A stretch of 49,312 nucleotides of DNA from an uncultured Pelagibacteraceae bacterium (GCA_902551445.1 CACDDB010000004.1:1-49312); one strand, 5' to 3'. Numbered from the stretch's first letter, positions 1 through 49,312 are shown. Translations and numbers: made by a program. The notes: generated by a model not told the origin, from the sequence alone.

Positions 1-1
1 A

Positions 2-1192
2 ACAATAGAAAAATTAAATAATGACAATAATGTTTTAACTCTTGAAAATTATAAGCTGAATAATATTCTCAATTATGGAAAACATAAATCTGAAAAATAT
101 AAACTAGAAAATTACAATTTTAATTCTGTCGTACTTCCTTTCTTTAATAATGAAGATTTATATGGCAACAAAAAATCAGGATATGTAGAAACATATAAAG
201 ATAAAGTTATAGTAGTATTTACATCTGGAAAAATTATTTATTTAGATAAAAATTCTTTTGTTAAAAATAATGTTCTTGAATTTAAAAATATCAAAAATAA
301 TTTAAATAGTAATTTTTTTGATCAAAAAATAAAATGGTCTGGTGTAAAAGACATTAAGGTTATCAATGATAATTTGTATGTTTCGCTAACAAAAGAAATA
401 AAAAAAAATTGTTATAATACAAGTTTATATAAATCTGAAATAAATGAATTAAATCTTAATTTTGTTAAAATTTTTGAGCCTATCGAATGTTTTAGTTTAG
501 ATAGATCAATTCAAGCTTTTAAATATTTTAATGGTTATCAGAACGGTGGTAGAATTGCTAATTATAAAGATAAAATTTATCTTACAATTGGTGATTATAA
601 TTATTGGGAAAAACCTCAAGATGTAAATAGCTATGCAGGTAAAATTATATCAATTGACCTAAATAATTATGAAACAAAGATTATTTCTTTGGGCCATCGA
701 AATCCTCAGGGTTTACAAATTATTAAAAATAAAAACTTATTAATTTCTACAGAGCATGGTCCCAAGGGTGGAGATGAGATAAATCTAATTAAATTGGATG
801 AGAAAAAAATACCGAATTATGCATGGCCTATCTCTTCATATGGTGAACATTATGATGTTGTGCCAATTAATAGTTTCACAAAAAAATTTGCCCCACTATA
901 CAAGTCCCATAAGGATCATGGCTTTGTAGAACCTATAAAATATTTCGATAATGCTATCGGAATATCTGAAATAATTAAAAACTACCAAAAAACAAATAGA
1001 TTTTTTATCACATCACTAAAAGACAAGAAAATTTATGAAATTCAATTTAAAAATAACTTTGAATTCAAGAAAATCGTAAGTGAAATAGAAATTAATGAAC
1101 GTATAAGAGATATAATTTATGACTTTAAAAATCATTGTTATTACATTTATGGTGAATCAACACCAAAATTAATTTCTATGTGTAAAAAATAA
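2..1192 (+). CDS. Glucose/sorbosone dehydrogenase-like (beta-propeller) protein, 5'-truncated by the window edge
   Basis: The ORF track begins at a TTG at 374, but reading the same frame upstream gives no stop back to position 2, so the CDS runs off the left edge. Motifs SLGHRNPQGL, TEHGPKGGDEINL and NYAWPISSYGEHY are typical of the GSDH family. Confidence 0.75.
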   Translation, partial: TIEKLNNDNNVLTLENYKLNNILNYGKHKSEKYKLENYNFNSVVLPFFNNEDLYGNKKSGYVETYKDKVIVVFTSGKIIYLDKNSFVKNNVLEFKNIKNNLNSNFFDQKIKWSGVKDIKVINDNLYVSLTKEIKKNCYNTSLYKSEINELNLNFVKIFEPIECFSLDRSIQAFKYFNGYQNGGRIANYKDKIYLTIGDYNYWEKPQDVNSYAGKIISIDLNNYETKIISLGHRNPQGLQIIKNKNLLISTEHGPKGGDEINLIKLDEKKIPNYAWPISSYGEHYDVVPINSFTKKFAPLYKSHKDHGFVEPIKYFDNAIGISEIIKNYQKTNRFFITSLKDKKIYEIQFKNNFEFKKIVSEIEINERIRDIIYDFKNHCYYIYGESTPKLISMCKK

Positions 1193-1193
1193 T

Positions 1194-2273
1194 ATGAAAA
1201 TTTTTTATGATTATTCTATATTTACTCATCAGAATTTAGGTGGTATTTCAAGATATTTTATTAATTTAGAAAAATTATTAAAAAATCAAAATCAAACTAA
1301 AATTTTTGCGCCAATACATCAAAATCTTTTTTTAAAAGAAAATATTCAAAATGGTATTTTTATAAAAAGATTTCCAAAATACACTCGGAAAATAATTAAA
1401 TTTTATAATCAATTATTAACAAATATTAATGTAAGAAATTTTAATCCAGATATTTATCATAAAACTTATTATAATGATTTTTGGCCATCCAATTTAAAAG
1501 GAAAAAAAATTATTACAGTTTACGATTTAATTCATGAAATTTATCAAGAAGACTATGGTTATGATCAAAAATATAGACCAAAAAAAAAGTGCCTTTTAGA
1601 GTCAGATGCAATAATAGCAATCTCAACAAACACTAAAAATGATTTAATAAATTATTATGATATCCCAAAAAATAAGATTTATGTTACTCATTTAGGAGTG
1701 AACTTGAATGAAAACCAAACTTTTAAAAAGAAAATAGTTGAAGATCCATATTTATTATATGTTGGTGACAGAAAAAGGTATAAAAATTTTAGTAATTTAC
1801 TAAAAGCATTTTCGCTGAATACAAAAATTTATAAAGATTTTAAATTAGTAGTATTTGGAGGTGGAGAATTTAGCAAATCTGAAATTGAAATTTTTAAAGA
1901 TAATAAAATAGATCTAAATAAAATTTTTAAAATTTCTGGAAATGACAAAGTACTTTCTAATCTTTATGAATATGCTGAATTATTTATATTTCCTTCGAAA
2001 TATGAGGGTTTTGGACTTCCATTAATAGAAGCAGGTATAAAAAAATGTCCGATTGCGTGTAGCAACATTAAGATTTTTAAAGAAGTTATGGGTGATAGTG
2101 TTTGTTATTTTAATCCAGACTCTCCCGAGGATATTTCAAAAGTTTTAGAAGAAATTTTATATTCAAATGAAAAAAAAAAAATATTAAAAGAAAAAGCTTT
2201 TATAAAATCTAAAAATTACTCGTGGAAAAAATGTTCAGAACAAACTTTTAAGATTTATAAATCAGTAATTTAA
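1194..2273 (+). CDS. Glycosyltransferase, GT4/GT1-type
   Basis: N-terminal FYDYSIFTHQNLGGISRYF; C-terminal LLYVGDRKRYKNFSNLLKAF and FIFPSKYEGFGLPLIEAG donor-site motif. Confidence 0.88.
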   Translation: MKIFYDYSIFTHQNLGGISRYFINLEKLLKNQNQTKIFAPIHQNLFLKENIQNGIFIKRFPKYTRKIIKFYNQLLTNINVRNFNPDIYHKTYYNDFWPSNLKGKKIITVYDLIHEIYQEDYGYDQKYRPKKKCLLESDAIIAISTNTKNDLINYYDIPKNKIYVTHLGVNLNENQTFKKKIVEDPYLLYVGDRKRYKNFSNLLKAFSLNTKIYKDFKLVVFGGGEFSKSEIEIFKDNKIDLNKIFKISGNDKVLSNLYEYAELFIFPSKYEGFGLPLIEAGIKKCPIACSNIKIFKEVMGDSVCYFNPDSPEDISKVLEEILYSNEKKKILKEKAFIKSKNYSWKKCSEQTFKIYKSVI

Positions 2274-2275
2274 CT

Positions 2276-3229
2276 TTACATTTTATAGATTTTGTTACTT
2301 TTGTACCAATTATATACTTTAAAAATTTGATTTTTTATTTTTTTAAATTTGCTAAACGAAATTGTTTTTTTTAGTTTTTTATTATCTCCATGAGTTTTCA
2401 AAATGTCAGCTTTATGTTTGTTTATCAGCTTAATTTTAACTGGATATTTGTTATTAAAATACTTGGATATTTTAAGAATATTTTCTGGTTTATTTGAGCA
2501 AACATTGTATACTTCATTTTTTTTCGTTTTTTTTAAAGAAAGTTTAAAAACAATTTCACATGCATCTCTTACATAAGTAAAGTCTCTTAAGTGATTTCCA
2601 AAGTTGTTTATTTGAAATTCCCTATTAGTGAATGATGATTTAAATAATTTAAACAGAAACATATCTGGACGTCCAAATTCTCCATATATGGTAAAAAATC
2701 TTAGACCCACAAATTTGATATGTGTAATTTTACTATAAGTCTCTGCCATTTTTTCATTAAGCATTTTTGTTACAGCATATATATTTTTTTGATTAAGTTT
2801 ATGTGTTTCTTTTGATGGAAAATTCTTACTATCTCCATAAACTGAACTAGATGAAGCATAAATAATTTTATTAATGTTGTTTTTTTTTGCGGCAAAAATA
2901 ACATTCATAAATCCATTAAGATTTACATTTATATATTTTTTAGGATTTATAATTGAGTATCTAACACCTGCTTGAGCAGCCATATGAATTATCATATTTA
3001 TTTTTTTGTTTTTAACAAAATTAAATAGAGCATTTCTATTTGTAATATCAATTTTTTTAAAATAAAATTTTTTATTTTTTTTTAATTGTTTTATTCTAAA
3101 TTTTTTTAATTTAATGGAATTAAAATCATCATAATTGTCTATTCCATATATAGTATTTTTCTTATTCAGAAAGTGCATAGAAATATTTGTTCCTATAAAT
3201 CCTGCGGCTCCAGTTACAAGTATTTTCAT
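2276..3229 (-). CDS. NAD-dependent epimerase/dehydratase, UDP-glucuronate 4-epimerase-like
   Basis: GAAGFIGTN Rossmann motif, HMAAQAGVRYSI, YAVTK catalytic YxxxK, RFFTIYGEFGRPDM. Confidence 0.85.
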   Translation of the reverse strand: MKILVTGAAGFIGTNISMHFLNKKNTIYGIDNYDDFNSIKLKKFRIKQLKKNKKFYFKKIDITNRNALFNFVKNKKINMIIHMAAQAGVRYSIINPKKYINVNLNGFMNVIFAAKKNNINKIIYASSSSVYGDSKNFPSKETHKLNQKNIYAVTKMLNEKMAETYSKITHIKFVGLRFFTIYGEFGRPDMFLFKLFKSSFTNREFQINNFGNHLRDFTYVRDACEIVFKLSLKKTKKNEVYNVCSNKPENILKISKYFNNKYPVKIKLINKHKADILKTHGDNKKLKKTISFSKFKKIKNQIFKVYNWYKSNKIYKM

Positions 3230-4050
3230 AATTTTATTTTTTTGAAATGCTTAATATATTTATAAATAAATATTAGAAAAACTAAAAATTTGCTCTGGTT
3301 GTTATCTAGCCTAATTTTAATTTCTTCATTAAAATGATCTTTAAAACTTATTTTACTCGAAAATCCACCGCGTCTAAAATATCCGAATAATTCAGTCTTT
3401 TTTGTACCAATACCTTTTAATTTATGTTTCACTATCATTCTATAGAAATAATCATAATCAGAAGAATATTTGTATTTTAAATTGTATAATCCAACTTTTT
3501 TAGCAGAATCTAATTTTATGAAAAATCCTGTTGAATGGCTTGAATAAAAACCCCAGCTCCATTTTATCTTATATGGTTTATAGCCGTATAAAACTCCCCA
3601 ATGTTTTTTTACTGCTCCAAATATAAAATCTTTATCTGGAAATTTTTTTATATAATTAATTAAATGTATGAATGCATTTTCGGCATAAACGTCGTCTGAA
3701 TTTAAAAATCCTATGTAATCTCCACTAGCCAACTGCATACCTAGATTAAATGCATCATAGATGCCTCTGTCTTTTTTTTGACACCAGTAATCAATTTTGT
3801 CCTCATATTTTTTAATTATATCTAATGTTTTATCCTTGGAACAGCCATCAACAATTATATGTTCTATGTTGTCATACTTTTGTTTATGTAAGCTTTCTAT
3901 ACATTCACTTAAATTTTTTTCACCGTTAAGAACAACGGTAATAACCGTTATTAAAGGTTTATTTTTATAAGATTTTTTAAATATTTCTCTTGTTCTAAGA
4001 CCACCATGCGCAATAGGTTTATTTATAAATTTTAATTTTTCAAAATTCAT
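3226..4050 (-). CDS. Glycosyltransferase family 2 (WcaE-like)
   Basis: PLITVITVVLNGEKNLSECIESLHKQ, HIIVDGCSKDKT, GDYIGFLNSDDVY. Confidence 0.88.
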   Translation of the reverse strand: MNFEKLKFINKPIAHGGLRTREIFKKSYKNKPLITVITVVLNGEKNLSECIESLHKQKYDNIEHIIVDGCSKDKTLDIIKKYEDKIDYWCQKKDRGIYDAFNLGMQLASGDYIGFLNSDDVYAENAFIHLINYIKKFPDKDFIFGAVKKHWGVLYGYKPYKIKWSWGFYSSHSTGFFIKLDSAKKVGLYNLKYKYSSDYDYFYRMIVKHKLKGIGTKKTELFGYFRRGGFSSKISFKDHFNEEIKIRLDNNQSKFLVFLIFIYKYIKHFKKIKL

Positions 4051-4053
4051 CTT

Positions 4054-4986
4054 TTAAATAAATAAATTAATTAAATCTCTAAAATTTTTTTTTGGGTAAA
4101 CCTTAATTATTTTTTTTAATTTAGAAATATCTGCATAATTTTCTTTAATATCAAATTTTCTAAATAATTTTTTGTCTACTTTGATATATTTTTTATAATT
4201 TAATTTTTTTTTGTTAAAAAATAATTTTATTATTTCATTCAATTTAATTGAATGGCCAGTTGCCAAAACATAATCTTCAATTTTTTTATTTTGCATAATT
4301 TTATATAAAATGTTCATATATTCTTCGCTATAGCCCCAATCTCTTATAATGTTTAAATTACCAACATTAATTTTTTTTGAATAATCTTGTTTTTTTAGAT
4401 AATTAGAAATTTTTTTAAAAATAAATTTTTTGTTTCTTAATGCAGACTCATGATTAAAAAATATTATTGAAAATACTGGCAAATTAAACATTTTTCTGTA
4501 TGATTTAATTACCTCAAGGCCAATAAATTTTGATAAGGCATATGGACTTTGAGGTTTTTTTTCGCTTGTTTCATTAAGTTTAATTTTTTTTTGACTGCCA
4601 AAAATTTCACTTGAAGAGCTAAACATAAATTTAGATTTATGTTTTTTTTGGTTTTTTATGAAATCTAAAATTATGCTAAGGGGAAATATTTGAGAATCAA
4701 AAGTCTGATACTCAAGTTTTTTATATGATTCTATTACGCTTGTTTGACCGCCTAAATAAAAAATAAATTTATAATTATTTTTCAATATATTGCTTAAATT
4801 TCTATATTTACTATTAATTTTATATACTTTAACTTTATTAGATATATTTAGAAATTTTAGATTTTTATCCCAATTTTTATATTTTCTTGATATTCCATGG
4901 ACAACAAATTTTTTTTTTAAAAATAGATTTGCACAATATGAACCGTCTTGTCCAGTAATTCCGTAAATTAATATTTTTTTTTTCAT
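4054..4986 (-). CDS. Divergent GDP-mannose 4,6-dehydratase-like NAD-dependent sugar dehydratase/epimerase
   Basis: YGITGQDGSYCANLFLKK, FSSSSEIFGSQ, SPYALSKF, FFNHES and RDWGY match the Gmd pattern but are diverged from the clear gmd at 16292-17326. Confidence 0.75.
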   Translation of the reverse strand: MKKKILIYGITGQDGSYCANLFLKKKFVVHGISRKYKNWDKNLKFLNISNKVKVYKINSKYRNLSNILKNNYKFIFYLGGQTSVIESYKKLEYQTFDSQIFPLSIILDFIKNQKKHKSKFMFSSSSEIFGSQKKIKLNETSEKKPQSPYALSKFIGLEVIKSYRKMFNLPVFSIIFFNHESALRNKKFIFKKISNYLKKQDYSKKINVGNLNIIRDWGYSEEYMNILYKIMQNKKIEDYVLATGHSIKLNEIIKLFFNKKKLNYKKYIKVDKKLFRKFDIKENYADISKLKKIIKVYPKKNFRDLINLFI

Positions 4987-5714
4987 TAAATTGACTTTTT
5001 AAATAGGATATCGCAATGATCTATTTTGGGTTCTTCTGAATTTGCAAAACCTTTATTTTTTAAAATTTCTTTTATCTCTATCCAATTTGCAGAATTGCCT
5101 GAGTAAAATTTTTTTTTACTTATTTCAATAACCATACTTTTACAGTATTTTAATGATTTATCAGCACCTTTTAAAAATTGTGCTTCAGCCCCTTGTAAAT
5201 CCACCACCCAGTGATTAAAATTTTTTAAATTAATATTATATTTTTCAACAGCGTTATCTAAAGTAATCATATTTAATTTAATTTTATCAACCATTTTAAC
5301 ATCATGCTCTTTCCACAAGTCTCCTTTTTTAACTTCATCTGATAAATCATATATAGACGAACAAGAAGAATCTTTATTTGATATAAAAAAATCAACCTCA
5401 TTTAAATTTTTATCTCCTAGAAGCAAATTCAAAGCACTTTGTTTATAGTATAATTTAATATTATCATTTAAATCTTCAAAAATTACCGGGTTTGCCTCTA
5501 TCCACAAAACTTGTTTATTAAACCAATTATATACTATGCTTTCTTTTCCTCTATGCGCACCGAAATGCAAAATTCCATTTGACTCCAATATGCAATTAAT
5601 TTCTTCTATATTTGGTTTTTGATGAACAAATGATTTTTGTGTCTTCTGAATTTTTATTAATTTCCAATCAAAGTACCTTAAAATTTTTTTTAGTATTTTT
5701 TTAAGATATTTCAT
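4986..5714 (-). CDS. FkbM-family methyltransferase
   Basis: LHFGAHRGKE, VLWIEANPVIFEDL, HWVVDLQGAEAQFLKGADKSL. The ORF track start at 5837 overlaps the upstream gene; the internal ATG at 5714 (MKYLKKIL) removes the overlap. Confidence 0.78.
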   Translation of the reverse strand: MKYLKKILKKILRYFDWKLIKIQKTQKSFVHQKPNIEEINCILESNGILHFGAHRGKESIVYNWFNKQVLWIEANPVIFEDLNDNIKLYYKQSALNLLLGDKNLNEVDFFISNKDSSCSSIYDLSDEVKKGDLWKEHDVKMVDKIKLNMITLDNAVEKYNINLKNFNHWVVDLQGAEAQFLKGADKSLKYCKSMVIEISKKKFYSGNSANWIEIKEILKNKGFANSEEPKIDHCDILFKKSI

Positions 5715-5718
5715 TAAT

Positions 5719-6789
5719 TTAAATACCCCCAAATTTTTTTGGTAGTATTTTTTTAATGTACCAGTAAAATTGTGATAAAATAATATTTTTTGAATTAAAA
5801 CCATTGTCAATTTCAAATCTTTGTTGATTTTTTTCAATATTATAACCTATTGCCGCAGAACTAACGTTTGAACAAAGATAAATAAAGTATTTACAGCTAG
5901 ATAAAAGCATTGCTTCTATAATAGCTTCTCTACCAAGCTTATATCTATGCAAATTTCTTGGATATATTTTGAAAGCATCATTTTTATTAGATCTATAAGA
6001 AGACTTTAAATAAATTAATTTTTCTCCATATTTTTTTTTAAAAAAATCCAAATAATTTCTCTCTTCTGTCACTAGAAAGATTTTATCTATATGATAATTT
6101 TTTAATAATTTATTAGTCATTTCATACATTTGTTTTTTTGTTGCTGGCAAAGGATGTCCTGGAGATCTTTTATAGCTTGTTCCTCTAAAATGAATACCAA
6201 GTATTTTTTTATTTTTAAATTTTTTTAATGCTCTTAAATAACATTTACTCATATACTTATTTATTTTAATTTTCGTATTTAATAATTCAATTAACTCGTT
6301 GTCTTTATCAATATTATAAGAAAAAAAATGAAAGAATTTATTATCTGTTATTAAGACATGCTTACTATTATAAACTTCACTTAAAGAATATTCATTTAAA
6401 TTATCAAAATAATAATTCCAAGCATTAAAGTTATTTTTAAATTTTATACTTTCATTATAAATCGTACTAAAGTTTTCCATATCAATAATAGGTATAAAAT
6501 TATATTTTTTACATATTTTAAGATGATTTAATATAAATGTTATATTTGAAAACATTCCGGTTCCAGGTGTTCGTTTAATTACATAAAAAATTTTATCTTC
6601 ATTTAAATTTCCAAATGTTCTTTGTCTAATATTCAATTTTTCTAAAATTTTAAAATCTATTTTATTATTGAGAGATGTTTTGTCTTCATAAGAAACATCA
6701 TATAAGTCAAAATTGTTCTTTACATTTTTTAAAATACTCGGTGTTTGTAATGTGAATTTAGTAATTAGTTTTCTAATTAATTTTTTCAT
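5719..6789 (-). CDS. Fucosyltransferase-like protein (O-FucT/NodZ-like fold)
   Basis: KKILGIHFRGTSYKRSPGHPLPATKKQM, IFLVTEERNYLDFFKKKYG, LGREAIIEAMLLSSCKYFIYLCSNVSSAA resemble the fucosyltransferase GDP-sugar region; recognised by motif only. Confidence 0.55.
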   Translation of the reverse strand: MKKLIRKLITKFTLQTPSILKNVKNNFDLYDVSYEDKTSLNNKIDFKILEKLNIRQRTFGNLNEDKIFYVIKRTPGTGMFSNITFILNHLKICKKYNFIPIIDMENFSTIYNESIKFKNNFNAWNYYFDNLNEYSLSEVYNSKHVLITDNKFFHFFSYNIDKDNELIELLNTKIKINKYMSKCYLRALKKFKNKKILGIHFRGTSYKRSPGHPLPATKKQMYEMTNKLLKNYHIDKIFLVTEERNYLDFFKKKYGEKLIYLKSSYRSNKNDAFKIYPRNLHRYKLGREAIIEAMLLSSCKYFIYLCSNVSSAAIGYNIEKNQQRFEIDNGFNSKNIILSQFYWYIKKILPKKFGGI

Positions 6790-6839
6790 TATAATCTATG
6801 TAGCATTATTTGTATTATTGTATATAAAACATTTTAGAA

Positions 6840-7847
6840 ATGAAGACATCTTTAGTTATAACAACAATAAATCATCCTAATAAAAACATTAAATCTTTTG
6901 AGAAGAATTGTGAAAAAAAAAAATGGTCATTTGTTGTCATTGGAGATAAAAAAAGTCCTAAAAATTTCAGTTTAAAATATGGAAATTATTACTCAATAAA
7001 TGATCAAAAAAAATTAAATTTTAAATTTGCCAACAAATGCTCTTTCAATAATTATGCTAGAAAGAACATTGGATACTTGATTTCTATGAAAAATAAAACT
7101 GATATTATTGTTGAAACCGATGATGATAACTATCCCTATAAAAATTTTTTTGATGATAAAAAAAAAATTCATGACGCAAATACTTCAGAAATGAAAAATC
7201 AATGGATAAATATTTATAACATATTTAATAAAAAAAAAATAATCTGTTGGCCAAGAGGAATTCCCTTAGACAAAATATATAATAATAAAATTAAGCTAGG
7301 AAATAAAAAAAAAAAAGATTTTGTTTTGCAACAAGGTGTTTGTGAAGGGAATCCAGATGTTGATGCAATATTTAGACTTATTAATAAAAAAATAAATATA
7401 AAATTTAAAAAAAATTTAAAAATAAATGTTGGTAAATCTTTTGTTACTTTAAATAGTCAAAATACAATATGGTTTAAAGAAATATTTCCATTGTTGTATT
7501 TACCGGTCACTTGCACTATGAGATGTACAGATATCTGGCGAGGTTTAATTGTTCAAAGAATTTTACAAAATGACAATAAAAATATTTTATTTTTTGGAAC
7601 TACAATGCGACAGGATAGAAATAATCATAATTTAATGAATGATTTTATGCAAGAAGTGCCTATGTATTTATTAGATAATAAAATAAATCAAATCTTATTA
7701 AAATTAAAACTTTTAAAAGGAAACAAAAATTATCTTAATAATCTAAACATTTGCTACGATGCATTAATTGAAAATAAAATTATATCAAAGAATGAAAAAC
7801 TCTTCCTAAAAGCATGGACAAGAGATATTGAAAATATAATCAAATAA
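6840..7847 (+). CDS. STELLO/DUF288-like putative glycosyltransferase
   Basis: MKTSLVITTINHPNKNI, FVVIGDKKSPKNF, YARKNIGYLISMKNKTDIIVETDDDNYPYKNFF: conserved N-terminal region of the DUF288/STELLO family. Confidence 0.6.
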   Translation: MKTSLVITTINHPNKNIKSFEKNCEKKKWSFVVIGDKKSPKNFSLKYGNYYSINDQKKLNFKFANKCSFNNYARKNIGYLISMKNKTDIIVETDDDNYPYKNFFDDKKKIHDANTSEMKNQWINIYNIFNKKKIICWPRGIPLDKIYNNKIKLGNKKKKDFVLQQGVCEGNPDVDAIFRLINKKINIKFKKNLKINVGKSFVTLNSQNTIWFKEIFPLLYLPVTCTMRCTDIWRGLIVQRILQNDNKNILFFGTTMRQDRNNHNLMNDFMQEVPMYLLDNKINQILLKLKLLKGNKNYLNNLNICYDALIENKIISKNEKLFLKAWTRDIENIIK

Positions 7848-8943
7848 ATTCATTAATAACGCTTAAATATTTCTTGCAACTTGTATTAAAATCAAATCTT
7901 TTTAGACTTTTATAAGCTTTTGATGTGGTTTGATTATACTTTTTTGTTTTTTTGTTAAATTCTACTATCTTGCTTGTTAAATCTTTTTCATCTCCTGGCT
8001 TGAATAGCATTCCAAATTCACCATTTTTTAATATTTCACGTGGTCCAGTTGGACAATTTGAAGAAATAATAAATTTTTTAAGAGAAATCGCTTCTAATAA
8101 AACATTCGGCAAACCTTCATAAAAAGAAGAGAGTATAAATAAATTAGAATTCTTTAAAAATTTATAAGGATTTTTTTGAAAATTTAATATTTTTATATTC
8201 TTAGATAACTTATTTTTCCTTATAAAATTTACCATCACATTTTTATTTGGGCCATAACCTAAAATTAAAATTTTAATCTTAATTTTCTTTTTTATAACAT
8301 TTGAAATTGATTTTAATAATGTCATGTGATCTTTTTGATCTGTAAATCTAGCAATATTGATAGCTTTAATTTTTGCATTTTTATAAAAATTTAATTTCAT
8401 TTTAGAATTACTTTTTCTTTTTATTTCACTTATATTTAAAGGGTTATAAATAAGCTTACTATTAATATTAAATTTCTTATCAATTTCTCTTTTGAAATCA
8501 ACACTATTAACAATTATTTTTTTTGGAACTTTGAATAAGAATTTAAAAATTAAATTTTTAAAATAATTTTTGTTCCAACCAGATGGAGATGAATTTGATC
8601 TTGTTATCAGGTTGAATCTTAGGATTAATGACAAAATACAGCAGTAGACATTAGCTTGAAAAGCAAATACCAGACATTTTTGTTTAGTTATTTCTCTATA
8701 TAATAATAACAAACATTTAAAATATTTATAATATTTTGAATATACTTTATTTTTTTTTTTAACAACATTTAAAATATTAACTTTTCTGCTAAAGTTTCTA
8801 TTAAATCTATCATCAAATGTAATTAGAGTAATATTGTTAATTTTTTTAGATAAGTAGTTTGTTATAATAAATAAATTTTTTTCTACTCCACCCCCGTCAA
8901 TTGAAGGCATAAAAATTATTATTTTTTTTTCCATTTTTTCCAT
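7840..8943 (-). CDS. Glycosyltransferase, GT4-type
   Basis: GGGVEKNLFIITNYL, INIARFTDQKDHMTLLKSI, FILSSFYEGLPNVLLEAISL, SSNCPTGPREIL. Confidence 0.9.
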   Translation of the reverse strand: MEKMEKKIIIFMPSIDGGGVEKNLFIITNYLSKKINNITLITFDDRFNRNFSRKVNILNVVKKKNKVYSKYYKYFKCLLLLYREITKQKCLVFAFQANVYCCILSLILRFNLITRSNSSPSGWNKNYFKNLIFKFLFKVPKKIIVNSVDFKREIDKKFNINSKLIYNPLNISEIKRKSNSKMKLNFYKNAKIKAINIARFTDQKDHMTLLKSISNVIKKKIKIKILILGYGPNKNVMVNFIRKNKLSKNIKILNFQKNPYKFLKNSNLFILSSFYEGLPNVLLEAISLKKFIISSNCPTGPREILKNGEFGMLFKPGDEKDLTSKIVEFNKKTKKYNQTTSKAYKSLKRFDFNTSCKKYLSVINEFI

Positions 8944-9551
8944 AATTTTCTTAAAATATTTTTAATAGATAAATTTCTTAATATTATTTTTTGAGGCTGT
9001 AATAATTTATCATTTTTTTTCTTTTTTATAATGGCTAATCCAGAGGAAATGAATGAAAAATTTAAATCTATGCTTGACTCATTATTATTATAGATTTGAA
9101 TTAATTTGTTGAAAGTTTCTTGGTTATTTATTTCACAATAGAAATTATTTCTTTTTGAATTTTTTAAATATGGCAAGTGAGAAATATCATCTATGAATAT
9201 ATAACCGCCAACTTCTACTAGATCATAATAACCATATAACAATTTTTCAACATGTTCTGCTTCGTGAATAGTGTCTATAAATAAAACATTTATTTTTTGA
9301 GGGATTAAATTTTTAATATGACTAAATGAGTCATCTCTAGAATGAATGAATTTCCAATTTAAATCATTTGATATTGATGAACAGTCTTCAATATCTACAG
9401 AAAATAGCTTACCATTATTTTTTTTACATAATTCCAAAAATTTTATTGTTGACCTTCCTTTTTGAACTCCTAATTCTAATATTTTAATGTTAGGAATATC
9501 ATTTATTCTTGGTAATAATTCTTTTTCTATTTTATAAATAAAATCTGACAT
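8919..9551 (-). CDS. Class I SAM-dependent methyltransferase-like protein
   Basis: IKILELGVQKGRSTIKFLELC, LFSVDIEDCS, INVLFIDTIHEAEHVEKLLYGYYDLVEVGGYIFIDDIS. Confidence 0.7.
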   Translation of the reverse strand: MSDFIYKIEKELLPRINDIPNIKILELGVQKGRSTIKFLELCKKNNGKLFSVDIEDCSSISNDLNWKFIHSRDDSFSHIKNLIPQKINVLFIDTIHEAEHVEKLLYGYYDLVEVGGYIFIDDISHLPYLKNSKRNNFYCEINNQETFNKLIQIYNNNESSIDLNFSFISSGLAIIKKKKNDKLLQPQKIILRNLSIKNILRKLWKKWKKK

Positions 9552-9608
9552 TGCATAAAATTATAGTATGATGTTAAGTATAATAACCAAATTAATACTA
9601 CAAGAAAA

Positions 9609-10760
9609 TTGAAAAAGAAAATATATTACTGGTCACCGTCACTTGTAAATATTGCTACAAATAAAGCAGTTGTAAATTCAGCATGTAGTTTAAAAAAATA
9701 TAGCAAATCATATGAAGCGAGTATAATTAACTTTTTTGGTGAATTTAAAGATTATTATGAAAAATTGAAATTTGACAAGATTGATCTAATTGATTTTTAT
9801 TCTAATAAGTTTCATAAATATTTACCTCGTCATGGATTCTTTAAGAGCAGATTTTCGTTTATTGTAATTTATATCTTATCATTTTTTCCTTTATTATATT
9901 TAATAACTAAAAAGAAACCAGATTTTCTAATTATACATTTAATTACGTCACTTCCATTAACACTATTAATACTATTCAAATTCAAAACAAAGTTTGTTTT
10001 AAGAATATCAGGATTTCCAAAACTTGGTTTGGCAAGAAAGCTATTGTGGAAACTTTCTTTTAAAAAAATATATTGTATCACTTGTCCAACTGAGGCAACA
10101 AAAAATTATATAATTTCATTAAATATAATTGATAAAAGTAAAATATTTACATTATATGACCCTATTATAGACGTTAGTAAAATTTCCAAACTTAGAAATG
10201 AAAAAAATATTTATCAAAATAAAAATTATATATTTGCTGCTGGTAGACTTACAAAACAAAAAAATTTTGAATTAATGATAGATGGATTTAATGAAATTCA
10301 TAAACAATTTTCTGATATACAATTAGTTTTGGCAGGAGAAGGTGAATTAGAAAAAAAATTAAAAAATAAAGTCAAAAATTTAAATTTAGAAAACAAAATT
10401 ATTTTCATTGGTTATGAAAAAAATATTTATCGTTATATGTACAAATCTTTATGTTTTTTATCGACCTCTTTATGGGAGGACCCAGGTTTTGTGATTATTG
10501 AGGCAGCATTTTGTAATACTCCAATTATTTCAAGTGACTGTGAAAATGGACCAAAAGAAATATTACCAAGTAATGACTATGGATATATTTTTGAGTCAAA
10601 TAACTTGGTTAGTTTGAAAGAAAAATTAAGAGAATTTCTAAACGACAATGTTAAAAATAAAAAAATTGTTTATAATAAAAAAATGAATTGTTTAAAAAAT
10701 ATAAATAAATTTTCAATTTTTAGACACTATTTGGCTTTCAGAAAGATATTAGAAAAGTAA
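9609..10760 (+). CDS. Glycosyltransferase, GT4-type (TTG start in track)
   Basis: YIFAAGRLTKQKNFELMIDGF, FLSTSLWEDPGFVIIEAAFCNTPIISSDCENGPKEIL. Confidence 0.88.
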   Translation: MKKKIYYWSPSLVNIATNKAVVNSACSLKKYSKSYEASIINFFGEFKDYYEKLKFDKIDLIDFYSNKFHKYLPRHGFFKSRFSFIVIYILSFFPLLYLITKKKPDFLIIHLITSLPLTLLILFKFKTKFVLRISGFPKLGLARKLLWKLSFKKIYCITCPTEATKNYIISLNIIDKSKIFTLYDPIIDVSKISKLRNEKNIYQNKNYIFAAGRLTKQKNFELMIDGFNEIHKQFSDIQLVLAGEGELEKKLKNKVKNLNLENKIIFIGYEKNIYRYMYKSLCFLSTSLWEDPGFVIIEAAFCNTPIISSDCENGPKEILPSNDYGYIFESNNLVSLKEKLREFLNDNVKNKKIVYNKKMNCLKNINKFSIFRHYLAFRKILEK

Positions 10761-10839
10761 TGAAAAAATTTATATTGATATTTTATAATGATTTTATTGA
10801 ATTGAATTATATAAAGTATATTAATTATGAATTAATAAA

Positions 10840-11055
10840 ATGAAAAAACTTTTTTTACTATTTTTTAGTTTAATAGTGTTTATGCTGACGACTTCTAAAA
10901 GCTTTGCATATCTTGATCCAGGAACTGGCAGTATCATTTTACAAGCTATCTTAGGTTTTATAGCTGCCAGCATTGCAACTTTGACCATATATTGGAATAA
11001 ATTTAAAAATTTCTTTACAAAAATTTTTGGTAAAAAAGATAAAAAAAATAAATGA
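10840..11055 (+). CDS. Small membrane protein with signal/TM segment and YLDPGTGS motif
   Basis: MKKLFLLFFSLIVFMLTTSKSFAYLDPGTGSIILQAILGFIAASIATLTIYWNKFKNFF; ATGA overlap with the next gene. Confidence 0.75.
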   Translation: MKKLFLLFFSLIVFMLTTSKSFAYLDPGTGSIILQAILGFIAASIATLTIYWNKFKNFFTKIFGKKDKKNK

Positions 11056-12431
11056 TTTTTGATAAAGGCTCTTTTAGAGACCAAGCTGGTAAAATTTTTT
11101 ATTTAAATAACAAAGTATATAGAATCATTACAAATGAAGGTTCCGAAAGACTAAAATTTTTAGAAGAAAATCAAATAATCGAAAAATCAATTAAGGATAA
11201 TTATTTAATAAAATCTAAAGTTGTTAGCAATAATATAATTAATGAAAGTCTTTCAAAAAATGAAATAGTTTATGAACATGAAAAAATTCCATATATTTCA
11301 TATCCTTATGAGTGGTCTTTTTCTCAATTAAAAGCTGCTGCGTTACATCATCTAGAATTTCATTTATATTTATTAGATATAGGTGCAAATTTAATTGATG
11401 CTTCGGCTTACAATATTCAATTTATTGGAAACAAACCCATATTTATTGATTTATTATCTTTAAAAAAATATGAAGAAGGTGAATACTGGATTGGACACAA
11501 ACAGTTCTGCGAAAATTTTCTTAATCCTCTAATTCTTCAATCAAAAAAAGGTGTTTACTTTAATAATTGGTTTAAAGGAAATTTAGAAGGAATAAAAACT
11601 GAGGATTTAAATAATATATTAAGTTTTAAAGATAAGTTATCCTATAACATTTTTATACAGGTGTATTTATTAAATAAATTTGATCAAAGTTCTAAAAAAT
11701 CAACTAAAAAATTTAAATCAGACTTTAAAAAAAAATTTTCAAAAAAAAGCTTTTATGCACTATTAAGGCAAATTAAAAATTTTATTAAAAGTCTAAAGCC
11801 AAAAAAAAATAAAACAATTTGGGAAGACTATTCTCAAAATAATACTTACGATCAAAATGAAGAAATAAAAAAAATTGAATGCGTCTCAGAATTTATTAGT
11901 AAAAATAAATTTCAAATATTATGTGATTTAGGTTGTAATAATGGCTTATATTCTACATTAGCACTTGAAAAAGGAACTAAAAAAGTTGTTGGCTTTGATT
12001 ATGATATAAATGCAATTGAAGAAGCTTACAATATGTCGAAAAGAAAAAATTATAATTTTCTTCCTCTTTATCTTGATGCATCCAATCCAAGTACTAGAAT
12101 TGGATGGAATGAAAGTGAGAGAAAAAGTTTTAAAGACAGGGCAAAATTTGATTGTGTTTTGGCTCTAGCCTTTGAACATCATTTGAGTTTAGCAAAAAAC
12201 ATTCCTTTGGAGGAAGTATTAGAATGGATCATATCTATAGCACCAAAAGGGTTAATTGAATTTGTTCCAAAAAATGACCAAACAGTCCAAAAAATGTTAG
12301 AAATAAAAGGAGATATTTTCCATGATTACACTGAAGAGAATTTTGAAAAATACATAAGAAAAAATGCAAAAATAATTACAAAAAAAAATATAACTAAATC
12401 AGGAAGAAAAATATATGAATATGAGAGATAA
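11052..12431 (+). CDS. Two-domain protein: NoeA-like N-terminal region (possibly kinase-like) plus C-terminal SAM-dependent methyltransferase
   Basis: N-terminal LLDIGANLIDASAYNIQFIGNKPIFIDLLSLKKYEEGEYWIGHKQFCENFLNPL; C-terminal CDLGCNNGLYSTLALEKGTKKVVGFDYD and CVLALAFEHHLSL. Confidence 0.72.
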   Translation: MIFDKGSFRDQAGKIFYLNNKVYRIITNEGSERLKFLEENQIIEKSIKDNYLIKSKVVSNNIINESLSKNEIVYEHEKIPYISYPYEWSFSQLKAAALHHLEFHLYLLDIGANLIDASAYNIQFIGNKPIFIDLLSLKKYEEGEYWIGHKQFCENFLNPLILQSKKGVYFNNWFKGNLEGIKTEDLNNILSFKDKLSYNIFIQVYLLNKFDQSSKKSTKKFKSDFKKKFSKKSFYALLRQIKNFIKSLKPKKNKTIWEDYSQNNTYDQNEEIKKIECVSEFISKNKFQILCDLGCNNGLYSTLALEKGTKKVVGFDYDINAIEEAYNMSKRKNYNFLPLYLDASNPSTRIGWNESERKSFKDRAKFDCVLALAFEHHLSLAKNIPLEEVLEWIISIAPKGLIEFVPKNDQTVQKMLEIKGDIFHDYTEENFEKYIRKNAKIITKKNITKSGRKIYEYER

Positions 12432-13845
12432 TTTATTAATTATTTTTTCTTTTTTTCCTGTTTTTCTATTTAGATCTAATTTTACGACAAATGAAATTAT
12501 ATTTATTATAATATTTTTATTATTAATTTTACTAGTCCTGATTCAACTAAATAATTATTTAGAAAAAAAAAATGTAAAAAGTATTCAAATTCTTTTTTTT
12601 TGTTTTGTGATTACTTATGGAATAGATAATCATTTGGGATTGTATAACGGTTTAATTGCACCTTATGTAGATGATTTAAAAATTTTTAGAATTATTTATA
12701 TTCCAGCAATAATATTACTTATTATAATTTTTTTATTAAACTTTCTTTTATTTAAATACTTTAAAGATAAGCAAAAAATTTTCACAATTATTTTTGTTTT
12801 CATAACAACATTATTTGTATTTAATATTTTTGATAATTCAAAATCATTCAAAAAAATTCCTAATATAATTAAAAAAACTGATTATAAAACAAAATCAACA
12901 GATTTAGTTTTAATTTTAGATGAAATGTCTGGCTTAAATTCCATTGAAAGCAAAACATTGTCTGGTAAGGAATTTGTTGGTTTTGCAGAAGAATTTTTCC
13001 AAAAAAACAATTTTGAGTACTATCCTAATGCATACTCAATATCTGATAATAGTATTAGCGCAATTACCTCAATGGTTAATTTTAAAAGTAGCTTTAATGA
13101 AAAAGACAGAAAAAAATATGTAAATAAATCAAAAAATTATTTTATTGAATTTAATTTATTAGAGTCAAAGTTATTTGAAAAATTTGAGTCAATATCTGTT
13201 TTTCAAAATATGCATATTAATTTTTGTCAACTACCCAATGTAGTAAAATGCCACCAATTCAATCCTTTCAATTCATATGAATTCTTAAATGGATTTAAAG
13301 ATAATTTATTTACAAAATATTTTTCCATATGGAGTTTAAATGGCTCAGTATTTGGGAAACTTTTTTGGAGATTTGGTAAGCAGATAAGGTTATCAGATTC
13401 TTTAATTGAACCTGAAGGTCAAAAAGCAACTATTAAGAAAACTTTTAAAGATATAAAGCAAGATGTATTTTCAAACAGATTTGATTTAATATTTGTGCAT
13501 ATATTATTTCCTCATACTCCATTTGGACTAGAAAAAAATTGTAAATATTCAGGTAAGCTAAGCAATATGAATAATTTTTTTAGCAAAGATAAAAAAGTTG
13601 AACTACACAACATTGAAAGAAAATGTGTTTTAATTTTCCTAAATCAATTTATGAAAACTATAGAGAATAAAAATGACTTGAGAATAATTTTACTTTCAGA
13701 TCATGGTTCAAGGATTTATAATAAACCAGAAAGCTCTAACTCAATAATATTAGCTACTAAAAATATAACCGACAAAAAATTCATCAAAAATGATTCAAAA
13801 ATTTCATCACAGGAAAAATTTTTTGATCTATATGGCAAACAATAA
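12415..13845 (+). CDS. Membrane-anchored sulfatase/phosphoethanolamine-transferase-like protein (alkaline phosphatase superfamily)
   Basis: Several N-terminal TM stretches; DLVLILDEMSGLNSI, YPNAYSISDNSISAITSMVNF, FVHILFPHTPFG, RIILLSDHGSR. Start overlaps the upstream gene by 17 nt. Confidence 0.7.
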   Translation: MNMRDNLLIIFSFFPVFLFRSNFTTNEIIFIIIFLLLILLVLIQLNNYLEKKNVKSIQILFFCFVITYGIDNHLGLYNGLIAPYVDDLKIFRIIYIPAIILLIIIFLLNFLLFKYFKDKQKIFTIIFVFITTLFVFNIFDNSKSFKKIPNIIKKTDYKTKSTDLVLILDEMSGLNSIESKTLSGKEFVGFAEEFFQKNNFEYYPNAYSISDNSISAITSMVNFKSSFNEKDRKKYVNKSKNYFIEFNLLESKLFEKFESISVFQNMHINFCQLPNVVKCHQFNPFNSYEFLNGFKDNLFTKYFSIWSLNGSVFGKLFWRFGKQIRLSDSLIEPEGQKATIKKTFKDIKQDVFSNRFDLIFVHILFPHTPFGLEKNCKYSGKLSNMNNFFSKDKKVELHNIERKCVLIFLNQFMKTIENKNDLRIILLSDHGSRIYNKPESSNSIILATKNITDKKFIKNDSKISSQEKFFDLYGKQ

Positions 13846-14631
13846 ATGAAGTCATCTATACTTATTACGTCATTTAATAAAGGTCAGTATATAGACGAAT
13901 GTATACTCTCTTGTATAAACCAAGATTATGCAGATGATGCAGAAATTTTAGTTTTAGATAATTATTCAGAAGATAATTCAGATCAAATATTTGCAAAATA
14001 TAAAGACAAAATAAAAGTATTTAAAAAAAAAAGAGTAAGTATATATCCCGCATTAAATCAAATAGATTTGATTAAAGAAGGACTAAGCATTAGTAATGGA
14101 AATTTAATTTATTTATTAGACGGTGATGACTTTTTTTTAAAAAATAAATTATTAAATGTAAATAATATTTTTAAAAAAAATCCTAATTTAGAAGTAGTAT
14201 ATGATACATCTTTAAAAAAAAGAGGAAATAAACTTTCTACTTATGAAATTAAGACAAAACTAAATAAAAATGTTTGGCCTTCAATAATTAATACTAGTTC
14301 TATATCAATCAAAAAAGAATTTATTTTAGAAATTCTAAATAAAAAATTATTTGATGATTTTAATCTTTTAGAAATAGATTTCAGAATAAACGTTTATTCA
14401 AGAAATATAAAAAAAAATTATATTATCTCCAAAGATGCTTATACAGTTTATAGGCAACTTGACGATTCAATAATGGGAAATATTAAAAAATATTCCTCAA
14501 AATGGTGGCAAAAAAGAAAGCAAGCTCACGAATTTATGAAAATTATGTATTTAAATAATGGCTTGGAATACCATAATAAATTGGATTTTTTATTAACAAA
14601 TTTTATAAACAAATTTATTAAAACTAAGTGA
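13846..14631 (+). CDS. Glycosyltransferase family 2
   Basis: SSILITSFNKGQYIDECILSCINQDY, ILVLDNYSEDNS, GNLIYLLDGDDFFL; starts immediately after the upstream stop codon. Confidence 0.85.
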   Translation: MKSSILITSFNKGQYIDECILSCINQDYADDAEILVLDNYSEDNSDQIFAKYKDKIKVFKKKRVSIYPALNQIDLIKEGLSISNGNLIYLLDGDDFFLKNKLLNVNNIFKKNPNLEVVYDTSLKKRGNKLSTYEIKTKLNKNVWPSIINTSSISIKKEFILEILNKKLFDDFNLLEIDFRINVYSRNIKKNYIISKDAYTVYRQLDDSIMGNIKKYSSKWWQKRKQAHEFMKIMYLNNGLEYHNKLDFLLTNFINKFIKTK

Positions 14632-16271
14632 AATTATTAATATTCATATTATTTTATATTTTACTTACATTTTCAATTGTTGGTTATGGAATGTTATTAA
14701 GAAAATTTGTTGGACAAAACAGTACAAATTGTATTGGTTATTCAGGTATTTATGGAATTTTTTTTATAACATTTATTTCATATTTTATAAATTATTTTAT
14801 CCCAATTTTTGGATTAATTAATATTTTTATTCATTTCTTTGGATTTATTTTGTTTTTCTATTTTTATAAAAAAAAGTTTTTATTTACCAATAATGAATTA
14901 GCTTTATTATTTGTAGTAATTCTATTTTCTTTTTTATTTATATTAAGTGCCAAACCGCATGATGATTTTTCATATTATCATTTTCCGTACATTAATATGT
15001 TAAATAACGATAGTCTTCAAATTGGAATAGGAAATTTTAACCATGGATTTAGAACACACTCTTCAATTTTTTATTTTTCATCAACATTTTATTTGCCGTT
15101 AATCAATTATGAGTTAATTCATTTAGGATCAGCATTTTTTTTAATTTTTTCTAATTTAATATTATTAAAAAAATTAACTATAGATAAAAATAATTATAAC
15201 AAATTTATATTAATTTTAAGTGTTTTATCTTTTGCATTATTAAATATTTTTTTCTATAGAATTGGAGAACATGGAGTTGATAGATCAGCTCAAATTTTAA
15301 TCATATTGTTAATTATAGAAATGTTTATAATTTTTAATTTTAAAAAAATAAAGTTAAAAAATATTACTGATTTAATAATATTAATTATTTTATCGGCTTC
15401 ATTAAAACCAATATATTTCATCTATTTCTTATTTTTTTTTCTATTTATTTATTATAGCAGAAAAAAATTAGCATTCATTCTAGAAGTAATTAAATCTAAA
15501 ATTTTTGTGTTATCAAATATATTTATACTTTTTGTAATATCTGTAAATTTTTTAAATTCTGGTTGTTTAATATATCCTTTGGCATTTACTTGTTTTGATA
15601 ATTTTATATGGTCAATACCAATTGATCAAGTTAATCAAATGAATCAACATTATAATCTTTGGTCGAAAGCTGGAACCACTCCTAATTTTCAGGTTACCAA
15701 CCCAGAAGAATATTTAAAAGATTTTAAATGGGTTTCTAATTGGCTTGATCTTTATTTTTTTAATAAAGTTTCAGATTATTTATTAGGCTTATTAATACTT
15801 TTATTATTTGTTTTTTTAATACTATTTAAATCAAACAATAATAAATTTGTATTTATAAAATATTTACCAGTATACTTGGTAATAGTAATTTGCTTTTTAG
15901 AGTGGTTTTTAAATCATCCCGCATTAAGATATGGAGGTTATCATTTAATAGCTTTATTATTTTTTATTCCTTTCTCAATCTATTTATCACATAAAACTTT
16001 TAATCATAATAAGATGAGCAAAAAGATTTTTTTAGTTATAATTTTAATATTTTCAATTTTTGTAGTTAGAAATATTCAAAGAATATCAAAAGAGCATCAA
16101 GCGTATGATTACAATTTATTTATCCACCCATCATTTGATAAAAAATTTGAAAACTATTCCATATATTCAGGAATAATTGATGCAAAGGGTTGCAATATAA
16201 ATAATTGTAATAAAGAAGGAATAGCTTCTAAAAAATTCATGAATAAATTCATTTTTATTATTAATCAATAA
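14628..16271 (+). CDS. Polytopic membrane protein, possibly GT-C-type glycosyltransferase
   Basis: GTG start overlapping the upstream stop (GTGA); many hydrophobic segments; early SAKPHDDFSYYHFPYINM loop with acidic residues resembling GT-C first loops. Confidence 0.55.
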   Translation: MKLLIFILFYILLTFSIVGYGMLLRKFVGQNSTNCIGYSGIYGIFFITFISYFINYFIPIFGLINIFIHFFGFILFFYFYKKKFLFTNNELALLFVVILFSFLFILSAKPHDDFSYYHFPYINMLNNDSLQIGIGNFNHGFRTHSSIFYFSSTFYLPLINYELIHLGSAFFLIFSNLILLKKLTIDKNNYNKFILILSVLSFALLNIFFYRIGEHGVDRSAQILIILLIIEMFIIFNFKKIKLKNITDLIILIILSASLKPIYFIYFLFFFLFIYYSRKKLAFILEVIKSKIFVLSNIFILFVISVNFLNSGCLIYPLAFTCFDNFIWSIPIDQVNQMNQHYNLWSKAGTTPNFQVTNPEEYLKDFKWVSNWLDLYFFNKVSDYLLGLLILLLFVFLILFKSNNNKFVFIKYLPVYLVIVICFLEWFLNHPALRYGGYHLIALLFFIPFSIYLSHKTFNHNKMSKKIFLVIILIFSIFVVRNIQRISKEHQAYDYNLFIHPSFDKKFENYSIYSGIIDAKGCNINNCNKEGIASKKFMNKFIFIINQ

Positions 16272-16291
16272 TATTAGATATCAAATTTTTA

Positions 16292-17326
16292 CTAATTATT
16301 TATGTTTCTTAACTCAGACTTGACCATTTCATTAATTAATTCTTTTATATTAGTTTTTGGTCGCCAATTAAGCTCTTTCTTAGCCTTTCTAGAGTCTCCT
16401 AGCAAGGTATCCACTTCTAAAGGTCTATAATATTCCTTGTCACATTCTACTATAAGCTTATTATTAAAATAGCACTTAGAATTAAATCCTTTACCTTTCC
16501 AACTATACTTCATATTTAAATCCTTAAGGACTAGATTTACAAATTCTTTAACAGTATATTGTTTTCCAGTTGATATTACGTAATCAGTGGGCGTTTTTTT
16601 TTGTAGCATTTTCCACATAGCTTCAACATAATCCCTAGCATGTCCCCAGTCTCTCTTCGCATCAAGATTTCCCAGATACAATTTTTTTTGTTTGCCTAAT
16701 TTTATTTTTACTAAAGCGTTTACTATTTTTTTTGTAACAAAAGTTCCACCTCTAACTGGACTTTCATGATTAAACAATATTCCATTGCACGCAAAAATTT
16801 TATATGCTTCTCGATAGTTTACTGTTATCCAGTGTGCATAAAGTTTTGCAACACCATAAGGACTTCGTGGATAAAATGGAGTTTTTTCATTTTGTGGAGT
16901 TTCTGCAACTTTTCCAAACATTTCAGAAGTTCCAGCTTGGTAAAATTTTGTTTTTTTCTCTAATTTGTGAAATCTTATAGCTTCTAAAATTCTTAGCGCT
17001 CCGATTGCATCAGCATTTGCAGTGTATTCGGGAACTTCAAATGATACTGCAACATGAGACTGTGCTGCAAGATTATATATTTCATTTGGAATTATTTTTT
17101 TAATTATTGAAGAAACTGAAATAGTATCTGTTACATCACCGTAATGTAGAATAAATTTTCTATTTCTTTCATGTGGGTCTTGATATAAATTTTCAATTCT
17201 TCCAGTATTAAAGGAAGAAGATCTTCTAATAACACCGTGAACCTCATAACCTTTTTTCAGCAATAATGCTGATAGATAAGATCCGTCTTGACCGGTAACA
17301 CCAAATATCAAAGCTTTTTTTTTCAT
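16292..17326 (-). CDS. gmd: GDP-mannose 4,6-dehydratase
   Basis: [119 protein letters not shown]. Confidence 0.96.
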
Positions 17327-17422
17327 ATAATTTTATCAATAACACTTAAAATAAAAAATAAATACTATTTTATTCAAATTTTTATAAGGAAATACTTACT
17401 ACGAAATATAAGATTTTTAATA

Positions 17423-18130
17423 CTATATTTTTGTATTTTGATAAATATATTCAAACGTTTTTCTAAAAAACATTTTTATTTTAAAAACCTTTATAAATCC
17501 ATTTTTATTTAGATAGCTGTGAATATCAGAAAAAGAGTATTTTTTTTTCAACATATCATCATAGTGATGCTCAAAGTAAATATATTTAATATTCTTAATT
17601 TTTTTCTTGGCTCCCTTAATTACTTTAAATTCAAATCCCTCTGTATCAATTTTCAAAATATCTATTTTATTAATGGATTCTTTTTCCATAAAATCATTTA
17701 AAGTATTTATTTCAACATTGAATATTTTATCTTGATCTTTTTTAAAATTGAAAATACTTAAAATTTTATTTTTTTTTTTAAAATAATTTGAATTTTGATT
17801 TATATCGACCAATGTAGAAGATGAACTTTCTTCTAATTGATTAAAGCTTAAAATTGATTTATTTTCTCCCAAACCAAATTTAAAAATTTTTATTTCATTT
17901 TTCATTTTTGAAATTTTTTTTTTAAGATAATCAAAATTTATAGGACTAGGTTCAAAGCAATAAAATTCTTTAACAATAAAATGATCATTAAAAAGTTTTA
18001 TAGTTTCTCCTTTGTGAGCACCAACATCAAAAAATGTATTGATTTGAATTTTTTCAGATTTAAAGAAGTTAACTATTTTTTTTTGATTATATTTGTCAAT
18101 TAAAGACAGTATATAGATAATTAATTTCAT
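17423..18130 (-). CDS. FkbM-family methyltransferase
   Basis: TFFDVGAHKGETIKLF, YCFEPSPINFDYLKKK, IDILKIDTEGFEFKVIKGAKK. Confidence 0.88.
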   Translation of the reverse strand: MKLIIYILSLIDKYNQKKIVNFFKSEKIQINTFFDVGAHKGETIKLFNDHFIVKEFYCFEPSPINFDYLKKKISKMKNEIKIFKFGLGENKSILSFNQLEESSSSTLVDINQNSNYFKKKNKILSIFNFKKDQDKIFNVEINTLNDFMEKESINKIDILKIDTEGFEFKVIKGAKKKIKNIKYIYFEHHYDDMLKKKYSFSDIHSYLNKNGFIKVFKIKMFFRKTFEYIYQNTKI

Positions 18131-18231
18131 ATTTTTGTCTGTTTAAGATTTAATTTTTAAATACATAATTATATAACTTATTAAAATATAAATTATATTA
18201 TATAACTTACTTATTAGATCGATAAAATTTT

Positions 18232-18966
18232 ATGCAGTTAGTTTCAGTAATAATGCCTTATTATAGAAAAAAAGAATATGTTGAGAATGCAATTATTTCT
18301 GTAGAAAATCAGTCATATAAAAACCTTGAGCTAATAATTGTTTATGATGATGATGATATTAACGATTTTGAATTCCTAAAAAATATTACACAAAAATATA
18401 GCAATATAAAAATATTAAAGAATGACCATAATATTGGCGCAGGTTTATCTAGAAATAAAGGCATTAAAAATGCAAATGGTAATTTAATTGCTTTTATTGA
18501 TGCAGATGATTTTTGGTATAGTGAAAAAATAGAAAAGCAAATTGCATATCTTGATGAAAAAAATTTAGATTTTGTTTTTTGTGATTATTTAAAAAAAAGT
18601 GGGCCTAAAAAAAAGGAAATCATTTGCAGCAAGGAAATTCTTAAATATGAAAATTTACTTTATTCATGTGATATTGGACTTTCAACTGTGCTAATAAAAA
18701 AAAATATTATTTTAAACAATCTTTTCCCTCCGTTAAAAACAAAAGAGGATTTTGTTGTATGGCTATCCATAGCAAAAAAAGGAACTAATTTAGTTAAATT
18801 AAACCAGACATTAGTTGAATGGAATAGTGTTAAAGGCTCTTTATCATCGAATATTTTTCAAAAAGTGATTGATGGATATAGAGTTTATAGAAAATTTCAA
18901 AATTTTAGTGTTTTAGTTTCGATATATTACTTAATTATTCTAAGCTTTAATTCATTAAAAAAATAA
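18232..18966 (+). CDS. Glycosyltransferase family 2
   Basis: VSVIMPYYRKKEYVENAIISVENQSYKNLELIIVYDDD, AGLSRNKGIKNANGNLIAFIDADDFW. Confidence 0.9.
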   Translation: MQLVSVIMPYYRKKEYVENAIISVENQSYKNLELIIVYDDDDINDFEFLKNITQKYSNIKILKNDHNIGAGLSRNKGIKNANGNLIAFIDADDFWYSEKIEKQIAYLDEKNLDFVFCDYLKKSGPKKKEIICSKEILKYENLLYSCDIGLSTVLIKKNIILNNLFPPLKTKEDFVVWLSIAKKGTNLVKLNQTLVEWNSVKGSLSSNIFQKVIDGYRVYRKFQNFSVLVSIYYLIILSFNSLKK

Positions 18967-18967
18967 T

Positions 18968-19981
18968 TTATTTTTTTAATTTAATTTTTAAAAAGTTATA
19001 AGAAACTAAATAAACTATAATATTTGCTGTCACAATATATATTAGAGTTTCAGTATGACTATGAAATTTAATGCCAATTATAAATGAGAATAAATTATAA
19101 AAAATTATTATAAATGAAGTAATAAAATGGTTTAAGTTTTGTTTTAAATTATTTGAAGAACTTATAAATCTGTAAAGCATTTGATGTAAATGGTTTGTGT
19201 CAGGATTATAAGAAACTTTGCCTTTTGATGATCTTCTGATTATTGAAAAAAGCAATTCAAAACATGGATACCAAAGTAGTAAAATAACAAAATAAGGTGA
19301 AATTAAAATATCTGCATTAGCAAGCTCGATTAAATTTAAACCCAAGAACAAGGATAACAGGTATGAACCAGAGTCACCTAGAATGATAATTCCAAATAAA
19401 TTAAATACTAAAAGAATAATTATAACGAATGCTAAATTTATTATAGCATTTTTATCACCTATATAACTTCCCAAATAAATTAGGATAAGTAAAAAAATTA
19501 TTAAAACATAAGATATTAATAAATTATTTATACCATCTATAAAATTACATCCATTTATTAAAATGATTAAACAAAATGTAACAAAAAAATAATTTATAGA
19601 ATTATTTTGTAATAGTATATCTACTATACCAAATCTAGTTTCTAAAATTTTAATATCTAACAATGCAACGAAAGTTAATAATGAGATGAATTGAATTAAT
19701 AATCTTTTATTTGGGCTATTTAATATCTTTAAATCAGATAATAAACCTATCACAAAAAATAAAAAATAAAGTAAAAACAAATAAAAATCGTTTTTAAGAA
19801 TTGAGTCGTAAAACAAAAATATAAAAATTATTAAGCCACCCAAAAAGTAACTGTTGTTTTTACCCGCAAATTTTTTATGTTTATCGACTTTATTATCTAA
19901 AAATATTTTGAAATGTTTAGATAAAAGAAGAATTGTAGTAATAATAATTACTATAAAAATATTAAATATATAAGACATCAA
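18968..19981 (-). CDS. Undecaprenyl-phosphate sugar-1-phosphate transferase (WecA/MraY-like)
   Basis: KKFAGKNNSYFLGGLIIF, LINGCNFIDGINNLL, FGIIILGDSGSYLLSLFLG, NPDTNHLHQMLYR in a polytopic membrane protein. Confidence 0.85.
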   Translation of the reverse strand: MMSYIFNIFIVIIITTILLLSKHFKIFLDNKVDKHKKFAGKNNSYFLGGLIIFIFLFYDSILKNDFYLFLLYFLFFVIGLLSDLKILNSPNKRLLIQFISLLTFVALLDIKILETRFGIVDILLQNNSINYFFVTFCLIILINGCNFIDGINNLLISYVLIIFLLILIYLGSYIGDKNAIINLAFVIIILLVFNLFGIIILGDSGSYLLSLFLGLNLIELANADILISPYFVILLLWYPCFELLFSIIRRSSKGKVSYNPDTNHLHQMLYRFISSSNNLKQNLNHFITSFIIIFYNLFSFIIGIKFHSHTETLIYIVTANIIVYLVSYNFLKIKLKK

Positions 19982-20075
19982 AAATAATAAAAATGTAGTG
20001 AAATGTTTATCATATTGTATAAGAGATACTAATATAAAAAAAATTGACTTTTAAATAGGAATTAAAATAATAAAT

Positions 20076-20969
20076 ATGAAGAAAAAAAACATAATCTTAG
20101 TAATAGGTGGCGCGGGATTTGTAGGTTCTAACCTAATAGAGTTTTTTTTAAATAAAACAAACTATAAGATAATTAGTTATGACAACTATTCTACAGGAAA
20201 AATTAAAAATCATATCAAAAATAAAAGAGTAAAATATTTAAAAGAACATACAAAAGATATATCAAAAAAAATAAATAAATTTAAAAATAATATTGAATCC
20301 GTATTTCACTTTGGTGAATTTGCAAGAATTTATCAAAGTTTCTTAAAAATGAATGAGTGTATAAATTCTAATACTATTGGAACTAATGCGGTATTTAGAT
20401 TTTGTATGGCAAATAAAATTAGATTAATTTATTCAGCTACTTCAGCCAGTTTAGGAAATCGAGGGTCTGACAAAGATCTATCACCATACGCATTTACTAA
20501 AGCTAAAAATCTAGAAATGTTAGAAAATTTAAAGAAGTGGTTTGGATTTAAATACGAGATTATTTATTTTTACAATCTCTATGGACCCAGACAAATTTGT
20601 GAAGGTGAAATGGCAACTGTAATCGGTATTTTTGAAAAACTTTTCAAAAAAAAAAAACCAATAACAGTTGTTAAGCCAGGTACACAATCAAGAAGATTTA
20701 CTCATATTGATGATGCGGTTAGAATTTGTTTTGAAGCATGGAAAAATAAAAAATCTTTGCATTACAGTATTTCACATAAAAAAGTTTATACTTTAATAAA
20801 TGTTGCGAAACTATTTAGTAATAAAATTAGATTCTTACCAAAAAGACCTGGTGAAAGATATGCATCCGCATTAACGAATATGCATTTATCAAATAAAGTA
20901 CATAAAAGATTCGGAAAGATTGATCTCAAAGACTATATTGAAAAATTTAAAAAAGAAAATAATCTTTAG
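20076..20969 (+). CDS. NAD-dependent epimerase/dehydratase (UDP-glucose 4-epimerase-like)
   Basis: LVIGGAGFVGSNLIEFFLNK, SATSASLG, SPYAFTKAKN, YFYNLYGPRQ, RRFTHIDDAV. Confidence 0.85.
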   Translation: MKKKNIILVIGGAGFVGSNLIEFFLNKTNYKIISYDNYSTGKIKNHIKNKRVKYLKEHTKDISKKINKFKNNIESVFHFGEFARIYQSFLKMNECINSNTIGTNAVFRFCMANKIRLIYSATSASLGNRGSDKDLSPYAFTKAKNLEMLENLKKWFGFKYEIIYFYNLYGPRQICEGEMATVIGIFEKLFKKKKPITVVKPGTQSRRFTHIDDAVRICFEAWKNKKSLHYSISHKKVYTLINVAKLFSNKIRFLPKRPGERYASALTNMHLSNKVHKRFGKIDLKDYIEKFKKENNL

Positions 20970-22198
20970 TTTAAGTCCTTTAAATTTCTTAAAGCAATTG
21001 AATAATTTATCCAAAACAATGTCGCTGTATAAGTTGTAAATAAACTTCCAGATGGTAACAAAGGAAGAATGCTTGCAAAAATAAATAATGTTGAACCAAA
21101 AGCATAAACATCATTATTTTTTTTATATTTTTTATAACATTTAAGTAAAAAGAATATAAAATAACTAATAAACAAAAAATATCCAATAATTCCAAGCTCT
21201 GAAATTAATTCAAAATGTATTTGATGAGGATGTGTTGAACCGCATGCATACCATTTTCCGTCATCTATTGGGTGTGCATAGTCATCTTTCCAGCTTTCTT
21301 GTCTATATTTTTTTATTCCAATTCCAATGATTGGATTTTTTTTAAATATTTCTATCGCAGTGTTGTAATGGCAAAAATGTTTACTTTTTGCTGGACTAAA
21401 TTCTATAGTTAAAAGATTTATAGTAGAATCAATAAATTTATTTTTAAATACATCATTGGTGTAAATAAAAACTGAAGCAATCATAATTAAGACAAAACTA
21501 AAAATGATTTTTTTATATTTTGAAATATTATCAACGAGGAAGAAAAAAATAAAACTGATAAATAGTATTTTTATATAATTTGATCTTTCACCAATGAGAA
21601 GTGATGTGATTAAGAAAATTATAAAAAATACATAATATGCTTTATTATTAATTTTTTTTATAAAAATTGTAGAGAGTAATATAAAAGCAAAATAATAACC
21701 TCCTATTTTTAATTCTTCACCAGTAAATCCAGCAAGTCTACCATAATAAGGTGATTTAAATTTTAAAGTATTATAACCAAAGATATGTTCAAAAATTAAA
21801 TCAATCGTTACCACTACAAATATAATTGTCCAAGCTTTAAAAATAATTTTTTCGTATTCTTTGTTATTAGTATTCAAGTAATAATATATTGCATATGCTA
21901 ATACTATATATCTTAAAAATCCAATTGCTCTAGTTAAACTATCAGCATCAATACCAGTCATTAGAGAGTTTAAAATTAAATAAAGATTAAAAATAATTAA
22001 AAAGTAAAAATTCTTTTCTTTTAAAAAAAAAAATTTTTTATCTTTAAAACAATCAATTAAAAAAAAAATAATAATTAATAGAATGTTTAAATTAATAACT
22101 GTAGAACCCATTAATAGAGAAATTGGTAAGAAAAAAATAAGATATATATTTTTATTTTTTATAGATATAAAATCGACTAAATTTAAGGGTAAGTTCAT
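20966..22198 (-). CDS. O-antigen ligase/polymerase-like membrane protein (WaaL/Wzy type)
   Basis: Polytopic membrane protein with LLIGERSNYIKILF and NPIIGIGIKKYRQ...THPHQIHFELISELGIIGYFLF signature. Confidence 0.85.
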   Translation of the reverse strand: MNLPLNLVDFISIKNKNIYLIFFLPISLLMGSTVINLNILLIIIFFLIDCFKDKKFFFLKEKNFYFLIIFNLYLILNSLMTGIDADSLTRAIGFLRYIVLAYAIYYYLNTNNKEYEKIIFKAWTIIFVVVTIDLIFEHIFGYNTLKFKSPYYGRLAGFTGEELKIGGYYFAFILLSTIFIKKINNKAYYVFFIIFLITSLLIGERSNYIKILFISFIFFFLVDNISKYKKIIFSFVLIMIASVFIYTNDVFKNKFIDSTINLLTIEFSPAKSKHFCHYNTAIEIFKKNPIIGIGIKKYRQESWKDDYAHPIDDGKWYACGSTHPHQIHFELISELGIIGYFLFISYFIFFLLKCYKKYKKNNDVYAFGSTLFIFASILPLLPSGSLFTTYTATLFWINYSIALRNLKDLN

Positions 22199-22274
22199 TA
22201 TTTTGACTTATTTAACACTAATTTTAATTGCTTGAAATAAAAAATTATATATTTTGGTCATATTTTAAATTTAA

Positions 22275-23210
22275 ATGATCTCTAAAAATTCTAAAATTTA
22301 TGTTGCTGGACACAATGGTTTAGTAGGAAGCGCAATAGTTAGAAGTCTTAAAAAAAGAGGTTATAAAAAAATTTTAACAGCTAGTAGAAAAAAGTTAGAC
22401 TTAACTAATCAGAACAAAGTTAATAGTTTTTTAAAAAAAAATAGACCAAAATTTATATTTATAGCAGCCGCAAAAGTAGGTGGAATTTATTCTAATAACA
22501 GATACAAAGCAGATTTTATATATAACAATTTATCTATTCAAACTAATATTATCCACTCTGCATTTATAAATAATATTAACAATTTAATTTTTTTAGGTTC
22601 AAGTTGTGTTTATCCTCGGGACTGCAAACAACCAATTAAAGAAGAATATTTAATGGATGGAAAATTAGAAAAAACTAATGACGCTTACGCAATTGCAAAA
22701 ATTGCAGGCATTAAAATGTGTGAAAGTTATAATCAACAGTATGGAACTCATTACAAGTGTTTAATGCCCACAAATACTTTTGGGCCAAATGATAATTATG
22801 ATGATTTAAACTCCCATTTTTTTCCAGCACTAATAAAAAAAATTCACAAAATAAAAACAAGTAATAAAAAAGTTTTAAAAATTTGGGGAAATGGCAAGGC
22901 AAAAAGAGAGATCATTTATGTTGATGATGTTGCAGACGCATGTGTTTATTTTATGAAAAAAAGAATTAAGGAAAATGTTATTAATATAGGCACTGGCAGA
23001 GATCATACAATTAAGAATTATGCTAAAATACTAATTTCTGAGATTTTTCCAAATAACAAAGTTAGAATCATCTTTGATACTTCAAAACCAAACGGTACTC
23101 CAAGGAAAGTCTTAAATGTATCACTAGCAAAAAAATATGGCTGGAAGTCAAAACATAATTTAAGAAAATCAATACAAACAACTTATAAAGAATTTATAAA
23201 AGAAATTTAG
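22275..23210 (+). CDS. fcl: GDP-L-fucose synthase (GDP-4-keto-6-deoxymannose epimerase/reductase)
   Basis: KIYVAGHNGLVGSAIVRSL, AAAKVGGIYSNNRYKADFIYNNLSIQTNIIHSAF, FLGSSCVYPRDCKQPIKEEYLM, YAIAKIAGIKMCESY, MPTNTFGPNDNYD. Confidence 0.93.
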   Translation: MISKNSKIYVAGHNGLVGSAIVRSLKKRGYKKILTASRKKLDLTNQNKVNSFLKKNRPKFIFIAAAKVGGIYSNNRYKADFIYNNLSIQTNIIHSAFINNINNLIFLGSSCVYPRDCKQPIKEEYLMDGKLEKTNDAYAIAKIAGIKMCESYNQQYGTHYKCLMPTNTFGPNDNYDDLNSHFFPALIKKIHKIKTSNKKVLKIWGNGKAKREIIYVDDVADACVYFMKKRIKENVINIGTGRDHTIKNYAKILISEIFPNNKVRIIFDTSKPNGTPRKVLNVSLAKKYGWKSKHNLRKSIQTTYKEFIKEI

Positions 23211-23217
23211 TTTAAAG

Positions 23218-23886
23218 TTATTTTCCAAAATTTTTAATTATTTCGATAAGAATTAAAAAACCATCCTTTATAGCATTTACCTTTTTTTTACCACCATATC
23301 TTTTTCTTTCGAAGATTGGAATTTCAGAATATGAAAAATTTTTTTGTTTTACTTTAGCAGGCAGTTCTATGCATAACTTAAAATCGTGATTTTTTAAATT
23401 CAATTTATTAAATTTTTCTACATTGCACAAAACATAAGTAAACAAAATATCAGTTAATTTAATTTTTAAAATTTTATTTGTAATAAAAGAAAATATTTTA
23501 TTTCCAATTAAGGTAACAATTGTATCATCATCGCTTCCAGATAGTTTGTTATACCTAGTACCAAACACAAAATCTTTTTTTTCTGATTCTTTTACTAATC
23601 CATCAAGATATTTTGGATCAAATGAATGATCAGCATTAAATATACAACCAAATTCATTTTTAGCATTTTTAAATCCTTCAATAATTGCTGATCCATATCC
23701 ATTATTTTTCTGAATAACTAATTTACAATTGAACTTTTTTGCAATTACTACTGAATTATCAAATTCGCTATCTACAACCACAATTATTTCTCCAATTAAA
23801 TAGTTTTTTTGTACTTCTAAAAGAACGGTTTCAAGACTTTCAACCTCATTCTTGGCTGGTATTATTAAAGATATTTTTTTAGTCAT
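23218..23886 (-). CDS. Glycosyltransferase family 2 (dolichyl-phosphate mannosyltransferase-like)
   Basis: KISLIIPAKNEVESLETVLLEV, EIIVVVDSEFDNS, GCIFNADHSFDPKYL. Confidence 0.87.
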   Translation of the reverse strand: MTKKISLIIPAKNEVESLETVLLEVQKNYLIGEIIVVVDSEFDNSVVIAKKFNCKLVIQKNNGYGSAIIEGFKNAKNEFGCIFNADHSFDPKYLDGLVKESEKKDFVFGTRYNKLSGSDDDTIVTLIGNKIFSFITNKILKIKLTDILFTYVLCNVEKFNKLNLKNHDFKLCIELPAKVKQKNFSYSEIPIFERKRYGGKKKVNAIKDGFLILIEIIKNFGK

Positions 23887-23961
23887 ACATCTATCAATTA
23901 ATTCTAATATTCATTAATTTTTTGATGTTTACAAATAAAAGTTTTAGGATATAAAACTTTT

Positions 23962-24077
23962 GCCTGGTAATTATTGCGAAAGTGTAATACCCGATCCCAT
24001 TCCGAACTCGGAAGTCAAGCCTTTCTGCGCCGATGGTACTTTGTCTTAAGACATGGAAGAGTAGGTCGTTGCCAGGC
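23962..24077 (+). rRNA. rrf: 5S ribosomal RNA
   Basis: gcctggtaattattgcgaaagtgtaatacccgatcccattccgaactcggaagtcaagcc...gccaggc: closed terminal helix (GCCTGG/CCAGGC) and conserved CCCGATCCCATTCCGAACTCGGAAGTCAAGC core. Confidence 0.96.
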
Positions 24078-24089
24078 TTAAAAAATAAT

Positions 24090-24215
24090 ATGAAAATTAA
24101 AAGCTCATTAAAATCTTTAAAAAAAAGAGACTTAAACTCAAAATTAGTTAGGAGAAGAGGTCGCATATATATAATAAATAAAAAAAACCCCAAGTTTAAA
24201 GCAAGACAAAAATAA
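24090..24215 (+). CDS. rpmJ: 50S ribosomal protein L36
   Basis: [41 protein letters not shown] (41 aa). The track ORF 24033-24215 has a false upstream start inside the 5S gene. Confidence 0.93.
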
Positions 24216-24228
24216 TCTTTAATTTTTT

Positions 24229-25317
24229 ATGATAATTGGCTCAGTATCAGAAAATAAAGATTTAGAGAAAAGAATTTCAATTACCCCAGAAATAGCAAAA
24301 AAATATATTGGTTTAGGATTTAAGGTTCAGCTAAGTAAAAATTATGGAAAGCATTTAGGTTTTGAAGATAAAGAATACAGTGATTTTGGAGTTAACTTTG
24401 TTGATAATGAGAAATCTTTAATTGAAAATTCAGACATTATAATTCAAATGAGTCTATTTGATGAAAATAAAAATTCTTTTTTAAAATCTAATCAAATATT
24501 TATTGGCGTTTTAAATCCATTTGAAAATAAAAATAAACTTGAAGAATTAACAAAAAGAAAAGTTAATCTATTTTCTTTAGAATTATTGCCAAGAATTACT
24601 AGAGCTCAGTCTATGGATATACTTTCTTCTCAGGCAAATTTAGCCGGCTATAAAGCTGTTGTTGAATCGTTTTCAACTTTTGAAAAAGCTATACCAATGA
24701 TGATGACTGCAGCTGGAACTATTCCTGCAGCAAAAGTTTTAGTTGTTGGTGCTGGAGTAGCAGGTTTGCAAGCGATAGCCACCGCAAAAAGAATGGGAGC
24801 AATTGTATTTGCTACAGATGTAAGGATGGCTTCAAAAGAACAAGTGGAAAGTTTAGGAGGAAAATTTTTAACTGTAGAAGGAGCTGAAAATTTAGAAACA
24901 GAGGGCGGATATGCAAAAGAAGCATCTGAAGAATTTAAAAAAAAACAAGAAGAATTATTAAGTGAAACACTTAAAAAAGTTGATATTGTGATTTGTACAG
25001 CCTTAATACCAGGAAAAAAAGCACCATTAATTATTAAAGAAAATATGTTAGGAAATATGAAACCAGGATCGGTAATTTATGATCTAGCAGCTATTCAAGG
25101 AGGCAATGTAGCATTTACCCAGCTAGATAAAATTGTCGAAAAAAATGGAGTTAAAATAATGGGTGAAAGAAACATATTAAACAAATTACCTACATCTTCT
25201 TCAAGTCTTTACGCAAAAAATGTATTTAATTTTGTTTCAAATTTATATGACAAAGAAAATAAAAAAATTAATATTAATTTAGAGGACGAAATTATTGCCA
25301 AAACAATAATAAAGTAA
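24229..25317 (+). CDS. pntAA: NAD(P) transhydrogenase subunit alpha 1
   Basis: GSVSENKDLEKRISITPEIAKKY, LPRITRAQSMDILSSQANLAGYKAV, VVGAGVAGLQAIATAKRMGAIVFATDVR. Confidence 0.95.
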   Translation: MIIGSVSENKDLEKRISITPEIAKKYIGLGFKVQLSKNYGKHLGFEDKEYSDFGVNFVDNEKSLIENSDIIIQMSLFDENKNSFLKSNQIFIGVLNPFENKNKLEELTKRKVNLFSLELLPRITRAQSMDILSSQANLAGYKAVVESFSTFEKAIPMMMTAAGTIPAAKVLVVGAGVAGLQAIATAKRMGAIVFATDVRMASKEQVESLGGKFLTVEGAENLETEGGYAKEASEEFKKKQEELLSETLKKVDIVICTALIPGKKAPLIIKENMLGNMKPGSVIYDLAAIQGGNVAFTQLDKIVEKNGVKIMGERNILNKLPTSSSSLYAKNVFNFVSNLYDKENKKININLEDEIIAKTIIK

Positions 25318-25321
25318 ATTT

Positions 25322-25630
25322 ATGGATATAGACCCATTTATATTTAGATTTAGTATTTTTATCCTTTCTATTTTTATAGGATATTATGTTGTTTGGAGTG
25401 TTACCCCTTCATTGCATACACCCTTAATGTCAGTAACAAATGCTATTTCTTCAGTAATTATTGTTGGAGCAATTATAGCAGCCTTAGCAGATAAATCTGA
25501 AAATGTATTTGATACAGCAAACATTTTTGGATTTTTGGCAATAATTTTAGCTGCAGTTAATATTTTTGGTGGTTTTTTAGTTACCCAAAGAATGTTGGCT
25601 ATGTATAAAAAAAAAAAGAAAGATAAATAA
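25322..25630 (+). CDS. pntAB: NAD(P) transhydrogenase subunit alpha 2 (membrane)
   Basis: VWSVTPSLHTPLMSVTNAISSVIIVGAI, NIFGGFLVTQRMLAMYKKK. Confidence 0.95.
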   Translation: MDIDPFIFRFSIFILSIFIGYYVVWSVTPSLHTPLMSVTNAISSVIIVGAIIAALADKSENVFDTANIFGFLAIILAAVNIFGGFLVTQRMLAMYKKKKKDK

Positions 25631-27027
25631 TGATATCATCAAATTTTTTAGCAGTATTTTATCTTATTTCAGGCGTACTGTTTATTTTAGCTCTTAGAGG
25701 CCTTTCTTCTCCAGAAACATCGAGACAAGGAAATTTATTTGGAATAATTGGAATGGCAATAGCAATCGGTGTTACAATTTTGTCAGTTGGTAACTTCTCA
25801 ACAGGTTTTTTATATTTAATAATTTTATTACTTTTAGGAGGTTCAATAGGAGCGTTTATTGCATTTAAAATACCAATGACTGCAATGCCAGAACTTGTAG
25901 CTGGTTTTCATAGCTTAGTTGGATTAGCTGCTGTTTTTGTAGCAATATCAGCTTTTTTAAATCCTGAAGTATTTAATTTAGGATTTCCAGGTGAAATTAA
26001 AATAGCTAGCTTGATTGAAATGTCTTTAGGAGCAGCAATAGGAGCGGTGACTTTTACAGGATCAATTATAGCTTTTTTAAAATTAAGAGGCTTAATGTCA
26101 GGTTCCCCAATAACTTTTGTTGGTCAACATTACTTAAATTTGGCTCTAGGTTTAATTTTATTAAGCCTAATTTTTTACTTATGTAAAACTCAAATTGATA
26201 ATTTATTTTGGACAATAATAATAATTTCTTTTTTGTTAGGAGTTTTATTAATTATTCCAATTGGTGGTGCAGATATGCCTGTAGTAATTTCAATGCTTAA
26301 TTCTTACTCAGGTTGGGCAGCAGCAGGAATTGGTTTCACTTTAGAAAATACTGCACTAATAATTACTGGAGCATTAGTTGGTTCCTCTGGCGCAATACTA
26401 TCCTATATTATGTGCAAAGGAATGAACCGGTCATTTTTTAACGTTATACTTGGCGGCTGGGGTGCAACAGATCAATTGTCTTCAAGTAAAACTAAAGAAC
26501 AAAAACCTGTAAAGAGTGGAAATGCAGATGACGCAGCATTTTTAATGAAAAATGCATCATCAGTAATTATTGTACCAGGATATGGAATGGCAGTTGCACA
26601 AGCTCAACACGCTTTAAGAGAGATGGTGGATGCATTAAAAAAAAATGGAGTTAAAGTAACTTATGCCATTCATCCAGTAGCTGGAAGGATGCCAGGACAT
26701 ATGAATGTTTTATTAGCTGAAGCAAACGTTCCTTACGATGAAGTATTTGAATTAGAAGAAATAAATAATGATTTTGCAAATTGTGATGTAGCTTATGTAA
26801 TTGGTGCTAACGATGTAACAAATCCTGTTGCAAAAACTGATCCACAAAGCCCAATTTATGGAATGCCAATACTGGATGTGGAAAAATCCAAGTCAGTACT
26901 TTTTGTAAAAAGAAGCCTTTCACCAGGTTATGCGGGTATTGATAATGATTTATTTTACAGGGATAATACACTAATGTTATTTTCAGATGCTAAAAAAATG
27001 ACAGAAGATATTATTAAAAGCCTTTAA
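25630..27027 (+). CDS. pntB: NAD(P) transhydrogenase subunit beta
   Basis: GLSSPETSRQGNLFGIIGM, GGADMPVVISMLNSYSGWAAAGIGF, VPGYGMAVAQAQH, IHPVAGRMPGHMNVLLAEA. Confidence 0.97.
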   Translation: MISSNFLAVFYLISGVLFILALRGLSSPETSRQGNLFGIIGMAIAIGVTILSVGNFSTGFLYLIILLLLGGSIGAFIAFKIPMTAMPELVAGFHSLVGLAAVFVAISAFLNPEVFNLGFPGEIKIASLIEMSLGAAIGAVTFTGSIIAFLKLRGLMSGSPITFVGQHYLNLALGLILLSLIFYLCKTQIDNLFWTIIIISFLLGVLLIIPIGGADMPVVISMLNSYSGWAAAGIGFTLENTALIITGALVGSSGAILSYIMCKGMNRSFFNVILGGWGATDQLSSSKTKEQKPVKSGNADDAAFLMKNASSVIIVPGYGMAVAQAQHALREMVDALKKNGVKVTYAIHPVAGRMPGHMNVLLAEANVPYDEVFELEEINNDFANCDVAYVIGANDVTNPVAKTDPQSPIYGMPILDVEKSKSVLFVKRSLSPGYAGIDNDLFYRDNTLMLFSDAKKMTEDIIKSL

Positions 27028-27030
27028 TTT

Positions 27031-27726
27031 ATGACAAAAATATTTTGTGATATAGCAGATATAAATCTCATTAATACATTTAGTAAAAAAAAAATTGTAA
27101 AAGGATTTACAACAAATCCAAGCCTTATGAGAAAAGCAGGAGCAAAAAATTATGCAAACTACTGTAAGAAAATTTTAAAAATCACAAAAAAACCAATATC
27201 ATTTGAAGTATTTGCTGATGACACGAAAAACATTATCAATCAAGCTGAAAAAATTAAAAGTTGGGGAAATCAAATATACGTCAAAATTCCAGTAACTAAC
27301 TCAAAAGGAGTTTTTTTAGGTAAAGTGATTAAACTACTTAATAGCAAAAATATTAAATTAAACATTACTGCAGTTTATAGTTCAAAACAAACATCAAAAA
27401 TTTTAAAAAAAATAAATAAAAAAACAAAATTGATAATTTCTATTTTTGCAGGAAGAATGGCTGATAAAGGAAAAGACCCTGTTCCTGAAATAAAAAAAAG
27501 TGTAAAACTTGCAAAAAAATATAAAAATGTTCAAATATTGTGGGCAAGTACGAGAGAAGCTTATAACTACATTCAGGCTAAACAATTAGGATGTCATATA
27601 ATTACAACTCCACCTTCTATTATAGAAAAAATAGAAAATTTTGGAAAAACTTTTCAAAAGCTTACAATTGATACAGTAAAAGGATTTTTAAAAGACAGCA
27701 AAAAATCTAATTTTAAATTACATTAA
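27031..27726 (+). CDS. Transaldolase family protein
   Basis: KIFCDIADINLINTFSKKKIVKGFTTNPSLMRKAG, NLNITAVYSSKQ-type region (KLNITAVYS), IISIFAGRMADKGKDP, ILWASTREAYN. Confidence 0.85.
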   Translation: MTKIFCDIADINLINTFSKKKIVKGFTTNPSLMRKAGAKNYANYCKKILKITKKPISFEVFADDTKNIINQAEKIKSWGNQIYVKIPVTNSKGVFLGKVIKLLNSKNIKLNITAVYSSKQTSKILKKINKKTKLIISIFAGRMADKGKDPVPEIKKSVKLAKKYKNVQILWASTREAYNYIQAKQLGCHIITTPPSIIEKIENFGKTFQKLTIDTVKGFLKDSKKSNFKLH

Positions 27727-27732
27727 ATTGAT

Positions 27733-27809
27733 TGGTTGCGGGGGACGGATTTGAACCGCCGACCTCAAGGTTATGAGCCTTGCGAGCTACCAGACTGCTC
27801 CACCCCGCG
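27733..27809 (-). tRNA. Initiator tRNA-fMet (CAT anticodon), CCA encoded
   Basis: Minus strand CGCGGGGTGGAGCAGTCTGGTAGCTCGCAAGGCTCATAACCTTGAGGTCGGCGGTTCAAATCCGTCCCCCGCAACCA; C1-A72 mismatch and CTCATAA loop are initiator hallmarks. Confidence 0.96.
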
Positions 27810-27814
27810 TTAAT

Positions 27815-28030
27815 TTAAAATCTATTTTTTAGTTTATTTAATTTTTTTACTCTTTTAATATTTTCTTGGAGTATTCTCTTTTTTTTCTCTGACGGTTTTT
27901 CATAATTACTTTTTAATTTAATAATTTTATAAAAACCATCTCTCTGAAGTTTCCTTTTTAAAACCCTAAGAGCTTGCTCAACATTATTGTCTTTTACTTC
28001 TATCTTAATAACATCCTCCAAAAAGGTCAC
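27815..28030 (-). CDS. rpsU: 30S ribosomal protein S21 (start codon uncertain)
   Basis: IKIEVKDNNVEQALRVLKRKLQRDGFYKIIKLKSNYEKPSEKKKR. The track uses GTG at 28030; the N-terminus is ambiguous. Confidence 0.9.
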   Translation of the reverse strand: MTFLEDVIKIEVKDNNVEQALRVLKRKLQRDGFYKIIKLKSNYEKPSEKKKRILQENIKRVKKLNKLKNRF

Positions 28031-28065
28031 TAGTTATCATTATAACATTATGATGTCCATTATAA

Positions 28066-28647
28066 TTAGACATTATTTTTTTTTGATAACCCTCCCTTTT
28101 CACGTTCTTTTTTTTCTCTTTTAATTCTTCTTTCAGCTTTTTGTATTGCTTCAAAAAGTTCTTTTTGAGTAAACAACCCAATAGCAACTGGATCTTTTGC
28201 GTTTAAATTGTTATAATTCCAATAATTTTTATTTCTAATTGCTGTTACAGAATTTTTTGTAATTCCTATTAATTTAGCAATTTGAGAATCTTTCAATAAT
28301 GAGTGTTGTTTAATTAACCATAGAGCAGAATCCGGCTTATCTTGTCTTCTAGATAAAGGAATGTATTTTTTATCTTTGCTTTCAGATGAAGAGATTTCTA
28401 TTTCGTTAACTTTAATTTTTAATGGTCTATTATTATCTTTAGAAGATTTTTCTAATTCATCTCTTGTCAATTGACCCGAAATAATTGGATTGTAACCTTT
28501 GATTCCTTTGCCGACCTCTCCATCTGCAATTCCTTGTACTTCAACTTCGTGCAAGTTGCAAAATTCTGCAATTTGTTTGAATGTCAAAGAAGTATTTTCA
28601 ACTAACCAAACAGCTGTTGCCATTGGCATTAGGGGAGTATTTGACAT
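28066..28647 (-). CDS. trcR: DUF1013 / TrcR-type cell-cycle transcriptional regulator
   Basis: [55 protein letters not shown] is characteristic of the alphaproteobacterial DUF1013 family. Confidence 0.82.
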   Translation of the reverse strand: MSNTPLMPMATAVWLVENTSLTFKQIAEFCNLHEVEVQGIADGEVGKGIKGYNPIISGQLTRDELEKSSKDNNRPLKIKVNEIEISSSESKDKKYIPLSRRQDKPDSALWLIKQHSLLKDSQIAKLIGITKNSVTAIRNKNYWNYNNLNAKDPVAIGLFTQKELFEAIQKAERRIKREKKEREKGGLSKKNNV

Positions 28648-28877
28648 TAGCTTTTTTTCTCTGATCTGAAATTTTGAAATTTTTTGTTAAATTTACTTAC
28701 TCTACCTTTGTCAAGAATTTTTTGTTTTCCACCTGTCCATGCAGAATGTGATTTTGGATCTATTTCTAACTTCAAGACATCTCCGTCTGATCCCCATGTA
28801 GACCTTGTCTCAAATTGAGTTCCATCAGTCATTTCTACTTTAATATTATGATAATTTGGATGTATTTTTTTTTTCAT
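28647..28877 (-). CDS. rpmE: 50S ribosomal protein L31
   Basis: [29 protein letters not shown]...[18 protein letters not shown]. Confidence 0.95.
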
Positions 28878-28912
28878 TTGGCGTTTTATAACAAAACATT
28901 ACTTAAAAACAA

Positions 28913-29653
28913 TTAAAAGTTATCTATATTATCTAACATTTTTTCATGTATTGAATTATTTGATGCATAAATTTTAACATTATTATTTTTTTCAAGATTT
29001 ATTTCATTTACTTTTCCACCAGACTCTTTAATTAAAATCAGACCTGCGGCCACATCCCACAAACTAAGATTTTTTTGAAAAAAACCATCATATCTTCCAG
29101 CGGCAACATATGCCAAATCTAAAGATGCACTTCCAAATTTTCTTATATTTAATTTTGTTTTTACCTCATTTTTTCCACCTGAAGCAAATAAACAGTTATC
29201 TAAATTATTTTTTTTTGAAACCCTTATTCTTTTGTTATTTAAATATGCACCATTATTTTTTTCAGCATAAAACATTTCATCTTTTATTGGATCATAGATA
29301 ACTCCAGAAACAATTTCATTCTTAATTTTTAATGCTATAGAAATTGCAAAATGTGGAATTCCATTTAAAAAATTTGTTGTTCCATCTATTGGATCAATTA
29401 TCCAGCATCCATTCTTATTTTCATTTTCAATTTTTCCAGATTCTTCACTAATTAAATAATATTTTTTTTTTGATTTTGATAACTCGCTAATAATTATTTT
29501 TTCTACTTTGTAGTCTGAATTAGTAACAAAATCTGATGGCCCTTTTATTGAGACTTGTAATTTTTCAATTTCTCCAAAATCTCTTATTAAAACTTTTGAT
29601 GCTTTTTCACATGCTTTTATCATCAAATAAAGATCTGGTGAGACGGAATTCAT
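28913..29653 (-). CDS. suhB: Inositol monophosphatase family protein (SuhB-like)
   Basis: LISEESG, WIIDPIDGTTNFLNGIPHFAISIAL, LWDVAAGLILIKESGG. Confidence 0.9.
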   Translation of the reverse strand: MNSVSPDLYLMIKACEKASKVLIRDFGEIEKLQVSIKGPSDFVTNSDYKVEKIIISELSKSKKKYYLISEESGKIENENKNGCWIIDPIDGTTNFLNGIPHFAISIALKIKNEIVSGVIYDPIKDEMFYAEKNNGAYLNNKRIRVSKKNNLDNCLFASGGKNEVKTKLNIRKFGSASLDLAYVAAGRYDGFFQKNLSLWDVAAGLILIKESGGKVNEINLEKNNNVKIYASNNSIHEKMLDNIDNF

Positions 29654-29654
29654 T

Positions 29655-30215
29655 TTATATTTTTTTTATATATTCTAAAGATCTTGTATCTAAAATTATT
29701 TCATCGCCACTTTCGATGAATGGTGGAACTTGAATATTTATTCCATTTTCTAAAACTGCAGGTTTGTATGAAGATGAAACTGTCTGCCCTTTTAAAGCAG
29801 CTTCAGTAGTTTTAATTTTACAATTAATTTGGTTTGGAAGCTCAACTCCAATAGGTTTATTGTCATGAATTTTAACATTTACTTCCAAGTTTTCTTTTAA
29901 CAATTTGCCTTTATCCCCTAAGATTTTTTTTTCTATATTAATTTGTTCAAAAGTTTTTTGATCCATAAAAAAATAGTTATTTTCATCTTCATATATAAAA
30001 GAATGTTTGATTTCTTCTATTGATGCTTTTTCAACAGTTTGTTCAGATCTAAATCTCTCATTCAATTTAGTATTTTTATTAATACTTTTCATTTCTACTT
30101 GATTAAATGCCCCGCCTTTTCCTGGTTTTACATGTTGAGTTTTTAATACTTCCCATAAATCATTTTTATATTCTAGCAACATTCCTGTTTTAATTTCATT
30201 TGCAGATATTTTCAT
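29655..30215 (-). CDS. efp: Translation elongation factor P
   Basis: MKISANEIKTGMLLEYKNDLWEVLKTQHVKPGKGGAFNQVEMK; PPFIESGDEIILDTRSLEYIKK. Confidence 0.96.
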   Translation of the reverse strand: MKISANEIKTGMLLEYKNDLWEVLKTQHVKPGKGGAFNQVEMKSINKNTKLNERFRSEQTVEKASIEEIKHSFIYEDENNYFFMDQKTFEQINIEKKILGDKGKLLKENLEVNVKIHDNKPIGVELPNQINCKIKTTEAALKGQTVSSSYKPAVLENGINIQVPPFIESGDEIILDTRSLEYIKKI

Positions 30216-30832
30216 TTTAATTTCCTTATTGCTTCAATTGGTTTTAAATTTTTATTTTTCCAAATGAAACCTGAAATAGCTAAAAAGTCAGCTTTATTCA
30301 ATAACAGTTTTTTATAATTTTCAGAATTAATACCTCCTATTGCTACTATAGGAACTTTCGTAAATTTTTTCACAGAATTTAATACATTGAAATTTGCTTT
30401 AAATTTAACTTTTTTGGTCTTTGAGGAGTAGAAAGCACCTAGTGCTATATAATCAGCTTTATTTTTTATAGCTTTCTTAACTAATTTTATTGAGTTATGA
30501 CATGTCACTCCAACAATTTTATTTTTTAATATATTTTTTGCCTTTTTTGCATTCATATCGTTCTGTCCAACGTGACAACCGTCTGCTCCAATTTTTTTTG
30601 CAATAATTGGATGGTTATTGATTAAAAATTTTACTTTATGTTTTTTGCAAATTTTTTTAATTTTTTTTGATATTTGAGTTATTGTTTTAGTATTTTTGGA
30701 CTTGAGTCTTAGCTGAAAAAATTCTATTTTTTTTAAATTGAATATTTTGTCTAATGTGTTGTAAAATTTTTTATTATTAATTTTATCTGGAGATATAAGA
30801 TAAATAAATTTTTTATTTTTAGTCTTTATCAA
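30212..30832 (-). CDS. thiE: Thiamine-phosphate synthase
   Basis: IYLISPDK, QLRLKSKNTK, FLINNHPIIAKKIGADGCHVGQND, KIVGVTCHNSIKLVKKA, VPIVAIGGINSEN. The track start (30910) overlaps fba by 92 nt; TTG at 30832 or 30841 is more plausible. Confidence 0.85.
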   Translation of the reverse strand: MIKTKNKKFIYLISPDKINNKKFYNTLDKIFNLKKIEFFQLRLKSKNTKTITQISKKIKKICKKHKVKFLINNHPIIAKKIGADGCHVGQNDMNAKKAKNILKNKIVGVTCHNSIKLVKKAIKNKADYIALGAFYSSKTKKVKFKANFNVLNSVKKFTKVPIVAIGGINSENYKKLLLNKADFLAISGFIWKNKNLKPIEAIRKLK

Positions 30833-31826
30833 CTTCTTCAACCCACTTACCCATCGAAGCAAGAGAACACATGTTAGCTCTATGATCAAATATTTTTTGT
30901 GTCCCCTCAATATCTTTTATATCTTTTGACCAGTGTTTTAGAGCGCTTTGTTGCAAAGCCCTTCCATATGAATAAGTCATTACGAATTTCGACTTATTAT
31001 GTTTATTTATTGTATTTAAATTTTCTGTTGCTTCTAATTCACTTTGGCCTCCTGACAAAAATGCTATACCCGGAACCTCGCTAGGAACACTGTTAATCAA
31101 ACATTTTATTGTGAGATCAGCAATTTCATCACTAGTTATTTTTTGATTTGATTTTGATCCTTGTAAAATCATATTTGGTTTAAGCAAAACGCCTCTCAAA
31201 TCAACTTTTTGTAAAATTAACTCATCAAAACATTTTTTTATAACCTCCGAAGTTTTATTAAAACAATCTTGAGCTGAATGATTCCCATCCATAAGAACTT
31301 CAGGTTCTACTATTGGAACCATGTTAGCTTCTTGTACGAGTGATGCATATCTAGCTAACGCATGTGCATTAACATTTATGGCTAGTTTAGAAGGAAATTT
31401 TTCTGAAATTAAATATACGGCTCTCCATTTTGTAAAGCGAGCACCTAGGTCATAATAGTTTTTTAATCTTTCTCTAAGCCCGTCTAAACCCTCTGTTATT
31501 TTCTCATCAATTGATTTCGCAAGTTTTTTTGCACCTGTATCTACTTTGATTCCAGGAACTGCTCCAGTTTCTGATATTAGCTCTGGTATTGATTTTCCAT
31601 TATAGCTTTGCTTAATTGTTTCATCATAAAGAATAACGCCACCAATACAACTGCTCATACTTTTTGATGTAAAAAGAGCACTTCTGAACTTTAATCTATT
31701 TTCCTCATTTGATTTAACATTTACACTTTCTAATCTCTTAGTCATTGTTGCAGTACTTTCATCTGCTGCCAATATTCCTTTGCCAGATGAAACAATTTTT
31801 AATGCAATTTTATTTAATTCAGACAT
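30819..31826 (-). CDS. fba: Class I fructose-bisphosphate aldolase
   Basis: GKGILAADESTATMTKRL, FRSALFTS, IGGVILYDETI, LLKPNMILQGSKS, GIAFLSGGQSELEATENLN, FSYGRALQQ-type TYSYGRALQQSAL. Confidence 0.95.
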   Translation of the reverse strand: MSELNKIALKIVSSGKGILAADESTATMTKRLESVNVKSNEENRLKFRSALFTSKSMSSCIGGVILYDETIKQSYNGKSIPELISETGAVPGIKVDTGAKKLAKSIDEKITEGLDGLRERLKNYYDLGARFTKWRAVYLISEKFPSKLAINVNAHALARYASLVQEANMVPIVEPEVLMDGNHSAQDCFNKTSEVIKKCFDELILQKVDLRGVLLKPNMILQGSKSNQKITSDEIADLTIKCLINSVPSEVPGIAFLSGGQSELEATENLNTINKHNKSKFVMTYSYGRALQQSALKHWSKDIKDIEGTQKIFDHRANMCSLASMGKWVEEVDKD

Positions 31827-33009
31827 TTTGGTTTAATGCGTTTATACCAGGTAAAGTTTTTCCTTCAAGGTATTCCAAAAAAGCTCCACCTGCAGTTGAA
31901 ACAAATGTAAAAGAATTAAGTTTATTAAATTTATTTATTGCAGCAACTGTTTCACCTCCTCCAGCCACAGAAAATATTTTATCACTTTTTGTTTTTTCAG
32001 AAATTATTTCTAAAATTTTTTTTGTACCATATTGAAAACTTGGATTTTCAAAATATCCTGCTGGACCATTCCACAGAACTGTTTTTGAATTATCAATTAC
32101 TTGTTTTATAGATGAAATTGTTTTTGTTCCAATATCTAATATCATTTCATTATCTTTTATTTCATTTATATTTTTCTCTTTTCCTTTCCCATTTAGACTA
32201 GTAGATACAATTACATCTTTAGGAATAGTGATTTCACAATTATATTTTTTTGAGTTTTCTAATATTTCTTTAATTAAAGAGCCACACTCATTTTCACAAA
32301 TTGATTTTCCTATATTTGAACCGGTATGTTTTAGCATTGTATTGCCCATTCCACCTACAATTATAATATTATTAAATTTTTTTATTAAATTGTTTATAAT
32401 ATTAATTTTTGTAGAAATTTTTGATCCTCCAATTATTAAAGAAACAGGCTTTTCAATTTCTGAAGTTATTTTTTTTAATGCGTTAATCTCTTCTGTAATT
32501 TGTAGTCCAAAATATGATGGAATATATTTGGTAATTCCTTCAACTGATGCATGAGATCTGTGTGAACAAGAGAAAGCATCATTTACATATATGTCTCCCA
32601 ATGTAGATATTTTTTTTGAAAAATCAGAATCGTTTGTTTCTTCTCCTTCATTAAATCGAATATTTTCCAACATAAAAATTGATCCATTTGGAATTTTATT
32701 TATTTCCAAAAGCGTGTTCTCGGTAATTAGATTCTCACTAAAAAAGACATTTTTCTGCAATAGAAGAGATAGTTTTTCTGATATAGGTTTTAAAGACATT
32801 CCATTAATCACCTTGCCTTTGGGTCTTCCTATATGAGACATAATTATAATTTTTGCTTCTTTTTTTAATAAAAGTTTTATGGTTGGTATTATTTTTTCAA
32901 TTCTTGATGTTTCTGTTATTGCTCCATTTTTCATTGGAACATTTAAATCGACTCTTAATAAAACTTTTTTTCCCTTTAGATCTAAATTATTATTTATAAT
33001 GCTGTTCAT
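31819..33009 (-). CDS. pgk: Phosphoglycerate kinase
   Basis: KKVLLRVDLNVPMKNG, IIMSHIGRPKG, YVNDAFSCSHRSHAS, VLWNGPAGYFENPSFQYGT, FSVAGGGETVAAI. Confidence 0.97.
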   Translation of the reverse strand: MNSIINNNLDLKGKKVLLRVDLNVPMKNGAITETSRIEKIIPTIKLLLKKEAKIIIMSHIGRPKGKVINGMSLKPISEKLSLLLQKNVFFSENLITENTLLEINKIPNGSIFMLENIRFNEGEETNDSDFSKKISTLGDIYVNDAFSCSHRSHASVEGITKYIPSYFGLQITEEINALKKITSEIEKPVSLIIGGSKISTKINIINNLIKKFNNIIIVGGMGNTMLKHTGSNIGKSICENECGSLIKEILENSKKYNCEITIPKDVIVSTSLNGKGKEKNINEIKDNEMILDIGTKTISSIKQVIDNSKTVLWNGPAGYFENPSFQYGTKKILEIISEKTKSDKIFSVAGGGETVAAINKFNKLNSFTFVSTAGGAFLEYLEGKTLPGINALNQNV

Positions 33010-33016
33010 GAAAAAA

Positions 33017-34021
33017 TTAAAATTTATGGATATATTCTGCTAAATCAGACATTCTTGAAGCAAATCCCCATTCATTATCGTACCATGCAGAAATTTTACC
33101 CATATCGTCTCCAACAACATTAGTTAAAGACAAGTCAACGATAGAAGAATTAGGGTTATGATTAAAATCGATTGATACAAGCTTTTCATCAGTAGCAAAT
33201 AATACGTTTTTCAATTCTTTTTTTGAAGCTTTTATAAAAGAGTCATTAATTTTTTTTACAGTCAGTTTGTTCTTTGAATTAAATACAAGATCTATCAATG
33301 AAACATTTGGTGTTGGCACTCTTATAGCTAAACCTTCAAGCTTTCCTTTTAATTCGGGTATAATTTCTCCGATAGCTTTTGAAGCGCCTGTAGAAGTTGG
33401 TACCATTGACTGAGTGGCAGATCTTGCTCGTCTTGGATCTTTGTGCGAGTTGTCCAATAGTCTTTGGTCAGTTGTGTATGAATGAATTGTTGTCATAAAA
33501 CCTTTTTCTATTTTAAATTCCTTATTTAAAACGTATACGATAGGTGCAAGGCAATTAGTCGTGCAAGAAGCAGCGGAAATTACCAAGTCATTTTTGCTAA
33601 TCGATTTGTGATTTACTCCATAAACAATAGTTTTGTCAGCGTTTTTACAAGGTGCAGAAACAATAACTTTTTTTGCACCATTTTTTATATGAGGAATAAG
33701 CTTTTCTTTTGAATTAAATTTTCCTGTACATTCCAAAACATAATCTACGCCAAGTTTCTTCCAATTAATTTCATTTAAATTTGAATACTGTGAATATGTA
33801 ACTTTTTTACCATTAAAGCTTAAGTAGTTATCTCCATATTTTATTTCACATTTAAATTTTCCGTGAATAGAGTCATACTTTAACAATGAGGAGACAACCT
33901 TAGAGTTTGATCTACTGTTGATGTGTTTAACTTCTATTTTTTTATTATTATTTTCAATCAATGATCTGATGATCATTCTTCCTATTCTACCCAAACCATT
34001 AATACCAATTTTTACTGTCAT
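33017..34021 (-). CDS. gap: Glyceraldehyde-3-phosphate dehydrogenase
   Basis: VKIGINGLGRIGRMIIRSL, SAASCTTNCLAPIVYVL, HSYTTDQRLLDNSHKDPRRARSATQSMVPTSTGA, AWYDNEWGFASRM. Confidence 0.97.
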   Translation of the reverse strand: MTVKIGINGLGRIGRMIIRSLIENNNKKIEVKHINSRSNSKVVSSLLKYDSIHGKFKCEIKYGDNYLSFNGKKVTYSQYSNLNEINWKKLGVDYVLECTGKFNSKEKLIPHIKNGAKKVIVSAPCKNADKTIVYGVNHKSISKNDLVISAASCTTNCLAPIVYVLNKEFKIEKGFMTTIHSYTTDQRLLDNSHKDPRRARSATQSMVPTSTGASKAIGEIIPELKGKLEGLAIRVPTPNVSLIDLVFNSKNKLTVKKINDSFIKASKKELKNVLFATDEKLVSIDFNHNPNSSIVDLSLTNVVGDDMGKISAWYDNEWGFASRMSDLAEYIHKF

Positions 34022-35988
34022 GTTTTATTATTTACCATTTCTTTAACTTTTTTTACTATATTTTTACTTGTCAAACCAAAATGTTCATAAACCTCTTTGT
34101 AAGGTGCGCTTTTACCAAAGTTATCTATTCCAAAAGCTATTCCATTTTCACCTATGTATTTTTTCCAATAATCAGTTGTAGATGCTTCTATTGAAATTTT
34201 ATGTATTGTTTCATTTAAAATTTTAGATTTATAATCTTTTTTTTGTATATCAAATAATTCGTGACATGGCATGGATATAACTTTTGAATAAATCTTTTCT
34301 ATGGCCAATTTTTGACTAACTTCGGTTGCTAATTCAACTTCAGAGCCAGTAGCCAGTATAGTTACATCAATTTTACTTTTTGTTCTTGATACTTCATAGG
34401 CACCAGCTGAACATTTGTTGTCTTTTGCAAATTTTTTTCTTATTGGATTAACTTTTTGTCTGCTTACAGCAATTATACTAGGACGATCTCTAATGGTTTG
34501 TGTGGCAAGATCCCAACACTCAAATGTTTCAGTAGTATCTGCTGGTCTAAAAACATTAAGATTTGGAATAGATCTTAGTCCAGTTAATTGTTCGATTGGT
34601 TGATGAGTCGGACCATCTTCTCCAAGTCCAATTGAGTCATGACTCATCACATAAATTACTCTTTGTTTCATTATTGCAGCCAATCTTATTGATGGTTTAC
34701 AATAATCACTAAAGATTAAAAAAGTTCCACCATATGGAATTAATTCACTATGTAGCGCTAAACCATTCATTATTCCACACATAGCATGCTCTCTAACACC
34801 ATAATGAATATAGTTTCCTTTAAAATTTCCAGGTCTTATTATTTGATGATTTTTTGTTTTGGTGTTATTCGAACCTGAGAGATCTGCTGATCCTCCTATT
34901 ATATTGGGAATTTTTTTTGTTAAGAAATCTATTATTTTTTCGGACGATTTTCTAGTGGCCATAAATTCAGATTTATCAATTACGTTTTGTTTTTCCTTAT
35001 GAAAATATTCTAAATAAGAAGAATGCTCAATTAAATGGTATAAATTTTTTTTTTTATTTTTATTTTTTTTATTCCACTTTTCTTCTTCTTTAATTCCTCT
35101 GCTTCCAATTTTTCTCCACTCATCTAATATTTTTTTTGGTACCTCAAAAGGAGGATGACTCCATTTTAATTTTTTTCTTACTAATTTTATTTCATCTTCA
35201 CCTAGAGGACTTCCATGAGCAGTTTCTGTTCCTGATTTATTAGGTGAACCAAACCCAATAACTGTTTTACAAGATATCACAGTAGGTTTTTTTGCTTTTT
35301 GTACTTTTTTAAGTGCTTTTGATATTTGTTTTTCGTTATGACCATCAATTAGAATATAATCCCATCCATAACTTTCAAATCTTTTTTTAAAATTATCAGA
35401 TACAGCAAGACTAGTAGGCCCATCAATTGATATAGAGTTATTGTCAAACAACATGATTAAATTTTTTAATTTTAGATGACCAGCTAGACTTAAAGCTTCA
35501 TGGCTTATACCTTCCATTAGACAGCCATCTCCAGCTAGAACATAAGTTTTGTGATTTATAATATTTTTACCAATTTTTTCTTTCAAAATTTCTTCTGCAA
35601 TTGCCATTCCAACTGCGTTAGCTATTCCTTGCCCTAAAGGTCCAGTAGTGGTCTCAATTCCTGAATTAGGAATGTATTCCGGATGTCCTGCACAAATTGA
35701 ATTTAATTGTCTGAAGTTTTTTATATCTTTTAAGGAAATACTTTTGTATCCAGTTAGATATAACAAAGAGTAAAGCAGCATAGAACCGTGACCAGCTGAC
35801 AAAACAAACCTATCTCTATTTTTCCAATATGGATTTTTTGGGTTAAATTTTAAAAAGTTTTTAAACAATATAGTTGCCACATCTGCCATACCCATTGGTA
35901 GACCGGGGTGTCCTGATTTAGCTTTTTCCACAGCATCTATACTTAAAAACCTTACTGCGTTTGACAAATCTCTGTTTTGCTTGTTCAA
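34018..35988 (-). CDS. tkt: Transketolase
   Basis: SGHPGLPMGMADVATILF, VLSAGHGSMLLYSLLYLTGY, TTGPLGQGIANAVGMA, MSHDSIGLGEDGPTHQPIEQL. Confidence 0.97.
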   Translation of the reverse strand: MNKQNRDLSNAVRFLSIDAVEKAKSGHPGLPMGMADVATILFKNFLKFNPKNPYWKNRDRFVLSAGHGSMLLYSLLYLTGYKSISLKDIKNFRQLNSICAGHPEYIPNSGIETTTGPLGQGIANAVGMAIAEEILKEKIGKNIINHKTYVLAGDGCLMEGISHEALSLAGHLKLKNLIMLFDNNSISIDGPTSLAVSDNFKKRFESYGWDYILIDGHNEKQISKALKKVQKAKKPTVISCKTVIGFGSPNKSGTETAHGSPLGEDEIKLVRKKLKWSHPPFEVPKKILDEWRKIGSRGIKEEEKWNKKNKNKKKNLYHLIEHSSYLEYFHKEKQNVIDKSEFMATRKSSEKIIDFLTKKIPNIIGGSADLSGSNNTKTKNHQIIRPGNFKGNYIHYGVREHAMCGIMNGLALHSELIPYGGTFLIFSDYCKPSIRLAAIMKQRVIYVMSHDSIGLGEDGPTHQPIEQLTGLRSIPNLNVFRPADTTETFECWDLATQTIRDRPSIIAVSRQKVNPIRKKFAKDNKCSAGAYEVSRTKSKIDVTILATGSEVELATEVSQKLAIEKIYSKVISMPCHELFDIQKKDYKSKILNETIHKISIEASTTDYWKKYIGENGIAFGIDNFGKSAPYKEVYEHFGLTSKNIVKKVKEMVNNKT

Positions 35989-36042
35989 TTGTTATCCTTT
36001 GTAGACTTCGATGACTCTATTTAATATTATAGTTTTATATAT

Positions 36043-36366
36043 ATGAAAAGCTTTAATGAAAAAGAAAAAAAACTTAATGAAGTATTAAATAAATTAAGCA
36101 CCTTAAATATTGAGAACACACACATTACTTCTTCAATAGAAGAGTTAAATAGCCAAAAGAATCAATTAGAAATTGAAAAAAATGAAATAGAAAATAAATA
36201 TTTGTTATTGAAAGAAGATTATGAGAATCTTAAATCAAGGTTAGAAGAATTAAAAGAAAAACATCTTTTTGAAAAAAAAAAAGAAACAAAATTTAATGAA
36301 AAAATTGATGAATTAAATCAAGAAACAGATATTTTATTAGAAGAGGTAGATAAATGGCAAATGTAA
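36043..36366 (+). CDS. Coiled-coil hypothetical protein upstream of zapA (DUF4164-like)
   Basis: Heptad-rich sequence LEIEKNEIENKYLLLKEDYENLKSRLEELKEKH; 13-nt overlap with the following gene. Confidence 0.65.
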   Translation: MKSFNEKEKKLNEVLNKLSTLNIENTHITSSIEELNSQKNQLEIEKNEIENKYLLLKEDYENLKSRLEELKEKHLFEKKKETKFNEKIDELNQETDILLEEVDKWQM

Positions 36367-36800
36367 ATGTAAAATTTAATGGTAAAGAATTTCTTTTGTC
36401 ATGTGAAGACGGGCAGGAGGAACATCTTCAAGAATTAGCTGTAAATTTAAATGAAAAATTTAATAATTTAAAGTCAACTTTAGGAAGCATAGGTGAAAAT
36501 AAACTTCTTTTGATTACTTCTATTACAGTTATGGATGAATACTATGAAACAAAAAAAAAAATAGAAAAAAACAAAAACGAACTTTTAAAACTAACCGAAA
36601 AATTTAAAGAACTAAAATCTTTAATTTATGGTTATAAAGATAATAAAGAAAATGAGATAAAGAGGTTAAATAATAACTTAAATAATTTAAAAGATGAAAT
36701 TGAAAAAAATAATCATGATTATGAAAATATAATTGAAAAAGCTACAGACCAAATCGAAAATTTTATCAAAAAAGCCGATTCTCAAAATAATATTCAATAA
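36354..36800 (+). CDS. zapA: Cell division protein ZapA-like
   Basis: MANVNVKFNGKEFLLSCEDGQEEHLQELAVNLNEKFNNLK...LITSITVMDEYYE. Confidence 0.85.
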   Translation: MANVNVKFNGKEFLLSCEDGQEEHLQELAVNLNEKFNNLKSTLGSIGENKLLLITSITVMDEYYETKKKIEKNKNELLKLTEKFKELKSLIYGYKDNKENEIKRLNNNLNNLKDEIEKNNHDYENIIEKATDQIENFIKKADSQNNIQ

Positions 36801-36805
36801 TATTT

Positions 36806-37351
36806 GTGTCAAAAACAAAAACAAGAAAAAAAATTCTCAATTTAAGAAAAAAAAAATATCAAAATAATTATAAAATAAGTTTTTCTAATTTAATAAGTAT
36901 TTTAAATAAGAAAAAAATAAAAAATGGTATTATAGGTGGATACTTTCCAGTAAATTATGAAATTGACGATTTAAATATTTTAGAAAAACTTAAATCAAAA
37001 AACTATGTAATATCACTTCCTGTAATTAAAAAAAACAATCAGCTAGACTTTTATATTTGGTCATCTCAATTACCAATGAAAATTAATAGGTATGGGATTC
37101 CCGAACCTTTAAAAAGTAGATTAGTTTATCCAGATGTTCTATTGGTTCCCATAGTTGCTTTTGATAATAGAAAATTTAGATTGGGGTATGGAGGCGGATA
37201 CTACGATAGATATATTCAAAAAATAAAGAAAATAAAAAATTTTTTATCTATCGGTTTGGCCTTTGAATTTCAAAAAGTGAAAGAATTAAAAGTTGATAAA
37301 TTTGATCAAAAACTCAGTATTATTTTAACAAACAAAAAGGTTTATAGATGA
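36806..37351 (+). CDS. 5-formyltetrahydrofolate cyclo-ligase (GTG start)
   Basis: IIGGYFPVNYEIDDLNIL, RYGIPEP, VLLVPIVAFDNRKFRLGYGGGYYDRYIQ. Confidence 0.93.
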   Translation: MSKTKTRKKILNLRKKKYQNNYKISFSNLISILNKKKIKNGIIGGYFPVNYEIDDLNILEKLKSKNYVISLPVIKKNNQLDFYIWSSQLPMKINRYGIPEPLKSRLVYPDVLLVPIVAFDNRKFRLGYGGGYYDRYIQKIKKIKNFLSIGLAFEFQKVKELKVDKFDQKLSIILTNKKVYR

Positions 37352-38145
37352 GAATTTTATTTTTGGGAGATGTAGTAGGCAAATCAGGATGTGCATCTAT
37401 AAAAAAAAATTTAAAAAATATAATAAAAAATAAAAATATTGATTTTGTAATAGTAAATGGTGAAAATGCTGCTGAAGAAGGAGTGGGAATTTCTGAAAAA
37501 ATTTCAAACGAACTTTTTTCTTATGGAGTGGATGTTATTACAACTGGAAATCATGTGTGGGATTTAAAAGAAACTGCACAATATATAACTCGGGAAAATA
37601 AACTTTTAAGGCCATTTAATTTACCACCAGCAACACCAGGTGAAGGATTTGGAATTTATAAACTTAAAAATGGATTGAAACTAGGAGTTTTAAATTTAAT
37701 GGGAAATATTTTTATGAAGAAATGTGAAAATGTTTTTGAGTCCTCAGTATTATTCTTAAAAACAAATGTATTAAAAAAAGATTTTGATTTTTTGGTAGTT
37801 GACTTCCACGGTGAGATAACAAGTGAAAAAATGGCTATAGGTCATTTTTTTGATGGAAAAGCAACATTGGTCGTCGGCACACATACACACGTTCCCACTA
37901 ACGATGCAAGAATATTAAATAATGGTACCGCATATTTAACTGACGCTGGAATGTGTGGAGATTATAATTCTGTTATTGGAATGAATAAAGAAAACTCACT
38001 AAACAAATTTTTAAAAAAAGATGCAGTTAAACATTTTCCAGCTACTGGCGAAGCAAGTTTGTGTGGATTAATTCTTGATGCAAATAAAAAAACAGGCTTA
38101 GCAGATAAAATTGAAAGTTTTATCTTCGGTGGAGATTTAATTTAA
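37348..38145 (+). CDS. YmdB-family metallophosphoesterase
   Basis: MRILFLGDVVGKSGC, VIVNGENAAEEGVGI, VITTGNHVWD, VDFHGEITSEKMAIGHFFDGKATLVVGTHTHVPTND. Confidence 0.92.
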   Translation: MRILFLGDVVGKSGCASIKKNLKNIIKNKNIDFVIVNGENAAEEGVGISEKISNELFSYGVDVITTGNHVWDLKETAQYITRENKLLRPFNLPPATPGEGFGIYKLKNGLKLGVLNLMGNIFMKKCENVFESSVLFLKTNVLKKDFDFLVVDFHGEITSEKMAIGHFFDGKATLVVGTHTHVPTNDARILNNGTAYLTDAGMCGDYNSVIGMNKENSLNKFLKKDAVKHFPATGEASLCGLILDANKKTGLADKIESFIFGGDLI

Positions 38146-38147
38146 TT

Positions 38148-38873
38148 ATGGCAGGACACTCACATTGGGCAGGAATAAAACATAAAAAAGATAGAGCAGA
38201 TAAGCAAAGATCAAAGATATTTGCAAAGTTATCAAAAGAAATTACAGTTGCTGCAAAACTTGGGGACAAAAATCCAGAGATGAATCCTAGACTAAGATCA
38301 GCTATTCAATCTGCAAGATCATCAAATATGCCGAAAGATAATATTTTAAGGGCCATAGAAAAATCAAAGATAAATTTAGACTCGGATTTTGAAAACTTGC
38401 GCTATGAAGGATTTGGTCCCTGTAAAATGGCTGTAATAGTAGAAACTTTAACTGATAATAAAAATAGAACTGCTTCAAAAGTTCGAACTGTATTTCAAAA
38501 AAATGATGGTAACCTTGGCACTCAGGGATCTGCATCTCATAATTTTGATCAAATTGGAGTAATTAAAATAAATAAAAATGAAGCAAAAGAGGAGAAAATA
38601 TTTGAATATGCTTTAGAAGCTGGAGCGGACGAATGTTTTTTAAACTCAGAGTTTCATGAGGTAAGATGTAAAAAAGAAGATATATATAATGTAAAAAAAA
38701 AATTAGAAAAAAATATAACTAATTTTTTGTCTACAGAAATAGAATGGATACCTTTAAATAGTGTGAATTTGTCTGGAGAAGATAAGGAGCGTGCTATAAA
38801 ATTTTTAGAAAATTTAGAAGATATTGATGATGTTCAAAATGTTTTTACAAATGTTAAATTTGGTGAGAATTAA
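38148..38873 (+). CDS. YebC/PmpR family DNA-binding regulator
   Basis: MAGHSHWAGIKHKKDRADKQRSKIFAKLSKEITVAAKLG, NMPKDNILRAIEK, YEGFGPCKMAVIVETLTDNKNRT. Confidence 0.96.
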   Translation: MAGHSHWAGIKHKKDRADKQRSKIFAKLSKEITVAAKLGDKNPEMNPRLRSAIQSARSSNMPKDNILRAIEKSKINLDSDFENLRYEGFGPCKMAVIVETLTDNKNRTASKVRTVFQKNDGNLGTQGSASHNFDQIGVIKINKNEAKEEKIFEYALEAGADECFLNSEFHEVRCKKEDIYNVKKKLEKNITNFLSTEIEWIPLNSVNLSGEDKERAIKFLENLEDIDDVQNVFTNVKFGEN

Positions 38874-39368
38874 ATGTTAATAATAGGAATAGATCCTGGC
38901 ATTTCAGGAGCCATTTGTTTTTTTGAAGATGGCGAAGTTAAAGACATTATAGATATGCCAGTTATGGCAGACGGGAAAAAAAACAAAAGACAAATCAATG
39001 GTTCACAAACCTATAATGAAATTTATTTAAGAACCAAAAACTTTCCAAAAAAAGACATATCAGTTGTAGTTGAACAAGTTTCTGCAATGCCAGGACAAGG
39101 AGTAACGAGTATGTTCAACTTTGGACAATCTTTTGGTGTTATAAAGGGAATTTGTTCAGCTATGCAATTATCTATCTATTTTGTGAGACCTGCAAAATGG
39201 AAAAAATACTTTAATTTATTAAAAACAGAAAAAGAGGCAAGCAGATCTAAAGCAATTGAAATTTTCCCTTATATTTCATCGAAATTAACTAGAAAAAAAG
39301 ACTCAAACAAAGCTGACGCAATACTAATTGCTAGTTATTTTAACAATACTTATCGTATTAAAGATTAA
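38874..39368 (+). CDS. RuvC-like Holliday-junction resolvase, phage-type rather than canonical RuvC
   Basis: IIGIDPGISGAICFF, VVVEQVSAMPGQGVTSMFNFGQSFGVIKG, YFVRPAKWKKYF, KADAILIASYF: RNase H-fold acidic motifs in a phage-type RuvC-like arrangement. Confidence 0.8.
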   Translation: MLIIGIDPGISGAICFFEDGEVKDIIDMPVMADGKKNKRQINGSQTYNEIYLRTKNFPKKDISVVVEQVSAMPGQGVTSMFNFGQSFGVIKGICSAMQLSIYFVRPAKWKKYFNLLKTEKEASRSKAIEIFPYISSKLTRKKDSNKADAILIASYFNNTYRIKD

Positions 39369-39421
39369 AGTAATACTAAAAAAGACAAATTGATGACACA
39401 TTTTAGTGTGAAAGCTTTTAA

Positions 39422-40096
39422 ATGGAAGCAGATATTACCTCACAGGCAGTTGGTCTTGCAAGTAACACAGATTTTTCAATTCTAAAACTTTTCATAAGAG
39501 CAGATATAATTGTTAAATCAGTTATAATTATTTTAATAGCTAGTTCAATTTACTCGTGGGCTATAATTTTTGACAAATATAAATTGTTTAAAAATATAAA
39601 TAAGAGTTCAGAGGAATTTGAGGAAAAATTTTGGAAATCAAAATCAGCAGAAACTTTTTATAATAATTTACCCGCTAATGTCAGCGACCCTATGGCAAAA
39701 ATATTTAAAAGTTGTATGCAAACAGTTGTAAAATCAAGATCAAGATCAAGTTTAACAGATAAACTGCCAGTGATACTAGAAACAACTATTGATAAAGAAA
39801 TGGTCAAGATAGAGAAAAATTATACTTTTTTAGCAACAGTAGGATCGACCGCTCCATTCATAGGTCTTTTTGGAACTGTTTGGGGAATAATGAATTCTTT
39901 TCAGTCAATAGCAATATCAAGAAATACTAGTTTAGCAATTGTAGCACCAGGAATAGCAGAAGCTCTTTTTGCGACTGCGCTAGGATTATTAGCAGCTATA
40001 CCTGCTGTAGTCGCTTACAATAAATTTAATAGTGACTCAAAAAAATATTTACAAAAATTAGAAAATTTTTCAAAGAGATTTGTCTCAATAATTTAA
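39422..40096 (+). CDS. tolQ: Tol-Pal system protein TolQ
   Basis: FLATVGSTAPFIGLFGTVWGIMNSFQSIA, VAPGIAEALFATALGLLAAIPAVVAYN; followed by tolRAB-pal. Confidence 0.96.
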   Translation: MEADITSQAVGLASNTDFSILKLFIRADIIVKSVIIILIASSIYSWAIIFDKYKLFKNINKSSEEFEEKFWKSKSAETFYNNLPANVSDPMAKIFKSCMQTVVKSRSRSSLTDKLPVILETTIDKEMVKIEKNYTFLATVGSTAPFIGLFGTVWGIMNSFQSIAISRNTSLAIVAPGIAEALFATALGLLAAIPAVVAYNKFNSDSKKYLQKLENFSKRFVSII

Positions 40097-40097
40097 A

Positions 40098-40514
40098 ATG
40101 GCATTTAAACTAAAAAGTTCACTTAGAGAACCGATGAGTGAAATTAATGTTACGCCATTCGTAGACGTAATGCTAGTTTTGCTAATAATATTTATGGTTA
40201 CTGCACCTTTGTTGACTGTGGGAGTTCAAGTAGATTTACCAGAAAGTTCAGCTGACTCTCTTCCTGAAGAACAAGAACCACTTACATTAACAATTAATTC
40301 AAAAGGAGAAATTTTTGTTCAAGAATCAAAAGTTGAATATGATAGCGTTATTGCAAAAATATTAGCTGTCTCAAAAAACAGAACAGATACAAGAATTTAT
40401 GTTAGAGGTGACAAGACAATAAATTATGGAAGAGTTTTAGAAGTTATGGGAATGTTATCAGGATCTGGTTTTACAAAAGTAGCTTTAATTTCTGAACCCT
40501 ATAAGGAGAGATAA
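40098..40514 (+). CDS. tolR: Tol-Pal system protein TolR
   Basis: MSEINVTPFVDVMLVLLIIFMVTAPLLTVGVQVDLPES. Confidence 0.96.
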   Translation: MAFKLKSSLREPMSEINVTPFVDVMLVLLIIFMVTAPLLTVGVQVDLPESSADSLPEEQEPLTLTINSKGEIFVQESKVEYDSVIAKILAVSKNRTDTRIYVRGDKTINYGRVLEVMGMLSGSGFTKVALISEPYKER

Positions 40515-40517
40515 ATT

Positions 40518-41327
40518 GTGTATAAAAACCTTATACTCTCATCTGGATTTCATTTATTTATAATTTTTTTTGCAATGATAACATTACCCTTTGTGGCAAA
40601 AAAACCATTAGACATACCTCCTATAGTTTCAATTGAGTTAATACAAATTACAGACGAAACCAATATTCCTTATGCTCCAAAAGCTAAAAAAATAATTGAA
40701 AAAGTAAAAAAAGAACAGGAAAAACTTGTATCTGAACAGGCACCACCAAAAAAAATAAAGAAAGAAAAACCAGATTCCATTCCTCTGCCAGATGAGAAAG
40801 TTGAAAAAATAAAAAAAATTGAGGAAAAAAAACAAAATCCAGAAAAAGAAGATAATAGAGTTAAACAGGTTTCAGAATTTGAAAAAGATGAAATGTTTGA
40901 TCCAAACCAAATAGCTGCTTTAATTGATAAATCTAAAGAAGAAATGGCGCTTACTAATGAAAAATCATTAGAAGTATCTCAATCTCAGGATCCAACTATG
41001 AATTCTAAAGGATTAACACTAACTGAGGAAGACGCCCTTAAAGCGCAAATATTTGGTTGCTGGAGCATACCTTTGGGTTTACCATATAATGAAAACTTGT
41101 TAGTCAGAATTAAATTAAAACTGAAACCTGATGGAACTGTGACCAAAACAGAAATATTAGACCATGCTAGAATGAATAAACCTGGACAAGGCTTTTATAA
41201 AGTTTTAGCCGAAAGTGCACTTAGAGCCATTCAATTATGTCAACCTTTGAGAGTTCCAAGTACTGGATATGAAAGGTGGAAGGATTTACAGCTTAATTTT
41301 GACGCAAGGGAGATGTTAGAGGGATGA
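40518..41327 (+). CDS. tolA: TolA-like Tol-Pal protein (GTG start)
   Basis: N-terminal TM, Lys/Glu/Pro-rich middle, C-terminal [10 protein letters not shown]...[18 protein letters not shown]; position between tolR and tolB. Confidence 0.88.
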
Positions 41328-42673
41328 TCAGAAAAATACAAATTACTATATTATTAATATTATTTTTTTTTCCTAATAAAGTTCACTCTTTAATTGAGGT
41401 TGATATTACTAGAGGTAATTTAAATCCTCTTCCAATTGCAGTATCTCCATTATTTTCTGATGAAAAAACTATAAATAATGGAAAAACAGAACTAGAAATA
41501 AGTGATATTGGTTCAGAAATTTCAAAAATTGTAGAGAACAATTTAAGGAGATCAGGATTGTTTAACCCTTTAGATAAAAAAGCATTTTTGCAAAAACCTG
41601 ACATTGCACATTTTAAACCACGATTTGAAGATTGGGGATTGATAAAAGCGCAAGCATTAATTACAGGAAAAGTTTCATTAAAAGAAGATAAATTAAAAGT
41701 AGAATTTAGACTTTGGGATGTTCTTGCAGGAAGAGAAATGGTTGCTTTAGCTTTTACAACGGTTCCTAATAATTGGAGAAGAGTTGGGCATATTATAACT
41801 GATAAAGTTTATGAAAGACTCACTGGTGAGAAAGGTTATTTTGATACAAGAATTATATACGTTTCTGAAAAAGGGCCAAAAACTAGAAGAATTAAAAGAC
41901 TTGCGATAATGGATCAAGACGGTTTTAATACTAAATATCTTACTTTAGGAAATGAATTGGTGCTTACACCAAGATTTAATCCTACAAACCAGATGGTAAC
42001 TTATTTGTCATATTTTAAAAATTTGCCAAGAGTATACCTCTTGGATATTGAAACAGGTTTACAGGAAGTTGTTGGAGATTTTCCAGGAATGACATTTGCC
42101 CCTAGATTTTCACCAGATGGAAAAAAAATCATAATGAGTTTTGCTAAAGATGGAAATTCTGAAATTTATACAATGGATCTTGAAAATAGAATTGTTGAAA
42201 AGCTCACCAATCATCCTTCAATAGATACTTCTCCTTCTTTCTCACCAAATGGCAAATATATTGCATTTAATTCTGATAGAAGTGGGTATCAGCAAATATA
42301 TACTATGAAAAGTAATGGAAAATCTGTAAAAAGAATTTCTTTTGGAAAAGGTTTGTATGGTACGCCCGTTTGGTCTCCAAGAGGTGATCTGATAGCTTTT
42401 ACTAAACTACATAAGGGAAAATTTTATATTGGAGTAATGAGAACAGATGGAACAGGCGAGAGGTTGCTTACAGAAAACTATTATCAAGAGGCACCTTCAT
42501 GGTCACCAAATGGCAGGGTTTTAATTTTTTATAGAGAAACCAAATCAGACAGTGAAGGCAAGGGATTTTCAGCAAAATTGTGGTCTATTGATTTGACCGG
42601 TTATAATGAGAGATTGGTTGAAACTGAGACAGATGCATCTGACCCATCTTGGTCATCTTTATTGAGTAATTAG
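41324..42673 (+). CDS. tolB: Tol-Pal system beta-propeller protein TolB
   Basis: Repeated [63 protein letters not shown]. Confidence 0.96.
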
Positions 42674-42772
42674 CACTAAAAATGAAAAAAAATACTAATA
42701 AAAAGTTGATTTTTAAGCTTGAAAGTTCTAATTAGTTGTGAAAAAGTCCAATAAAAGATTTAAGGAGCGATA

Positions 42773-43255
42773 ATGAATTTAGTCAAAATTTTAAAAAATG
42801 CCTTTTTAGTAGTGTTGTTTAGTTTTGTGCTTTCTGCATGTGCAACAAAAACTAAGCAAATGGGATCGCAACTTCAAGGCGATGTATATACAGGAACAGA
42901 CACTGTGGAGTATTTAGCAAAAGGAGTTCCTGACAGAGTATTTTTTGCAACAAACGAGTCAATTTTAACAACTCGTTCAAGAGACACATTAAGAAAACAA
43001 GCTGCATGGTTAAGAAAAAATCCAAGCATAAATGTTGTATTGGAAGGTCATGCTGACGAAAGAGGAACAAGAGAATATAACTTGGCACTAGGAGAAAGAA
43101 GAGCAAATGCTGCTAAGGATTATTTAATGACTTATGGAGTTTCTTCAAACAGAATTTCTGTAATTAGCTATGGAAAAGAAAGACCAGTGGATTCAGGATC
43201 AAACCCACTTTCTTGGTCAAAAAATAGAAGAGCTGTTACAGTAAAAGCTAATTAA
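42773..43255 (+). CDS. pal: Peptidoglycan-associated lipoprotein Pal
   Basis: Lipobox-like VLSACATK; OmpA-like NVVLEGHADERGTREYNLALGERRANAAKDYL; good SD (aaggagcgata) upstream of the ATG. Confidence 0.96.
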   Translation: MNLVKILKNAFLVVLFSFVLSACATKTKQMGSQLQGDVYTGTDTVEYLAKGVPDRVFFATNESILTTRSRDTLRKQAAWLRKNPSINVVLEGHADERGTREYNLALGERRANAAKDYLMTYGVSSNRISVISYGKERPVDSGSNPLSWSKNRRAVTVKAN

Positions 43256-43275
43256 AAAATAATATAAATATAATA

Positions 43276-43312
43276 GACCCTGAGAATTATATATTTTCAG
43301 GGTCTTTTTTTT
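43276..43312 (+). terminator. Rho-independent terminator downstream of pal
   Basis: gaccctga-13 nt loop-tcagggtc perfect 8-bp stem followed by a T tract. Confidence 0.93.
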
Positions 43313-43339
43313 GCCATCATTTTACTTACAAATCAAATA

Positions 43340-44359
43340 ATGTTTTTTTCGAAGAAAAAATTATTGTTATTAGTTACTTTAATTTTATCAGCAGTTGTAT
43401 CGCCAGAGCTAAAAGCAGAAAGTAACGAAATTAATGAAGTTTTAGAAAAAATTCAAAAGGATTTACGTACACTAGAAAAAGCAGTTTATGCATCAGATTC
43501 TTTTTCTAATACAATCTCACTATCTGATAAAAATGATTCTAACACAAACCTAGACCTTGATCAAAATTCTGAAGAAGTTTTAACAAGACATTTATTGAAA
43601 CTTTCGGAAATTGAAACACAGTTTCAAAAACTAACAAACAAGTTTGAGGAAATAAATTTTAAATTAGATAAATTGTCCACAAGATTATCAAAAGTACAAG
43701 CGGACAATCAATTAAGGTTCCAGCAATTAGAAAATAATACTGCATTAAATAATAATTTAGAAAACCAAGAAGTATCTTCTATAAATGCTGAAGATGGTAA
43801 AGAAGAAATTTTACCAGGCTCTTCCCAGCCTCAAGATTTAGGTTCTATATCTTATAAAGATAGTGAAACAGATTTGAAAGTCCAGCAAACCCAATCAATT
43901 GACTCAACAACAACAGTATTAACAGAAACATTTGAGTCAGAAGAAAAAATTCTTCCAAATGTTACACCTGAAAAACAATATGAGTTTGCAACAAGTTTTT
44001 TAAAAGTTGGAGATTATAACACAGCGGAAAGGGCTTTTAGGGAATTTGTTATTAGTAATTCGGAACATAATCTCGCAGGAAATGCTCAATATTGGTATGC
44101 AGAAACTTTTAGAATAAGACAGCTTTATACAGACGCAGCCTCAGCTTATCTTGAAGGTTATCAAAAGTATCCAAAAAGTGAAAAGGGTCCTATAAATTTA
44201 TTAAAACTTGGAGTATCATTGGTCCAGATAGGAGAAAAAGATCAAGGATGTTTGATGATTACAGGCGTTAAAAAGGAATATCCAAAAGCTGATCAGTCAA
44301 TTCTTCAAAAAGCAAAATATGAAGAAAAAAAGTTTGAGTGTAAAAAAGAAAAATCATAA
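43340..44359 (+). CDS. cpoB: Tol-Pal associated TPR protein CpoB/YbgF
   Basis: C-terminal PEKQYEFATSFLKVGDYNTAERAFREFV...NAQYWYAETFRIRQLYTDAASAYLEGYQKYPKSEKGP TPR region; N-terminal coiled coil; follows pal. Confidence 0.92.
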   Translation: MFFSKKKLLLLVTLILSAVVSPELKAESNEINEVLEKIQKDLRTLEKAVYASDSFSNTISLSDKNDSNTNLDLDQNSEEVLTRHLLKLSEIETQFQKLTNKFEEINFKLDKLSTRLSKVQADNQLRFQQLENNTALNNNLENQEVSSINAEDGKEEILPGSSQPQDLGSISYKDSETDLKVQQTQSIDSTTTVLTETFESEEKILPNVTPEKQYEFATSFLKVGDYNTAERAFREFVISNSEHNLAGNAQYWYAETFRIRQLYTDAASAYLEGYQKYPKSEKGPINLLKLGVSLVQIGEKDQGCLMITGVKKEYPKADQSILQKAKYEEKKFECKKEKS

Positions 44360-45377
44360 TAATTTTATATTAGATAATTTAAAGTTTTCAAAAATAAAAC
44401 ATATATATAAGGAATTTGAGAGCACTTTAGATATTTATTTAAATGATAAAAATATTGCTATTGGTGTTTCAGGCGGACCGGATAGTTTATCATTATGTTA
44501 TTTTGCAAAATGTTATGCTTTAAAAAATAATATTAAACTATATTTTTATATTGTTGATCATAAAATAAGAAAAAATTCAACAAGTGAGGCTCTAAAAGTA
44601 AAATCTATCCTAAGGCCTTTAAAATCAGAATGTAAAATTTTAGAGTGGAAAGGGAAAAAACCAAAAAAAAATTTACAATCTGTGGCAAGAAAGAACAGAT
44701 ATTTTTTGTTAAAAAAACAATGTAAAAAAGATAATGTAAAAACTATCCTTCTGGGCCATCATTTAGAAGATTTATATGAGAATTTTTTTATTAGGTTATC
44801 TCGTGGTTCTGGACTAAATGGCTTGTTATCTTTTTATGAAATAGAAAAAAATACAAATGAAAGTATAAAAATACTTAGACCATTAATAAATAATAACAAA
44901 AAAGATTTAATTTATACTGCAAAAAAAGTTTTCAATTTCTATGTTAATGATCCTTCAAATCATAATGAAAAATTTAAAAGAATTAGATTTAGAAAATTAA
45001 TCAATAGTATTAAAGATGAAGGATTTGATGAAAATAAATTTAAATTAACCTTAAAAAATCTGAAAGAGTCAAATACATCTATTAATTTTTATGTAAAAAG
45101 AAATATTTTATTAAACTCAACTTATATGAAGAAAAATTCTTTTTATTTATTGAACTCAAGTTTTTTTAAAGAAGCTAATGAAGTTGTATTTAGATCATTT
45201 GCTTTAATTCTAAACAAAGTAGGAGAAAGATACTATAATGCTAGAGGTAAAAGCATTAGCCTAATGTTAAATAAAATTAGAGAAAAAAATTTTCTTAAAT
45301 CTACATTATCTGGGTGTATTATTGAAAAAGTAGGTAATTCTATTAAAATTTCAAAGGAAAATAATGAAAAACTTTAA
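44319..45377 (+). CDS. tilS: tRNA(Ile)-lysidine synthase
   Basis: [22 protein letters not shown] (SGGxDS P-loop), [40 protein letters not shown]. Start overlaps cpoB in the track; the exact start is uncertain. Confidence 0.93.
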
Positions 45378-45430
45378 AAATGCCACAAAATGGCACTTGT
45401 TTAATTCGTAATAATTCTTACTTTAAGGTT

Positions 45431-47323
45431 ATGAATTTTAAAAATCTAGCAATGTGGGCAATTATAGTTGTAATGACCATTGGTCTGTACAATATGTTCA
45501 ATAACTCTAATAGAACTATTAACAATAATAATAAAATTATCTTCTCAGAATTTTTATCTGAAGTGGACAATGGAAGAGTTGTTCAAGTTGAAATTCAAGG
45601 AAATAATATTAAAGGAGTTATGTCTAATGGTGAAAGATTTACAACATATTCTCCGAACGATCCAAATTTAATAGAAAAATTATCGTCTAAAGGAGTTAGC
45701 ATTTCTGCTTCTCCAACAGAAGAAAAAATGCCATCATTATTTGGAGTTCTTCTATCTTGGTTTCCTATGTTACTTTTAATCGCAGTTTGGATTTTCTTTA
45801 TGAGACAAATGCAAGGAGGCAAGGGAGGCGCAATGGGTTTTGGCAGATCAAAAGCTAAAATGATGAATCAATTAAAAGGAAAAGTAAATTTTAATGACGT
45901 AGCTGGAGTAGATGAAGCAAAAGAAGAACTTGAAGAAGTTGTAGAATTTTTAAAAGATCCAAAAAAATTTAGTAGACTTGGGGGAAAGATACCAAGAGGC
46001 GCTTTATTAGTTGGTCCTCCAGGTACAGGAAAAACTTTATTAGCCAGGGCTGTTGCAGGCGAAGCTGGTGTACCTTTTTTTACAATTTCAGGTTCTGACT
46101 TTGTAGAAATGTTTGTTGGAGTTGGAGCATCAAGAGTAAGAGATATGTTTGATCAAGGTAAAAAGAATGCTCCTTGTATAATATTTATAGATGAAATCGA
46201 TGCGGTAGGGAGAAGTAGAGGAGCTGGACTTGGTGGAGGAAACGATGAAAGAGAACAGACGCTTAACCAATTACTTGTTGAAATGGATGGCTTTGATACA
46301 AACGAAGGAGTAATTATAATTGCAGCAACAAACAGACCTGATGTACTAGATCCTGCATTATTAAGACCCGGGAGATTTGATAGACAAGTGGTTGTTTCAC
46401 TTCCAGATATTATAGGTAGAGAAAAAATTTTAAAAGTTCATGCAAAAAAGATTTCAATGGCGCCGGATGTTAATCTTAGAACAATTGCTAGAGGAACTCC
46501 TGGTTTTTCAGGAGCTGATCTAGCGAATTTAGTAAATGAATCAGCTTTATTAGCCGCTAGAAAGAATAAAAGAATTGTTACATATCAAGAATTTGAAGAA
46601 GCAAAAGACAAAGTTATGATGGGAGCTGAAAGAAGATCAATGGTAATGACAGATGAAGAGAAGAAACTAACCGCTTATCATGAAGCTGGTCATGCAGTAG
46701 TAACGATAAATGAAAAAGCAGCATATCCTATTCACAAAGCAACAATTATTCCAAGAGGTAGAGCATTAGGTATGGTAATGCAGCTTCCTGAAAAAGATGA
46801 GTTATCTCAAACTAGAGAACAATTACATGCTCAAATGGCAATTGCAATGGGAGGACGTGTAGCTGAGGAAATTATTTTTGGATGGGATAAAGTTACAACT
46901 GGAGCAGCAAGTGACATTGAACAGGCTACAAAAAGAGCAAGAGCAATGGTTATGAGAGCTGGACTAAGTAAAGAACTCGGACCAATTGCTTATGGAGAAA
47001 ACGAAGAAGAAGTATTTTTAGGTAGATCAGTTGCAAGACAGCAAAATATGTCAGAAGAAACTGCAAGAAAAGTAGACTCCGAAATTAAAAAAATTGTAGA
47101 AGAAGGTTACGAAAGAGCAAAAAAAGTTTTAAATGAAAAAATTGATGATTTACACAAGTTAGCCAAAGCGCTTTTGGTTTATGAAACGCTCACTGGAGAT
47201 GAAATTAAAGATTTAATTCAAAAAAACATTTATCCAAGCAATAAGGAAGATTTAAAAGTTGAAGACGACAACCAGGATTCAGCTCTTGGATCTATTGGAC
47301 TTAAGCCAAAAATTATACATTAA
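45431..47323 (+). CDS. ftsH: ATP-dependent zinc metalloprotease FtsH
   Basis: [29 protein letters not shown] zinc motif, [16 protein letters not shown]. The track start at 45380 is 17 codons upstream; ATG at 45431 ([15 protein letters not shown]) fits a typical FtsH N-terminus. Confidence 0.96.
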
Positions 47324-47329
47324 CTTATA

Positions 47330-48382
47330 ATGGAAAAATATTACACAAGAGCGTGTAATTTCTATTATGGATCAATCTCAAAATTAAAGGTAAAAAATAA
47401 ACTAGCATTATCTCTCCACGGATATAAAGATATTTCATTTGATCATTTGGAAGTGATATCTAGAAAGTTTGTTAAAAAAATTTATTTTAAAGACATAAAA
47501 AAATTAAATAAAAATATAAGAAAAAAAGTTTATTCAGATATTAAAAAAATTGTAAAAAAAAAAAAATTTAAAAAATTAAATCTTTTAAAAAAACCATTAA
47601 TAATGGGAATATTAAATTTAACTCCCGACAGTTTCTCTGACGGAGGAAAATATAATAAACAAAACCAAGGAATTAATCATGCAAAAAAATTGATTACTGA
47701 TGGATGTGACATTATTGATGTTGGTGGCGAGTCTACACGTCCAAATTCCAAAACAGTCAATAAAATTATTGAATGGAAAAGAATATATCCAACAATTTCA
47801 AAATTACATAAACTAAAAAAATTTATTTCTTTAGATACAAGAAAATCTTCAATTATGAAAATAGGATTAAAATATGGAGTTAATCTTATAAACGATGTTT
47901 CAGGTTTAGATTATGATTCAACCACAATCAATTTTATGAAAAAATATAAAATCCCATTTGTTATTCATCATATTCAAGGTTCTCCTAAAAATATGCAGAA
48001 TAATCCAAAATATAAAAATGTATTACTTGATATTTATGATTACTTTGAAAACAAAATATCTACTATTAGAAAAAATGGAATAAAGCATAACAATATATTG
48101 ATAGACCCAGGTATTGGATTTGGTAAAAACTTGAAACATAATATTACTCTTATCTCAAAGATTTCCATTTTTCACAGTTTAGGATTTCCTATATTAGTGG
48201 GAGTATCTAGAAAAAAATTTATTAAAGATATATCAGAAGCAAATGATAGCAAAGAAAGAATAGGAGGAACAGTGTCAGCAGCGTTATTTTGTATGCTCCA
48301 AGGAGTACAAATCTTAAGAGTTCACGATGTTAACGAAATTAAACAAAGTATTAAAGTATATAAATCATTAAATAATGACTAA
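47330..48382 (+). CDS. folP: Dihydropteroate synthase with N-terminal extension
   Basis: LIMGILNLTPDSFSDGGKYN, DIIDVGGESTRPNSK, LINDVSGLDYD, LIDPGIGFGKNLKHN, LVGVSRKKFI. Confidence 0.95.
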   Translation: MEKYYTRACNFYYGSISKLKVKNKLALSLHGYKDISFDHLEVISRKFVKKIYFKDIKKLNKNIRKKVYSDIKKIVKKKKFKKLNLLKKPLIMGILNLTPDSFSDGGKYNKQNQGINHAKKLITDGCDIIDVGGESTRPNSKTVNKIIEWKRIYPTISKLHKLKKFISLDTRKSSIMKIGLKYGVNLINDVSGLDYDSTTINFMKKYKIPFVIHHIQGSPKNMQNNPKYKNVLLDIYDYFENKISTIRKNGIKHNNILIDPGIGFGKNLKHNITLISKISIFHSLGFPILVGVSRKKFIKDISEANDSKERIGGTVSAALFCMLQGVQILRVHDVNEIKQSIKVYKSLNND

Positions 48383-49312
48383 GAAATATTTTGGAACTGA
48401 TGGAATTAGAGGAACAGTTAATAAAGGGAATATTAATGGAGAAATGTTTTTTAAATTTGGACTTGCTGCAGGAACATATTTTAAAAATTTAAAAAAAATA
48501 AAACAAACAGCAATTATAGCCAAAGATACAAGATTATCTGGATATACACTTGAACCTGCATTAGTTTCTGGACTGGCATCAGCAGGTATGCATGTTTTTA
48601 CTCTTGGTCCATTGCCGACCAATGGCTTAGCAATGTTAACAAAAAAAATGAAAGCAAATATGGGAATTATGATTACAGCTTCTCATAATCCTTATTACGA
48701 TAATGGTTTAAAACTGTTTGGTCCAGATGGTTTAAAACTTTCTGACAAAATAGAAAAAAAAATTGAAAAATTAATAGATAAAAAAATTAATACAAGTCTA
48801 GCACAACCAAAAATTTTAGGAAGAGTAAAACGTTTAGAAGATGCCAATGATAAATATATTAATATTTTAAAAAATAATTTTCCAAAAAAATTTAGTTTAA
48901 AAGGAATTAAAATAGCAATAGATTGTGCTAATGGTGCGGGATACAAATCGGGACCTGAATTATTTAAATCTCTGGGAGCTAAAGTTTATGATGTAGGAAC
49001 ATCTCCAAACGGTTTAAATATAAATGACAAATGTGGATCTACTTTTCCAAGTAAAATTAGAAACTTAGTAAAAAGAAATAGTGTTGATATAGGGATATCA
49101 CTCGATGGAGATTCTGACAGAGTAATTTTGTGCGATGAAAAAGGTAAAATAATCGATGGAGATCAAATTATTGCAATGTTAGCAAAAAGATGGAAAATAA
49201 AAAAAATACTTAAAGGAGGTGTAATTGGAACATTAATGTCGAATTATGGGCTTCAAAAATTTTTAAAAAAACAAAAAATTAAGTTTATTAGAGCTAACGT
49301 TGGAGACAGATA
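48375..49312 (+). CDS. glmM: Phosphoglucosamine mutase, 3'-truncated by the window edge
   Basis: Frame opened by ATG at 48375 reads MTKKYFGTDGIRGTVNKGNINGEMFFKFGLAAGTYF..., MITASHNPYYDNGLKLFGPDGLKLS, ISLDGDSDRVILCDEKG; no stop before the window end, so it is absent from the ORF track. Confidence 0.95.
   Translation, partial: MTKKYFGTDGIRGTVNKGNINGEMFFKFGLAAGTYFKNLKKIKQTAIIAKDTRLSGYTLEPALVSGLASAGMHVFTLGPLPTNGLAMLTKKMKANMGIMITASHNPYYDNGLKLFGPDGLKLSDKIEKKIEKLIDKKINTSLAQPKILGRVKRLEDANDKYINILKNNFPKKFSLKGIKIAIDCANGAGYKSGPELFKSLGAKVYDVGTSPNGLNINDKCGSTFPSKIRNLVKRNSVDIGISLDGDSDRVILCDEKGKIIDGDQIIAMLAKRWKIKKILKGGVIGTLMSNYGLQKFLKKQKIKFIRANVGDR

Follow-up and report, generated by a model that had tools for sequence, protein, structure and literature searches.

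A small membrane protein regularly adjoins genes for NoeA- and NoeB-type proteins in SAR11 and other bacteria

Results

Gene content and genomic setting

The stretch of DNA analysed here (the window, 49,312 nucleotides of an uncultured Pelagibacteraceae bacterium, GCA_902551445.1 CACDDB010000004.1:1-49312) carries five consecutive + strand genes at 10840-16271. These encode a small membrane protein of 71 aa (SMALL, 10840..11055; ORF, profile, alignment and dN/dS), a 459-aa NoeA homologue (11052..12431; 42% identity to NoeA and invariant catalytic residues), a NoeB-type protein of 476 aa (12415..13845; hhalign, BLASTP, predicted structure and Foldseek), a GT2 glycosyltransferase abutting this triad (13846..14631; PF00535, E 3e-17), and a polytopic membrane protein of 547 aa (14628..16271), which was assigned to the LIC_10190 family (NF047510) with 105.1 bits against a cut-off of 100. 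The original prediction had described the five genes as joined, in order, by a 4 nt ATGA overlap, a 17 nt overlap, a 0-nt gap and a 4 nt GTGA overlap, and ORF listing and sequence agree with it. Also present as described are the peptide AYLDPGTGSIILQ and the DASAYNIQF...IFID region, a SAM-methyltransferase domain and, in the 476-aa protein, membrane segments combined with an alkaline-phosphatase-superfamily domain. Scans for repeats and promoters revealed none distinct from the AT-rich background.

Tightness alone is little evidence for a unit, because the genome is compact and has many short overlaps; further 4-nt overlaps occur in the window at 3226/3229, 30212/30215, 34018/34021, 37348/37351 and 41324/41327. 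Indeed, the proposal of a five-gene unit had to be given up: L030, the nearest relative found, is the only locus in which the GT2 and 547-aa membrane protein genes come after the triad, the GT2 position in L035 is taken by another gene of the GT2 family, and LIC_10190-type homologues elsewhere stand apart from the triad (e.g. in L019). The conserved module consists of the first three genes only, and both the GT2 gene and that of the polytopic protein lie outside it. That all five genes might still serve a single pathway would fit their tight overlaps and the identical five-gene set in L030, but since the last two do not follow the triad in other loci we regard this as extremely improbable.

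The module is situated in an island that extends to ~23.9 kb of the window, with a GC content of 21-23% as opposed to 26-31% beyond, and that contains glycosyltransferases, a GDP-mannose dehydratase and an O-antigen-ligase-type protein. These surface-glycan genes support the envelope/glycan context that had been suggested for the locus. SAR11 genomes are known to possess a hypervariable surface-polysaccharide region adjoining the 5S rRNA; in the window, the O-antigen-ligase-type (Wzy_C) gene (20966-22198) and a 5S rRNA (23963-24077) close the low-GC island. The assignment of the window to SAR11 is based on its nearest matches among named records, which are Pelagibacteraceae throughout except for one titled Acidimicrobiaceae.

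The small protein

As predicted from its sequence, the small protein possesses a signal peptide with cleavage between SFA and YLDPGTGS, a single TM segment and a Lys-rich tail, and thus displays all putative traits of its family (signal peptide, Ala followed by a mature N-terminus of the form Y-x-D/G-P-G, one TM, basic tail). No Pfam or NCBIfam family scored above cut-off, and weak matches to AtpR, Renin_r and the like were rejected as noise from the TM segment. The ORF is a real gene under purifying selection: dN/dS (NG86) amounts to 0.07-0.29 in five SAR11 pairs, ~0.23 between Sinorhizobium and Rhizobium, and 0.14 between the window and L030, with substitutions mostly at third positions.

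Among 54 non-redundant small proteins, collected with a motif pattern that requires Tyr and Pro, the motif reads Ala (53) or Ser (1), then Tyr, any residue, Asp (41) or Gly (13), and Pro. An unconstrained alignment of 31 small proteins likewise has Y24, P27 and G28 invariant, and the Tyr is also found in three proteins from a second phylum that the pattern had missed. In two second-phylum proteins almost no residues precede the Tyr (for L116 the start nearest to the motif was assumed), so that in either case the motif is close to the N-terminus. A search of the open literature, which misses most subscription journals, yielded no paper on the YLDPGTGS motif or the small protein, and the protein itself appears to be undescribed.

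The NoeA homologue

A plasmid search with the kinase-methyltransferase (KMT) of the window led to NoeA of Sinorhizobium. With 191/459 identical residues (42% over 459 columns, E 1e-137) to NoeA of S. meliloti, the 459-aa protein is, judged by its sequence, a full-length NoeA homologue. It comprises a kinase-like domain (residues ~1-265, with R24, D116, N121 and D133) and a C-terminal class I SAM methyltransferase domain (~266-459, with D292, G298 and H376/H377). D10, R24, D116, N121, D133, S136, D292, G298, H376 and H377 are invariant in 38/38 aligned NoeA-type sequences, so that the predicted NoeA-like kinase/methyltransferase is supported by full-length homology, a kinase signature and the methyltransferase. 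In the AlphaFold2 model (pLDDT 90.7) the order of strands and helices is kinase-like, and D116-x4-N121-x11-D133 together with the surrounding strand order matches a protein-kinase catalytic loop.

In the structural check that had been proposed for a kinase-like fold, the best 50 Foldseek matches to the model concern the methyltransferase half only, and the assignment of a kinase fold therefore draws on the order of motifs, on secondary structure and on PMC9758233. The methyltransferase domain has structural matches in the PDB that include WbdD; by sequence, PDB searches with the whole protein gave weak methyltransferase matches only. The replacement of Lys by Arg in the kinase signature has already been reported for the NoeA family in PMC9758233. 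The NoeA homologue is a candidate kinase and methyltransferase.

The NoeB-type protein

On the basis of hhalign (probability 99.1 over 298 columns) and BLASTP (E 3e-16), the 476-aa protein is classified by sequence comparison as a remote homologue of NoeB. Its N-terminal TM helices are followed by a periplasmic alkaline-phosphatase-superfamily domain (D169, S213, H362, H367, D429, H430), and its model (pLDDT 92.4) matched sulfatases, EptA and MCR-1 in Foldseek; by sequence, the PDB contained no match. The alignment of metal and Ser/Thr sites called for by the original prediction revealed that the ligands of the superfamily are kept and that the nucleophile is Thr or Ser: in 36 NoeB-type sequences, D429 is invariant, D169, H362 and H430 each differ in one and H367 in two, and column 213 holds Thr in 25 and Ser in 11. 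The catalytic residues of this domain, like those of the methyltransferase, are therefore intact.

By contrast, 'sulfatase-like' as a statement of activity was not confirmed. The formylglycine signature that type I sulfatases carry at the nucleophile, Cys/Ser-x-Pro/Ala-x-Arg, is absent in 35/36 sequences, and the lone match (SFPDR in L086) lies outside the T/S213 stretch; sulfatase activity was accordingly rejected. With a Thr/Ser site and no such signature, the NoeB-type protein looks, from its sequence, like a phospho-transferase or hydrolase.

Recurrence and gene order

A small protein occurs within 2 kb of a NoeA-family gene in 37/39 loci examined, which comprise the window, 25 loci on GTDB contigs, 8 from a phylum sample, 4 from the second phylum and 1 from S. 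meliloti, and which belong to Pelagibacterales, Rhizobiales, other Pseudomonadota and the second phylum. Both exceptions (L053 and L054, the latter at a contig end) are divergent NoeA relatives. Within the order (147 genomes), KMT was found in six genomes, i.e. the window's own, four with full-length relatives and one in which a short stretch matched weakly (residues 240-329, E 3.8e-4) and which was left out of the counts; the window and all four full-length relatives have a small protein and a NoeB-like protein adjoining KMT. These four recur among the 25 KMT loci of the GTDB contig scan, 23 of which have a small protein, and were counted once. In a sample of 398 Pseudomonadota genomes, KMT occurs in 9 and the small protein in 22, and in 9/9 KMT genomes the two lie within 2 kb of each other on one contig (hypergeometric P ~1e-11, with the own genome left out and relatedness not corrected). 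Similarly, 198 genomes from the phylum to which an Ignavibacteriaceae genome belongs yielded four full-length KMT loci, all of which contain a small protein and three also a NoeB-like protein. Profile search and gene neighbourhoods in two phyla thus bear out the prediction that the small protein recurs together with its two partners, beyond close relatives. Relatives were not found in IMG/VR.

The observed gene orders include small-NoeA-NoeB, small-NoeB-NoeA, NoeB-small-NoeA and NoeA-NoeB-small, and strands vary too, which argues that the link between small protein and NoeA is not the mere inheritance of one block. NoeB is absent beside NoeA in L031, L092 and L114. In L029 (6126-7796), a NoeB-like protein carries a small-protein domain as an N-terminal fusion, and L032 (3970-7383) has two small genes, one before NoeB on the - strand and one before NoeA on the + strand. 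The KMT of L035, a record titled Acidimicrobiaceae MAG, is 60% identical to the SAR11 KMT, and this contig is possibly mis-binned.

A second subtype of the small protein

Asp-type and Gly-type small proteins separate by partner. The Gly-type (YxGPG) loci (L093-L095, L097-L104, L027 and L028) have an arylsulfotransferase (PF14269) nearby in 13/13 cases, 12 within 14 nt and one at ~1.9 kb, and KMT or NoeB in 0/13, whereas none of the Asp-type loci contains an arylsulfotransferase. The small protein of the former belongs to the same family as the YLDPGTGS protein, with Gly in place of Asp in the motif, and a PF13469 sulfotransferase is often present. In the 398-genome sample, 11 of the 20 genomes with an arylsulfotransferase have a small protein on the same contig; the arylsulfotransferase profile used was built from 11 of the Gly-type loci, while the Pfam naming of those genes is independent of it.

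Discussion

Relation to the nodulation genes

The module has a close counterpart in the nod-box n5 operon of S. meliloti, where all three proteins are encoded in identical order and the small one has the YLDPGTGS motif as well. There, on pSymA, nodL is followed by a gene for a 71-aa hypothetical protein, then by noeA and noeB; the unnamed ORF between nodL and noeA (MPIIMSVVGFLILSIVPAHAYLDPGTGSMLVQ...) is homologous to the small protein of the window and was matched in 61 plasmid records, all from Sinorhizobium, Ensifer or Rhizobium. Rhizobium sp. T136 has the same order, with the last two proteins named only methyltransferase and sulfatase-like protein. The window differs in that its NoeB-type protein is shorter and ~20% identical, in the location of the locus in a SAR11 surface-polysaccharide island, and in the absence of nodL beside the module, where the upstream gene encodes a GT4-type glycosyltransferase (PF00534).

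A study of 1995 reportedly found Nod factors unchanged in noeA or noeB mutants, which argues against assigning a definite target to NoeA and NoeB. The accessible literature contains no established activity for either protein, and the accessible main text of an S. meliloti ribosome-profiling paper mentions neither noe nor nodL. According to its title, the 1995 study (Ardourel et al. 1995, cited in PMC9758233) found both genes to be required for nodulation of particular Medicago hosts, and a noeA truncation has been linked to a nodulation-deficient strain (PMC4053727). In Legionella, Lani_1194 is described as a NoeA homologue with kinase and methyltransferase and Lani_1195 as a NoeB homologue, and homologues of Lani_1193 lie alongside in 65% of 816 neighbourhoods (PMC9758233). 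Lani_1193 may be the small protein; the accessible main text of that paper is silent on its nature, and mentions neither SAR11 nor a link to arylsulfotransferases.

The locus can therefore not be called an undescribed system as a whole: NoeA and NoeB are already known by name as host-range genes in S. meliloti, and the kinase-methyltransferase nature of NoeA, the fold of NoeB and the conservation of their neighbours were published in 2022 (PMC9758233). What is new, as far as can be told, is the small protein as a constant partner, its two subtypes, and the presence in SAR11. The small gene would be an overlooked member of the nodulation operon in a tractable laboratory symbiont.

Possible function of the module

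We regard the three genes, with a probability of roughly 0.5, as the SAR11 version of a NoeA-NoeB module with a constant small third member that decorates a surface glycan. NoeA, in the cytosol, would phosphorylate and then methylate a glycan intermediate with its two successive domains, as WbdD caps an O-antigen. The periplasmic domain of NoeB, resembling those of EptA and MCR-1, would use its Thr/Ser nucleophile to transfer or remove a phospho-type group on the exported glycan. The small protein may span the inner membrane once, with YLDPG at its mature N-terminus in the periplasm and its basic tail in the cytosol, and could hold NoeA and NoeB at the same membrane site.

This reading is suggested by the homologues of NoeA, NoeB and the noeA-adjacent ORF in the order of the S. 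meliloti operon, by the small protein adjoining 37/39 NoeA genes in two phyla with shuffled orders and strands, by the fusion in L029 and the paired small genes of L032, by the D116-N121-D133 geometry and kinase strand/helix order, and by glycan genes in the window's island and around a NoeA relative in L053. The absence of NoeB beside some NoeA genes (L031, L092, L114) and of the small protein in L053 and L054 counts against it.

Two known systems offer partial likenesses. WbdD of the E. coli O9a O-antigen likewise combines a kinase and a methyltransferase in a single protein, and the methyltransferase domains match structurally. However, the sequences are remote and the domain order is opposite: WbdD has its methyltransferase domain before its kinase domain, plus a coiled coil, while the kinase-like domain of NoeA is N-terminal. 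In L053 (2224-6805), the gene for the NoeA relative overlaps that for a Wzt ATPase bearing a Wzt_C domain; an ABC-2 membrane subunit is encoded upstream, and an aminotransferase and a glycosyltransferase downstream. This is the setting in which WbdD works. The phosphoethanolamine transferases EptA and MCR-1 share N-terminal membrane helices, a periplasmic alkaline-phosphatase-superfamily domain and a Thr/Ser nucleophile with the NoeB-type protein, albeit at 12-13% identity and a TM-score of ~0.4.

Alternatively, NoeB could act hydrolytically, as a phosphatase or phosphodiesterase, and trim a glycan or lipid that bears phosphate, the module then removing the final group. The PDB matches of its model, mostly hydrolases (sulfatases), and its PF00884-like family would agree with this, but the Thr/Ser nucleophile and N-terminal TM helices fit the transferases EptA and MCR-1 as well, and pairing with a kinase-methyltransferase would better suit the assembly of a decoration; we consider such trimming rather unlikely. 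The S. meliloti operon nodL-small-noeA-noeB and the treatment of NoeA and NoeB as probable Nod-factor modifiers (PMC9048898, PMC9758233) point instead to a small secreted signal, such as a Nod-factor-like lipo-oligosaccharide or other metabolite, as the substrate in place of the envelope. That substrate is improbable given a NoeA relative in a Lentisphaeria O-antigen transporter locus and the module in marine SAR11. To our knowledge, SAR11 bacteria are free-living and lack nod genes.

Finally, the small protein might be a covalent acceptor, with a phosphoryl or sulfuryl group placed by a partner enzyme on the invariant Tyr that begins the mature chain. The Tyr is present in 54/54 motif sequences (Ala at -1 in 53/54) and in the three pattern-missed second-phylum forms, and the sister subtype pairs with arylsulfotransferases, a class acting on phenols. 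The count of 54/54 is by itself circular, since the pattern requires Tyr (though the independent 31-sequence alignment has it invariant), location at the membrane interface would account for a conserved Tyr just as well, and NoeA has its active sites in the cytosol, so that this role appears very unlikely.

The occurrence of the NoeA/NoeB pair and its constant small partner in SAR11 as well as a second phylum speaks for a general modification of surface glycans in place of a role confined to symbiosis, and suggests that the 'nodulation' pair belongs to a machinery for decorating cell surfaces in general, whose third component had been overlooked. It is conceivable, if rather doubtful, that the small YLDPG/YxGPG proteins serve generally as membrane subunits or covalent carriers in two classes of periplasmic group-transfer systems that are unrelated to each other, with the Asp-type serving NoeA/NoeB (phospho/methyl), the Gly-type arylsulfotransferases (sulfuryl), and the invariant N-terminal Tyr possibly being the carried site. 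In L087, a PEP phosphomutase gene (4737-5885) lies directly upstream of the triad and hints at a phosphonate group in that genome.
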